This document shows, piece after piece, positions 1-61,179 of a DNA stretch of 61,179 nucleotides. The first letter of the stretch is position 1. Each line of letters starts with the position of its first letter. The stretch spans positions 1 through 61,179 of the forward strand of contig JALWIX010000032.1 of assembly GCA_027082175.1 (NCBI GenBank), read 5' to 3'. The position numbers and the translations under genes were made by a program. The notes beneath the pieces are model-generated. The model saw nothing but the letters and a program-made list of their open reading frames with translations, was not told where the DNA came from and ran no database searches. This DNA is from Campylobacterales bacterium (GTDB taxonomy: Bacteria > Campylobacterota > Campylobacteria > Campylobacterales > Nitratiruptoraceae).

Positions 1-674
1 GAAAGTTTAAATCCCAAAGCCGCTATCATAAAAGAGACGGCCGCAAGGACTGCCCAAATAGGCTCATAGCCTCTTAGAGAAAGCACCTCCGCTATTTTAT
101 GTATTTCAACGCTGCCTGTTAATCCGTATAAGATCATAGAACCCATTGCATAAAAGCCTGCGGCTAACGCCCCCATAGTAAAATATTTTATAGCGGCTTC
201 AAAACTCTTTTCTCTATTATGCATAGCTATTAAAGTATATAAAGCTAAACTAGCAGTTTCAAGACCTACAAAAATTAAAATTAGATTATCAGTCGCAACC
301 ATAAACTGGAAGCCGGCAATCATGAATAAAAATAGAGCGAAAAACTCTGGGAGGCTGAATTCATGAAATCTTTTTGATGTCAAAGCCAAAGGTATAAAAA
401 GCATTGACGCCACTACTATAATAATCTGAGAAAGTATAGCTATGCCATCTATAAGCATAACGTCAAAAAAGCCTCTTTCATTTACTTCAAGACCGATAAT
501 TACGCCCAAATCAATAAAGAGAAACAAGATAGCTAGCATTACATATAAAGATTTATGCAAATTCTCTTTTATCAAATCTATACATAAGATAACCAATCCG
601 CCAGCGATCGCGATCAACATTGGCGCTAACGTTATTAGATTTAGCGATTCTAAACTAACTTTAATCGGCTCCAT
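1..674 (-). CDS. nuoN: NADH-quinone oxidoreductase subunit N, NuoN (3' end beyond window)
   Basis: This is the last gene of the complex I operon and is open from its ATG at 674 to the left edge, so the C-terminus is missing. The readable protein begins [12 protein letters not shown] and is a run of hydrophobic segments. It carries features of the antiporter-like proton-pumping subunits, for example [13 protein letters not shown] in a predicted transmembrane helix and [12 protein letters not shown] shortly after it. Its ATG overlaps the nuoM stop as TAATG, so translation is probably coupled. In the inner membrane NuoN sits between NuoM and NuoK/J and pumps protons. The assignment rests on family-type motifs and position after nuoM. 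Confidence 0.93.
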
Positions 675-2200
675 TATTTCGCCTCCAATTCTTCTCTATT
701 TGAGCTTAATAGCTCTTTAGCTTCTTTAGTAATAGCCTTTTTTTCCATTAATTGAACAAGATTTTTTACGCTAGTATCGATAGGTTCAAGCACAGGTTTC
801 GGATATACGCCTAACCAAATAACCACCAATACTAAAGGAACTAAAGATGTAAGTTCTTTAGCGTTTAAATCACTCAATTTTCTATTTTTTTCATTTGTTA
901 ACGGCCCAAAAAAGCTCTCTTTATATACCCTTAGCATATATACGGCGCCTAAGATTATCGAAGTTCCAGCCAATAAAGTTATAGTTGGCGATACCTTATA
1001 AAATCCAAGTAAACTCAAAAATTCGCCTACAAACCCTATAGTCAAAGGAAGACCTACGGAGGCCATTAGCATAATTCCAAAAATCGTAGCATATTTAGGC
1101 ATTACGGAAGCTAAACCGCCAAACTCTTTTATTAATTTAGTATGTCTTCTATCATATATATTTCCAACTAACATAAATAGCGCGCCGCTTACGATACCGT
1201 GGCTAATCATCAAAAATATTGAGCCTGCGATACCTTCAACATTCATAGCAAAAGTTCCTAAAACGATAACACCCATATGAGATATGGAGCTATAAGCGAT
1301 AACCTGTTTGATGTCCTCCTGTGCGTATGCAACCATTGCCGTATAGATGATCATTATAAGTGAAAGTATAGCTACAGGTAAAATAGCGGCAACTGATGCA
1401 TCAGGAAATATTGGTAGTGACAATCTAACAAATCCGTAAGTACCCATCTTTAATAAAACAGCCGCCAATATTACTGAACCTATTGTTGGTGCCTGACCAT
1501 GCGCGTATGGTAACCAGGTATGAAACGGAAACATCGGAACTTTTATGGCTAGACCTATAAAAAATGCCACAAAAAGCCATATTTGTATATCATAAGGCAG
1601 TATTAATCTATGCCAATCTGTTATAGCAAAACTTATAGTTCCGGTAGCTAAGTAGTAAGAATACGCCAAATAAAGCATACCAACAAGCATAATCAATGAT
1701 CCGGTAAAGGTATATAGGAAAAACTTAATAGAGGCGTATATTCTAAGTTCGCTTCCCCAATAACCGATAATATACAACATAGGAACTAAAGACAATTCCC
1801 AGAAAATATAAAAAAGTACGGCATCAAGAGAAACAAAAACGCCAACCATTGTCATTTCTAAAAAAAGTATTGAGACTATAAGGTTTTTTAAGTTATTCTC
1901 AATAGTAAGCGATATCAATCCTATTAATGTAATAAAAGTTGATAAAATAACAATAAAAAGGGATATGCCGTCTACTCCCAAATAATAATTTACACCAAAG
2001 TTTGGTATTAACGGAATCAACTCTATAAACTGAAAGCCACCGTTTGAGCCGTCAAAACTAAACCATAACCATAGCGACAAAACAAACTCAATAGCCGCAA
2101 CTGTAATACCATAAGCTCTTATACTCTCTTTTTTGACGATAAATCCAAGCAACCCCGCAAGGGCTGGGAAAAATACCAATACTGATAAAATATGACTCAT
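674..2200 (-). CDS. nuoM: NADH-quinone oxidoreductase subunit M, NuoM
   Basis: A 508-residue polytopic membrane protein, the usual length for NuoM, with about 14 predicted transmembrane segments. It has the antiporter-family signatures seen in proton-pumping subunits: [17 protein letters not shown] with the conserved glutamate, then [17 protein letters not shown], and [11 protein letters not shown] in the discontinuous-helix region. A GGAG sits 7 nt before the ATG. It follows nuoL by 11 nt and overlaps nuoN by one base. It forms one of the three proton channels of the complex I membrane arm. The C-terminus ends in a short charged cytoplasmic tail. Confidence 0.97.
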
Positions 2201-2211
2201 TTAGTTTCTCC

Positions 2212-4101
2212 TTACCTTACCGGACTATAAACTATAGCTAAAACTAATAGAGTAATAAGACCGATAACCATCCATTTGAGCATTTTAGATAGGTTACCGC
2301 TTTGAACCACTCTACCTTTAAAGCCAGTTTTATAAATTACATTTGCGATGAAATCCACAGTCGCGTCTACTACTCTTAAATCTAACTCTTTCCAAGCTAT
2401 TCTAGAAAGTTCAGCATAAGGCTTTGAAAAAAATTTCTCATATATAATAGGAATATAATATTGATTAATTAACAATTTATATACAAATGTATCTTTCCAT
2501 TTCTCGCTAAATCCGCCTCTACTATATTTATACACTGCCAGACCGATGCCTGATAACGCGATTAAAGTCGTTATGCCGATCAATGCCACTACCGTTATGC
2601 CGTGGACATGAAAATGGTATTCAGGCAATAACATAGTGACAAAATGTTCAAAGCTCTCTTCAAAGAATCCAGAAATAATTGCCAATATAGCAAGAGGCAA
2701 CATTGCTAATAACATATACCAATAAGCTTCATGTGGATGAAAACCGTATTTTTTATATCTCTCTTCGCCAAAGAATACTAACATTACAAGTCTAAAACTG
2801 TAAAAAGCAGTCATACCGGCTCCAAGCCACAGCATAAACCAAAGCAAATAGTGCTCCGAATCAAAAGCTACCTCTAAAATCTTGTCTTTAGAGAAAAATC
2901 CTGCAAAAGGATATATCCCAGCTAGTGCAAGCGAGGCTATAATCATCATTATGGCAGTCCATTTCATAGTTTTAGCAAGACCGCCCATTTTGAATATATT
3001 TAACTCATCATCCATAGCATGCATAACGTTTCCCGCTCCTAAGAACAGAAGCGCTTTGAAAAACGCGTGAGTCATAAGGTGAAATAACGCAATCCAGTAT
3101 GCGCCTAACCCCGCGGCTACGAACATATAACCAAGCTGACTTAGAGTTGAATAAGCGATAATCCTTTTTAAGTCTTGATTAACTAGCGCCATTGATGCCG
3201 CAAATACAGCGACAAATGCGCCAATAGTAGCAATAAGAAGGCCTACATCGGGAATAGAGCTATATATCGGATTTGCTCTTATAACCAGATAAACGCCGGC
3301 AGTAACCATAGTAGCGGCGTGAATAAGCGCAGATACAGGAGTAGGACCTTCCATTGCGTCTGCTAACCAAGTATGAAGAGGAAACTGAGCAGATTTTCCC
3401 ATCGCGCCAATAAATAGAAAAATACCTATTAGACTTACTAATCCTATATTTAAAGCTGAAACGTCTTTAAATACTACATTATACTGCAACGATCCGGTAT
3501 TCCAATAGATCAAAAAGATACCGATAAGCATTCCAAGGTCGGCTATTCTATTCATAATAAAAGCTTCGTTCGCCGCCCAAGAAGGACTTATAGAAGGATT
3601 TATATCTCGCGTAACATCAGGTTTTTTATACCAAAATCCAACTAGTAACCAAGAACAAAGACCAACTCCCTCCCAACCTATAAAAAGACCTGCGAAATTA
3701 TCGCTCATAACAAGAATCATCATAGAAAAAACAAAGGCTGAAAGGTAAGAGAAAAATCTATTAAATCCTTCGTCATATTTCATATAACCAATAGAATAGA
3801 CATGTACTAGCGCGGAAACGGTTGTAACCGTAACCATCATAATAACGGATACTTGATCGACGACGAAACCAAAAGGTATATTTAACCCGCCAACGCTAAT
3901 CCAATCAAACAGTTTAACGTGGATACTATTTCCTGTTGACGTAACATAACCTAGCAAATATAGTGAACTAAATAGAGAAACAAATAACAACGCAGAGGCT
4001 ACAATCCCCGTAATTAACTTTTTTGGCTGCGCGCCAAAGATAGCTGCGAAAAGTGAACCTACTAATGGTGAAAACAGTGCAAGATATAGATATTTTTCCA
4101 T
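2212..4101 (-). CDS. nuoL: NADH-quinone oxidoreductase subunit L, NuoL
   Basis: A 629-residue membrane protein with the NuoL layout: an antiporter core of about 14 helices followed by a C-terminal lateral helix and final transmembrane anchor. Family motifs are visible: FIGWEGVGLCSWLLVGFW with the conserved glutamate, SAQFPLHTWLADAMEGPTPV, HAATMVTAGVYL, and AYSTLSQLGYM. It is the most distal proton-pumping subunit of complex I. It lies 10 nt after nuoK and 11 nt before nuoM in one operon. Length and motifs agree with a normal functional subunit. Confidence 0.97.
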   Translation of the reverse strand: MEKYLYLALFSPLVGSLFAAIFGAQPKKLITGIVASALLFVSLFSSLYLLGYVTSTGNSIHVKLFDWISVGGLNIPFGFVVDQVSVIMMVTVTTVSALVHVYSIGYMKYDEGFNRFFSYLSAFVFSMMILVMSDNFAGLFIGWEGVGLCSWLLVGFWYKKPDVTRDINPSISPSWAANEAFIMNRIADLGMLIGIFLIYWNTGSLQYNVVFKDVSALNIGLVSLIGIFLFIGAMGKSAQFPLHTWLADAMEGPTPVSALIHAATMVTAGVYLVIRANPIYSSIPDVGLLIATIGAFVAVFAASMALVNQDLKRIIAYSTLSQLGYMFVAAGLGAYWIALFHLMTHAFFKALLFLGAGNVMHAMDDELNIFKMGGLAKTMKWTAIMMIIASLALAGIYPFAGFFSKDKILEVAFDSEHYLLWFMLWLGAGMTAFYSFRLVMLVFFGEERYKKYGFHPHEAYWYMLLAMLPLAILAIISGFFEESFEHFVTMLLPEYHFHVHGITVVALIGITTLIALSGIGLAVYKYSRGGFSEKWKDTFVYKLLINQYYIPIIYEKFFSKPYAELSRIAWKELDLRVVDATVDFIANVIYKTGFKGRVVQSGNLSKMLKWMVIGLITLLVLAIVYSPVR

Positions 4102-4111
4102 GTGCCTTCCC

Positions 4112-4414
4112 TTAACCGTGCATTGATTGCATCGTATCTAGATCGATGCTTCCAACTCGTTTATACCAAATAATCAGTAAGCCAAGCCCTACGGCAACCT
4201 CGCTAGCCGCTATGGCGATAATAAAAAAAGCAAAAAGCTGACCAGTCAAATCCATGTAATATTTTGAAATTGCGGCAAAGCCAATATTTACAGCATTTAG
4301 TAACATCTCAGTGGCAAAAAACAGCATTAATAAATTCTTTCTTCTTAAGATTCCGACTAAGCCTATGCAAAATAGAATAGCCGACAATACCAAATAGTGA
4401 CTAAGTGTTATCAT
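4112..4414 (-). CDS. nuoK: NADH-quinone oxidoreductase subunit K, NuoK
   Basis: A 100-residue protein with three transmembrane helices, typical of NuoK. The conserved acidic residue of the proton path is visible in MLFFATEMLLNAVNI and a second one in IAASEVAVGLGLLI. Its ATG overlaps the nuoJ stop as ATGA, which implies translational coupling. NuoK links the quinone-reaction energy to proton pumping in the membrane arm. The gene order J-K-L-M-N is the standard complex I order. Confidence 0.97.
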   Translation of the reverse strand: MITLSHYLVLSAILFCIGLVGILRRKNLLMLFFATEMLLNAVNIGFAAISKYYMDLTGQLFAFFIIAIAASEVAVGLGLLIIWYKRVGSIDLDTMQSMHG

Positions 4415-4965
4415 TGCACTGCCTTTTCTTGAATTTCGTCATCGTCTTTAAGCGTTAAGCTTTCATCCATTCTTTTACTTGCCATAATAATTCCGGAAAT
4501 CATTGCAACTAAAAGCATAACTGCTGCAACTTCAAATGGAACTAAATATTTTGTAAACAAAACTATACCGACTGCTTCAGCGTTACCTATACCTTCTTTC
4601 ATAGGGTATAGAGCTTGAACCTTATCAGATATGATAGGCGCGACAAATATCACGACAAGCAACAACGCAGACATCCCGCTTAACAAAAACACCACCTTAT
4701 TGCTGGTATTATTCTCTTTAACATCTTTAGTGCTATCAAAAAACATCATACCAAACGCATACAAAGCCATAACTGCGCCGGTATAAACAATGATCTGCAC
4801 TACGCCTAAAAAATCGGCATCAAGGAGAAAAAAGAAACCGGATATAAAAATCATTCCAGCCGCCAAAGCGCTCATTGCATATAATGCGTTTTTACTCATT
4901 ACTGTGATTGTAAACATTGCTATAGTTAAAGTCGCAAATGTGTAAAAAGCTATCGCCTCTATCAT
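4411..4965 (-). CDS. nuoJ: NADH-quinone oxidoreductase subunit J, NuoJ
   Basis: A 184-residue membrane protein with five predicted helices, the usual NuoJ plan. The segment VVQIIVYTGAVMALYAFGMM corresponds to the conserved third helix, which carries the pi-bulge in known structures. A polar C-terminal tail follows. It starts 11 nt after nuoI and overlaps nuoK by 4 nt. NuoJ sits next to NuoK in the membrane arm of complex I and takes part in the coupling path. Its sequence is less conserved than its neighbours, but position and topology make the call secure. Confidence 0.95.
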   Translation of the reverse strand: MIEAIAFYTFATLTIAMFTITVMSKNALYAMSALAAGMIFISGFFFLLDADFLGVVQIIVYTGAVMALYAFGMMFFDSTKDVKENNTSNKVVFLLSGMSALLLVVIFVAPIISDKVQALYPMKEGIGNAEAVGIVLFTKYLVPFEVAAVMLLVAMISGIIMASKRMDESLTLKDDDEIQEKAVQ

Positions 4966-4976
4966 GACTATCCCTT

Positions 4977-5591
4977 TTAATAGGCTAATGGTGTTTTTTT
5001 AATAAGTCTATCCGCTTCTGGAGTCGGTGCTCCAAAACCTGGATACTCTTTTTGTTCTTTTAATTTATCAATAGGTGTAAGCATATCTTCTTTTAACGCA
5101 AAATGAGCTCTTTGATCACTCGCGTTTTCATAATCTGGACCATGAACTATTGCTAATTCTGGGCAAACTTCAGCACAATATCCGCAAAAAATACATCTAC
5201 CAAAATTTATTGTATATTCTGTTGGAACTTTCCTGCCATTCTCATCTATTTTAGTGTCTATTCTTATACATTTAGCAATACATATTTTTTCGCACAACCC
5301 GCAACCGATACATCTTTCATTGCCGCTTTCAAGAAGTCTTAACAATTTATGTATTGCTCTATATCTCGCTCCTATAGGCAATTTCTCTTTTGGATATTGA
5401 ATTGTGTGTATATTAAATCTTACCATCTCCATAAACACTATTTTCAAACCAACAAACAACTCGGTTTTAAATGTTCTTTTTACTACTCTTTTAAACTTCC
5501 CCCAAGGTGTTGTCGGATATTCTTCTATTTCTATCAGTTTATAGTTTTGCGATCCGACATATCTGCTTTTAAACTGTTCCAAACTCATCAT
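4977..5591 (-). CDS. nuoI: NADH-quinone oxidoreductase subunit I, NuoI (2x[4Fe-4S] ferredoxin-type)
   Basis: A 204-residue peripheral subunit. It has two [4Fe-4S] binding motifs, CIGCGLCEKICIAKC and CIFCGYCAEVCPELA, which hold clusters N6a and N6b on the electron path from NuoG to NuoB. The N-terminal 60 residues contain an amphipathic membrane-contact region, as in other NuoI. Two ATGs are adjacent at 5591 and 5588. The G-rich Shine-Dalgarno at about 5593-5600 lies better for the second, so the protein may be one residue shorter. It is directly after nuoH and before nuoJ. Confidence 0.97.
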   Translation of the reverse strand: MMSLEQFKSRYVGSQNYKLIEIEEYPTTPWGKFKRVVKRTFKTELFVGLKIVFMEMVRFNIHTIQYPKEKLPIGARYRAIHKLLRLLESGNERCIGCGLCEKICIAKCIRIDTKIDENGRKVPTEYTINFGRCIFCGYCAEVCPELAIVHGPDYENASDQRAHFALKEDMLTPIDKLKEQKEYPGFGAPTPEADRLIKKTPLAY

Positions 5592-5598
5592 ATCCCCC

Positions 5599-6591
5599 TC
5601 ATATCATTAAAACAATACCGGTAATTACAATATTTATAAGCGCAACAGGCATTAAAACTTTCCAACATAGCCACATCAATTGATCTGGTCTGATATGAGG
5701 CCAAGCCGCTCTAGTCCATAAAAATAAAAATATAAAGAAAAAGACTTTCAATAAAATAGCTATAGCTCCAGGTATAAATCCCCAATCATTAAATCCGCCT
5801 AAAAAGATTATACTAACCAAAAACGATACCGTAAATAGGTTGGCGTATTCTCCGATAAAGAACATACCCCATCTCATTCCCGAATATTCCGTTGCATAAC
5901 CGGAAACCACTTCCGCCTCATGCTCTAAAAGGTCAAAAGGCGTTCTGTTTGTCTCGGCAAACCCTGCGATCAAGAAAAGCACAAAAGCTACCGGCTGACT
6001 CCAAATTATCCAGTTTTCCATTCCGCCTGATTGATAGTTGTTTATATCGATCAATGAAAGCGAGCCAACCATCATCAGAGGGGCGAGAACTGATAATCCT
6101 GTAACAATTTCAAAGCTAAGAAGCTGGATAGTTGTCCTTGCTGCTCCTATCAACGACCACTTATTGCCAGAAGCCATACCCGCTAAAAGCGGTCCGTACA
6201 TTCCAACTGCCATAACGCCTAAAACATATAAAAGTCCAACGTTTATATCCGAGATTATTGGCCTAACGGTATATCCGCCAATCGTAAATTCCGGGAACAT
6301 AGGTATTGCCGCCATAGCCATAAATGCGGTGGCGGCTGTGATTACGGGCGCTATTTTAAAAATCGATTTTACTGCATTTTGTGGGACAAAATCCTCTTTA
6401 GTAAAGAGTTTTATCCCGTCAGCCAAAACCTGTAAAATACCATAAGGTCCAACATGCATAGGACCAAGCCTTCTTTGCATGAAAGCAAGGACTTTACGCT
6501 CAACGTATGTCGCAAAACCAGCAAGAGCCGAAAAAAGACCCAAAACTATTAAAATCTTGATAATAGTCTCTATGATAAATGCACCACTCAT
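5599..6591 (-). CDS. nuoH: NADH-quinone oxidoreductase subunit H, NuoH
   Basis: A 330-residue protein with eight predicted transmembrane helices, standard for NuoH. Quinone-site and family motifs are visible: ERKVLAFMQRRLGPMHVGPYG near the N-terminus, ETNRTPFDLLEHEAEVVSGY in the acidic loop, and RAAWPHIRPDQLM near the end. NuoH joins the peripheral arm to the membrane arm and forms the quinone entry tunnel. It lies 3 nt after nuoG2 and ends 7-10 nt before the nuoI start, so it belongs to the same transcript. Confidence 0.97.
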   Translation of the reverse strand: MSGAFIIETIIKILIVLGLFSALAGFATYVERKVLAFMQRRLGPMHVGPYGILQVLADGIKLFTKEDFVPQNAVKSIFKIAPVITAATAFMAMAAIPMFPEFTIGGYTVRPIISDINVGLLYVLGVMAVGMYGPLLAGMASGNKWSLIGAARTTIQLLSFEIVTGLSVLAPLMMVGSLSLIDINNYQSGGMENWIIWSQPVAFVLFLIAGFAETNRTPFDLLEHEAEVVSGYATEYSGMRWGMFFIGEYANLFTVSFLVSIIFLGGFNDWGFIPGAIAILLKVFFFIFLFLWTRAAWPHIRPDQLMWLCWKVLMPVALINIVITGIVLMI

Positions 6592-6594
6592 AGC

Positions 6595-9081
6595 TTACAC
6601 CTTTTCAATGTTTACTTCAGTAAATCTATATCCATTGCCGAAGATTTTTTCGGCATCTATCTTTTTATCAAAGGTAGGAATATACGCGCCACTACCTATT
6701 TTATCATCAAGTTTTACTTCTAATGTAATGGTATTGTTTTCTTTTTGAATTTTAACTTTATCGCCCTCATTTAGCTCAAATTCTTTCATAAATGTTTCGC
6801 TTGCATACAATCCGCCGCTCTCTTTTAGCTGGTGTGTTTTGGCGGTGAATGGGTTAAATTGCAATACCGGTTCGCATCTATACACCACAATGCCGTTAAA
6901 CTCAGGCAACTCCTCTATCTCCTCAACTCTCTCCCTACTAATTGCCACCTTATTCGACTCTAATATATAACCTCTCTCCTCTTGACCGGCATTTGTAAAA
7001 TAATTCGGCAACTCATCAAAATCTATAGCTTTAAAACCCTTCTCTTTAGGTAGCTCTTTTGTAAACTCTATCGTATATTCCTTATCGCTAACCCCCAAAG
7101 CTCTAGCTATATCATTAAGCACGTACCCTTCGTAAGGTAACGCAACATTTGTAGGCACAACCCTCTTGTCAATATTTGTAAACGTACCCTCCTGTTGATT
7201 GAGCGCCGGCATATCCAAATCGCCATCACCCAACGCACTCAATACAAAATCGCCCTCTGTGTTATAACCTATAACAAATTCTCCCTCTTCCTCATCCAAA
7301 TCACATATCAAAGAAACTCCAAGCGTATTTGTCCTAGGAGGTATAATCATCACATCAAAATCCGTAAACCTATCTATCAACCCAGCCAATCTAGCTATAT
7401 TCTCAGCCCTAGGATGTGTGTATAAATCCTCGCCTAATATAAGTGTCGACCTCTCTCTTTTAGATAAGACTTTTTCCAATTTATCCATAAAATCTGACGG
7501 CGCGTCAAGCATATCCAAAAGTTTCGTATGATCAACTTTGATAGTTTTTTTAACTTTTTTTGGAACTATTTTAGTCTCTTCAACTTCTATCTCTTTCTCT
7601 TCTCCAGTCTCTTCGTCTTTTACTCTCTTTTTGACTTTTTGTGTTACTTTCTCTTTGACTGTCTCTTCAATCTCTTTATCTATTTGAGTATGGAGAGATT
7701 CTAGATATGAGACAATCTTTTTAGGAAGTTTCTCTTTGTCGGCAAACATTTCCAAAATAAGATATAAAGCCGCTTCCTCTTTTAAAGGTTTATGATACAC
7801 AGGAACTACGCTTTTGCCAAGAGACTCTATCACAGGGTCTTTTAACGGATGAAAATATATTCCGCCGCCCTTATTCATTTTAACAGCGTTATTATAGGCG
7901 AATCTTACTCTAGGGTTATCGCTTTTAAGTTGACTTCCAATAGATACCACAAAATTGGATTCGTGAATATTTTTAACATCTGCGCTATATAAAGAAGAAC
8001 CGCTAGTTTTTGAATATGTGTTTAAGAACTTTTTATAATTTAACGCGTCTTGATTTATAAGTTTATAACCATATTTTTCTTTCAATTTTTGTAGTATTAA
8101 TGCCTCTTCGTTTGTTATATATGAGTTAAATTTTATAGTGTCTGCTTTTTTGAAAGCGTTTATCGCATTTTCAAATGCTTTTTCATCTTTTTTTGCTCTA
8201 TTTTCAAAATCAAATCCAAATCTGCCCGCACCGCATAAAGGCTGATAATGAAACTCATTTGTTACTCTGTAGAGTTTTGGCTCTGGATTATCGATAGAGG
8301 TATGTTTTGTTTCATAATACAGATGGCATGTAGCACTGCAGTGTGCACAAGAAGCTGGAATTTTGTTTAGTTCCCAAGAATTTGTAGTGTACATATAATC
8401 TTTACTAACTAAAGCTCCAACCGGACAAACCGCAATGCACTCACCGCACCAAGTACAATCGAGTTCTTCTCCAGCAACAGCGCCTATTATCGATTTTTGA
8501 AGCTTGTTCCACATTGCATAGGCATCTTTTGGCATCTCGTTTTTGAGCTCTTTAGGAAGTTTATCGCCGCCTCTTGGTACGGTCTTTAGCGCTGAATCGC
8601 CAATTAGGTCTTTACATACTGTCACACATCTTTCACAAACAATACAAAGCGAAGCGTCATAATGTATAAAATTCCAATCTTTAATAGGTCTATTGGTGTC
8701 TCTGATAGCGTAGTGCTGTTCATCTACGCCCATTTCCAAAGTGTAGTTTTGTAGCTCACATTCACCGCTTTGATCACAAACACCGCACTCCAATGGATGG
8801 TTTACGTCATAAACCTCCATAATCGCTCGTCGCTCTTTTATAATATTTTCAGTTACGGTAACAACATTCATCCCGTCTTTGGCTTTAGCGTTACATGCAT
8901 ATACCTGTTTGCCGTCAGCCTCGACAAGACACAATCTACAAGCAAGTGTAGGCGAACAACCTGTCAAATAGCATATAGCTGGAATAAAAATATCGTTAGC
9001 TCTCGCAACATTTAGTATAAACTCACCCTCACGAGTTTCACACTCTTTGCCGTCTATAATTATCTTTATTTTCTCACTCAT
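6595..9081 (-). CDS. nuoG: Second NuoG-like subunit (NuoG2), complex I iron-sulfur protein
   Basis: An 828-residue paralogue of the gene just upstream. The N-terminus has a [2Fe-2S] domain (CYLTG then CRLC), a HxxxCxxC...C motif (HPLECGVCDQSGEC), two ferredoxin-like sets (CIVCERCVTVC and CTWCGECIAVCP) and the CAHCSATCHL motif, followed by a molybdopterin-oxidoreductase-type domain without recognisable cofactor residues. Unlike G1 it has an extra Lys/Glu/Val-rich stretch of about 55 residues (roughly 475-530) before the C-terminal part. Residues about 543-753 are identical to G1 down to the DNA. It overlaps nuoG1 as ATGA. It probably adds or replaces iron-sulfur wiring at the top of complex I. 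Confidence 0.93.
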   Translation of the reverse strand: MSEKIKIIIDGKECETREGEFILNVARANDIFIPAICYLTGCSPTLACRLCLVEADGKQVYACNAKAKDGMNVVTVTENIIKERRAIMEVYDVNHPLECGVCDQSGECELQNYTLEMGVDEQHYAIRDTNRPIKDWNFIHYDASLCIVCERCVTVCKDLIGDSALKTVPRGGDKLPKELKNEMPKDAYAMWNKLQKSIIGAVAGEELDCTWCGECIAVCPVGALVSKDYMYTTNSWELNKIPASCAHCSATCHLYYETKHTSIDNPEPKLYRVTNEFHYQPLCGAGRFGFDFENRAKKDEKAFENAINAFKKADTIKFNSYITNEEALILQKLKEKYGYKLINQDALNYKKFLNTYSKTSGSSLYSADVKNIHESNFVVSIGSQLKSDNPRVRFAYNNAVKMNKGGGIYFHPLKDPVIESLGKSVVPVYHKPLKEEAALYLILEMFADKEKLPKKIVSYLESLHTQIDKEIEETVKEKVTQKVKKRVKDEETGEEKEIEVEETKIVPKKVKKTIKVDHTKLLDMLDAPSDFMDKLEKVLSKRERSTLILGEDLYTHPRAENIARLAGLIDRFTDFDVMIIPPRTNTLGVSLICDLDEEEGEFVIGYNTEGDFVLSALGDGDLDMPALNQQEGTFTNIDKRVVPTNVALPYEGYVLNDIARALGVSDKEYTIEFTKELPKEKGFKAIDFDELPNYFTNAGQEERGYILESNKVAISRERVEEIEELPEFNGIVVYRCEPVLQFNPFTAKTHQLKESGGLYASETFMKEFELNEGDKVKIQKENNTITLEVKLDDKIGSGAYIPTFDKKIDAEKIFGNGYRFTEVNIEKV
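6824..7454 (-). repeat. Identical 631-bp tract shared by nuoG2 and nuoG1 (copy in nuoG2)
   Basis: Line-by-line comparison shows this stretch equals 9316-9946 at every base, at a constant offset of 2492 bp. It encodes about residues 543-753 of NuoG2. The match stops sharply at both ends, and outside it the two proteins are clearly paralogous but differ at many residues. Perfect agreement at silent sites points to recent gene conversion. Confidence 0.95.
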
Positions 9082-11351
9082 TGTCCGCTCGCTTTTTCAA
9101 TTTTTATCACTTGGTATCGATAATCCGATAGTATATCAAAGTAGCTTAATCCCATATCAAAAGTTTCTAAAAGACCTATAGTTCCTTTAAGGCTTGTGTC
9201 AATTCTAAACACCCTTTTTATCTCCCCAAAAGAAGTTTTTATAACTACTTCATCGCCATCTTTCAGTTTAGCAGCAATAGAAAACTGTTTGGAACCCACT
9301 AACTCGGAAGAGAAGTTTAGCTGGTGTGTTTTGGCGGTGAATGGGTTAAATTGCAATACCGGTTCGCATCTATACACCACAATGCCGTTAAACTCAGGCA
9401 ACTCCTCTATCTCCTCAACTCTCTCCCTACTAATTGCCACCTTATTCGACTCTAATATATAACCTCTCTCCTCTTGACCGGCATTTGTAAAATAATTCGG
9501 CAACTCATCAAAATCTATAGCTTTAAAACCCTTCTCTTTAGGTAGCTCTTTTGTAAACTCTATCGTATATTCCTTATCGCTAACCCCCAAAGCTCTAGCT
9601 ATATCATTAAGCACGTACCCTTCGTAAGGTAACGCAACATTTGTAGGCACAACCCTCTTGTCAATATTTGTAAACGTACCCTCCTGTTGATTGAGCGCCG
9701 GCATATCCAAATCGCCATCACCCAACGCACTCAATACAAAATCGCCCTCTGTGTTATAACCTATAACAAATTCTCCCTCTTCCTCATCCAAATCACATAT
9801 CAAAGAAACTCCAAGCGTATTTGTCCTAGGAGGTATAATCATCACATCAAAATCCGTAAACCTATCTATCAACCCAGCCAATCTAGCTATATTCTCAGCC
9901 CTAGGATGTGTGTATAAATCCTCGCCTAATATAAGTGTCGACCTCTTTGCCCTTACTCTTCTTTTTCTTGTTAACCTCTTTAGAACATCTTCTATCTCTT
10001 CTTCACCCACATTACTCTCAGCGCTAAGATATCCTATATCTAAATCTTCAAACCACTCTTTATCAATATTCTCTTTATCTTCTTTAGAAAGAAGAGCGTT
10101 TGCCAACATTGCCATAACGCCCTCTTCTGTTCCAACTTCATATCTTACGAACTTAGTGACGACATTTTTTAATAGCTCATCCTCCATAGGATGAAAATTT
10201 ATTATCTCACTATTTCTTTTTCTATTTGAAACTGTCATAGCGTATCTAACGGCTGGATTATCGGTTGCCACCATAGTGCCGAAAATTATTATAAAATCAC
10301 TATTTTTTATATCTTCTAAGTCTGCAGAGTAAAGAGTTCTGCCGCTAAACTCGCTATATTTTTTCAAAAACTTTTGATACGCTTTCGCTTCGTTGTTAAT
10401 AAGCTTAAATCCAAACTTCTCTTTCAATTTCTGAAGTATTAAAGCTTCCTCGTTTGTAATAATAGAGTTAAATTTTATTGTATCAGCTTTTTTGAAAGCT
10501 TTTAACGCATTATTAAAAGCATTTTCATCTTTTACAGCTTTGTTTTCAAAGTCAAACCCAAACCTGCCTGCTCCGCAAAGATTTGCAAATTCATACTCAT
10601 TTTTTACTCTGTATATTTTTGGCTCTGGATTATCGATAGATGCATGCTTGATTTCATAATAAAGATGACAAGCGGCGCTACAATGGGCGCAAGCTGCCGG
10701 AACTCTTCTTAATTCCCAAGCGTTTGCGCTATATTGAAAATCTTTGCTTATCAATGCTCCGACAGGACAAACTGCGATACATTCTCCGCAAAAAGTACAC
10801 TCTAGCGTAGGTGCATCCTTTGGAATTATTTGGGATTTGTATCCGCCGTATTCTATCTCAATGGCGTCATCGCCTATTACCTCATTACAAACATGCACGC
10901 ACTTTTCGCACAAGATACATAATGAGGGATCATATTGAATATAGTTCCAATCTTTTATCTTCCTATTTTGATCTTTTGCAGTGAATTCTTGCGAGTTCAC
11001 CATAAACTCAAGAGTTTTATTTTGAAGATCACACTCGCCGCTTTTATCGCAAACCCCGCATTCAAGCGGATGATTTACATCATATAGTTTCATTATGTTT
11101 TGTCTATGAGTAAAAAGCTCCGCTGAATTTGTTTTTACTTTAATATCCGGTGTTGGAGGTGTTTGACAGCTAAGAACAAACCCCTCTACACCTTCCACTT
11201 CCACAACGCAAAGACGGCAAGATTCGATCGGCTTAACTTTAGGCAAATAACACATTGTCGGGATATATATCCCCTCTCTTCTTGCAACTTGAAGTATAGT
11301 TTCGCCTTTTTTAGCTGTCACTTCACGTCCGTCAATATAAAACTTTATCAT
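9078..11351 (-). CDS. nuoG: NADH-quinone oxidoreductase subunit G (NuoG1)
   Basis: A 757-residue iron-sulfur subunit. Cluster ligands are easy to see: C34, C45, C48 and C62 for a [2Fe-2S] centre; H94, C98, C101 and C107; C145, C148, C151 and C155; C185, C188, C191 and C195; and C221, C224 and C228 of the motif CAHCSAACHL. A degenerate molybdopterin-type domain follows. Residues about 469-679 are encoded by a tract identical to one in nuoG2, while the C-terminal 80 residues differ. It lies 10 nt after the NuoF-like gene. NuoG normally receives electrons from NuoF and passes them to NuoI. Confidence 0.95.
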   Translation of the reverse strand: MIKFYIDGREVTAKKGETILQVARREGIYIPTMCYLPKVKPIESCRLCVVEVEGVEGFVLSCQTPPTPDIKVKTNSAELFTHRQNIMKLYDVNHPLECGVCDKSGECDLQNKTLEFMVNSQEFTAKDQNRKIKDWNYIQYDPSLCILCEKCVHVCNEVIGDDAIEIEYGGYKSQIIPKDAPTLECTFCGECIAVCPVGALISKDFQYSANAWELRRVPAACAHCSAACHLYYEIKHASIDNPEPKIYRVKNEYEFANLCGAGRFGFDFENKAVKDENAFNNALKAFKKADTIKFNSIITNEEALILQKLKEKFGFKLINNEAKAYQKFLKKYSEFSGRTLYSADLEDIKNSDFIIIFGTMVATDNPAVRYAMTVSNRKRNSEIINFHPMEDELLKNVVTKFVRYEVGTEEGVMAMLANALLSKEDKENIDKEWFEDLDIGYLSAESNVGEEEIEDVLKRLTRKRRVRAKRSTLILGEDLYTHPRAENIARLAGLIDRFTDFDVMIIPPRTNTLGVSLICDLDEEEGEFVIGYNTEGDFVLSALGDGDLDMPALNQQEGTFTNIDKRVVPTNVALPYEGYVLNDIARALGVSDKEYTIEFTKELPKEKGFKAIDFDELPNYFTNAGQEERGYILESNKVAISRERVEEIEELPEFNGIVVYRCEPVLQFNPFTAKTHQLNFSSELVGSKQFSIAAKLKDGDEVVIKTSFGEIKRVFRIDTSLKGTIGLLETFDMGLSYFDILSDYRYQVIKIEKASGQ
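9316..9946 (-). repeat. Identical 631-bp tract shared by nuoG1 and nuoG2 (copy in nuoG1)
   Basis: This is the partner of the tract in nuoG2 and encodes about residues 469-679 of NuoG1. It begins just after a divergent Arg/Lys-rich linker (around the residues KRRVRAKRS) and ends before a C-terminal segment unique to G1. As a direct repeat in tandem genes it could also recombine to delete or fuse them. Confidence 0.95.
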
Positions 11352-11361
11352 GTACGCGCCC

Positions 11362-13401
11362 CTAAATAGCTACCATAGCGATATAATAACATCTCATACA
11401 TCTTTCAGCTTCCGCAATAGCCTCTTCCTGAGTAAAACCTAAATTTACCTCTTTATTGTTATCTTTTCTCTCTTCAACAGTTAGTTTCTCGCTAACTACT
11501 CTTGGAAGACCAGGAAGCCAACCGGTTATTTTCTCTTTTTTATCATAGACTTTTAGATTTCTTAAATGATCTTCCATAATCTCTTCGTCAGTTAAGGTTA
11601 CTTCGCCGGTTTGAACATATCTACTCATAACGGAAGCCGCTCTTTTAGCCTGACCTACCGCATTAACTATAGTCATAGGTCCATATTCGCAGTCGCCTGC
11701 CGCAAATACGCCTTTTCTTGAACTCATATATGTTTTACCATCCGTTTTTATAGTACCCCAGCTAGTAAGTTCGATCTCCCACTCTTCAGGAAGATGCGAA
11801 AGATCGGCACTTTGGCTAACCGCGGGTATAAGATAGTCGCACTCTATTTCAAAATCAGCGCCTTCAATCTTTACAAGTTGCGGCCTACCTCCGTTAGGGT
11901 CAGGAACCAACTCAAATCTATTTACTTTAAGCTTTTTGAGCCTATCATTTTCGTCTGTTATAATCTCTTCAACAGCTGAGTAGAAAATAAACTCTACACC
12001 CTCTTCTACCGCTTCATGATACTCTTCGTAAGTAGTATTTCTAATAATCGTTGCTTCATCCCGGCGATATAGCATAATAACTTTTTTTGCGTTGGCTCTA
12101 ACCGCACATCTAACAACATCCATAGACGTAAAACCACCGCCAACGCAAACAACTGTTTTCCCGGTCAAATCCACATAATCTTTATCGAGCATCTGCTGTT
12201 CTTGTATCTCTTTTGGCACCGGAATCCCATATTTAACATACAAATTTACGCAGTCCAAAAAGTTAATGGCCCCCCAATAGCCTTTAATCTCTTCTCTTTC
12301 ATTTTTTGCTCTAACTTTTTTAGATATTCTTGTGCCCGTAGCTACAAGTATTGCGTCATACTCTTTTTCAAATCTTCTCATGTCGTCGGCAGTTACTCTT
12401 TTACCGGTTATAAACTTTACGCCGTTTAGCGAAGCGACCGCTTCTATATCTTTGTTATATTTTCCAACGGGCATTCTATATTCTGGAACTCCTACGGCAA
12501 CTTCGCCTCCAAGGACAGGGAGTTCTTCGTAAATATCGCATGCAACGCCCTCTAACGCCAAATAATACGCGCCCGTTAAACCTGCGGGACCTGCCCCTAT
12601 AATCGCTACTTTTTTGCCATTTAAAGGTTTTTGCTCTTTAGGATGTAGCCAAAAAAGTCCATGATTATCTTCAAAATCTGCGCCAATCCTTTTAAGCTCC
12701 ATAATAGAGATTGGTTCGTCAAGGTTGGCCCTTCTGCAAGCGTCTTCGCATGGGTGAGGACATACGCGTCCACAAGTATGAGCAAGAGGCATTGTCTTTC
12801 TTGTTGCCTGCAAACTATCGTCAAATCTTAAATCTCTAACGCCTTCTATATACGCAGGAATATCTACATGCGCAGGACAAGCATCCATACATGGCGCCGT
12901 AACTTTAGCAATATAGTTTATATCTTCATAGTAATGAGGGGAGGGTTTTTTATTTTCTATCAAGCTATTAATATCTTCTTCAAAATATTCTAAAATCGAT
13001 AAAAGTGGTCTTGGGACAGTTCTGCCTATTTCACATTTACTGGTTTCCATCATTGTTCTAGAAACCTCTTTTAGGTGCTCAACATCGCTCTTTTCGCCTT
13101 CGCCCCTGGCTATCTTATCAAACAGATCATAAAGAATTCTGCCTCCCCATCTTCCTGGCGCGCATCTTCCGCAAGCTTCGGAATAGATTTGATACTGCTT
13201 AGCGTACTCTGCAGCAAGCCTAACCACATCTACGTTCTCATCAAAGAGCGCGAACCCATCCCATCCTATAAATGCTTTAGAGTTTATATCTATATTGTAA
13301 TTGACTGGAAAATTGTATGATGACTCTGCCCACTCTTCTATAGGCTTGCCTCTGTTGTCGATAAATTCATCTCGCCAACATGAAAAATAGACTTTGCTCA
13401 C
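11362..13401 (-). CDS. NuoF-like iron-sulfur domain fused to GltD/NfnB-like NAD(P)H oxidoreductase, complex I electron-input candidate
   Basis: The Shine-Dalgarno GAGG sits 8 nt before a GTG at 13401, giving 679 residues; the upstream TTG at 13434 has no such site. The first 150 residues hold ACGRCAPGRWGG and a later cysteine in ETSKCEIGR, matching the N3-cluster end of NuoF. The NuoF FMN/NADH domain (GRGGAGFP type) is absent. From about residue 165 it is GltD-like: CMDACPAH and CGRVCPHPCEDAC for [4Fe-4S] clusters, IIGAGPAGLTGAYY for FAD, and VCVGGGFTSMD plus YRRDE for NAD(P)H. It ends with CMRC. Located between nuoE-like and nuoG1, it probably feeds electrons from NAD(P)H or ferredoxin into complex I. 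The true donor is unknown. Confidence 0.88.
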   Translation of the reverse strand: MSKVYFSCWRDEFIDNRGKPIEEWAESSYNFPVNYNIDINSKAFIGWDGFALFDENVDVVRLAAEYAKQYQIYSEACGRCAPGRWGGRILYDLFDKIARGEGEKSDVEHLKEVSRTMMETSKCEIGRTVPRPLLSILEYFEEDINSLIENKKPSPHYYEDINYIAKVTAPCMDACPAHVDIPAYIEGVRDLRFDDSLQATRKTMPLAHTCGRVCPHPCEDACRRANLDEPISIMELKRIGADFEDNHGLFWLHPKEQKPLNGKKVAIIGAGPAGLTGAYYLALEGVACDIYEELPVLGGEVAVGVPEYRMPVGKYNKDIEAVASLNGVKFITGKRVTADDMRRFEKEYDAILVATGTRISKKVRAKNEREEIKGYWGAINFLDCVNLYVKYGIPVPKEIQEQQMLDKDYVDLTGKTVVCVGGGFTSMDVVRCAVRANAKKVIMLYRRDEATIIRNTTYEEYHEAVEEGVEFIFYSAVEEIITDENDRLKKLKVNRFELVPDPNGGRPQLVKIEGADFEIECDYLIPAVSQSADLSHLPEEWEIELTSWGTIKTDGKTYMSSRKGVFAAGDCEYGPMTIVNAVGQAKRAASVMSRYVQTGEVTLTDEEIMEDHLRNLKVYDKKEKITGWLPGLPRVVSEKLTVEERKDNNKEVNLGFTQEEAIAEAERCMRCYYIAMVAI

Positions 13402-13414
13402 TTTCTCACCCTCT

Positions 13415-13645
13415 TTAAGCTTTTCTTCTAACAACTATAGTCCAATCTACCTGATTGAACTTAAGCGAATTAAGAAGTTCGTGACCAGCCTCTTTTACTA
13501 AATCAGCACTTTTTTGGATCGGAGAAAAATCGCCAATTTCAAATAAAAATATCGCCACCTCTCCCGGCTTAACTTCATTTTCCAAAAGTTCCATCATTCG
13601 ATCGTAAAAGTTCTCTTTTAAATGTCTCAAATCATATCTAACCAT
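13415..13645 (-). CDS. Small NuoE-like subunit (HP1264/Cj1575c type)
   Basis: A 76-residue soluble protein in the nuoE position. Its length and style (MVRYDLRHLKENFYDRMMEL at the start, FLFEIGDF in the middle) match the short proteins that replace NuoE in Helicobacter (HP1264) and Campylobacter (Cj1575c). There are no cysteines, so it cannot hold the [2Fe-2S] centre of a true NuoE. AAGGA lies a few bases before the ATG. It ends 13 nt before the GTG of the NuoF-like gene. Its role is not known; a structural or docking role next to the NuoF-like unit is an inference. Confidence 0.82.
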   Translation of the reverse strand: MVRYDLRHLKENFYDRMMELLENEVKPGEVAIFLFEIGDFSPIQKSADLVKEAGHELLNSLKFNQVDWTIVVRRKA

Positions 13646-13659
13646 ACATTTTCCTTGTA

Positions 13660-13724
13660 TATTGGTATATTAGCGTATTGGTGTATTGGAAAAACCTAAT
13701 ATACCAATAACCAATACACCAATA
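13660..13724. repeat. Crossing inverted repeats in the nuoD-nuoE gap (A B A' B' order)
   Basis: Two perfect 14-bp inverted pairs interlock. A is 13660-13673 and pairs with A' at 13696-13709; B is 13676-13689 and pairs with B' at 13711-13724. Because the order is A-B-A'-B', the two perfect stems cannot both form in a simple hairpin. They would give either alternative folds or a pseudoknot. A and B also resemble each other at 12 of 14 positions, so a weaker nested fold is possible. It fills the only long gap inside the nuo operon, just before the nuoE ribosome site. Confidence 0.85.
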
Positions 13725-13730
13725 ACAAAT

Positions 13731-14963
13731 TTATCTGTCAATTTCTCCGAAAACAATGTTTGTCGACCCTATAATAGTTACTACGTCAGCCAAATAGTGT
13801 CCCGGAAGCAAATCTTGCAATATTCCGGTATGCCAAAAGCTTGGAGCTCTTATTTTAAGTCTGTACGGATAAGGCTCTCCTTCGCTTCTTATAAAAAATC
13901 CCAGCTCCCCTTTAGGAGATTCTGTTGGAACATAAACTTCTCCAACAGGCGGTCTCATTCCTTGTGTAACAAGGACAAAATGCTGCATTAAAGAGTAGTT
14001 TTGCGTCATAATATCTTCTTTAGACGCAGAAATGTATTGAGGAACCTTCGCCATTAATTCCGGTCCAGTCTCTTTATACATCGGAATAAGTTGTCTTATA
14101 ATTTTGATACTTTGCCTCATCTCTTCCATGTAAAGCTTATACCTTCCATAGCTATCGCATCTGTCACTTACAGGAATATCAAAGTCAAGCTCATCATAAA
14201 GCTCATAAGGCTCCTCTTTTCTTATATCCCACTCAATTCCGCTACCTCTTAACATAATACCGCTACATCCCCAGCTTTTTGCCATTTCAGGTGGGATTAC
14301 GCCCACATTTTCAAGTCTCATTCTCCAGATTCTGTTTTTATCAAGCAGACCTTCATATAGCTCTATTTGGCTTGGAAGGTTATTTAAAAATACAGATAGT
14401 TTCTCTAGCCAACCTTTTGGAAGGTCTAGCGGCACTCCGCCTATTCTTACCGCGCTGTGGGTAAGTCTAGCGCCACAATAGTCCTCCATTAGATCCATCG
14501 CATATTCGCGCTCTCTAAAACAGTACAAAAAGACGCTCATAGCACCAACATCAAGCGCATGTGTGGCTAACCAGAAAAGGTGAGATATAATTCTGTTTAA
14601 CTCAAGGAGTATTGTTCTTATGACTTTTGCTCTTCTTGGAACCTCATTCTCTATACCCAACAATCTTTCGACAGCAAAGGCAAACGCATAGTTATTTGAG
14701 GTTGCGGCTATATAATCCATCCTGTCAGTAGTCGGTAAAAATTCGTTATATATCATGTTTTCGGCCATCTTCTCCATACCCCTGTGAAGATAACCGATAT
14801 CTGGCACAGCTTTTACTACTTGCTCTCCGTCAAGTTCTAGTATTAGCCTTAACTGACCGTGTGCCGATGGGTGCTGAGGACCAAAGTTGACAACCATAGT
14901 GTTGTCGTCTCTATCAAAAACCAGGTTCTCAAAAAAAGGTTCTAATCTATTTCTTTGCTGCAT
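13731..14963 (-). CDS. nuoD: NADH-quinone oxidoreductase subunit D, NuoD
   Basis: A 410-residue subunit of the normal length for stand-alone NuoD. It has the [NiFe]-hydrogenase-derived fold motifs: [15 protein letters not shown] at the start, with the conserved histidines of the quinone site, [14 protein letters not shown], and [15 protein letters not shown]. The C-terminus ends with the family motif [19 protein letters not shown]. It forms, with NuoB, the pocket where quinone is reduced. It begins 11 nt after nuoC. The 85-bp gap after it holds the crossing inverted repeats. Confidence 0.97.
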
Positions 14964-14973
14964 TTATAGGCTC

Positions 14974-15771
14974 CTATCTGTCTCTATCAACAATTTTCGA
15001 TTTTTTAAGATCAAAAGTTTCTACAAGCGGCGCATCTTCGTTAAAAGAGTCTATCTTTACAGGCTCGCTATCGTATGGCGCACCTTTTGGCACTTCATGT
15101 CCATATCTTGCAAACTGTTCAGTATCGGTTTTGTCTATCCAAGCCGCATCTCTTATTTCAGGTCCTACAATCTCTCTATACTCTTTTCCAAAAATCTTAT
15201 CTATCTCATACCATTGAGCCGCTTCATCGCCATGTAGAGGATATGTCTTTCTAAGAGGATATCCAACCCAGTCATCAGGCATAAGTATTCTTTTAAAATA
15301 TGGATGATTGTTGACTTTAATGCCGAACATATCATACATCTCTCTTTCACTCCAATCTGCGCTTCTAAAAACCGGATTTACGCTCTCTATCGCTTCATCC
15401 TCTTTGATTCTACATTTTACTCTTAATCTCTTTCTTTTACTTAAAGAAAGTAGCTGATAAAAGACTTCAAACTCGCCATCTTGAGCAAGATAGTCGATAG
15501 CGCTAAGCTCCATAAGCATATCATACCCAAGCTCATCTCTTAAAAAGAAAAGCAGTTCTTTGTTAATAACAGGATCGATAATAACTACAAGCTGTCCTCT
15601 TTGGATATAAGCCTTTTTAATATCGAATTTGGCCTTTATCTTTTCAATATCCGCTGCGTAAACTTTATCTTGAGAAACATCCTCTTCAGGAATTCTCGGC
15701 GCTATCCAAAATCTATCAGTATAGTAGGCCTTTTTTTGAACGTTGTCTTTGGGTCTGTAAGGTCTCATCAT
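14974..15771 (-). CDS. nuoC: NADH-quinone oxidoreductase subunit C, NuoC
   Basis: A 265-residue peripheral subunit. The conserved 30-kDa core is present: [39 protein letters not shown] and the start of the following loop. It is longer than a bare NuoC core because it has an N-terminal extension of about 60 residues and a C-terminal tail of about 65 acidic/proline-rich residues. It is separate from NuoD, not fused as in E. coli. The first ATG (15771) overlaps the nuoB stop; a second ATG follows immediately. NuoC packs against NuoD and NuoB in the connecting arm. Confidence 0.96.
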
Positions 15772-16277
15772 ACCAACCTTTTTGGTTTTTGTTTTTGAAA
15801 AATAGACTGTTTTCTAATCTTTTTTTGTAAAAGCATTACAGCATACTGCAAAGTCTCCGGTCTTGGAGCGCATCCCGGCAAATATAGATCTACGGGAATA
15901 ACCCTGTCTACACCTTGTACTGTCGCATAGGTGTTAAACATTCCGCCCGTATTGGCACAACTTCCCATAGAGATAACCCATTTGGGCTCCGCCATCTGAT
16001 CATAAAGTCTTCTAATAAATTCGGCATGTTTTTTGGTAAGCGTTCCCGCAACAATCATCACGTCCGCTTGTCTTGGACTTGCTCTAAATATAACTCCAAA
16101 TCTATCAAAATCGTACCTACTTGCGCCCGATGCCATCATCTCAATAGCGCAGCAAGCCAGACCGTAAGTTAAAGCCCATAAAGAGTTAGATCTACCCCAA
16201 TTAACAATCTTATCTACCGTAGTCAAAGCAACCGGTAAACCACCGCTTGCAGCGTAATTTACTTGATGCTGTGCCAT
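15768..16277 (-). CDS. nuoB: NADH-quinone oxidoreductase subunit B, NuoB
   Basis: A 169-residue subunit holding the terminal [4Fe-4S] cluster N2, which passes electrons to quinone. The ligands are visible in [11 protein letters not shown] (two adjacent cysteines), [12 protein letters not shown] and [10 protein letters not shown]. The start at 16277 overlaps the end of nuoA by 19 nt but has AAGGAG 7 nt upstream, inside nuoA. The length is normal. Confidence 0.97.
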
Positions 16278-16651
16278 TCAAGAGCTCCTTTCCTCCAAGC
16301 ATATATAAAACCTATAGCCAATAAGAGAATAAATAAAATCATTTCAGCAAAGCCAAACCATCCAAGAATCTTAAAATCAATCGCCCAAGGAAACATAAAT
16401 ATTATTTCCACATCAAAAAGAATAAACAAAAGAGCGATAAGATAAAACTGCGCAGATATTCTATTTGGCTGTTTAGTAACTTCAGGCCCGCACTCATAAA
16501 TCGCAGCTTTGAGTTTCTCAGTATCTAGTCTCGCAAGGCTTCTACTGACAAATCTCGCTGCCATAGTAGTGGCGATAAATGCTACCGCAGTAATTACAAA
16601 CAGTAAAAATGCACCAAAATAGGGATGCGCCACATCCATATGACTCATCAT
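16259..16651 (-). CDS. nuoA: NADH-quinone oxidoreductase subunit A, NuoA
   Basis: A 130-residue protein with three transmembrane helices, the first gene of the operon. Family motifs include [11 protein letters not shown] in the loop with the conserved cysteine/glutamate region, and [16 protein letters not shown] in helix 2 with conserved acidic residues. AAAGGAG lies 5 nt before the first ATG; a second ATG follows directly. NuoA contacts NuoH and NuoJ near the quinone entry. The 318-bp upstream gap probably carries the operon promoter. Confidence 0.97.
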
Positions 16652-16969
16652 AACTACTCCTTTTTATAATGCGTAAGGACTTGCTTAACAAGCAAGCAGG
16701 AGCAATTCCCGCCGCCGTTAATTTTTCCACTCCACACTTATATTCATTCTAATTGCAACTATATCAGAAAATTTTTAAAAGCAATTTGATATTTTCGAAT
16801 TGACAAATATTAGATTTTATTTGTTTCCAATAGAAACAGATAACATATCTTAAGGTCAATAAGATTATAATCAGTTAAACTCTTTTAATAAATTGTGCAA
16901 AAAGATTCGTCATAATTAACATAAGGTATATCGATAAGTGTAAAAAATTATGTTTTTAAATAACTGAAT
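16652..16969 (-). promoter_or_regulatory. nuo operon upstream region (318-bp gap)
   Basis: This AT-rich gap lies between the end of the AAA+ ATPase gene and nuoA, both on the minus strand. It should hold the ATPase operon end and the nuo promoter. On the minus strand a TATAGT-type -10 lies near 16752-16760, downstream of T-rich DNA. A perfect 7-bp palindromic stem, cttgctt/aagcaag, spans 16680-16696 in the presumed leader. The leader is noticeably more GC-rich just before nuoA (16690-16725). No gene was recognised in the gap. Confidence 0.4.
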
Positions 16970-18703
16970 CTATTTTAAAAATCCCATTGATTTCTCATTG
17001 TCAAACGTAGAGGCTCTCTCTTTTTTAATCTCCTCTATAAAATCTTCCATCGTAAAAACAGGTTCATCTTTTACCGCTACCTTATAAGCGGTATTTTTTA
17101 CGATTAAGTTGATCTGACCGCCTGTCAATTCAAACTCGGCAAGTCTCTTCACATCAAATCCATCTTCAAACTTAGCATTTTGTGGAAGCATCTTGTTCCA
17201 AAGTTGGATTCGCTCTTCATATGTTGGCTTTTTAAACTCAATTTTGTAGTTGAATCTTCTCGAAAAAGCCTGATCTATCGTCTCTAAAAGGTTTGTAGTT
17301 GCTATAAGCACACCTTCAAATTTCTCTATCTGTTCTAAAAAGATATTTTGCATCTGATTGTGCATCTTATCGGCGCTACTACCAGGACTAGAACTTCTCG
17401 CGCTAAGAAACTGGTCTGCTTCATTTAGTAACAAAACAGGTTCGGTTTTTGCCTTTTCGCTTAGTTCCGTATATGTGTCAAAAATCTTTCTAACATTTTT
17501 TTCGCTCTCACCAACGTACATAGATAAAATTTTAGAGCAATCAAAACTCAAAACGGATTTTTTCAAAGATTTCGCTAAAGAAAGAGCCGTCATCGTTTTT
17601 CCTGTTCCGGGAGGACCATAAAAGATAATCCTAGCATCTATCCCTTTCTTTTTAGGTTTGATACCCCACTCTTTTAGTCTGCTTGCAACTTTTTTATCCA
17701 TCTGTTTCAATAAAGAGTTAAGAGTCTTTCTTGTTTCTGGATGCAGCACCACATCCTCTAAAGTAGTCTTTGGCTCTATAAGCTCGAAAATATCTTGCTC
17801 TTTTATGAGCATATTTAGTTTTAGTTTTTTGCTCTTTTTCTTCTTTCCGGGGTGTATGATCCTTTGCAAAATATCTTCAAGTATGAAAAAAGATCTGCTG
17901 ATTCCTCCAAAAGGGGTAAGCATCTCATCATAATCGATGATTCTCTCCTCTATAAGTTTTGAGCCCTCTTCAAGCAATACTCTGTTTTCGATTCTTTCAT
18001 ACTCATCAAAACTTACAAGGTCTATAAGCATATTCATATCTCTAAGCGCGCCTTCACTAGCGGCATACTCCTCTTTTAGAAGCGCCAAAAAAATGATTCT
18101 CTCTTTTTCATTTAGCTCATACTCTTTAAAAAACTTTTCTATCTCTATCTCTTGTTCCGTTACTTTAAGCCTCTCTTCAATTCTTTTTTCCAAAAGTTTG
18201 AGTTTATTTTTTAGCCTGTTGATATTAGGAGAGTTAATATTGAAATTCTGTTTTGAAGATGCCAACTTTTGATATAAATCTATCCTGAAAAATTGATCTT
18301 GAAGATACTCAAGATGATCGGTATAAGGCTTTATTTCCGGAAGAACAAGGTCTAAACTTCCTTCTTCTAGAAGTTTTAGAAAAGGAACGCTTAAAACTAT
18401 GTTTGAGTGCAAAAGTTCCAGATTTGTGTTCTCATTTGTTTTAAGATTGGAAAAACTACCAAAAACGACCCACCCAAAATCTAGAAGATTTTTAATAAGA
18501 GGCAGCTTTTTAAGATATCCATAATCCTCTTCTTCATAGATATCCAACAAAATATCTAGCACGTTTACCTCTTCGGTTCCAGATATATACTTTTTTGTAA
18601 TATATCTTAAAATTTCCGCTTCCTCTTCACTACATTTTAACTGCGGAAAGATTTTGCTTTTAGTTATATCTTTAGATTCGATAAAATCTACTAAAAACTT
18701 CAC
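16970..18703 (-). CDS. AAA+ family ATPase, function unknown
   Basis: The best start is GTG at 18703: GGAG lies 8 nt upstream and the GTG overlaps the nfo stop as GTGA. This gives 577 residues. The first 350 residues are a helical, charged region with coiled-coil character and no recognised domain. A single AAA+ module follows: Walker A GPPGTGKT at about 363-370, Walker B region LLLNEADQF at about 424-433, sensor ATTN, and arginine-finger region [12 protein letters not shown]. The usual Walker B aspartate before the glutamate is asparagine. Such FtsH/ClpX-unlike single-AAA proteins may be chaperones or remodelling factors. The partner is unknown; coupling to nfo may or may not be meaningful. 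Confidence 0.85.
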
Positions 18704-19563
18704 TGAACACACTCCCCGCAAAAGCTATATAAAAGCTCTATCTCTTTATCCCATATAGTATCGTCAATAGTCTCTAAAATCAAAGGAATATCCTCAAGTC
18801 TCTCATCATTCATAATAAGTCTGAAAGCCTCAAGTCCTATTTCGCCTTTACCTAAAGAGTGGTGTCTATCCACCCTGCTGCCTAATTTAGCTTTTGAATC
18901 GTTTATATGCATTCCTTTTAAATACTTAAATCCTACTATTTTGTCAAATTCATCCATTGTCTTTTTATACGACTCTTCATCTCTAATATCGTATCCGGCG
19001 CCAAAAAGGTGCGCCGTATCTAGACAAACGCCTATCCTGCTTTTATCCTCGCATTTATCTATAAGATACGCTAGATGCTCAAACTTATAGCCAAGATTGC
19101 TTCCTTGCCCTGCCGTATTTTCAATAACCAAGGTTACCCCTTCGGTAATATCCAAAGTTTTGTTTATAGAATCGGCTATAAGGTCTAAACACTCCTCCTC
19201 GCTTATCTTTTTCAAATGGCTTCCGGGATGAAAATTTAGTTTATCCAAACCCAAAAGCGAACATCTGTTAACCTCATCGATAAAGGCTTCTAAGCTCTTC
19301 TCTCTCTTTTGGGGTTCTGGATGTCCCAAATTTATAAGATAGCTATCATGTGGCAAAATATGTTTTGGCTCGATTCCTGAATCTTCCAAATTTTTATGAA
19401 AAAGGTCTATAACTTTAGCGTCTAAGGGTTTTGCGCTCCACTGTCTCTGATTTTTTGTAAAAAGCGCAAAAGCTTTAGCTCCTATCTCCTTCGCATTTTT
19501 TGGCGCATTAAACACACCTCCGCTCGCACTTACGTGTGCTCCTACAAATTTTTTATTTATCAT
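18700..19563 (-). CDS. nfo: Endonuclease IV (AP endonuclease), Nfo
   Basis: A 287-residue TIM-barrel enzyme of normal length that cuts DNA 5' to abasic sites in base excision repair. Metal-ligand motifs of the family are visible: [10 protein letters not shown] near the N-terminus, [57 protein letters not shown], and ILETID near the end. It overlaps the downstream AAA+ ATPase start by 4 nt, so the two are co-translated. Confidence 0.97.
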
Positions 19564-19607
19564 TCGTATCCTTATCTTTGTTAAAATAGTAAAATAGTCT
19601 CTTTAAG

Positions 19608-20081
19608 CTACTCAATTTTTTTCACTTTTATCAAAATTTTATTAAATCTGTCTTTAAAATAGATTAGCTCGCTATTTACTTTATAGATTATATCGTAACT
19701 ATTTTTTTTGTAAATTGTTTGCTCAAATCCATCTCCTTTTTTAATCAAATTTTTAGAATCAAAAATAGGTTTACCCAAAAGAACTCTCTCAAATAGTTTA
19801 GGAGGATACTCTCTACTAAAAAATTTTTTGTTAAAACTCTCTTTAGAAAGGCAACCATTTTCACTACACACTTTCCCATCAATTTTTAGTTTTATCAAAG
19901 CGGTGCCCGCGCTGTAAATCTCCACTTCCAGCGAGCCATTATCATATCTTTTGATATAGCCTATATCGCTAAATCTCATATTTTTACTTTTAATCGTTAT
20001 AAGATATGTAGAGTATTCGACCGGTTTTTTTAAAGAGCATCCGAAAAACGTAAGAAAAAAAATTAAAAAAAAGTAGCGCAT
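19608..20081 (-). CDS. Hypothetical lipoprotein
   Basis: A 157-residue protein with a short hydrophobic signal and a lipobox ending FFGCSLKKP, so it is probably lipidated at Cys15. The rest is rich in Lys, Ile and Phe, with alternating hydrophobic residues that suggest beta strands (YLITIKSK, LIKLKIDG). A cysteine pair occurs in KVCSENGCLS. No family was recognised. It lies 44 nt upstream of nfo in the same direction and diverges from the small membrane protein at 20128. It could be an outer-membrane biogenesis-type lipoprotein, but that is only a guess. Confidence 0.7.
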   Translation of the reverse strand: MRYFFLIFFLTFFGCSLKKPVEYSTYLITIKSKNMRFSDIGYIKRYDNGSLEVEIYSAGTALIKLKIDGKVCSENGCLSKESFNKKFFSREYPPKLFERVLLGKPIFDSKNLIKKGDGFEQTIYKKNSYDIIYKVNSELIYFKDRFNKILIKVKKIE

Positions 20082-20127
20082 CTATTCCTTTCAAGAAAAA
20101 ATGTTACAATAAAAAAAAGGATTGAAA

Positions 20128-20427
20128 ATGATAGAGTATATCTACTACCTTTTTATATTTGGCGCAATTTTAACATATATAGTGTGGGGATTTATAATCA
20201 GTTTTGAATCTATACTTGCACTAAACGAAACAAAAAGCGCCATTGATTGGATAAAAAAGCGCCACAAACCCAAAACATTTAAATATCTGCTTATCATTTT
20301 TTTGCCTATGCTTCATCTAGGCTATATCTTTTTCGAACTCATTCCTTTTTTGATCGGCATAGAAGAAGAACTTAAAAGTTTCGATCTAGAGCAGATATAT
20401 AAAAATATCTATCTCAAACAACTATAG
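20128..20427 (+). CDS. Small inner-membrane protein, unknown function
   Basis: The open frame begins at a TTG (20122), but AGG at 20118-20120 is 7 nt before the ATG at 20128, so that ATG is preferred (99 residues). Two hydrophobic segments (about 5-28 and 52-72) flank a basic loop with IDWIKKRHKPKTF. No family was recognised. The gene is read opposite to its neighbours, and its 3' end overlaps the convergent Mut7-C gene by 14 nt. Confidence 0.6.
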   Translation: MIEYIYYLFIFGAILTYIVWGFIISFESILALNETKSAIDWIKKRHKPKTFKYLLIIFLPMLHLGYIFFELIPFLIGIEEELKSFDLEQIYKNIYLKQL

Positions 20428-20863
20428 AGTCCAACACTTTTTTCATTCTCTCATAATGACTTCCTAACCAATAGATACGTTTGCATACCGGACATATTTT
20501 GAAACTTGTATAAAACTTTTTTACTTTAAGAGGAAGTCTGTCTAAAACCTCACTTTTATCCACATGCTCTAATAGAGTATTATCTTTTAAACATCTTGTA
20601 AAAGGGCTTGCGTCATTTTTCAGTTTAAATTTTTTTGCTATCTCTTTTATCTGCTCTATAGTTTTTTTAGATTTTACAAGATAACATCTACCTTTCAATC
20701 TTTCACAAAGCGCTCTATCTTTTGTCAATACGATTCTATCGTCACTTTTTGCAATTTCAATAATTTTATTATCTTCTATCTTGTCAAAATAGAGAGTATC
20801 AAAACCCAAAGCTCTTAAATATTTTGTCATACCGCCTAGATGAACATCGGCTAAAAACTTCAT
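20414..20863 (-). CDS. Mut7-C RNase-fold domain protein
   Basis: Translation most likely starts at ATG 20863, which overlaps the upstream phosphatase stop as ATGA (149 residues). The N-terminal half matches the PIN-like Mut7-C type: MKFLADVHLGGMTKYLRALG, followed by acidic residues in DDRIVLTKDRAL. The C-terminal half holds a zinc-ribbon-like pair, TRCLKDN and CPVCKRIYW, with WLGSHYERM, the usual ending of this family. These proteins are predicted ribonucleases; the substrate is unknown. Co-translation with a phosphoesterase is suggestive of RNA or nucleotide processing, but this is inference. Confidence 0.85.
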   Translation of the reverse strand: MKFLADVHLGGMTKYLRALGFDTLYFDKIEDNKIIEIAKSDDRIVLTKDRALCERLKGRCYLVKSKKTIEQIKEIAKKFKLKNDASPFTRCLKDNTLLEHVDKSEVLDRLPLKVKKFYTSFKICPVCKRIYWLGSHYERMKKVLDSIVV

Positions 20864-21609
20864 AACGGCCAAGACTTTTTTCTTTTTACGTAAGCTTTTT
20901 TGGATTTTTGAAAATAGAATCTATATGAAGATATATTTACGTCCTCATCCATATCAAAAACCACAGCGCACAAAAAATTACCGTAAACAGCGCCGGTATC
21001 TATCCCTATGCTAAATCTATCTATTTTTGGTTTTAAAAATGGCTGATGTCCATATACTATGAATCCTTCGTGGTTATCATAAACCTTGCTCCAGTAACAA
21101 CACCCTTTTTTATCTGTCTCGTCTAAAGCGACAAAGTCTCCCTTTTCATCTACAAATCTCACTCTCATAACCTGAGCGTTAGCTTTTTTTGTTGCTCTAC
21201 TTAAAAAGATTTTATTGGTAATACCGGCATGAACAACCGTTAATGAGCCTATTTTTAAATAAAATTTTGTGGAGCTTAAAAATCTAAAATCCTCCTCTTT
21301 CAAAGAGAAAAAAAACCTCTTTTCCTCTTCTTCTAGTTTCATAGGATTTTTCTTCCCGCTTCGTTTCTCCTCATCATAATGGAGTTTATATCTGATAATC
21401 TTATCTTCATGGTTTCCTCGCACACATAAAATTTTACTCTTTTCCAAAAATCTTAGCGTATCAAGCGAATAAGGACCTTTTGCTATAAAATCGCCCACAC
21501 TTATTTCTACATCACCTTTTTTTATATCTATCTGTTTCCTAAGAGTCAAAAACTCCTCTAAACATCCGTGAATATCTCCATAAACTATAACTCTTTTTGT
21601 TTTGCTCAT
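20860..21609 (-). CDS. Calcineurin-like metallophosphoesterase (PrpA/ApaH-type)
   Basis: A 249-residue protein with the dinuclear-metal phosphoesterase motifs in order: GDIHG near residue 11, GDFIAKGPYS near 39, RGNHEDK near 65, VHAG near 128 and YGHQP near 190, followed by IDTGAVYG. This is the layout of serine/threonine protein phosphatases PrpA/PrpB and of symmetrical dinucleoside tetraphosphatases. Which substrate it uses cannot be said from sequence. It overlaps the Mut7-C gene by 4 nt and follows the S24 repressor gene by 21 nt in the same direction, so it may be in the repressor's transcript. Confidence 0.88.
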   Translation of the reverse strand: MSKTKRVIVYGDIHGCLEEFLTLRKQIDIKKGDVEISVGDFIAKGPYSLDTLRFLEKSKILCVRGNHEDKIIRYKLHYDEEKRSGKKNPMKLEEEEKRFFFSLKEEDFRFLSSTKFYLKIGSLTVVHAGITNKIFLSRATKKANAQVMRVRFVDEKGDFVALDETDKKGCCYWSKVYDNHEGFIVYGHQPFLKPKIDRFSIGIDTGAVYGNFLCAVVFDMDEDVNISSYRFYFQKSKKAYVKRKKSWPL

Positions 21610-21630
21610 TTATAAACTCTTAATATCTTC

Positions 21631-22284
21631 TTATATCTTTTCTAGACTCCCTATAACCTTGCCGATTATTTTAACCTCATCAAAAGCCAGAGTCTCTTTC
21701 GGATAGAGACTATTTTCGGATATCAATTCAATACTACCGTCAGTTTTTAAAATCACTCTCTTTATAAAAACTCCGGCGTTTGTCGCCAAAACGAAAACAC
21801 CCCCTTTTTTGATATCTCTTTTACTTTTATCTATAAAAACTATGCTTCCATCTTTTAAAAGTGGCTCCATAGAGTCTCCTATAAGATTTAGAGCCTCTAT
21901 ATTTTTAATATTCTCTTTTCCTAAAAACTCTTCTAACTCCTTATCAAGATATAGTTTTTGAGTCTCCTCTTCATAATTGATAGCGCCGCCGCCAGCGCTT
22001 GCGTTTATATCTTTAAAATATTTTATATATGCGAATTTCTGGGTAGGCTCGCACAAAGATTCGGGACTTTGATCAAATAAAAGCCAATTTATACTTATAT
22101 TTCTTTTAGCGCAAAAGGTTATAAGTTCCTCCAAAGGGAGCCTTCCTCTTTTTTTCATCATAGAAAAGTGCTCTTTAGATATCTCAAGAGCGGCAGCCAC
22201 ATCTTTATCATAAACTCTTTTTTCTCCAAGTTCGCGCGATAAAATATCTTTAACCCTCTCCATAACCTCGATAAAAGATAGCAT
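21631..22284 (-). CDS. LexA/CI-like S24 repressor (HTH plus self-cleaving peptidase)
   Basis: AAGGG lies 5 nt before ATG 22284, giving 217 residues; the upstream TTG is not needed. Residues 1-70 form an HTH-like domain (DKDVAAALEISKEHFSMMKK). Residues 90-217 are an S24 peptidase domain: a likely self-cleavage site Ala97-Gly98 in NASAGGG, the nucleophile Ser138 in GDSMEPL and the general base Lys175 in GVFIKRVIL. This resembles LexA, UmuD and phage CI-type repressors that self-cleave on RecA-ssDNA. It is divergent from a Y-family polymerase across 125 bp, so it probably represses that gene and itself. A prophage remnant repressor is the alternative, but no phage genes are near. Confidence 0.88.
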   Translation of the reverse strand: MLSFIEVMERVKDILSRELGEKRVYDKDVAAALEISKEHFSMMKKRGRLPLEELITFCAKRNISINWLLFDQSPESLCEPTQKFAYIKYFKDINASAGGGAINYEEETQKLYLDKELEEFLGKENIKNIEALNLIGDSMEPLLKDGSIVFIDKSKRDIKKGGVFVLATNAGVFIKRVILKTDGSIELISENSLYPKETLAFDEVKIIGKVIGSLEKI

Positions 22285-22287
22285 CAA

Positions 22288-22409
22288 AACCCTTTTTTTA
22301 ACATTATCACAATTTTAGCACTCTTTTAATTAACAAATATTTAATTATTTAAAAATATGCTTTTAGTTGTATTAATATTTTGTTAACTAAATATAAAAAG
22401 GGGTTGACT
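22288..22409. promoter_or_regulatory. Divergent promoter/operator region, S24 repressor and Y-family polymerase
   Basis: The gap contains related sites. TTAACAAATATTTAA (22330-22344) and, on the minus strand, TTAACAAAATATTAA (22372-22386) match at 12 of 15 positions and face each other. A third TTAACA occurs at 22298-22303, close to the repressor start. Paired inverted sites flanking the promoters of both genes are what an S24 repressor operator would look like. The site function is inferred. Confidence 0.5.
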
Positions 22410-23672
22410 ATGAAGATACATATGGATTTAGACTCCTTTTTTATCTCCGCGGAAAGGATTAAAAATCCATCATTAAGAGATATTCCGGCAGCGGTTGGAG
22501 GAAGAGGAGACCCTTTCATATTTGACAAAAAACAAAAAAGCAAAATAGATATAGTCCAAAAAAATAGCGGAGCGTTTGTTCCAAACATCTTCTACAATTC
22601 AGATTCCACTTTCAAAGAGTATTTTATAGAGGGAGAAAAGATAAGAGGCATTATCATAACCGCTAGCTATGAAGCAAGAAAATACGGCATAAAAACTGGA
22701 ATGACCATAAGAGAGGCTTTAAGTATCTATCCAAAACTTGTGGTGGTTCCGCCTAATCATCTTTACTACCACTCTCTTTCCCATAAATTAAAAGAGTTTT
22801 TGCAAACCAAAATCCCCCTGGTAGAACAGTTTAGTATAGATGAGTTTTTTGGGGATATAAAGGGGTGGATAAAAGAAGATGAGATCAAAGAGTTTCTAAT
22901 ATATTTAAAAGAAGAGATAAAAGAGAAGTTTTCTCTACCTATCTCTATAGGGGCTGCTAGAAGCAAGTGGACCGCAAAACTTGCCACATCTTTTGCAAAA
23001 CCAAACGGTATCAAAATAGTAAAAGATGAGGAGATAGATGATTTTATCAAAGATATACCCATTGAGGATTTTCCAGGTATAGGAAGAGGATATGCAAAAA
23101 GGCTTCATAGAGTGAAGATAAAAAAGCTAGGAGATATAAAAAAGGCCAAAGAGCTTTTTTATAGCTGGAAAAAACCCGGAATTACCCTTTATAAAAGAGT
23201 TTTGGGAATAGACAACGAGCCTATCTTAATCTCCCATCCCAAAAAATCTATAGGTATATCTAGAACTATAGACCCTATAGAAGATAGAGAGGAGATTAAA
23301 AGAAGAGTAGTAATTATGAGCAGATATTTGGCTTTTTCCGTGATGAAACTAAATCTTAATCCAAGATACTTCTCTTTTAAGATAGTTTACGACTTCAAAG
23401 GCAGATCAAGGGCTTATGAACTTTTAAACAGACCTTTTAGCGAAAAGCTCTTAAAAGACATTATGCTAAAACTATTTTTGAAAGCAGATATCTATAGATA
23501 TTCGAAAATTATTCGTTTAAGTATGATTTGCGGAAAATTTTACGAAAAAAAAATCTTCGATATCTTTACCTATGAAGACGATAAAAAGGCAAAAAAGCTA
23601 TCCTTTCAAACTAACAAAGCAAGAAAAAAATATGGAATTGACACTTTAAAGTGGGGAGTCGAGTTTATATAA
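22410..23672 (+). CDS. Y-family (DinB/UmuC-like) translesion DNA polymerase
   Basis: AAAGGGG precedes ATG 22410 by 6 nt, giving 420 residues. Catalytic motifs: MDLDSFFISAE (metal-binding Asp and steric residues) at the N-terminus, ASYEARKYGIKTGM, and SIDEFFGDI with the second acidic pair (usually SIDEAYLD). An HhH-type segment is seen in DFPGIGRGYAKRLH, and a little-finger-like domain ends the protein. Compared with DinB, about 45-50 extra residues lie between AAVGG and TASYEAR. It should bypass DNA lesions with low fidelity. It is divergent from the S24 repressor, which suggests damage-inducible control. No obvious C-terminal beta-clamp motif was identified. Confidence 0.9.
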   Translation: MKIHMDLDSFFISAERIKNPSLRDIPAAVGGRGDPFIFDKKQKSKIDIVQKNSGAFVPNIFYNSDSTFKEYFIEGEKIRGIIITASYEARKYGIKTGMTIREALSIYPKLVVVPPNHLYYHSLSHKLKEFLQTKIPLVEQFSIDEFFGDIKGWIKEDEIKEFLIYLKEEIKEKFSLPISIGAARSKWTAKLATSFAKPNGIKIVKDEEIDDFIKDIPIEDFPGIGRGYAKRLHRVKIKKLGDIKKAKELFYSWKKPGITLYKRVLGIDNEPILISHPKKSIGISRTIDPIEDREEIKRRVVIMSRYLAFSVMKLNLNPRYFSFKIVYDFKGRSRAYELLNRPFSEKLLKDIMLKLFLKADIYRYSKIIRLSMICGKFYEKKIFDIFTYEDDKKAKKLSFQTNKARKKYGIDTLKWGVEFI

Positions 23673-23675
23673 AAA

Positions 23676-23681
23676 TATAAT
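23676..23681 (+). promoter_or_regulatory. Possible -10 element upstream of the porin operon
   Basis: TATAAT occurs in the AT-rich 55-bp gap between the polymerase stop and the next start at 23728. A second candidate, TATTAT, is near 23691. Campylobacterota sigma-70 promoters rely mainly on the -10, so this is plausible but unproven. Confidence 0.4.
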
Positions 23682-23727
23682 ATTTTATGATATTATTTCT
23701 CCAAAAAGAGTTTTTAAGGCCATATTA

Positions 23728-24738
23728 ATGAGATTTTGCACAAAACTCGTATCAAATCTTCTTTTTTTATTATTGTCGCTTTTTTTACCATTAAAATCTA
23801 TAAGCGATGACTTTAGCGAAGGGTATAAAATAGGCGATAATTTCTATACAGGAGGATATTTATCTACAGAATATGAAAAAAGCGATGAAAAAGAGGCCTT
23901 TTTAGTTGACGATCTTGCTTTTTTGTTATACGGTGAAAATGATAGATGGGATTTTGTTTCAGAATTTGAAGCAAAAAACCTATATATAAAACAAAATCTA
24001 CCTATAAAAACTGAAGAGAGCAATTTAAATTTTAGTATAGAGCGAATATATCTAACTTACTATATAGACGATTATAAAACCGTCACAATAGGAAAATTTA
24101 ACTCTCCCGTCGGATTTTGGAATATAATACCAATAAATGTTTTAAGAGATACAACTTCTAGCCCATATATCGTAGAAAAAAGTTTTCCAAAACTCACCTC
24201 GGGAATATGCTATAGATACGCTCTTAACGAAAATTTCGATTTTTTATATATAACATTGCAAAATAACGAAGATATAGATAGTAGTTACAACAACTTTAAA
24301 ATTAAAAAACATTACGGCATTACGCTAGAGCTTGAAAAAACAAGCGGTATTTTTAAGATAAGCGGAGGCTATTTTAAACAAAGAGACAATAAAGAGTCTA
24401 TTTACACCGTATTCGCTTTTAGAAAAATAGAGCCAAACTATACATTTACGATAGAGTCGTCTCTAAACAAAATAGATTTATATAGCACAATTTTTTATGA
24501 TATTTATTTGCAACACGTTCAAAATCTAAATGAGCATTATTACTTAATCGCTAGATTTGAAAAATTTAGAACTTATAAAGATGATATTTTTACAGTTGAT
24601 AAAAAGTTCGAAGAGAATATATTAACACTAGGTCTTACTTATAGACCATATCCCAATGTGGCTATAAAAGGTGAGTATAACAGATACTCTATGCAAAATA
24701 ACGACAAATGGCTTTTTTCATTCTCTTTTATGTTCTAA
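23728..24738 (+). CDS. Porin-like outer-membrane beta-barrel protein
   Basis: A 336-residue protein with a signal peptide (hydrophobic run LLFLLLSLFLPL, mature part from about SDDFSEG) and many alternating hydrophobic/polar strands with aromatic girdle residues. It ends SFSFMF, with the C-terminal phenylalanine usual for outer-membrane barrels. YTIGKFNSPVGFWN-like segments (here VTIGKFNSPVGFWN) recall phosphate-selective or substrate-specific porins. AAGG lies 8 nt before the ATG. It is followed 10 nt later by a PstS-like protein and then a sensor kinase, so the three probably act together. The transported or sensed compound is unknown. Confidence 0.7.
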   Translation: MRFCTKLVSNLLFLLLSLFLPLKSISDDFSEGYKIGDNFYTGGYLSTEYEKSDEKEAFLVDDLAFLLYGENDRWDFVSEFEAKNLYIKQNLPIKTEESNLNFSIERIYLTYYIDDYKTVTIGKFNSPVGFWNIIPINVLRDTTSSPYIVEKSFPKLTSGICYRYALNENFDFLYITLQNNEDIDSSYNNFKIKKHYGITLELEKTSGIFKISGGYFKQRDNKESIYTVFAFRKIEPNYTFTIESSLNKIDLYSTIFYDIYLQHVQNLNEHYYLIARFEKFRTYKDDIFTVDKKFEENILTLGLTYRPYPNVAIKGEYNRYSMQNNDKWLFSFSFMF

Positions 24739-24748
24739 GGCAAAACAG

Positions 24749-25192
24749 ATGAAGTGGTTTGTAAAGCTATTTTTTATACTATCTGCCTCATTTTTATATA
24801 TGTATGCCGATTCTCTTGTTATAGCCGCAAATAGGAATTTTCCAGTAGACTCTTTAAATCTAAAAACAGTACAAAAAATCTACTTGGATAAGATAAGATT
24901 TTTAGGAGGAAAAAAGATATTGCCTATTAACCTTCCATATAACCACTTCTTAAGAAAAAAGTTTGAAAACAGCGTTTTAAAAATGAAAAGGTTTGAGATT
25001 GAAAGATACTGGTTAAAAACCCACTATATGGGGCACAGACCTCCAAAAGTTTTAAAGTCCCAAGACGCAGTCGCATCTTTTTTAAAAAGCATTGACAACG
25101 CTATAGGATATCTAGAAAAAGGCACGGCAATAAAGTATAAACTCAAAATATTGTATGAGGTACAAAATGGTAAATCTAAATCTAAAAAATAG
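24749..25192 (+). CDS. Small PstS-like periplasmic binding protein
   Basis: TAAGG at 24736-24740 supports ATG 24749, giving 147 residues. A signal peptide (LFFILSASFLYMYA) is followed by a short phosphate-binding-protein-like domain: LVIAANRNFPVDSLNLKTVQKIYL, then GGKKILPINLP, then VLKSQDAVASFL and NAIGYL. These small PstS-like proteins in Campylobacterota and other proteobacteria are often next to porins and sensor kinases. The ligand is not established. Its end overlaps the start of the histidine kinase by 26 nt, which indicates co-translation and probably a sensing role rather than transport. Confidence 0.75.
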   Translation: MKWFVKLFFILSASFLYMYADSLVIAANRNFPVDSLNLKTVQKIYLDKIRFLGGKKILPINLPYNHFLRKKFENSVLKMKRFEIERYWLKTHYMGHRPPKVLKSQDAVASFLKSIDNAIGYLEKGTAIKYKLKILYEVQNGKSKSKK

Positions 25193-27134
25193 TATCTCCA
25201 TTCAAACAAAAATTTTTTTAACATTTTTGATTATTATTTTTATTGGATACGGTATTACTTTTTTTTATATCATGAAATATGAAAACGAAATTTTGATAGA
25301 TAAAGAGATGAAAAAATTAGAAAACAAAGCCGAACAGACACTCTTTGAACTAAAAAATCACCTAATCTTTTTAAAAAAAGAGGCCGCTTTTTTATCAAAA
25401 CTTGAAATTATGGACGATATAATCGCAAAAGATATAGACAAAAGAGTAAGCAATCTTTTAAAGAAAAAGGCGCAAGACCTTGGCGAAAATATTATTTTCG
25501 CCGTTATAGACAATAATGGCAAAATAGTAGCATCCTCGCAAGAAAACATTAAACTTAGCTTTTCAAAACTCAAAAAAGAAGAAGAGATAATACAAAATTT
25601 TTTTATAATCACAATTCCCGTTACAGCTTCCTTTGATAGTAATCGACATATTGGCAAACTTATTTTACTCTACCCTTTAAAAAATCTTGAAAAACATCTA
25701 AAAAATAACGAAGGAATATACTCTTGGATAACTTCCGATATTGTCGATTTCAAAAAACCGGAGATATCCGGAGAAACTCTTGAGGTAAAAAAAAGGTTTT
25801 TTGCGCCTTTGCAAAACCTTATCCTTCATTATGCAGTTGATAAAAAAATCGCTTTAGAAACCGTCTATCATGTACAAACCCTTTTAAATATTGTTTTCCT
25901 TATCATGATACTTTTGACCTCCATCTTCATATTTTTTATATCTAAAAATCTGGTACTTCCTATAAAATCCTTATATGAAACTGCCCATTACATCATCAAA
26001 ACAGGCGATTACAATAAAGAAATTTACTCCAATAGACAAGACGAAATAGGAAATCTCACCAAAATCTTCAATATACTGATAAAAAAGACAAAAGAGTCTC
26101 TAGACTCTATAAAGGCGCAAAGCAAAAAATATGAAGAGAGCTTGATAGACTTGATAGAGTTCTTCAACACTATAACAAAAACCGAATCTAAATACGACAC
26201 TATAACGGTCGCCATAAGAGAATTAAAAAGATTAATGAACACTCAAGACATATTTTTTACAACCGACAAAAGTGAATTTAAAAACGCTTTTATGCTTAAT
26301 ATTGACGTTAAAAATTTTAAAGAAAATCGTTCAGAAAATCTTGGAACAATAGTTATTCATAACCCTGCAAATCAGATAACAAATCTTAAAAGATTTTATA
26401 ACTCCATTGCCCAAATGATCTCTTTGCAAATCGAAAGAATATCTTTAATGGAAGAGTTAAAAGAGACTTTAAGAGCAAAATCCTCTTTTCTTTCCGCTAT
26501 GTCTCATGAACTCAAAACTCCTATAGGCTCTATTTTGAGTCTTTCCCAATATCTGCTTACATCTTCTAAACTTGATCAAAACGATTTAGAATCTGTCTCA
26601 AAAATAGAACATTCCGCAAATCATCTACTTCAGATAATAAACGATATTTTAACTATAGCAAAAGCGGATTCGGGAAAAATCGATATGAATATCTCTAAAA
26701 TAGACATCCCGCAAACTATTAAGGAGGTATTAGATATTTTAAACCCCTTAGCCGAATCAAAGGGCGTCAAAATCATAAACGATATAAAGGGAGAACTAAA
26801 AATAAATACCGACCCTAAATTATTTAAAATAGTAATCATAAATCTAATCTCAAACGCTATAAAATTTACTCCAAAGGGCGATATTCACTTGAGCTTAAAA
26901 AAAGAGAAGAATGATTATAAAATATATATCAAAGATTGCGGCATAGGAATAGACAAAGAGGATATAAAATACATTTTTGACGAATTTTACCAAGGCAAAA
27001 TTTACAAAAGCGGCACGGGACTTGGACTAGCTATCAGCAAAAAATTCGCCGCCTTACTTAAAGGAGATATCATTGTTCATAGTGAAGGAGTCGGTAAAGG
27101 GACGACTACTATTTTTGTTTTTAACTCTTTTTGA
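25167..27134 (+). CDS. Membrane sensor histidine kinase
   Basis: GAGG (25157-25160) is 6 nt before ATG 25167, giving 655 residues. Domains in order: TM helix about 15-37; periplasmic sensor region about 38-235; TM helix about 240-260; HAMP about 260-315; a GAF-like region about 325-430; HisKA with the phospho-acceptor His447 in SAMSHELKTP; and HATPase with NLISNAIKFTPKG, DCGIGI and GTGLGLAISKKF. It autophosphorylates and passes phosphate to a regulator, most likely the one encoded head-on at 27121-27783. It overlaps the PstS-like gene, so that protein may present the ligand to the periplasmic domain. Confidence 0.92.
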   Translation: MVNLNLKNSISIQTKIFLTFLIIIFIGYGITFFYIMKYENEILIDKEMKKLENKAEQTLFELKNHLIFLKKEAAFLSKLEIMDDIIAKDIDKRVSNLLKKKAQDLGENIIFAVIDNNGKIVASSQENIKLSFSKLKKEEEIIQNFFIITIPVTASFDSNRHIGKLILLYPLKNLEKHLKNNEGIYSWITSDIVDFKKPEISGETLEVKKRFFAPLQNLILHYAVDKKIALETVYHVQTLLNIVFLIMILLTSIFIFFISKNLVLPIKSLYETAHYIIKTGDYNKEIYSNRQDEIGNLTKIFNILIKKTKESLDSIKAQSKKYEESLIDLIEFFNTITKTESKYDTITVAIRELKRLMNTQDIFFTTDKSEFKNAFMLNIDVKNFKENRSENLGTIVIHNPANQITNLKRFYNSIAQMISLQIERISLMEELKETLRAKSSFLSAMSHELKTPIGSILSLSQYLLTSSKLDQNDLESVSKIEHSANHLLQIINDILTIAKADSGKIDMNISKIDIPQTIKEVLDILNPLAESKGVKIINDIKGELKINTDPKLFKIVIINLISNAIKFTPKGDIHLSLKKEKNDYKIYIKDCGIGIDKEDIKYIFDEFYQGKIYKSGTGLGLAISKKFAALLKGDIIVHSEGVGKGTTTIFVFNSF

Positions 27135-27783
27135 TTATATACCCAACTCCTCTTACCGTCTCTATAATATCTTTTTTAATCTTTTTTCTTAAATTTTTGA
27201 TATGAGCTTCCACGATATTGCTCCCTTTTAAAGCGTCAAAATCTTTACTTATATGCTCTAAAATCTGAAACTTTGTCAAAACCATATCCGCATTGAGCAT
27301 TAATAACTCCAACAACTCAAACTCTTTCAAAGAGAGATTAATTTTTTTGCCATCTACTTCCACCTCTCTTTTTAGGGTATCTAGTTTTACTCCTTTTATA
27401 GATATTATAGGATTTTTTTGGCTATACTCTCTTCTCAATACAGCCTTAATCCTAGCTAATAGCTCTATATTGGAAAAGGGTTTTTCAAGATAGTCGTCTG
27501 CACCGCAATTTAAAGCTTTAGCTTTATCCAACGCCTCGTTCTTTGAAGACAACATCATAACGGGCGTGGTATATCCATATTCTCTTATCTTTTTTAAAAA
27601 CTCTACGCCGCTTCCGTCTTCTAAAATCCAATCCAAGATTATTAGATTATAATTTTTACTATCTATTTTTCGATAAGCATCTTCAATATTCGATACGCTA
27701 TCTACACTATATTTCTCATTTCTTAAAATCTTTTCCAAGGAATACAAAAGCTCTTTATTGTCGTCGACAATTAATATATACAC
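27121..27783 (-). CDS. OmpR/PhoB-family response regulator
   Basis: AGGAG lies 7 nt before GTG 27783, giving 220 residues and the normal start MYILIVDDN. The receiver domain has Asp7-Asp8, the phospho-acceptor Asp51 (LIILDWIL), the threonine/serine switch in MMLSSK and the lysine in LEKPFS. The C-terminal winged helix contains LSLKEFELLELLM and VRGVGYIIKK. It is encoded convergently with the kinase, overlapping its 3' end by 14 nt, and divergently from the nine-heme cytochrome. This places it to control the cytochrome, itself, or both. Confidence 0.93.
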   Translation of the reverse strand: MYILIVDDNKELLYSLEKILRNEKYSVDSVSNIEDAYRKIDSKNYNLIILDWILEDGSGVEFLKKIREYGYTTPVMMLSSKNEALDKAKALNCGADDYLEKPFSNIELLARIKAVLRREYSQKNPIISIKGVKLDTLKREVEVDGKKINLSLKEFELLELLMLNADMVLTKFQILEHISKDFDALKGSNIVEAHIKNLRKKIKKDIIETVRGVGYIIKKS

Positions 27784-27797
27784 AAAAAATCTCCTTT

Positions 27798-27815
27798 TTT
27801 TCATCAAATTTTCAT
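27798..27815. promoter_or_regulatory. Direct repeat with 11-bp period in the regulator-cytochrome gap
   Basis: TTTTCAT occurs at 27798-27804 and again at 27809-27815, an 11-bp period typical of tandem half-sites for PhoB/OmpR-type regulators. It sits in the 82-bp gap between the regulator start and the cytochrome start. The sequence is T-rich, so chance is a real alternative. Confidence 0.35.
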
Positions 27816-27865
27816 AATCATAGTTTATTATTATTTTTTGAAATTAATTATTAAAGGAGAAAGGC

Positions 27866-30139
27866 ATGTATAAAGTTTTTCTATACTCCTTAGGCTTGAG
27901 CATAGCTCTCTTATTTTCCGGTTGCGGAGGAGGAGGCGGAGGCGATAGCACAACAACTTCAACTGCGACTACTACCACAACGGCAAATGCCGGGGTATTT
28001 ATCGACAGCAAAGTTTCAGGTCTGGAGTATATTGGTAATTTAGGCACATCCGGCGAGACAGACTCTTTGGGAAGATTCTATTTTAAAGATGGAGAAATAA
28101 TTACTTTTAAAATAGGAAACGTAATATTAGGCGAAGTTCAACCGGATCCAAACGATTTTATAGTAACCCCGCAAAAAATATATGAATATAAGCTTAAACA
28201 GCCTGTGGACGCCAATGACACAAGAGTGATTAGAATGGTTCAGTTTTTAATGTCTGCGGATATTGACGAGGACCCTACAAACGGAATAACAATCCCAGAC
28301 GAATTAAAACAACTTCTTAATCAAAAACTGCCGTTAAGATTTGACGAAGAGAACGATATAAATGAGACTATTATCAAAACTTATCTTGAAAAAGAGACTA
28401 TCGCCACGGAAGATGAAGCTCTCTCTCACTACGAAGAATCATTGATAGAAATAGAGATAGAAAAAGATGAGTTAGAAAAAGAAGTTGAAGAGTATAAAGA
28501 AGAGTATGATGAAGAAGAATATACAACACCTACTGCCACATCATCGTCGGAGTACCAACTTTTAGCGTGGAACGATCTTGGAATGCACTGTATGGATGGT
28601 AACGATTATTCTGTTTTTTCTATCTTGCCTCCTTATAATACGTTGGTAGCTCAACTTATCAAAAAAGGCGATAAAACCGCTGAGTTGGTAACTTCAGGAG
28701 TTATAGTAACTTATGAAGCCGCGCCATCTTTTGATGGAAAATATAACACTACAAGCAGCGATAAAACAAACTTCTGGGATTATGTCACAAAACTTTTCGG
28801 TCTCAATCTACAACCAGATATAGGTTTAAAAGGTAAACCTGTTCAAAGTTTGTCGCCTGCCAATATGGATTTTAACAGCACGTATAAATGGTGGATCGCT
28901 GAAGGAATTCCGACGGCTCCTAAAAACGACGACGGTTCTATAAACCATTATCCATTGGTAAAAGTTGTCGCAAAAGATTTAGCCGGAAACGTTCTTGCCG
29001 AAACAACTACGGTCTTACCTGTTAGCGACGAAATGGATTGTAAAAAATGCCATAGCTCTACATCCGGTTATGACGCCGCTAAACCGACAAACGGATGGGT
29101 AGAATTATCTGATCCTGAAAAAGATTATAAATACAATATTCTTAGACTTCACGATGAAAAATTTCCAAATGCCGTATTGGAACACAACGCATCACTATCG
29201 GCAAAAGGTTGGAATTATAATGTTAACGGTTTGGAAGAGACAGCCAAAGAGGGAACGCCGGTTTTATGTGCCTCTTGCCATAAAAGCAACGCGCTACCTG
29301 GCACCGGAGTAGACAACATATCGCCGCTAACACAGGCTATTCACGCAAAACACTCAAATGTTATTGATCCAGAAACCAACTTATCTCTTAACGATTCTCT
29401 TAATAGAAATGCTTGTTACACTTGTCACCCGGGCTCAACTACGCAGTGTCTAAGAGGAGCTATGGGTAAAGCAAAAAATCCTGATGGAACAAATCTAATT
29501 GAGTGCCAAAGTTGTCACGGTGTTATGAGCGCTGTTGGCAGCAGCAATAGAGAAGGATGGTTAGATGAACCTGACTGTCAAAGTTGTCATCAAGATGGAA
29601 AACGCTATACAGAAGCAGTAACTGATATGTTAACAGGAACTCTTAGAACAGCGATAGATAAACGTTTTGCGACAAATCCGGATACGCCTGTTCAAGGAAA
29701 GAGTCTATATAGATTTAGTAAAGGACATGGCGGACTACAATGTTCGGCTTGTCACGGCTCAACACATGCGATTTACCCTTCCATCAGATTGGAAGATAAT
29801 ATACAAAGTATTGCCGCACAAGGACATACAGGAACAATAGCCGAATGTACGGCATGTCACTTGACAGTGCCAGATACCGTCAACGGCGGTCCTCATGGAC
29901 TTCATACCGTAGGACAAAGTTGGATAGAAAATCATGAAGATGCGGCTAAAAACAATCTTTCAAGCTGTAGCTCGTGCCACGGAAGCGATTATAGGGGAAG
30001 CGAGCTTTCAAAAACTTTTAGCTCTAGAACATTTTATATAGAAGATGGACAAACCAAAACATTTGCCGCTGGACATAAAATAAGCTGTTACGATTGTCAT
30101 AACGGACCTTACGGCGAAGACGAAGACGATGATGATTAA
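27866..30139 (+). CDS. Nine-heme c-type cytochrome lipoprotein
   Basis: A 757-residue protein with a strong AAAGGAG ribosome site. A signal peptide ends at a lipobox (LFSGCGGGGGGDS), then comes a Thr/Ser-rich linker. Residues about 45-190 look like a beta-rich domain, then a very acidic helical stretch (about 190-220). A segment with NDLGMHCMDGNDYSVFSI follows. Nine CXXCH heme motifs come next: CKKCH, CASCH, CYTCH, CQSCH, CQSCH, CSACH, CTACH, CSSCH, CYDCH. The tail is a run of Glu/Asp. It is probably anchored in the outer membrane or on the surface and carries electrons to or from acceptors. The partner is not known; control by the adjacent two-component system is likely. Confidence 0.92.
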   Translation: MYKVFLYSLGLSIALLFSGCGGGGGGDSTTTSTATTTTTANAGVFIDSKVSGLEYIGNLGTSGETDSLGRFYFKDGEIITFKIGNVILGEVQPDPNDFIVTPQKIYEYKLKQPVDANDTRVIRMVQFLMSADIDEDPTNGITIPDELKQLLNQKLPLRFDEENDINETIIKTYLEKETIATEDEALSHYEESLIEIEIEKDELEKEVEEYKEEYDEEEYTTPTATSSSEYQLLAWNDLGMHCMDGNDYSVFSILPPYNTLVAQLIKKGDKTAELVTSGVIVTYEAAPSFDGKYNTTSSDKTNFWDYVTKLFGLNLQPDIGLKGKPVQSLSPANMDFNSTYKWWIAEGIPTAPKNDDGSINHYPLVKVVAKDLAGNVLAETTTVLPVSDEMDCKKCHSSTSGYDAAKPTNGWVELSDPEKDYKYNILRLHDEKFPNAVLEHNASLSAKGWNYNVNGLEETAKEGTPVLCASCHKSNALPGTGVDNISPLTQAIHAKHSNVIDPETNLSLNDSLNRNACYTCHPGSTTQCLRGAMGKAKNPDGTNLIECQSCHGVMSAVGSSNREGWLDEPDCQSCHQDGKRYTEAVTDMLTGTLRTAIDKRFATNPDTPVQGKSLYRFSKGHGGLQCSACHGSTHAIYPSIRLEDNIQSIAAQGHTGTIAECTACHLTVPDTVNGGPHGLHTVGQSWIENHEDAAKNNLSSCSSCHGSDYRGSELSKTFSSRTFYIEDGQTKTFAAGHKISCYDCHNGPYGEDEDDDD

Positions 30140-30202
30140 ACAGGTCGGCCTTTAGGCTGGCTTGTAAATAAAATGTAGATTTTAAATTAGAAGTAAAAGT
30201 AG

Positions 30203-30224
30203 CAGAAGCGCGAAAGCGCTTCTG
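30203..30224. terminator. Hairpin terminator between convergent cytochrome and RRM genes
   Basis: A perfect 9-bp GC-rich stem (cagaagcgc/gcgcttctg) with a GAAA loop lies between the two convergent genes. The flanks are only moderately T/A-rich (ttattt on the right). It can act in both directions. Confidence 0.7.
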
Positions 30225-30231
30225 TTATTTG

Positions 30232-30501
30232 TTAGTTAAATTCTCTTCTAGGTCTAGCCTCTCTTGGTCTAGCTTCGTTCACTCTTAAAGTTCTTCCTTC
30301 AAACTCTTTTCCGTCAAGCGCGTCAATAGCTTTTAGAGCGCCGTCATCTTCCATCTCAACAAAACCGAAACCTCTCGGTCTTCCAGTCTCTCTATCAGTT
30401 ATCAATTTTACCGAATTTACTTCACCGTACTGAGAGAATAGCTCTCTAACTTCTTCTTCACCCGATCTGTAAGGTAGATTACCTACATAAATTTGCTTCA
30501 T
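30232..30501 (-). CDS. RRM-type RNA-binding protein
   Basis: An 89-residue single RNA-recognition-motif protein. RNP2 is IYVGNLPY at residues 4-11 and RNP1 is RGFGFVEM at about 43-50; the C-terminus is a short Arg/Pro-rich tail. Such small RRM proteins are widespread in bacteria, often cold- or stress-responsive, and bind RNA non-specifically or act as chaperones. AAGGGA lies 7 nt before the ATG. A TATAAT at 30580-30585 gives a leader of about 70-80 nt, which is long enough for regulation of translation. Confidence 0.92.
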   Translation of the reverse strand: MKQIYVGNLPYRSGEEEVRELFSQYGEVNSVKLITDRETGRPRGFGFVEMEDDGALKAIDALDGKEFEGRTLRVNEARPREARPRREFN

Positions 30502-30579
30502 TGCGTTGTCCCTTTGAAATAAAATGCGTCTCTTAAGATAGAAAAGCCGAAGAAGACTTTTAAATCGAAAGAGAAAAAC

Positions 30580-30585
30580 ATTATA
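30580..30585 (-). promoter_or_regulatory. -10 element of the RRM gene
   Basis: On the minus strand GGTATAAT is an extended-type -10 with an A/T-rich upstream region, the common form of sigma-70 promoters in Campylobacterota. It would start transcription about 70-75 nt before the RRM start codon. Confidence 0.6.
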
Positions 30586-30635
30586 CCACTTTTTATCTTT
30601 TTATCCAAACTTTTTTTTAAAAACCCTATAAGTTA

Positions 30636-31058
30636 TCACTTTTTCTTCTTTTTGTTTCTCTTTTTCACAGGTTCATGTCTTAAATCTTCAAGCATAGGCA
30701 AAAAAGTCTCTATAAGTTTTCTTGCTTCTATATGGACGCCTTGCGATAATTTGGCATTCTCTTTTAAAGCTTCCTTTACCTCATTTTGCAGTAAATCTAT
30801 CTTCTCCTCTTTTTGCTTAATAATCTCTTTTAACTCTTTTATCTCCGTCTCTTTTTTTTCAATCTCTTCTAAAAAGAGACTGAAAAATTGCTCATAATCA
30901 TCTTTTGCCATCTTTTGAGCGGAATCCTCCTCTAAAATAACATATATATGACCATTTTCTTTTACAGAATCTAAAGTTCCTCTGCTGATTCTTTTTCTAA
31001 CAGCCTGTTCAGAGATACCTAAAATTTGCGCAGCCTCTTTTATAGATATCTTTTTCAT
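30636..31058 (-). CDS. HTH plus coiled-coil protein, probable DNA-binding
   Basis: A 140-residue protein. Residues 1-45 are an excisionase/MerR-like helix-turn-helix: ISIKEAAQILGISEQAVRKR, then RGTLDSVKENGHIYV. Residues about 60-105 are a Lys/Glu-rich coiled coil (heptads in EIEKKETEIKELKEIIKQ), and the C-terminus ends in a lysine cluster (KKRNKKKKK). The layout suggests a dimeric DNA-binding protein with a basic tail. The target is unknown. AAGGA lies a few bases before the ATG. A TATAAT on the minus strand at 31093-31098 gives a short leader. Confidence 0.75.
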   Translation of the reverse strand: MKKISIKEAAQILGISEQAVRKRISRGTLDSVKENGHIYVILEEDSAQKMAKDDYEQFFSLFLEEIEKKETEIKELKEIIKQKEEKIDLLQNEVKEALKENAKLSQGVHIEARKLIETFLPMLEDLRHEPVKKRNKKKKK

Positions 31059-31092
31059 TATCTTCCTTGATTTTTAAAAATGATTAATTAAT

Positions 31093-31098
31093 ATTATA
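31093..31098 (-). promoter_or_regulatory. -10 element of the HTH/coiled-coil gene
   Basis: TATAAT on the minus strand in a very AT-rich context, about 35 nt before the start codon at 31058. It is immediately next to the structured non-coding patch. Confidence 0.55.
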
Positions 31099-31127
31099 AT
31101 AGATTAATGAAGAAAACGCTTAAATGA

Positions 31128-31183
31128 GCAAAGGCAAGCCGTAAGGCTTAGGGAAGCAAACTGCTTTGCTTCCGTGCCTTTGC
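31128..31183. repeat. Three-way-junction-like structured element
   Basis: A perfect outer stem gcaaaggca (31128-31136) / tgcctttgc (31175-31183) encloses two hairpins. The first is aagcc-gtaa-ggctt (31136-31149). The second is ggaagcaaa-ctgc-tttgcttcc (31152-31173), a perfect 9-bp stem. No coding frame explains this. The left part is repeated at 31309-31339. Confidence 0.8.
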
Positions 31184-31189
31184 GAAAGC

Positions 31190-31246
31190 TTTGAGTATAT
31201 GTGAGTTCTAAACTCATCAGAGTTTAGTAACGAACATACGAAAAGC
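31190..31246. repeat. Second hairpin of the structured patch
   Basis: An 8-bp perfect stem ctaaactc-atca-gagtttag is extended by gtt/aac and gtatatg/catac pairs with small internal loops, making a hairpin of about 50 nt. It lies directly after the junction element. Confidence 0.6.
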
Positions 31247-31260
31247 TAATTTACCTTGAA

Positions 31261-31294
31261 GAAAATCTCCATTGTAAAGCAATGCGAGATTTTC
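31261..31294. repeat. Third hairpin of the structured patch
   Basis: Outer stem gaaaatctc (31261-31269) / gagattttc (31286-31294), 9 bp perfect, encloses cattg/caatg with a TAAAG loop. Flanking ttacc/ggttaa may extend it. There is no T-run, so it is not a simple terminator. Confidence 0.7.
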
Positions 31295-31308
31295 GGTTAA
31301 AATATTTT

Positions 31309-31339
31309 AAAGGCAAGCCGTAAGGCTTAGGGAAGCAAA
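31309..31339. repeat. Second copy of the 31-bp direct repeat
   Basis: It is identical to 31130-31160 for 31 bp but lacks the right half needed for the junction stems. The two copies bracket the hairpins. This copy ends 12 bp before the stop codon of the glycine-zipper gene. Confidence 0.85.
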
Positions 31340-31350
31340 ATATAGTGTAT

Positions 31351-31866
31351 TCAATAAGAGACGGTCACGTTTATTTTTAATCTTTTAAGAGGTCTTTTGC
31401 TAAATTTCACAATCTTTTTTCCGTTATAAAATGCGTAGTTTCTATATCCTCTTTGAATACGCTCCTGACGCTCCTCATATCTAGTTCTACATCTTTTAAC
31501 TTTTTTGTAGCCTCTTTCTATATAAGCGTCGCTCTTTTTAGATAGATTTTTTCCAACCAACGTTCCGATAATGGCTCCACCTACAGTGGCCGCGGTCTTT
31601 CCTCCTCCTTCGCCTATCTGATGGCCGATAATTCCTCCCGCTACTCCTCCTATAAGCGCTCCAACATTATCGTCTATGCCTCCATTATAACTGTGTTCTA
31701 CAGGCACTTCTTCATACCAACACTCTTGATAGGGTATTCTTTTAGTAATCGTCCTGTAAATAGGCTCGCTTCTTATTACCTCAACATACTCTACATAACT
31801 AAAAGAGGCTGCAAAAATATTTGAACCTAAAAGAAGAAGTATTACTGATAGAAAAATCTTTTTCAT
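31351..31866 (-). CDS. Glycine-zipper outer-membrane protein (17-kDa surface antigen-like)
   Basis: A 171-residue exported protein with a signal peptide (IFLSVILLLLGSNIFA). Around residues 65-110 it has a glycine zipper made of two helices, GALIGGVAGGIIGHQIG and AATVGGAIIGTLVG. This is the type seen in Rickettsia 17-kDa antigen and SlyB-like proteins, which sit in the outer-membrane or periplasmic space. The C-terminus is basic and tyrosine-rich. AGGAGG is 6 nt before the ATG and lies within a small hairpin. Its role in envelope stability is inferred from the family. Confidence 0.78.
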   Translation of the reverse strand: MKKIFLSVILLLLGSNIFAASFSYVEYVEVIRSEPIYRTITKRIPYQECWYEEVPVEHSYNGGIDDNVGALIGGVAGGIIGHQIGEGGGKTAATVGGAIIGTLVGKNLSKKSDAYIERGYKKVKRCRTRYEERQERIQRGYRNYAFYNGKKIVKFSKRPLKRLKINVTVSY

Positions 31867-31873
31867 AGCTCAC

Positions 31874-31891
31874 CTCCTATGATTTTAGGAG
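31874..31891 (-). promoter_or_regulatory. Hairpin covering the ribosome-binding site of the glycine-zipper gene
   Basis: On the transcript, CTCCTA pairs with TAGGAG around a 6-nt loop, and the right arm is the Shine-Dalgarno itself. A weak 6-bp stem like this could lower translation at low temperature, as a simple RNA thermometer. This is only a sequence-based suggestion. Confidence 0.4.
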
Positions 31892-31924
31892 ATGATATAA
31901 GAAAATTGAGGAAAAATTGTGGAA

Positions 31925-33511
31925 TTATGTTTTAAACCTCTCTAGTATTTTATTTAAATTAATGGCTATTTTATTTATTTCTTCAATCAATCCTTTCATC
32001 TGCGATACGCTATCTATATTTTCTTGCGAAACTTCTTTTATTCTCTCTATCTCATTAAGTATTTTTTCTACCTCTTTAGCTAAAGATTGCGATATATTTA
32101 AAGAATCTATGCTAACTTTATTGACGTTATCCATAAAATCTGCAGTCTCTATCATATTTTTCTCGCTCTCTTTAGCAGAAACCATCAATTCTTGTAGCTC
32201 TTTTGCATTTTGATCCATATTTTTGGCGCTTTTTATTATCTCATCTATTATTTCGTTAATAGTCTCATCAATATCTTGAAGACTAGCTTGAGACTGTTCC
32301 GCAAGTCTTCTCACCTCTTCGGCCACCACCGCAAAACCTTTTCCATGTTCTCCGCTTCTTGCCGCTTCTATAGCTGCGTTTAATGCTAAAAGATTAGTTT
32401 TGTTAGCTATTTCAGCAATAACAATTAAAACCTCTTTTACGGAATCAGCACTTTTTGAAAGATTATTTAATCTTTGAGCGAGTTTTACGCCATCATTTGA
32501 TTGTTTCTCAATTTTTGTTGTAAGTTTGGATATCTCGTTTTGGATTATATTGATCTTATCTTTAGCGTTTAAAACATTTTCTTGCGACTTTTTGATAGTT
32601 AAAAGACTATTTTCAAGCGCTACATGAACGTTTTTACCTATCGATACGCTCTCTTCCACAAGCTCAATTCCTTCATGTAAGCGTTTTGTGACTTTTTCAG
32701 ACTCTTCGCTTAACTGATTTGCGATTTCAAGATTTTTTTTACTTGCTTTTTTAGCATTTGAAATAACATTCTGAATTTTTTCTATAAAAGCGTCGATCCA
32801 ATTAACAGCCTCGGCTATCTCATCTTTTTTTACAAATTTTAATCTTTTTGTCAAATCACCCTCTCCGCTAGCTATATCTTTAGCTCTTGTAGTTAACACA
32901 TTTATAGGTTTAAAAACGTTTTTATTAAAAAAATGAGTAAAAAGAGCTATTAAAATTATTATGGAGACTAATATGCCGCTAAAAAGATAGAATTTTAATG
33001 AGTTAATCTGTTTAGTTATACTCTCCAAAGATATGTCTAAATCTATCACGCCTAAAACATCTCCCACCTTTGCGTTTGTATGACAGCTTAAACAATCTTC
33101 AGTAGCATAAATAGGTTTTAAAAGTTTTATATTGTCTTTAGTTTTACTCTCAATATATTTGATTTTCTTTGTTTTAAAAACCTGTTTTATTTCATTATTA
33201 TAATCTTCAAAATTTTCATTTAAACCAAAAAGCTGTATTACCTGTTTTGATTTTGCGATATCAATATCTTTTATCCCCTCGATTTTTTTAATACTATTTA
33301 ATGTTTTTTGCACTTCTTCGCTACTTCCAAAATTCATACTAGTTCTAATTGCCACAAATATAGAGTCGCTTAATGTTTTAAGATTCTCTTTCGCGCTTTT
33401 ATCGATAATCTGGTTAAAACTAGTAAAAAGATGAAGCGAAAGCAAAATAAAAATTGTTAAAAGCGTAGATAGCAACATAACTATAAATTTGGCTCGGATC
33501 GATTTAGGCAT
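31925..33511 (-). CDS. Methyl-accepting chemotaxis protein with periplasmic c-type heme motif
   Basis: AAGG is 6 nt before ATG 33511 (MPKSIRAKF), giving 528 residues. TM helix about 8-30; periplasmic domain about 31-170 containing [17 protein letters not shown], a single CXXCH followed by the usual glycine/valine strand of DUF3365/Tll0287-like heme sensors; TM helix about 172-192; HAMP; then a signalling domain with the hairpin tip [42 protein letters not shown] split over about 40 residues. It should signal to CheA/CheW in response to redox state or a gas ligand. Its own -10 TATAAT is at 33541-33546. Confidence 0.9.
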
Positions 33512-33540
33512 GTGCATCCTTTTAGTAAAAATAATAATCA

Positions 33541-33546
33541 ATTATA
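33541..33546 (-). promoter_or_regulatory. -10 element of the chemoreceptor gene
   Basis: TATAAT on the minus strand in the 77-bp gap after gspF, about 30 nt before the start codon. It supports separate transcription from the type II secretion operon. Confidence 0.5.
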
Positions 33547-33588
33547 ATAAATTTTTTTTAAGAGACTATAAATCAAAAATTATCGATT

Positions 33589-34797
33589 TTACCCTACCGC
33601 TAAATTCATACTAAAAATAGGCAATAACATAGCGGTTACTATAAAGCCAATAATAATCCCCACTACCAATAAAAGAATAGGCTCAAGCAAAGACAAAAAA
33701 AGCTCTATTTTCGCACTGTTTTTTTCTTTAAAAAGTTCAGATAAGTTTTTAAATATCTCCGCAACTTCACTTGTTTCTTCCGCAAGAGCTATCGACTGAA
33801 CAAAAGATTTATCAAAAACAAACCCATTTTTTACCAAAGCGTTTGAAAACCTTTTTCCTTCCACCAACTCCTTAGAAGCATCCAAAAAAGCTCTTTTTAT
33901 CACTTCGTTTTGCAATGTTTCAGAAGAGAGTTTTGCAGAATGAACAAAATTAACTCCCGAATTCGTCAAAACTGACATTAGATATGAAAACTTTCCCAAA
34001 TTTGAAGCTATCGATATATCTTTAATGATCGGCAACTTTAAAATGAAAAGATGCAGCAGATATCTAAATCCATAAACTTTTTTCACCAAAAAAGAAAAAG
34101 AGAAAATCGATAAAATAAGAAGCAACGCTAAAATAATCCAGTTTTGAGTTAAAAATTCTCCTGCTGCAATAACTATTTTTGTAATTTTTGGAAGCTCTTG
34201 GTGTAACTGTAAAAAGATTGCCGAAATTTTAGGGATAACAAAACTCAACATAAAAGATACCATAAAGATAGCTACAATTATGATAAAAAAAGGATATACC
34301 AATGCTCTTTTTGTTTTATCCTCTATAGATTTTAGATTTTTTAAAAAATCGGCCATCTCTGAAATAACTTCCTGCAAAGTCCCGGTCTCTTCCGCGATTT
34401 TAACCGACTCTTTATAAAATTTCGGTATATCATAAACCTTTTGTTTATCAAGAGCTTGATAAAAACTTTTTCCTTCATCAATACTTTTTTGAAGTTGAAA
34501 AATAAAATCTAAAGTTTTGCCGTCATTAAATTGATTTTTTACAAGTTTTATCGCTTGTGCGATTGATATGCCGGATTTTAGATAGATTGACAAAGTTTTA
34601 GAAAAATCTATAAGTATGTTTTTAGGTATTTCTTTCTTAAAATTAAAAGATGGCAAAAACGGCTTTATCTCTTTTAACTCTTCATAAACAATAGAAGCCT
34701 CTTTTAACTTTCTTTTAGCCTCTTCTAACGTTGAGGCTTCAATATAGCCTGAAACTTTTCCGTTTTTTTTTGAAAATCCAGTATACTTATATCGCAT
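33589..34797 (-). CDS. gspF: Type II secretion inner-membrane platform protein GspF
   Basis: A 402-residue protein with two T2SSF cytoplasmic helical domains and three TM segments, the last near the C-terminus (LLLVVGIIIGFIVTAML). The N-terminus YKYTGFSKKNGKVSGYIEA is the standard start of GspF/PilC. Repeat motifs include KSGISIAQAIKLV and NSGVNFVHSAKLS, the two domain starts. It anchors the ATPase and pseudopilus assembly. It overlaps the end of gspE. The neighbouring secretin, GspC-like protein and pseudopilins favour type II secretion over type IV pili. Confidence 0.94.
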   Translation of the reverse strand: MRYKYTGFSKKNGKVSGYIEASTLEEAKRKLKEASIVYEELKEIKPFLPSFNFKKEIPKNILIDFSKTLSIYLKSGISIAQAIKLVKNQFNDGKTLDFIFQLQKSIDEGKSFYQALDKQKVYDIPKFYKESVKIAEETGTLQEVISEMADFLKNLKSIEDKTKRALVYPFFIIIVAIFMVSFMLSFVIPKISAIFLQLHQELPKITKIVIAAGEFLTQNWIILALLLILSIFSFSFLVKKVYGFRYLLHLFILKLPIIKDISIASNLGKFSYLMSVLTNSGVNFVHSAKLSSETLQNEVIKRAFLDASKELVEGKRFSNALVKNGFVFDKSFVQSIALAEETSEVAEIFKNLSELFKEKNSAKIELFLSLLEPILLLVVGIIIGFIVTAMLLPIFSMNLAVG

Positions 34798-36325
34798 CTT
34801 TTATCTCTTCAGCCAATCCTACTCTTATGGCTTCCGCCAAAGAGGTCTCCTGGTTTATAACTTTCTCTTTTAGATACTCAGGCAAAGTCTTATAGCCTCT
34901 TTTTTTCATATACTCTCTCAACTTGTTTTCGTTAGCTCCATTTTTGATAAGTTTTTTCGTCTCATCATCAAGCAAAAAGAGTTCGCCCACCGCGCTTCTA
35001 CCTATGTAACCGGTATAGTTGCATTTCGCACACCCTTTTGCTTTGTATATAACGCTCTCTTTAGGAATTGAAAATCTTTCTTTCAAATCACTCTCATCCA
35101 CCTCTTTGCAATGTGAGCAAAGTTTCCTAACAAGTCTTTGAGAAAGAACCCCAAGCAAAGAAGATGTTATTAAAAATTGCTCAACGCCCATATCCAAAAG
35201 CCTAGTAATTGCAGAAGCGGCATTATTGGTATGGAGAGTTGAAAGTAGTAGATGACCGGTAAGTGCCGCTTGAACTGCTATCTGAGCCGTCTCTTTATCT
35301 CTTATCTCCCCTACTAGTATCACATCAGGGTCTTGTCTTAAGATAGATCTTAGTCCCGACGCAAAGGTGAGTCCTACTTTTGGATTTACCTGAATCTGAT
35401 TTATATTTTCACTTTTATACTCTACCGGGTCTTCAATGGTTATTATATTCTTCTCCTCGGTTGCAACATTTTGTAAAAAAGCATGCAGTGTGGTAGATTT
35501 TCCGCTTCCCGTAGGGCCAGTTACAAGTATCATTCCATATGTATGAGAAAGCAGTTCTTTAAATTTTGTAGTGAGTTCTTCCTCAAATCCCAGCTCTTCT
35601 AATGATGGAATCTCTTCAGACTCCATCAAAATCCTCATAACCGCTCTCTCTCCATGATAAGTAGGCAAAATCGAAACCCTGACATCTAAAGTTTTTCCAG
35701 CGATTTTAACCTGCGTTCTTCCATCTTGAGGAATTCTTTTTTCAGATATATCCAAATTTGAAATGACTTTTATACGACTTATAACCAAAGAGACTATACG
35801 TTTATCAAGCTCAGAGTGTTTTAGTAAAATACCGTCTATTCTAAATCTAACAACTCCTCTATCTTCATGGCTCTCCACATGAATATCGCTTGCTCTCTTT
35901 TTTACGGCCTGATAAAAAAGCGCATTCACAAACTTTATAACAGGGGCGGACTCTTCACTAGTTAATATATCTTCGGAAATTTTTAAAAAATCGGAAAATT
36001 CCAGCTCTTCTTCTATAAACTCTTCGCTATCGCTCTCATTTAGTTCGGAACTAAAAACTTTGTCGCTTTTAAGCTCCAAAAATCTATGATAAAGCCTCTC
36101 AAACGAGTCTTTATCCAAAACCGCTATAGGTATCTTAACCGTAAGTTTTGAATAATAGTTGAGAGAATCCGTTATCGATTCGGGATCAATAACGGCATAA
36201 ACCTTTCCATCTATATTTGTAAAAAGAAGTCTGTTTTTGATAGCCAATTCTATATCTACGTCATCAAGAATTTCCGGATAAAGATCAAGCTCCTTAAATC
36301 TAGGCAATCTATCTATTAGATTCAT
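34787..36325 (-). CDS. gspE: Type II secretion ATPase GspE
   Basis: A 512-residue assembly ATPase. It has a GspE N-terminal domain, Walker A GPTGSGKST, the Asp box GERAVMRIL region, Walker B VILVGEIRDKETAQIA, and a His box region LLLSTLHTNNAASAI. A tetracysteine zinc motif is seen in CSHCKEVD and CAKCNYTG, typical of GspE. It powers pseudopilus extension at the inner membrane. It overlaps gspD upstream and gspF downstream, so the module is translationally coupled. Confidence 0.96.
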   Translation of the reverse strand: MNLIDRLPRFKELDLYPEILDDVDIELAIKNRLLFTNIDGKVYAVIDPESITDSLNYYSKLTVKIPIAVLDKDSFERLYHRFLELKSDKVFSSELNESDSEEFIEEELEFSDFLKISEDILTSEESAPVIKFVNALFYQAVKKRASDIHVESHEDRGVVRFRIDGILLKHSELDKRIVSLVISRIKVISNLDISEKRIPQDGRTQVKIAGKTLDVRVSILPTYHGERAVMRILMESEEIPSLEELGFEEELTTKFKELLSHTYGMILVTGPTGSGKSTTLHAFLQNVATEEKNIITIEDPVEYKSENINQIQVNPKVGLTFASGLRSILRQDPDVILVGEIRDKETAQIAVQAALTGHLLLSTLHTNNAASAITRLLDMGVEQFLITSSLLGVLSQRLVRKLCSHCKEVDESDLKERFSIPKESVIYKAKGCAKCNYTGYIGRSAVGELFLLDDETKKLIKNGANENKLREYMKKRGYKTLPEYLKEKVINQETSLAEAIRVGLAEEIKDAI

Positions 36326-38108
36326 TTTTTTTAGCCTTTATAAACTCTTTGGCAAATCTTTTCTCTAAAGCATCGAGTTTTCCAAGTAGAACTCTTAGTT
36401 TGTTAAGGTCTTCCGATTTTTTAACGATATAAGGAGTTAGTAGAATGACTAAAGTGGTCTTATCGTTAGATCTCTCCTCATATTTAAAAATATTTCCTAA
36501 AATCGGAATATCGCCTAAAAGCGGAACTTTTGAAGTTGTTATGTCTAGATTGTCTTTAACTAATCCCCCTATAATTATAGATTGACCGTTTTTAACTATT
36601 GTGGTTGTGTCCATCTCTCTTTTTGAGGTAATAGGAAGACCTATCTGACTTCCAGGCAAGATATCTTCGATAACTGTTTTAATATCTAAAGAGACTTTAT
36701 TATCAGAAGAGATTCTAGGTTTAATTTTAAGTGTCAAACCTATATCTTGTCGAGTATATACGTTTTTTGTGTAGTCCGTCGTATTCGCTCCAACAGTTCC
36801 TTGGGTTATTACAGATTCGGTTTGTCCTACATATATGGTAGATTCGGTATTATTTACGCAAAGTAACGATGGCTCCGAGAGCTTTTTTGCGGCCCCATTG
36901 GTTTCAAGAAGAGAAAGAGTCGCCCCTAAAGCAAGACCTTGTGTCAATGTTGGTTTTTCAATACCCAACTCGTTTAGATCAAAAGGTATAGCAGGTCCTC
37001 CAAGATTGGCGCTGAAGCTATAAAGTCCTGAACTATTAGCCACTCCTCCAAATATTCCGTATTTAGCTCCTATTTGCGAAGCTTTTTTACCGCTAATCTC
37101 CACAATTTTTGCTTTTACATAAACTTGCTGCCTATCGATATCTAATACGTCAATAACTTTTTTAAGCTCTTCAAACTCTTTTTGACTTGATAAAATTATT
37201 AATGTATTTGTAGGTTTGTCTATTGTGATTGAGGGTTTCGTCTCCTTTTTGTCGTACTTTTTTTTAGAAACCAAATCATTTAAAACTTTCTGTATCTCCT
37301 CGCAATCTGAGTTTTTAAGCTTAACTATATGGACTTTAGGTTTTACAATATCATCTTTTTTATCAAGCTCCTTTACATACTCCCTTAAAGCTTTTACTTC
37401 CGTAACATCCCCTATAATGATAATGGTGTTGGTTGCTTCATTGGAGATAATATCTAGTTGTTTAGATTTTGTATTCACTGGATATAAAGTAGAGGCGATT
37501 TTTACAAGTTTTGAATAGATACTAGAGACATTCGCATAGTTTAAAGGTATAAAAACAACCTCTTTTTTTACGTTTTTATCTAAAAAAGAGACTATCTTTT
37601 TTATCAAAACCAAATTTTTTGGAAAATCTGTTACTATGATAGTGTTTATATCTTTTACCAACGAAGCTTTTCCGTTACGGCTAAGCATTGGTGTAATAGA
37701 TGGGAAAATCTTTGTCGCGCTTACGTATTTGACGCCAATGATATCGGTTTGTATCTGCTCTAGGTCTGTTTTGCCAAAAAAGGGAGGAGCTTCTCTTATG
37801 GCATCTTTACTTTTTACTACCAACAGATATCCTTTTGGACTCTCAACAATAGTATAGCCTTTATTTTTAAGTACATTTAACAAAAGATCAAATACCTCAT
37901 CTTTTTTTATAGGCTTAACAGATATAAAATTTACATCTCCTCTTATAGACTCGGGAGAGAGTATATTTTTTCCGGTTATTTTAGCCACCATTTTTATAAA
38001 ATTATTGATACTTAGATTTTGAAAATTGAGCACAATCTCCTGCTCGCTTTTAGCCGCAAAAGAGAGATTTACAAACAAAATCAGTATCAAAATCTTAATA
38101 TATTTCAT
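36309..38108 (-). CDS. gspD: Type II secretion secretin GspD
   Basis: A 599-residue protein with a signal peptide (ILILILFVNLSFA), an N0 domain (FQNLSINNFIKMVAKITGKN), N1-N3 domains with repeated INTIIVTDFPKN/TNTIIIIGD/TNTLIILSS signatures, and a C-terminal secretin core with VPLLGDIPILGNIF near the end. It forms the outer-membrane channel. It is slightly shorter than classical GspD but complete. No GspS pilotin or lipobox was seen. It overlaps the GspC-like gene by 14 nt. Confidence 0.96.
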   Translation of the reverse strand: MKYIKILILILFVNLSFAAKSEQEIVLNFQNLSINNFIKMVAKITGKNILSPESIRGDVNFISVKPIKKDEVFDLLLNVLKNKGYTIVESPKGYLLVVKSKDAIREAPPFFGKTDLEQIQTDIIGVKYVSATKIFPSITPMLSRNGKASLVKDINTIIVTDFPKNLVLIKKIVSFLDKNVKKEVVFIPLNYANVSSIYSKLVKIASTLYPVNTKSKQLDIISNEATNTIIIIGDVTEVKALREYVKELDKKDDIVKPKVHIVKLKNSDCEEIQKVLNDLVSKKKYDKKETKPSITIDKPTNTLIILSSQKEFEELKKVIDVLDIDRQQVYVKAKIVEISGKKASQIGAKYGIFGGVANSSGLYSFSANLGGPAIPFDLNELGIEKPTLTQGLALGATLSLLETNGAAKKLSEPSLLCVNNTESTIYVGQTESVITQGTVGANTTDYTKNVYTRQDIGLTLKIKPRISSDNKVSLDIKTVIEDILPGSQIGLPITSKREMDTTTIVKNGQSIIIGGLVKDNLDITTSKVPLLGDIPILGNIFKYEERSNDKTTLVILLTPYIVKKSEDLNKLRVLLGKLDALEKRFAKEFIKAKKNESNR

Positions 38109-38904
38109 AATACAGTTCCTTCTCTTGATGATCTCTAAGCAGTGTTATAAATATATACTCTAGATTTTCAAAGTTTTCTAACAAGTCGTTAAAAAGACCG
38201 CTATCTTCAACACTTCTAGAGTTGATCTGCAATATCACATCCCCCTTCTTAAGTCCAAGTTTTTCTAAAACAGAACCTTTTTTTAAATATGTAATCTTAT
38301 ATCCAAAACCACTTTTTGTTTTAACCGGCATCAAGGCTATCTCTCTATAAAGCTTATCATATTTTTTTCTATAATTGCGCAACTCACTTTTTGATATCCT
38401 ATAATCACCATCTTTTTTCTTACGAAATTTAGGAGTTTTTAGAAAAATATCACCGTTTTTGAGTTCTTGAAGTTTTAAAATATATTTTTTTGAGCCCTTT
38501 TCAAATATTGCGCTTTGAGGCAGAATCTTTACAAGCTTAAATCCTTTATAGACATCTTTTAAAGATATAAAAACCTCTTTTTTGTTGTCTTCCACCACTA
38601 TAAAACCGCTATCCTCTTCTAAAAAAACGGCTTTTAATCTAAGAGTTTTTATCTCACTGAAATCTTCTTGCGGCAAATCCTCGTTTCTGTCTTTTTGGAC
38701 TTTTTGTTTTTGATTGCAAAGTTTTTCGGAAAGTCTTACGATAAAAAACTCTTGCTTAGGAGAATAGTCCACATACTCTACAATAGTCTTAGGCAGCAAA
38801 TATATAACTACTGAATTGATAAGATACGCCGCAACAAAAGAGAATAAAATTATTAAAAAAAACTCTTTTTTAAAATCTTTTTTCAAAAAGATACCCTTTT
38901 TCAT
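38095..38904 (-). CDS. GspC-like type II secretion protein with PDZ domain
   Basis: A 269-residue protein with one N-terminal TM helix (FFLIILFSFVAAYLINSVVI), a homology-region-like domain around residues 95-160 (LKAVFLEEDSGFIVVED), and a PDZ-like end (LKKGSVLEKLGLKKGDVILQ, then INSRSVEDSG). This is the GspC layout: it links the inner-membrane platform to the secretin N0 domain. It sits between the GspN-like gene and gspD. Sequence identity to known GspC seems low, so the call rests on architecture and position. Confidence 0.8.
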   Translation of the reverse strand: MKKGIFLKKDFKKEFFLIILFSFVAAYLINSVVIYLLPKTIVEYVDYSPKQEFFIVRLSEKLCNQKQKVQKDRNEDLPQEDFSEIKTLRLKAVFLEEDSGFIVVEDNKKEVFISLKDVYKGFKLVKILPQSAIFEKGSKKYILKLQELKNGDIFLKTPKFRKKKDGDYRISKSELRNYRKKYDKLYREIALMPVKTKSGFGYKITYLKKGSVLEKLGLKKGDVILQINSRSVEDSGLFNDLLENFENLEYIFITLLRDHQEKELYYEIY

Positions 38905-39373
38905 TTTTTTTGATGTTTTTGAAAATCTTTTTTACTTTATTAAAATCTTTTATATTGTTTAGATATAAGACGACATACCTTTTTTTAATATCTATTTCTC
39001 CCTCAATATCACAAATTGACATTTTTGCTTTTAAAACTACTTTTAATGGATTTAGCACGCTGTAAACCGCCTTAGCGCTATTTAAGGAGATAGTTTTATC
39101 TATTTTAAAAACAAAACCGTTCAAATCTACCCTATTGTAAAAAAAAGAGATAAAAAAAGTGGCGTTTTTAAGTTTTCCTATATCAAATCCGTTATTTAAT
39201 ATTTCACAATCTTCTACTTTTAAAGCAATAGGCGCTTTTTTAATCTTTTCTCCGTTGAAAAAGAGACCTTTTTCTTTTGCCAAATTTTCCATCGCAAACC
39301 ATATCTGCTCTTTAGGAAAAGTCAGCACAAAAAATAGATAAAAAAATAATATAAAAAGCAATGCTTTTCTCAT
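38870..39373 (-). CDS. GspN-like type II secretion protein (putative)
   Basis: ATG 39373 overlaps the preceding stop as ATGA and gives 167 residues (MRKALLFILFF); a longer start at 39400 is less likely. One N-terminal hydrophobic helix is followed by a periplasmic beta-rich domain with AMENLAKEKGLFF and a region of alternating hydrophobic strands, resembling GspN. The gene position between GspM-like and GspC-like proteins supports this. No catalytic residues are expected. Confidence is moderate because GspN is weakly conserved. Confidence 0.6.
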   Translation of the reverse strand: MRKALLFILFFYLFFVLTFPKEQIWFAMENLAKEKGLFFNGEKIKKAPIALKVEDCEILNNGFDIGKLKNATFFISFFYNRVDLNGFVFKIDKTISLNSAKAVYSVLNPLKVVLKAKMSICDIEGEIDIKKRYVVLYLNNIKDFNKVKKIFKNIKKNEKGYLFEKRF

Positions 39374-39762
39374 TTTGCAATCCCAATCTTTACAGAGCAC
39401 TTCTTTTGAGTGTTGTCTATTGTCAACTCTCTTATAATTACAAAAGAGTCTACCGTCTTTTGCAGAAGTCTATCTAACGTCCTAGGCTCTAGGTTTGAAA
39501 AATAGATCTCAACGTACTCATCTTTATCTTTAATAAAATCTGCCTTTTTTATTCGTTGAAGTTTTTTTATAAAACTATTTAGATATTTTTCATTTTCAAA
39601 TCTTTTTTTAAGGTAAACAATCTTTTTAACTTTTTTCTCTACCTCAAAATATCTTTTTTGAGCCATTTTTAACTCATCCTTAAATTTAAAGCTTTTAAAG
39701 CATAAAAACATTGCAAATAAAAAAAGAATAACAGAAACGCTAAATAAAAAATTTCTACTCAT
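39370..39762 (-). CDS. GspM-like type II secretion protein (putative)
   Basis: A 130-residue protein with an N-terminal TM helix (LFSVSVILFLFAMFLCF), a coiled-coil segment (about 30-65, Lys/Glu-rich) and a small ferredoxin-like domain. This is the GspM plan: a partner of GspL that helps position GspE. It overlaps the GspL-like gene by 8 nt and the next gene by 4 nt. Sequence similarity to known GspM was not testable here. Confidence 0.6.
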   Translation of the reverse strand: MSRNFLFSVSVILFLFAMFLCFKSFKFKDELKMAQKRYFEVEKKVKKIVYLKKRFENEKYLNSFIKKLQRIKKADFIKDKDEYVEIYFSNLEPRTLDRLLQKTVDSFVIIRELTIDNTQKKCSVKIGIAK

Positions 39763-40678
39763 ATCTCCACCATATTTTATGGATTTTCTTCTCTTTTTTA
39801 CTCTTTAATAATGGATACTCTTTTTTTATTTTTTCAACAATAGAATCAACACTCTTATCATCACTAGAAAACTCTAGCGCCACTTCATCTTTTTTGATCG
39901 AAATTTTTATAGGTTTTACGCCTTTTAAAGATAGTTTAGACAAATACTTTATAACCTTTTTTTGGACCATACTTTTTTTAAGCTTTTTATCCAATCTTTT
40001 TTCTATGCTTCTTAACTGTATCAACGTTGATGGCAAAGACTCATTTTTTAAAAGAGTCGACTCTTTATTTTCCAAACTTTTTATCTCTTTTTCGTATGAA
40101 TAGAGACGAATACCTTGCGCTAAACAAAAAAGCAAAAAAGAAACGGCTACCGCTCTTAAAATCTTTTCGTTAACAAAAAACTCTCTTTTCTTATTCAAAG
40201 TTATATAAAAATCGGAAAGTTTTACCTCATTTAAAACCTCATCTAAAGTTTTAGAACCTTGTGCGCAAATCTTAGGAATCTTTGTCCAGATATCCTCAAC
40301 TTTGGCCAAGGAGTAAAAATCGTCCAACTCAATACACTCATTGATATTTTCAAACTCCTTTTGTGCAAAATAGACTCTCTTTACGTTATCATCTATTAAA
40401 CCGCTTTTTTTTATCGCTACCTTGATTTCTTCTGGATCGTAAGCAATCGCAAAAAAGTCTCTTTTTTGTTTTAATATCTTAAATTCAAAATTGTTATGAG
40501 GAAGAGAACCTTCAAACAAAGAAGGAGCTATCTTTTTCGCACTTTTTATATTTTTAACGTCAAACTCTATCTTCTTTATCCAATAAAACTCGGGAGAGAG
40601 TATAAGAGCCGCTTTATCTTTGATATTTTTAAAATCTGACTCTTTTCTAAAAAAGAGCAATAGATACCTATTTTTCAA
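39755..40678 (-). CDS. GspL-like type II secretion protein (putative)
   Basis: The open frame runs to 40738, but that start overlaps the GspK-like gene by 71 nt. A TTG at 40678, followed by KNRYLLLFF, overlaps by only 11 nt and is a reasonable alternative; no strong Shine-Dalgarno decides it. The protein has a cytoplasmic part (about 170 residues), one TM helix (ILRAVAVSFLLFCLAQGIRL), a coiled coil and a periplasmic domain that resembles the GspM end. This is the GspL layout, which docks the ATPase GspE. Confidence 0.62.
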   Translation of the reverse strand: MKNRYLLLFFRKESDFKNIKDKAALILSPEFYWIKKIEFDVKNIKSAKKIAPSLFEGSLPHNNFEFKILKQKRDFFAIAYDPEEIKVAIKKSGLIDDNVKRVYFAQKEFENINECIELDDFYSLAKVEDIWTKIPKICAQGSKTLDEVLNEVKLSDFYITLNKKREFFVNEKILRAVAVSFLLFCLAQGIRLYSYEKEIKSLENKESTLLKNESLPSTLIQLRSIEKRLDKKLKKSMVQKKVIKYLSKLSLKGVKPIKISIKKDEVALEFSSDDKSVDSIVEKIKKEYPLLKSKKEKKIHKIWWRYE

Positions 40679-41543
40679 CTTGCGTGACTTTTTGTTTGAA
40701 AAGATTGTATCGGAGCCTAAAGTTCTCTTCAAAACCATCCTTTTTATAATATAACGAAGCTTCTATCAAATATGGCTCTTTTTTTGTATAATCTTTGATG
40801 TTTAAAACTTTTAAAATCTCTTTATATTTTAAATCTTTTTTTAGCTCTTCGCAATCAAAACTTCCATTTTCCACAGACAATCCTAAAAATCTTGCGTTTT
40901 GCGAAGAAAGCCGTTTACAATCGATAATACTTTTTATATCTTTATCAAAATATATAAGCTCTTTCCATTTAACTTTAAAAATGTTGCTATCTTGTAACGT
41001 CTTAAAATAATAATCTAAAATTTTATAAAAATGGCTGAAACTCTCAATAAAACCGTTTTTAAATCTTCTATTTTCCAAAACGATTTCACTGCCCGCAACT
41101 CTCTCTTCAATATCGGCGTCTATCGTATCTTCTAAAAGCGCGATAAAAAAATCCGCATCCTCCACCTCGTAAAAAGAGCATACTCTATAGATATAATCCT
41201 TTATATACTCTCTCTTTTTTTTATCCTTCAAAAGATTTAAATTTATCTTATCGCTAAGAGGTTTTAACGAAAAACCGAAGTTAAACTCACCATCTTTACT
41301 TGAAAGCAGAGGTGAAGAGACAAAAAGCATATCTAAATCTTCGCTTGAGTTTATATCTTTTAAACTGTTTCTTAAAATATACTCAAAATCTCTAATAAGT
41401 AGAGAGTTTTGTGATATTTTTTCATATATTTTAGAAAATGAAAGTGCTTTTTGACTCTCTTTATAAACTATAGCTATCAAAGAAGAGGCGACTGCAATAA
41501 AAATCAAAACTATAAAGAGCGCAATAGATTTTTTCATTGTCAT
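40668..41543 (-). CDS. GspK-like minor pseudopilin (putative)
   Basis: The frame is open from 41579; ATGs at 41543 and 41537 give a sensible N-terminus (MTMKKSIALFIVLIFIAVASS), a hydrophobic helix without the usual long leader. The rest has GspK features: an acidic helical domain with FFIALLEDTIDADIEERV (an acidic motif typical of GspK) and LSIEN-like segments in the second half. GspK caps the pseudopilus tip with GspI and GspJ. It is the first gene of the minus operon, divergent from gspG with about 66 bp between. Confidence 0.7.
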   Translation of the reverse strand: MTMKKSIALFIVLIFIAVASSLIAIVYKESQKALSFSKIYEKISQNSLLIRDFEYILRNSLKDINSSEDLDMLFVSSPLLSSKDGEFNFGFSLKPLSDKINLNLLKDKKKREYIKDYIYRVCSFYEVEDADFFIALLEDTIDADIEERVAGSEIVLENRRFKNGFIESFSHFYKILDYYFKTLQDSNIFKVKWKELIYFDKDIKSIIDCKRLSSQNARFLGLSVENGSFDCEELKKDLKYKEILKVLNIKDYTKKEPYLIEASLYYKKDGFEENFRLRYNLFKQKVTQVEK

Positions 41544-41609
41544 TAAAGTTTCATTCCAGTAAAATTTTGTAAATATCATAATAAAATAATTATTAAATAA
41601 AGGTATAAG

Positions 41610-42029
41610 ATGAGAAAAGGTTTTACACTTATAGAAATTATGATCGTTATAATCATTTTAGGTTTTTTAGCCGCTTTGGTTATGCCCAATCTTATAGGTC
41701 AAAGTGAAGAAGCCAAAAAGAAAATCGTCTGCATACAAATGAAAACTATCAGCGACGCGCTAAAAAGTTTCAAACTTAAATATGGAAAATACCCTTCAAC
41801 GGAAGAAGGCCTTAAAGCTTTAGTAAAAAATCCCGATCCTCAAAAATATAAAGACTATCCTAAAAACGGTTTTTTAGACAGTAAAAATCCTCCTAAAGAT
41901 CCTTGGAACAATGATTATATATATCTCAATGAAGAGGGCGAAATAAACATCATCTCTTTAGGAGCAGACGGCAAAGAGGGAGGAAGCGGCGAAAATGCCG
42001 ATATCAGCTTAGAGAGCTGCCAAAAATAG
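41610..42029 (+). CDS. gspG: Major pseudopilin GspG
   Basis: A 139-residue protein with a short leader and the prepilin-peptidase site at KG|FTLIE, then the hydrophobic helix IMIVIIILGFLAALVMPNL. The GspG C-terminal motifs are clear: GKYPSTEEGLKAL, PPKDPWNNDYIY and ISLGADGKEGGSGENADI, the calcium-binding loop region. It builds the pseudopilus shaft. AAAGG precedes the ATG. It is the first gene of the plus-strand operon. No prepilin peptidase gene lies in this window, so processing needs one elsewhere. Confidence 0.96.
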   Translation: MRKGFTLIEIMIVIIILGFLAALVMPNLIGQSEEAKKKIVCIQMKTISDALKSFKLKYGKYPSTEEGLKALVKNPDPQKYKDYPKNGFLDSKNPPKDPWNNDYIYLNEEGEINIISLGADGKEGGSGENADISLESCQK

Positions 42030-42033
42030 TTTA

Positions 42034-42573
42034 ATGAAACACTCTTTTACTCTTGTCGAACTTATTTTAGTAGTTTTAATAATGGGTTTGATATACTCTC
42101 TTGCCATTGGGCGCTTTTATTCAAAAGAGAATCTAAAAATTGACAATATAGCAAATCTTAAAGAGTCTCTTCTCCTTTTTAAAGAGAAAGAGGAGGATAA
42201 AATAACTTTTGTTATTTACGATAACTGTAATAAAAACGCAGTTTTAATTAACGATACGCTAACTTATGAAAATATCGATTTTGATTCTTTTGATGAGTTG
42301 GTAATTTACGATTTAGATACCTATTTAAACCCTAAAATAATAGATTATCCAAATATTTTCCTAAAAGGAAAATCTTACGATGTCTGCTTTAAATTTACAA
42401 TCTATCCAAACGGCTCAAACGATAGCTATATTGTAAAAAAAGACAACAAATATTACGTTTTCAAATCATATTTTGAAGAGTTAAAAATAGTAAAAACATT
42501 AGATAAAGCCATCGAAACATTTTTAGATAAAAATTTGTTGCCTAGGCCGGGAACATATTATGAAAATGAGTAA
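42034..42573 (+). CDS. Pseudopilin-like protein (GspH-type position)
   Basis: A 179-residue protein with a class III signal HSFTLVELILVVLIMGLIYSL, where F+1 and E+5 are conserved. The rest is acidic and lysine-rich, with two isolated cysteines (DNCNKN and DVCFKF). It lies 5 nt after gspG, and its end overlaps the next pseudopilin by 14 nt. The position fits GspH, but the C-terminal domain is not clearly GspH-like. Confidence 0.68.
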   Translation: MKHSFTLVELILVVLIMGLIYSLAIGRFYSKENLKIDNIANLKESLLLFKEKEEDKITFVIYDNCNKNAVLINDTLTYENIDFDSFDELVIYDLDTYLNPKIIDYPNIFLKGKSYDVCFKFTIYPNGSNDSYIVKKDNKYYVFKSYFEELKIVKTLDKAIETFLDKNLLPRPGTYYENE

Positions 42574-42964
42574 CTCTTTTACATTTATCGAAATTTTGAT
42601 ATCAGTAACACTTTTATCTATCGTAGGAACCGCACTTTTAAACTTAAGCGGCTCCGACAAAAGGCTGATAGAGTTTTCAAAAATGAAAAAAAATTCAGCT
42701 ATGCTCTCCACTTACGTATATAGCAGATACGATTCAAAATTAAAAAACAAAAATATTCGACTATATTCATTAATTAAACAAGAATATATCGTTGAAAATG
42801 AAGAAATTAAAAATTTTTTGAAAAATAAAAAAGCTCGAATTATCTCTAAAGAAGACAATAAATTTACAATAGACGAAAACTCAAATGTTGGAGTTTTATT
42901 TTTTAAGATTGAAACAGATATAGATGGATTCAAAAACTCTGCTTTCAAAATAGAGCAATTATGA
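42560..42964 (+). CDS. Pseudopilin-like protein (GspI-type position)
   Basis: A 134-residue protein with the type IV-pilin-like N-terminus NSFTFIEILISVTLLSIVG, with conserved glutamate at +5. The short C-terminal domain is lysine- and asparagine-rich, with no recognised motif. It overlaps both neighbours (14 nt before, 4 nt after). It probably forms the tip complex with the GspJ- and GspK-like proteins. Confidence 0.68.
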   Translation: MKMSNSFTFIEILISVTLLSIVGTALLNLSGSDKRLIEFSKMKKNSAMLSTYVYSRYDSKLKNKNIRLYSLIKQEYIVENEEIKNFLKNKKARIISKEDNKFTIDENSNVGVLFFKIETDIDGFKNSAFKIEQL

Positions 42965-43467
42965 AAAAGTCATTTACTCTAATAGAGCTGATTGTTTCCA
43001 TAACTATTTTGTCGCTAATAATACTTTTTATTTCCCAATCGATATCAAATCTAAATATATCTCATTCGGTTATAAAAGGCGCATTAGAAAAAGAGAATCT
43101 TCAAAACAAAATTGCCAAAGCACTCTATTATGATCTGCTTCTTTCAAAAAATATAGAAATTAATGGAGGTAAAAACTATTCGATTATCTATCTTCAAACT
43201 AAAAACACACTGTTTGATATAGATAATCCGTACGTAATATGGTATGTGTTAAAAGACAACAATACTCTTTGCAGATTAGAATCTCCTATAAAAATAGTTC
43301 TTCCCCTTTATCCTGAAAATTTTGGCAAAGTATTTGTAAGCAAAGTAGCGCAAAACTGTGAAATCTTTAAAATCTACAGTTCAAACAAAAAAGATAAATT
43401 ATTAGTTTATATGAAAGCAAAAGAGTCAAGCCCTTTAACTTTTGAACTAAATATTCCTCAAAAATAA
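42961..43467 (+). CDS. Pseudopilin-like protein (GspJ-type position)
   Basis: A 168-residue protein with KSFTLIELIVSITILSLIILF, the pseudopilin leader and helix. The domain that follows carries the aromatic strand PYVIWYVLKDNNTLCRLESP, consistent with the GspJ beta-sheet region. It starts with an ATGA overlap and is last in the operon. Its stop is only one base from the 3' end of tRNA-Arg on the other strand, with no visible terminator between them. Confidence 0.7.
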   Translation: MKKSFTLIELIVSITILSLIILFISQSISNLNISHSVIKGALEKENLQNKIAKALYYDLLLSKNIEINGGKNYSIIYLQTKNTLFDIDNPYVIWYVLKDNNTLCRLESPIKIVLPLYPENFGKVFVSKVAQNCEIFKIYSSNKKDKLLVYMKAKESSPLTFELNIPQK

Positions 43468-43468
43468 G

Positions 43469-43545
43469 TGGTGTCCCGGAGAGGATTCGAACCTCCGACC
43501 TTCGGATTAGGAATCCGATGCTCTATCCTGCTGAGCTACCGGGAC
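43469..43545 (-). tRNA. tRNA-Arg (CCU anticodon)
   Basis: A 77-nt cloverleaf on the minus strand, with 7-bp acceptor stem GTCCCGG/CCGGGAC and T-arm GGAGGTTCGAATCCTCT. The anticodon loop TTCCTAA lies between TCGGA and TCCGA, which gives CCU (Arg, AGG codon). The 3' CCA is encoded. It sits downstream of fusA and 1 base from gspJ. Confidence 0.96.
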
Positions 43546-43605
43546 ATACTGCAAATTTGATGTTTAAAGTTTAAAGCTGCAAGTTTTTAGAAGGTTATTG
43601 ATTAA

Positions 43606-43666
43606 AATTGTGGAATGGTTGAGTGGTTGATAGAAATAAACTATCAACCATCCACCATATACAATT
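43606..43666. repeat. Long imperfect hairpin between fusA and tRNA-Arg
   Basis: A 10-bp perfect stem (tggttgatag/ctatcaacca, 43624-43633 / 43641-43650) with loop AAATAAA is extended by gtgg/ccac and aattgt/acaatt outer pairs. There is no T-run on the minus strand. It is built from repeated GGTTG words and shares them with the element at 46418-46482. Confidence 0.7.
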
Positions 43667-43673
43667 GACTAAA

Positions 43674-45752
43674 TTATCCGTGTCTTTTTTTGATAATCTC
43701 TTCAGCAACGTTTCTTGGAACCTCTTCGTAATGATCAAATTCCATAGAATAAGTTCCTCTTCCTTGCGTGAAAGACCTTAAGTCAGTAGAGTATCCAAAC
43801 ATCTCTGCCAACGGAACCATTGCGGTGACTATCTTGTTTCCAGCTCTATCTTCCATTGATGATACTTGTCCTCTTCTTCTATTGATATCGCCTATAACAT
43901 CGCCCATATACTCTTCGGGAACTTCTACTTCCACTTTCATAATAGGCTCAAGAAGCACAGGATTTGCTTTTTTGGCAGCCTCTTTAAACGCCATAGAACC
44001 AGCTATCTTAAATGCCATCTCACTTGAGTCAACATCGTGATAACTTCCATCATATAACGTCGCTTTAACGTCAACTACAGGATATCCGGCAACTACACCG
44101 TTTTGCATTGCTTCTTGGATACCTTTGTCAACCGCTGGAATATACTCTTTAGGGATAACCCCACCGGTAATTTGGTTTACGAACTCATAGCCTTGCCCTG
44201 GCTCTTGAGGCTCTAATTTTATAAATACGTGTCCGTACTGTCCTCTACCTCCAGACTGTTTAGCATATTTATACTCTTGATCTACGGCTGTTCTTATAGT
44301 CTCTCTATATGCGACTTGAGGCGCTCCAACTTCTGCTTCAACTTTAAACTCTCTTTTCATTCTATCTACGATAATTTCCAGGTGCAATTCACCCATACCG
44401 GAGATAATTGTCTGTCCAGTCTCTTCATCGGTGTGAACTCTAAAGCTAGGATCCTCTTCGGCAAGTTTAGCCAAAGCTACGCTCATCTTCTCCTGATCAG
44501 CCTTAGTTTTCGGCTCTACTGCAACAGAGATAACAGGTTCTGGAAACTCCATCTTTTCCAAAATCACAGGAGATTTTTCATCGCACAACGTATCGCCAGT
44601 CAGTGTATATTTAAGCCCTACAACAGCGCCTATTTCACCTGCTGGAAGCTCTTTAATCTCCTCTCTTTTGTTTGCATGCATTTTAAGTAATCTACCAACT
44701 CTCTCTTTCTTCTCTTTAGTAGAGTTTAGAACATAACTTCCACTCTCAATTTTACCCCTATAAACTCTTATGAATGATAGTTGTCCTACAAACGGGTCTG
44801 TCATAATCTTAAATGCAAGGGCGGCAAAAGGACCATCAACTGTCGATTCAACTGATACCTCTTCGCCAGTTTTTGGATCTACCCCTTTTATCCAGTCGAC
44901 CTCAGTAGGTGCCGGCAAATAATCAACAACCGCGTCTAAAAGCGTTTGTACTCCTTTGTTTTTAAAGGCGCTACCGCAAAGCATAGGCGTAATACTCATG
45001 TCTAGAGTACCGGTTTTAATACCCTTTTTGATCTCATCAACACTCAGCTCTTCACCGCTTAGATATTTTTCCATCAACTCATCATCAGTTTCCGCAACTG
45101 CTTCTATAAGCTTTTCTCTATACTCCTCAGCTTTATCTTTTAAATCTTCCGGAATCTCAATAACCTCATATTTTGCGCCCATCGTTTCGTCATCCCAAAC
45201 GATTCCTCTCATCTCTACCAAATCAACTACGCCTCTAAAATTATCTTCAGCGCCTATAGGAATCTGAATAGGAACAGGATTTGCTTTAAGTCTGTCTCTG
45301 ATCTGATTTTCAACATTGTAAAAATCTGCACCTATTCTATCCATTTTGTTCACAAAAACTATTCTTGGAACATGATATTTGTTAGCTTGTCTCCAAACAG
45401 TCTCACTTTGAGGTTGAACGCCGCCAACTGCGCAGAAAACTGCTACAGCACCGTCAAGAACCCTCATTGATCTTTCAACCTCAATCGTAAAATCAACGTG
45501 ACCTGGAGTATCGATAATGTTTATTTGGTGATCCTTCCAAAAACATGTTGTCGCGGCAGAAGTGATCGTAATACCTCTCTCTTTTTCTTGTTCCATCCAG
45601 TCCATGGTAGCAGCGCCTTCATGAACCTCGCCTATTTTATGAGAAATCCCGGTATAGAAAAGTATTCTTTCAGTAGTTGTTGTTTTACCAGCATCAATAT
45701 GTGCGGCAATACCGATATTTCTAATTTTTTCGATCGGAGTCTTTTTAGCCAT
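43674..45752 (-). CDS. fusA: Elongation factor G, FusA
   Basis: A 692-residue translocation GTPase of normal length. G motifs: G1 [20 protein letters not shown]2 [11 protein letters not shown]3 [13 protein letters not shown]4 [10 protein letters not shown]. Domain IV and V signatures are also present (e.g. [20 protein letters not shown] and [13 protein letters not shown]). It moves tRNA and mRNA through the ribosome. It lies after rpsG, with a 119-bp gap containing small hairpins. This is the str-operon order rpsL-rpsG-fusA, and tuf is not the next gene here. Confidence 0.98.
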
Positions 45753-45800
45753 GCTCTATCCTTTAGATTTTATAAGTTTTGATTTTGAAAAATTGTAAGA

Positions 45801-45848
45801 AGGCAGGAAAAATCCTGCTTTCAAGAAGTCTTCGGACTCTGCCAGTCC
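45801..45848. repeat. Hairpins in the rpsG-fusA gap
   Basis: A stem of 6-8 bp, gcagga-aaaa-tcctgc (45803-45818), lies beside two mutually exclusive small stems: agtc-ttcg-gact (45827-45838) and ggact-ctgcc-agtcc (45834-45848). On the minus-strand transcript these come just after rpsG. A T-rich tail follows only weakly, so processing or translational control is as likely as termination. Confidence 0.5.
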
Positions 45849-45871
45849 AGTTTCGGAAATTTTTTTTGGTT

Positions 45872-46351
<480 letters not shown>

Positions 46352-46417
46352 TCAATTTTTAATTTACTCAAACGGTTTACGCCCCGCCTGCGGCTTGAAA
46401 GTGAGAAAGTATATTTA

Positions 46418-46482
46418 GTTGATAGCGGATAGTTTATAGTCGATAGATTCTCTATCAACTATCTACCATCAACCATCTACTA
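46418..46482. repeat. 26-bp imperfect inverted repeat in the rpsL-rpsG gap
   Basis: The arm of about 26 bp ending in gtcgatag matches the reverse complement of ctatcaactatctaccatca and its continuation at about 19 of 26 positions, around a short loop ATTCT. Several mismatches are of G-U type, as if pairing is kept in RNA. Words such as CTATCAAC and ACCATC repeat within the arm. It is related in style to the elements at 43606 and 13660. Confidence 0.6.
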
Positions 46483-46517
46483 ATTTAACTTTCTAACTCT
46501 CTATCTTTCTATTACTA

Positions 46518-46892
46518 TTAAGATTTAGGTTTTTTAGTTCCGTATTTAGATCTTGAATTTTTTCTATTTGCTACACCTGCAGTATCTAACGCACCTCTCA
46601 CTATGTGATACTTAACACCTGGCAAGTCTTTTACCCTACCGCCTCTTACCAATACGATAGAGTGTTCTTGCAAATTGTGTCCTTCACCAGGAATATAGCT
46701 TATCACTTCGTAACCTGAAGTTAGTCTAACTTTTGCAACTTTTCTAAGCGCAGAGTTAGGCTTTTTAGGAGTTGTTGTGTAAACTCTCGTACAAACGCCC
46801 CTTCTTTGAGGACATTTAACCAAAGCTGGCGACTTTGATTTTTTGATTACCTTTTTTCTCTCTTTTCTTATCAACTGATTGATAGTAGGCAC
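46518..46892 (-). CDS. rpsL: Ribosomal protein S12
   Basis: A 124-residue S12, with GTG start and AAAGGA 6 nt upstream. Conserved segments: [33 protein letters not shown], the decoding-site loop [20 protein letters not shown], and the C-terminal [12 protein letters not shown]. It helps control decoding accuracy and is the site of streptomycin resistance. The residues of the PNSALRK loop appear standard, with no resistance change at Lys in TTPKKPN. Confidence 0.98.
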
Positions 46893-46964
46893 TTCTTTTC
46901 CTTTCCTTTAATACATATTTTAATGCAATTGCATTTTTTAGTGGCTAATAATACTAAAATAAAT

Positions 46965-47051
46965 CTTTAAAATAACTTAATTTAAAGTTATTTTAAAGTT
47001 GTTCTTTTTTAAGATAATTGGTCATTTAGTCATTTTAGACTAATGACCAAT
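46965..47051. repeat. Two tandem hairpins in the rpoC-rpsL gap
   Basis: Hairpin 1: perfect 14-bp stem ctttaaaataactt (46965-46978) / 46985-46998 with loop AATTTA. Hairpin 2: attggtcatttagtc (47017-47031) / gactaatgaccaat (47038-47051), 14 bp with one bulged base. They lie between rpoC's stop (47063) and the rpsL start. Neither has a T-run in the transcript direction, so read-through into rpsL may be expected. Confidence 0.75.
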
Positions 47052-47062
47052 AACTAAGCAAA

Positions 47063-55742
<8,680 letters not shown>

Positions 55743-55848
55743 TTAAAAGTAGTTTTAGCCGCAAAGGCTTGTAGGGGGTAAGATAATATATTATCTAACA
55801 ATGGATTAAAGAGAGGATAAACCTCTCTTCTAAATTTAAAAAACAAAA

Positions 55849-56232
55849 TTATTTAATCTCTACTTTTGCTCCAGCTTCTTCAAACTGCTTCTTAATCTCT
55901 TCAGCCTCTTCTTTGCTTATACCTTCTTTAATTGTAGTTGGGCAGCTTTCTACAGCTTCTTTAGCTTCTTTTAGTCCTAGGCCTGTTACAGCTCTAACAA
56001 CTTTAATAGCATTGATTTTCTTAGCGCCTGGATCTGTCAACACAACGTCAAACTCTGTTTTCTCTTCCGCAGCGGCACCACCTGCATCACCACCAGCCGC
56101 AACAGCTCCAGCAACTACTGTAGGCTGAGCAGAAACACCGAATTTCTCTTCAAACTCTTTTACCAATTCACTTAATTCTAGAACAGATAGATTAGATATA
56201 TACTCGATTACATCTTCTTTTGTTATAGCCAT
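55849..56232 (-). CDS. rplL: Ribosomal protein L7/L12
   Basis: A 127-residue stalk protein with an N-terminal dimerisation helix, an alanine/glycine-rich hinge ([16 protein letters not shown]) and the C-terminal domain with [23 protein letters not shown]. It recruits translation factors to the 50S. It lies after rplJ, with a 23-bp gap, and 121 bp before rpoB. Confidence 0.98.
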
Positions 56233-56255
56233 GTCTCTTCTCCTTCTTTATTATT

Positions 56256-56771
56256 TTAAGAATTTTCTTTTTGTTGTTTTATATTTTCAAGCACAGTAAC
56301 AAAATTTTGTTTTGGTGCGTTCCATACGTATAGCAAGTTTCTAAGAGGCGCAGTCCATACGGATAGCAACATACCAAGAAGCTCCTCTTTGCTTGGAAGC
56401 TTAGAATAAGCTTCAATCTTGGCAGGATCAGCAACCTCACCCTCAAAATAGCCTTGCTTAATCTCAAAACCATTAGGCGCTTCTTTAGCAAATTCGGTTA
56501 CTGTTTTTGCTAAAGTAACGAGATCGTCGCCCCAAACAAGGATATTCGTATCTTTAAGTTGGAAATCTTCGATACCGTTATTTTTTAAGGCAATCAAAGC
56601 TAGAGTATTTTTTACAACCTGAGCTTTAATCCCTTTTTCTTTAAGCTTTACTCTAAAAGACTCCAACTCGGATACGCTCATCCCTTTATAGTCACAATCA
56701 ATAATAGCTGCTGCGTTTTTAAACTCTTCAGTGAGCCTGGCAACAACCTCTTCTTTCTGAGCTCGTGTCAA
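56256..56771 (-). CDS. rplJ: Ribosomal protein L10
   Basis: GGAGG lies 8 nt before TTG 56771, which gives the usual N-terminus TRAQKEEVVARLTEEF (171 residues); the longer frame to 56804 runs through the Shine-Dalgarno and is unlikely. Conserved RVKLKEKGIKAQVVKNTLA and the C-terminal helix that binds L7/L12 are present. It anchors the stalk and, with L12, represses its own leader. A structured leader lies upstream. Confidence 0.96.
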   Translation of the reverse strand: MTRAQKEEVVARLTEEFKNAAAIIDCDYKGMSVSELESFRVKLKEKGIKAQVVKNTLALIALKNNGIEDFQLKDTNILVWGDDLVTLAKTVTEFAKEAPNGFEIKQGYFEGEVADPAKIEAYSKLPSKEELLGMLLSVWTAPLRNLLYVWNAPKQNFVTVLENIKQQKENS

Positions 56772-56845
56772 TGTCTTAACCTCCTTTCCGACAGAAGACT
56801 TCAAGCAGGTCTTACTTTTATGCCCGCTATCTTCAGTCTAAGATA
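56772..56845 (-). promoter_or_regulatory. Candidate L10 leader (autoregulatory rplJL leader)
   Basis: Between rplA and rplJ the transcript contains GCGGGC and, 14 nt on, ACCTGCTTGAAG, which can pair and resemble the stem with flanking purine turn of the L10 leader family. The strong Shine-Dalgarno follows at 56779-56786. In other bacteria L10 or L10-(L12)4 binds here to stop translation. The match is by eye. Confidence 0.5.
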
Positions 56846-56907
56846 AAGTTTGAAGTTTTAGATATCTTTCAAGTCAGTAGTAAACTTGAAAGTCAAACTT
56901 CAAACTT
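56846..56907. repeat. Two-tier perfect hairpin in the rplA-rplJ gap
   Basis: The outer arm aaacttcaaactt (56895-56907) pairs with aagtttgaagttt (56846-56858), 13 bp; the inner arm ctttcaagt (56866-56874) pairs with acttgaaag (56884-56892), 9 bp. The outer arm overlaps the rplA stop codon. It lies just upstream of the presumed L10 leader and is made of repeated CTTGAAA/CAAACTT words. Confidence 0.75.
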
Positions 56908-57610
56908 ATTTAATATCCATCAATTCTTGTGTATCCAACTCTATTGCCGGACTCATAGTCAAAGATAAGGCCGCATGTCTAATATATTTTCCTTTTGCAG
57001 CTGCAGGCTTAAGTTTATTGATTGCCGCTACAAACTCTTTTAAATTTTCTGCAATATGCTCTTCCGGGAAACTAGCTTTTCCAATCCCTGCGTGAATATT
57101 TCCTTTTTTATCTACTCTAAAATTTACTTGTCCGCTTTTAGCATTTTTTACGGCTTTGGCTACATCCATTGTTACCGTGCCGGTTTTAGGGTTTGGCATA
57201 AGTCCTTTTGGACCCAAAATCCTACCTATTTTTCCAACTAGTCCCATCATATCTGGAGTGGCAATAGCTATATCAAAATTGATATTTCCATTTTGGATCT
57301 CTTCTACTAAATCTTCAGCTCCGACAATATCTGCGCCAGCCTCTTTAGCTTCGTCGGCTTTAACGCCTTTTGCAAAAACTGCCACCCTTACTTTTTTACC
57401 GGTTCCGTGCGGTAAAACGACTGATCCTCTTACCATTTGATCTGCGTGTCTTGGATCAACTCCTAGTCTCAAAGCCAACTCAACAGTTTCGTCAAATTTA
57501 GCAGATTTAAGTTCTTTTACAGTCTTTGCTGCTTCTTCAACTGTATATATTTTATTTTTGTCTATTTTTTCCAATAGTTGTTGATATCTTTTAGAATGTT
57601 TTTTTCCCAT
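56906..57610 (-). CDS. rplA: Ribosomal protein L1
   Basis: A 234-residue L1 of normal length, with the N-terminal [39 protein letters not shown], and the [10 protein letters not shown] signature. It forms the L1 stalk and, in other bacteria, represses the rplKA transcript. It follows rplK by 60 bp. Its stop codon lies inside the arm of the hairpin that follows. Confidence 0.98.
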
Positions 57611-57670
57611 TATACTCTCCGCATTTTTTTTGCTACCGCAGCTATTTTAGATCTTTGCGGTCAAGATCGT

Positions 57671-58096
57671 TTAATCTACTATTTCGATGCCCATACTTCT
57701 ACATGAACCCGCTATTGTTTTCATTGCAGCTTCAAGATCGTTAGTATTTAAATCTGGCATCTTAGTCTTTGCTATCTCTTCAAGTTGAGCTTTCGTTATT
57801 TTCCCTACTTTGTTTTTGAGTGGATTATCACTGCCTTTTTGAATTCCTGCTGCTTTTTTTATCAAATCTGTAGCAGGCGGCTGTTTTGTAACAAATGTAA
57901 AACTTCTATCAGCATAAACTGTAATTATAACGGGGATATTAAATCCCATCATATCTTTAGTTTTCTCGTTGAATGCCTTGCAAAACTCCATAATATTTAC
58001 ACCTCTTTGTCCAAGAGCAGGACCTACTGGAGGAGAAGGGTTTGCTTTTCCGGCTGGTATTTGCAGTTTTATCTCACCAACAACTTTTTTAGCCAT
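57671..58096 (-). CDS. rplK: Ribosomal protein L11
   Basis: A 141-residue L11 of normal length. Conserved: [34 protein letters not shown] at the N-terminus (seen over its full stretch) and [10 protein letters not shown] at the end. It forms the GTPase-associated centre with 23S rRNA and is the thiostrepton-site protein. It lies 20 bp after nusG. Confidence 0.98.
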
Positions 58097-58116
58097 CTAT
58101 TTTCCTTTCTGATAAT

Positions 58117-58647
58117 TTAAATTATTTTTTCAACTTGTGAATATAGTATTTCAACCGGTGTGCTTCTACCAAAAATTGATACGTTTAACTTCAATTTACC
58201 GTGCTCCATATCGTACTCTTCTACTACGCCGGTAAAATTTGCAAACGGTCCTTCGATAATACGAACAACCTCGCCACGTTCAAAAGAGATTTTTGGTTTT
58301 GGCGCACCTTTTTGCTGAGCTTTTTCCAAAATTACTTTTACGTCATCTTCACTCAAAGGAGTAGGTTTTTTCGACTCGCCGATAAATCTACCCACTTTTG
58401 GCATTGATTGTATTTTGTGCCACAAATCCAAATCTAGTTCTAATAGGGCAAAAACGTATCCTGGATATAGAGCTCTTTGCGTTATTTTCTTTTTTCCCTG
58501 CTTTACTTCTATTACGTCTTCCGTAGGTACGATTACTTCTTTTATTTTTTCTTCAAGATGCTCATCTTTAGCAATATTTTCAATCGCTCTTTTTACTGCT
58601 TGTTCACTTCCTCCGTGAACCTGTATCGCATACCATTTATGTGTCAT
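58117..58647 (-). CDS. nusG: Transcription antitermination/elongation factor NusG
   Basis: A 176-residue protein with the NGN domain (KWYAIQVHGGSEQAVKRAI, YPGYVFALLELD) and a KOW domain (FERGEVVRIIEGPFANFTG, VEEYD). It binds RNA polymerase and couples it to Rho and ribosomes. The gene overlaps nothing and lies 16 bp after secE. Length is normal for Campylobacterota. Confidence 0.97.
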   Translation of the reverse strand: MTHKWYAIQVHGGSEQAVKRAIENIAKDEHLEEKIKEVIVPTEDVIEVKQGKKKITQRALYPGYVFALLELDLDLWHKIQSMPKVGRFIGESKKPTPLSEDDVKVILEKAQQKGAPKPKISFERGEVVRIIEGPFANFTGVVEEYDMEHGKLKLNVSIFGRSTPVEILYSQVEKII

Positions 58648-58663
58648 ATATTTGGTTCCTTAA

Positions 58664-58843
58664 TTACATTATGTGTGAAAGAGTAAATGACATTGTCAAA
58701 TCTATCAACGCTAAAAAAAGTGAAACAATCAGTACTACCACAAAAACGGCAATATAAGCATTTTTTACTTGATCTTTTGTAGGGAAAATTACCTTTTGTA
58801 ACTCTATCTTTGCCTCTTCAAAATATTTTATCAATTTTTCCAT
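58664..58843 (-). CDS. secE: Preprotein translocase subunit SecE
   Basis: A 59-residue single-TM protein translated directly from the minus strand: MEKLIKYFEEAKIELQKVIF, then PTKDQVKNAY, then the hydrophobic helix IAVFVVVLIVSLFLALIDL. This is the short SecE form (one TM) found in many bacteria. It completes the SecYEG channel. AAGGA lies about 10 nt before the ATG. It follows tRNA-Trp by 16 nt. Confidence 0.96.
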   Translation of the reverse strand: MEKLIKYFEEAKIELQKVIFPTKDQVKNAYIAVFVVVLIVSLFLALIDLTMSFTLSHIM

Positions 58844-58859
58844 GTCAAAAATCCTTTTA

Positions 58860-58935
58860 TGGCAGGGCAGGAGGGACTCGAACCCCCAACACGCGGTTTT
58901 GGAGACCGCCGCTCTACCATTGGAGCTACTGCCCT
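58860..58935 (-). tRNA. tRNA-Trp (CCA anticodon)
   Basis: A 76-nt cloverleaf on the minus strand, with acceptor AGGGCAG/CTGCCCT and T-arm GGGGGTTCGAGTCCCTC. The anticodon loop CTCCAAA lies between GCGGT and ACCGC, which gives CCA. The 3' CCA is encoded. It is inserted between rpmG and secE, an order common in Campylobacterota. Confidence 0.97.
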
Positions 58936-58941
58936 ATTTTC

Positions 58942-58998
58942 AGGCTGAAGATTGAAGAAAGATAGATTTAATATCTGGCGTTCTTCTTCCTTCAGCCT
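58942..58998. repeat. Long hairpin in the rpmG-tRNA-Trp gap
   Basis: aggctgaag (58942-58950) pairs perfectly with cttcagcct (58990-58998). The next block, attgaagaa/ttcttcttc, pairs at 6 of 9 positions, and agata/tatct pairs close to the loop. The arms are built from GAAG words. It is one of a family of intergenic hairpins in this cluster and lies between a mRNA end and a tRNA start, so processing is a plausible role. Confidence 0.65.
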
Positions 58999-59009
58999 TT
59001 AAAACTTTT

Positions 59010-59162
59010 TTAAAGTTTAGCTTCTTTATGAAGAGTATGTTCCTTGCAAAATTTGCAATATTTTCTAATTTGAAATTTTTCCGTATGAGTTTTTTTATTT
59101 TTTGTTGTGTGATAGTTTCTTCTATTACACTTCTCACAAGCCAAATGTATTATTTCTCTCAT
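59010..59162 (-). CDS. rpmG: Ribosomal protein L33
   Basis: A 50-residue protein starting at ATG 59162 ([20 protein letters not shown]) and ending [11 protein letters not shown]. It keeps the four-cysteine zinc form: CEKC and CKFC. The frame can be read from 59192, but the shorter start matches the family. It follows tuf by about 40 bp. Confidence 0.96.
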
Positions 59163-59204
59163 CTTTATGCCTTTACTTTGTTGGGGCAGCAATAGCCCCT
59201 AAAA

Positions 59205-60404
59205 TTACTCGATTATTTTAGTTACAACACCGGCACCGACAGTTCTACCACCTTCTCTGATAGCAAATCTCGTTCCCTCTTCAAGAGCGATTGGAGCTAT
59301 TAACTCAGCCGTGATTTTTACATTATCTCCAGGCATAACCATTTCAGTGCCTTCTGGAAGAATAACGCTTCCAGTTACATCAGTTGTTCTAACATAAAAC
59401 TGAGGTCTATAACCGCTAAAGAATGGAGTATGTCTACCACCCTCTTCTTTAGTTAGTACGTAAACCTCTGCTTCAAATTTAGTATGAGGAGTTATAGAGC
59501 CTGGTTGGCAAAGAACCATACCTCTTTCAACTTCCTCTTTTTTAGTACCTCTTAGAAGTACACCGACATTGTCGCCAGCTTCACCTTGATCTAGCTCTTT
59601 TCTAAACATTTCAACGCCGGTTACAGTAGTTTTTTGAGTTGGTCTTATACCAACTATTTCTACCTCGTCACCAACTTTAACTATACCTCTTTCGATTCTA
59701 CCTGTAACAACCGTACCCCTACCAGAGATTGAGAAAACATCCTCAATTGGCATTAAGAACGGCTTATCAATATCTCTTTCTGGAGTTGGGATGTACTCGT
59801 CAACAGCATCCATAAGTTTAAGAATTTTTTCAGACCAAGGTCCAAGCTTTCCTTCTTTTGCCTCTTCCAAAGCTTTTAAAGCAGAACCTGCAATAACAGG
59901 AACATCGTCACCTGGAAAATCATATTCGTTTAGCAACTCTCTAACTTCCATTTCAACTAGTTCAAGTAACTCAGGATCATCAACCATATCTTCTTTGTTT
60001 AAGAACACAACAATATATGGAACGCCAACCTGTCTTGAAAGAAGAATATGCTCTCTTGTTTGTGGCATTGGACCGTCAGCGGCAGAAACAACTAAAATAG
60101 CTCCATCCATTTGCGCGGCACCGGTAATCATGTTTTTTACATAGTCTGCGTGTCCTGGACAGTCAACGTGCGCATAGTGTCTTTTTTCAGTTTCATATTC
60201 AACGTGAGAAGTAGCGATAGTAATACCTCTTTCTCTCTCTTCTGGCGCATTATCTATCTGATCGTAATCTCTTTTTTCAGCATAACCTTTTTCAGCCAAA
60301 ACTGCAGTTATAGCAGCAGTCAAAGTAGTCTTACCGTGGTCAACGTGACCTATAGTACCAATGTTAACATGTGGCTTGGTTTTGACAAATTTTTCTTTAG
60401 CCAT
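59205..60404 (-). CDS. tuf: Elongation factor Tu
   Basis: A 399-residue EF-Tu of normal length. G1 [11 protein letters not shown], the switch I region [22 protein letters not shown]3 [21 protein letters not shown], and G4 LNKEDMVDD are all present. The C-terminal barrel domains are complete. GGAGG is 5 nt before the ATG. It carries aminoacyl-tRNA to the ribosome. It is the last member of a tRNA-tuf array, the same order as E. coli thrU-tyrU-glyT-thrT-tufB. Confidence 0.98.
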
Positions 60405-60440
60405 CTTTTCCTCCGTATAATTTGATTAAAATTCGGGCTA

Positions 60441-60446
60441 ATTCTA
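60441..60446 (-). promoter_or_regulatory. Possible -10 element upstream of tuf
   Basis: On the minus strand TTTTGGTAGAATT gives an extended-type -10 TAGAAT about 37 nt before the tuf start. It may provide tuf transcription independent of tRNA read-through. Confidence 0.4.
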
Positions 60447-60505
60447 CCAAAATATACCCAAATATTTTCTTAAGTTTTCATTTAATATCATTAGCGTTTA
60501 TGAAA

Positions 60506-60536
60506 GTGTCTGTGTAAATAAGTTTAACACAAACAC
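60506..60536. repeat. Hairpin between tRNA-Thr(GGU) and tuf
   Basis: gtgtctgtgt (60506-60515) and acacaaacac (60527-60536) form a 10-bp stem with one mismatch and an 11-nt loop. It sits 26 nt downstream of the tRNA 3' end and upstream of the tuf -10. No T-run follows, so tRNA processing is as likely as termination. Confidence 0.5.
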
Positions 60537-60561
60537 GTTCATTTTGACGCTCTATTTTGGA

Positions 60562-60636
60562 TGGAGCCCAGAAGCGGGATTGAACCGCCGACCTCTTCCT
60601 TACCAAGGAAGTGCTCTGCCACTGAGCTATCTGGGC
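60562..60636 (-). tRNA. tRNA-Thr (GGU anticodon)
   Basis: A 75-nt cloverleaf on the minus strand: acceptor GCCCAGA/TCTGGGC, T-arm CGGCGGTTCAATCCCGCT, anticodon loop TTGGTAA between CTTCC and GGAAG. The 3' CCA is encoded. It is the fourth tRNA of the array before tuf. Confidence 0.97.
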
Positions 60637-60715
60637 ACTAACATAATCGCAATGGCAATATACAATGGAAGCAAAACTAAGTAGTAATAGAGGTAATTAG
60701 TTCAGCTCCCAGTTC

Positions 60716-60792
60716 TGGAGCGGGAGACGGGACTCGAACCCGCGACCCTCAGCTTGGAAGGCTGATGCTCTAGCCAACTGAGCTACTCCCGC
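60716..60792 (-). tRNA. tRNA-Gly (UCC anticodon)
   Basis: A 77-nt cloverleaf on the minus strand: acceptor GCGGGAG/CTCCCGC, T-arm GCGGGTTCGAGTCCCGT, anticodon loop CTTCCAA between TCAGC and GCTGA. The 3' CCA is encoded. It is the third of the array. Confidence 0.97.
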
Positions 60793-60805
60793 AAATGACA
60801 CTTAA

Positions 60806-60891
60806 TGGTGGTGGGAGGAGGATTCGAACCTCCGAAGGCGAAAGCCAGCAGATTTACAGTCTGCCCTCGTTGACCACTTGAGTATCCCACC
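60806..60891 (-). tRNA. tRNA-Tyr (GUA anticodon)
   Basis: An 86-nt class II tRNA on the minus strand with a long variable arm (GGCTTTCGCC region): acceptor GGTGGGA/TCCCACC, anticodon loop CTGTAAA giving GUA. The 3' CCA is encoded. It is the second of the array. Confidence 0.97.
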
Positions 60892-60924
60892 AGTGTCTTA
60901 CTGGTCAAACACTGATTTTATCAA

Positions 60925-61001
60925 TGGAGCCGGTGAAGGGACTCGAACCCCCGACCTGCTGATTACAAATCAGCTGCTCTAGCCAACTGAGCTACACCGG
61001 C
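60925..61001 (-). tRNA. tRNA-Thr (UGU anticodon)
   Basis: A 77-nt cloverleaf on the minus strand: acceptor GCCGGTG/CACCGGC, T-arm CGGGGGTTCGAGTCCCT, anticodon loop TTTGTAA between GCTGA and TCAGC. The 3' CCA is encoded. It is the first tRNA of the array and lies 42 bp from the transposase end. Confidence 0.97.
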
Positions 61002-61043
61002 AAACAAATTGGATTGGAATTATACAAATTTTTTTCAAGATTG

Positions 61044-61179
61044 TCAATAGATTGTATAAGTCCATAACATATGGCACTCATTATGATATTCAAGAAGGTA
61101 TTTTACCGGAGATTTAAAATTAAGTGAATAGTGGGGTATTTTGGTATTGTAATCGACGAGCCAATTAGCAAGTTTTTTG
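61044..61179 (-). mobile_element. C-terminal end of a DDE/integrase-core transposase (partial at window edge)
   Basis: The minus strand is open from the right edge to a TGA at 61044-61046 and encodes 44 residues. They include WLVDYNTKIPHYSLNFKSP, then YLLEYHNECHMLW. The pattern WL..YN...PH.SL...SP..YL is the end of rve-type transposases (IS481/IS3-like). Whether the rest is intact cannot be seen. It lies just upstream of the tRNA-tuf array. Confidence 0.72.

Follow-up and report, generated by a model that had tools for sequence, protein, structure and literature searches.

Domain-limited gene conversion between functionally distinct bacterial paralogues has been described for RF1 and RF2, in two independent cases (Ishikawa et al. 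2015, PMC4530459). Long-lasting recurrent concerted evolution was reported for 26 prokaryotic genes, including tuf and the nuoL of Aquificales (Wang and Chen 2018, PMC6053082). Many of these 26 genes encode parts of multi-subunit complexes, complex I in one instance, and the identity between their copies mostly extends over near full length; nuoG is absent from the 26. For tuf in Salmonella, conversion can span the whole gene and is limited by the gene bounds (Paulsson et al. 2017, PMC5485169). As to complex I of Campylobacterota, epsilon-Nuo is described in a review as encoded by a nuoA-N type operon without canonical nuoEF (PMC6682613).

The tandem nuoG pair analysed here is a clear new example of known gene conversion, namely of domain-limited concerted evolution. 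As in RF1-RF2, conversion is confined to part of the paralogues and the surrounding domains stay separate (PMC4530459). The converted domain of RF1-RF2 serves a function common to both proteins, as that of the nuoG pair may do; unlike RF1-RF2, the nuoG case is recurrent and ongoing, involves two segments and concerns tandem genes in one operon. As with the genes of PMC6053082, the copies of the nuoG tract resemble each other more than their orthologues, silent sites included, but less than a third of nuoG is homogenised, and the remainder is ancient and distinct. Unlike in tuf (PMC5485169), the limit is not the gene bounds but an internal loss of homology within divergent genes. The operon is of the nuoA-N type with no canonical nuoEF, like epsilon-Nuo (PMC6682613), and differs in having a fusion of a NuoF domain and a GltD-like protein at the nuoE/F position. 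A tandem nuoG pair with exchange is not described in the passages of the review that we consulted. We found no earlier report of nuoG gene conversion, Nitratiruptor and Sulfurimonas included, in the literature within our reach, which most subscription journals are not.

The nuoG pair and its identical tract

The window, the whole stretch of 61,179 nucleotides that was analysed, contains a complex I operon of a Nitratiruptor-like member of the Campylobacterota, in which two nuoG genes are adjacent; all features described here lie on the minus strand. Open reading frames, Pfam and AlphaFold2 models define nuoG1, the first tandem copy of complex I subunit G (9078..11351, 757 aa), and nuoG2, the second copy (6595..9081, 828 aa), the start of nuoG2 overlapping the stop of nuoG1 by 4 bp (9078-9081). 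Directly downstream of the pair is an open reading frame (5599..6591) that, from its sequence and position, we take to be nuoH and that served as a probe in relatives. The nuoE/F position is occupied by a single 690-aa fusion (11362..13434; Pfam NADH_4Fe-4S, Fer4_20 and Pyr_redox_2), in which a NuoF-type 4Fe-4S domain is linked to a pyridine-nucleotide oxidoreductase of the GltD/Nfn type. The same fusion is present in the family members checked, and its domain content suggests electron input other than through canonical NuoEF.

The original prediction had claimed that two stretches of the pair agree at every base at a constant offset of 2492. An exact-match scan returned the same coordinates, with a maximal match of 631 bp between 6824-7454 in nuoG2 (NuoG2 residues about 543-752) and 9316-9946 in nuoG1 (NuoG1 residues about 469-678). 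These two copies of the tract, hereafter T1, are direct repeats about 1.9 kb apart. Not one 40-mer was repeated at other offsets in the window, and a search of the whole genome found no third copy. Outside the tract, nuoG1 and nuoG2 are 44-58% identical, with one better-kept patch of about 75%, and the identity stops abruptly at both edges, as expected from the prediction of paralogous but divergent flanks. However, the tract had also been called the C-terminal region, which needs correction: about 78 residues of NuoG1 and 75 of NuoG2 lie beyond it, with a mutual identity of only 28%. The identity of the tract includes silent sites. Between nuoG1 and nuoG2, none of the 75 four-fold sites in the tract differ, against 32 of 42 in the N-terminal part, and the probability of 75 matches out of 75 at the match rate outside the tract is about 1e-47. 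Third-position GC in T1 was 0.40 against 0.28-0.36 in the other segments within the own family, and 0.397 against 0.37-0.42 in other families, where there is no rise; this composition is at most a hint of GC-biased conversion.

The edges of the tract are fixed across species and coincide with loss of homology. In most family members, the start of the tract falls at nearly the same residues; its end lies within a few residues of NuoG1 position 680, beyond which identity drops at once to 30-50%. A second converting segment, T2, comprises residues 262-335 of NuoG1 (10347..10568) and its counterpart in nuoG2 (8005..8226; repeat family D2, offset 2342). Denoting the genome of the window G000 and other genomes likewise by number, the T2 copies are 97-98% identical in G018 and G017, 81-91% identical in G001, G010, G011 and G055, and 75% identical in G000, where T2 has seen no recent conversion. 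The original prediction overlooked this segment because it is decayed in G000. Conversion is confined to T1 and T2, with the N-terminal, middle and C-terminal segments exempt, and its edges fall at predicted secondary-structure boundaries.

Segment trees and recurrence across the order

Trees were built for 48 genomes of the order that have both nuoG genes on one contig. In each of the trees of residues 1-245, 340-460 and 684-757, one branch separates every NuoG1 from every NuoG2, and only one change of the G1/G2 label is needed in the N-terminal tree (support 100), in the middle one and in the C-terminal one. In the T1 tree, the copies group by genome, and 15 label changes are needed, 13 of them imposed by branches with good support; the T2 tree needs 16. 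For T1, an AU test rejected a clade uniting all NuoG1 (p 3e-29); for the N-terminal part, it rejected the grouping of the two copies of the own family (p 4e-10). Because three segments split once while T1 and T2 do not, and in view of the AU tests, the sequence data identify nuoG1 and nuoG2 as products of one ancient duplication, with exchange limited to two interior segments.

In 12 of the 48 genomes, each T1 copy has the other as its nearest relative, ahead of any orthologue; these genomes comprise 9 of the 10 of the own family and one each in three other families, and this within-genome identity arose separately in at least 11 lineages. Counted over about 615 bp (for G000 by pairwise comparison), the two copies show no difference in G000, G001, G011, G016 and G019, the last being the closed genome of a sister species; they show 1 difference in G010, 3 in G018, 13 in G017, and 30 and 134 in the drafts G009 and G008, respectively. 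Between genomes, T1 is about 95% identical to that of G000 in the sister species, 76% in G018 and 71-72% in more distant family members. Outside the own family, too, exact tracts are found at this place, in three families: G112 has one of 574 bp, G055 one of 530 bp and G022 one of 188 bp. In most other families of the order the T1 copies are old and diverged, without recent conversion, which is therefore not universal. With 134 differences in 615 bp, G008 (L070) is the only family member with clearly diverged T1 copies, and its lineage seems to have escaped conversion.

The comparison of G000 with G019 bears on the timing of the last event. All 28 tract sites that differ between these genomes changed identically in both copies. 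A conversion as old as the split should have left many of the 28 sites differing between the copies, and since none do, the last conversion in G000 would date back less than about one tenth of the time since G000 and G019 split (upper 95% bound 3/28). The pair thus displays paralogues closer than orthologues, identity at silent sites, a duplication older than the species and several independent events, as concerted evolution implies. The conversion proposed in the original prediction is borne out by the relatives' genomes, closed assemblies among them, and by how synonymous divergence within the tract compares with that beyond it. Its suggestion that conversion might be very frequent here is likewise supported, and its other suggestion, that both subunits use the region in the same way, would be compatible with the data. 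Conversion is recurrent and ongoing, and several families have had it at this site; this goes beyond what was claimed and is well supported by these sequence comparisons.

Predicted fold of the exchanged segments

Both proteins have the iron-sulfur domains of NuoG according to Pfam, and Pfam and Foldseek together place them in NuoG by N-terminal iron-sulfur domains followed by a molybdopterin-oxidoreductase-like domain. The Pfam matches of NuoG1 are Fer2_4, NADH-G_4Fe-4S_3, Fer4_Nqo3 and Molybdopterin, the last being recognised in NuoG1 only of the two. AlphaFold2 models of NuoG1 and NuoG2 (pLDDT of 84 and 86, respectively) gave whole-length Foldseek matches to the NuoG structures 7nz1_G and 3i9v_3 and to formate dehydrogenases. 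In the NuoG1 model, T1 starts with the strand 471-475 and stops short of the C-terminal strands that follow from 683, and the middle segment forms its own run of helices and strands. By comparison with the known fold of molybdopterin oxidoreductases, T2 and T1 together resemble a single alpha/beta domain that is split in two; the middle segment would presumably be a domain inserted into this split domain, and the C-terminus a barrel. The middle segment of NuoG2 has an insertion missing in NuoG1, residues 464-519 (7525..7692), upstream of T1, which is highly charged and is predicted by AlphaFold2, at modest confidence, to form one long beta hairpin (pLDDT about 58-84).

Mechanism, alternative explanations and significance

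The explanation that we favour, with a probability of about 0.92, is that the nuoG genes are an ancient tandem pair in which T1, and in several lineages T2, has been repeatedly homogenised by non-reciprocal recombination. Both genes stem from one tandem duplication, and the closely spaced, near-identical direct repeats would recombine non-reciprocally, with RecA-type homologous recombination probably copying the tract. Copying would halt where the paralogues grow too dissimilar, and selection may purge exchanges that extend into the segments with separate functions, as well as those that delete one of the genes. Because each round restores perfect homology, such a process would be self-sustaining unless drift carries a lineage beyond the homology limit, which appears to have happened to that of G008.

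Other explanations for the identical tract fare much worse against the relatives. Extreme purifying selection at the nucleotide level, for example on an overlapping gene or an RNA element, could account for silent sites being identical within one genome, but then the same sites should not vary between genomes. Four-fold sites of the tract in G000 differ at 12 of 73 from G019, at 36 of 58 from G018 and at 42 of 60 from G001, and the comparison with G018 gives 47 of 78 in the N-terminal part. Silent sites of the tract change between species as freely as others in the gene, which rules out such constraint and makes this the least credible of the alternatives; the original prediction was right that purifying selection alone cannot explain the silent identity. 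A lone recent event in the lineage of G000, either a conversion or a partial duplication, would suffice for this window taken alone, yet it is highly improbable and is refuted by the relatives, given the number of separate lineages with identical copies and the forced label changes in the T1 tree; re-duplication within lineages was ruled out by the three segment trees that split NuoG1 from NuoG2 once. It is just as improbable that an assembler wrote one repeat copy twice, a worry already raised in the original prediction. At 115 contigs, the G000 assembly is a draft, and breaks or collapses do occur at this place in the drafts of relatives. However, the same nuoG pair and tract are present in seven assemblies that consist of at most two contigs (G019, G018, G001, G011, G016, G010 and G017), and because the tract of G019 has the same length and edges as that of G000, an artefact in G000 is very unlikely.

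A remaining possibility, which would add to conversion and not replace it, is that selection favours an identical module, for instance for a shared partner or for mutual contact of the two NuoG. The independent conversion of the same segments in several families and the match of the T1 edges to predicted structural units speak for such selection, but homology limits alone predict the same edges, about three quarters of the sampled genomes tolerate diverged T1 copies, and conversion by itself suffices for the synonymous identity. We consider it possible but unlikely. A more specific form, in which both NuoG reside in one complex and selection keeps the split alpha/beta module of T2 and T1 identical, is a little more doubtful still.

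The draft genomes provide a separate view of the repeats. Exact repeats break short-read assemblies. In nine draft family genomes, 13 contig ends could be placed inside a nuoG, and all of them lie in T1 or T2, which together make up 37% of the gene; the chance of this is 0.37^13, about 3e-6, or 0.37^9, about 1e-4, when one end per genome is counted. These breaks give independent support to the identity of the repeats. A single hybrid nuoG, its head of the NuoG1 type and its tail of the NuoG2 type, lies directly before nuoH in G015 (L071, 3425-5686), and so does one in G088 of another family (L112, about 3750-5990). No orthologous NuoG2 head was found elsewhere in the bins of these two genomes. 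The hybrids may reflect a real deletion between the repeats or a collapse of the repeat in the draft with loss of a short contig; both genomes are fragmented drafts and a collapse gives the same product, so we do not count the hybrids as proof. In G020 (L072), the first nuoG has a NuoG2-type middle with the hairpin between a NuoG1 head and tail, which may stem from an exchange of unusual length or, this being a draft, from a repeat joined wrongly in assembly.

Since two drafts show a single hybrid nuoG and the tract is where many contigs end, draft assemblies across nuoG can mislead in these bacteria, as can nuoG trees. The pair is an unusually clean natural case, with fixed edges and two converting segments interleaved with three that do not mix, and the order-wide comparisons, together with the lineage that apparently escaped, allow direct tests of homology versus selection at conversion edges. 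If the doubtful proposal of an identical module in one complex were true, conversion would be a device for co-evolving two subunits of the same machine whose electron-transfer and docking segments meanwhile become specialised.
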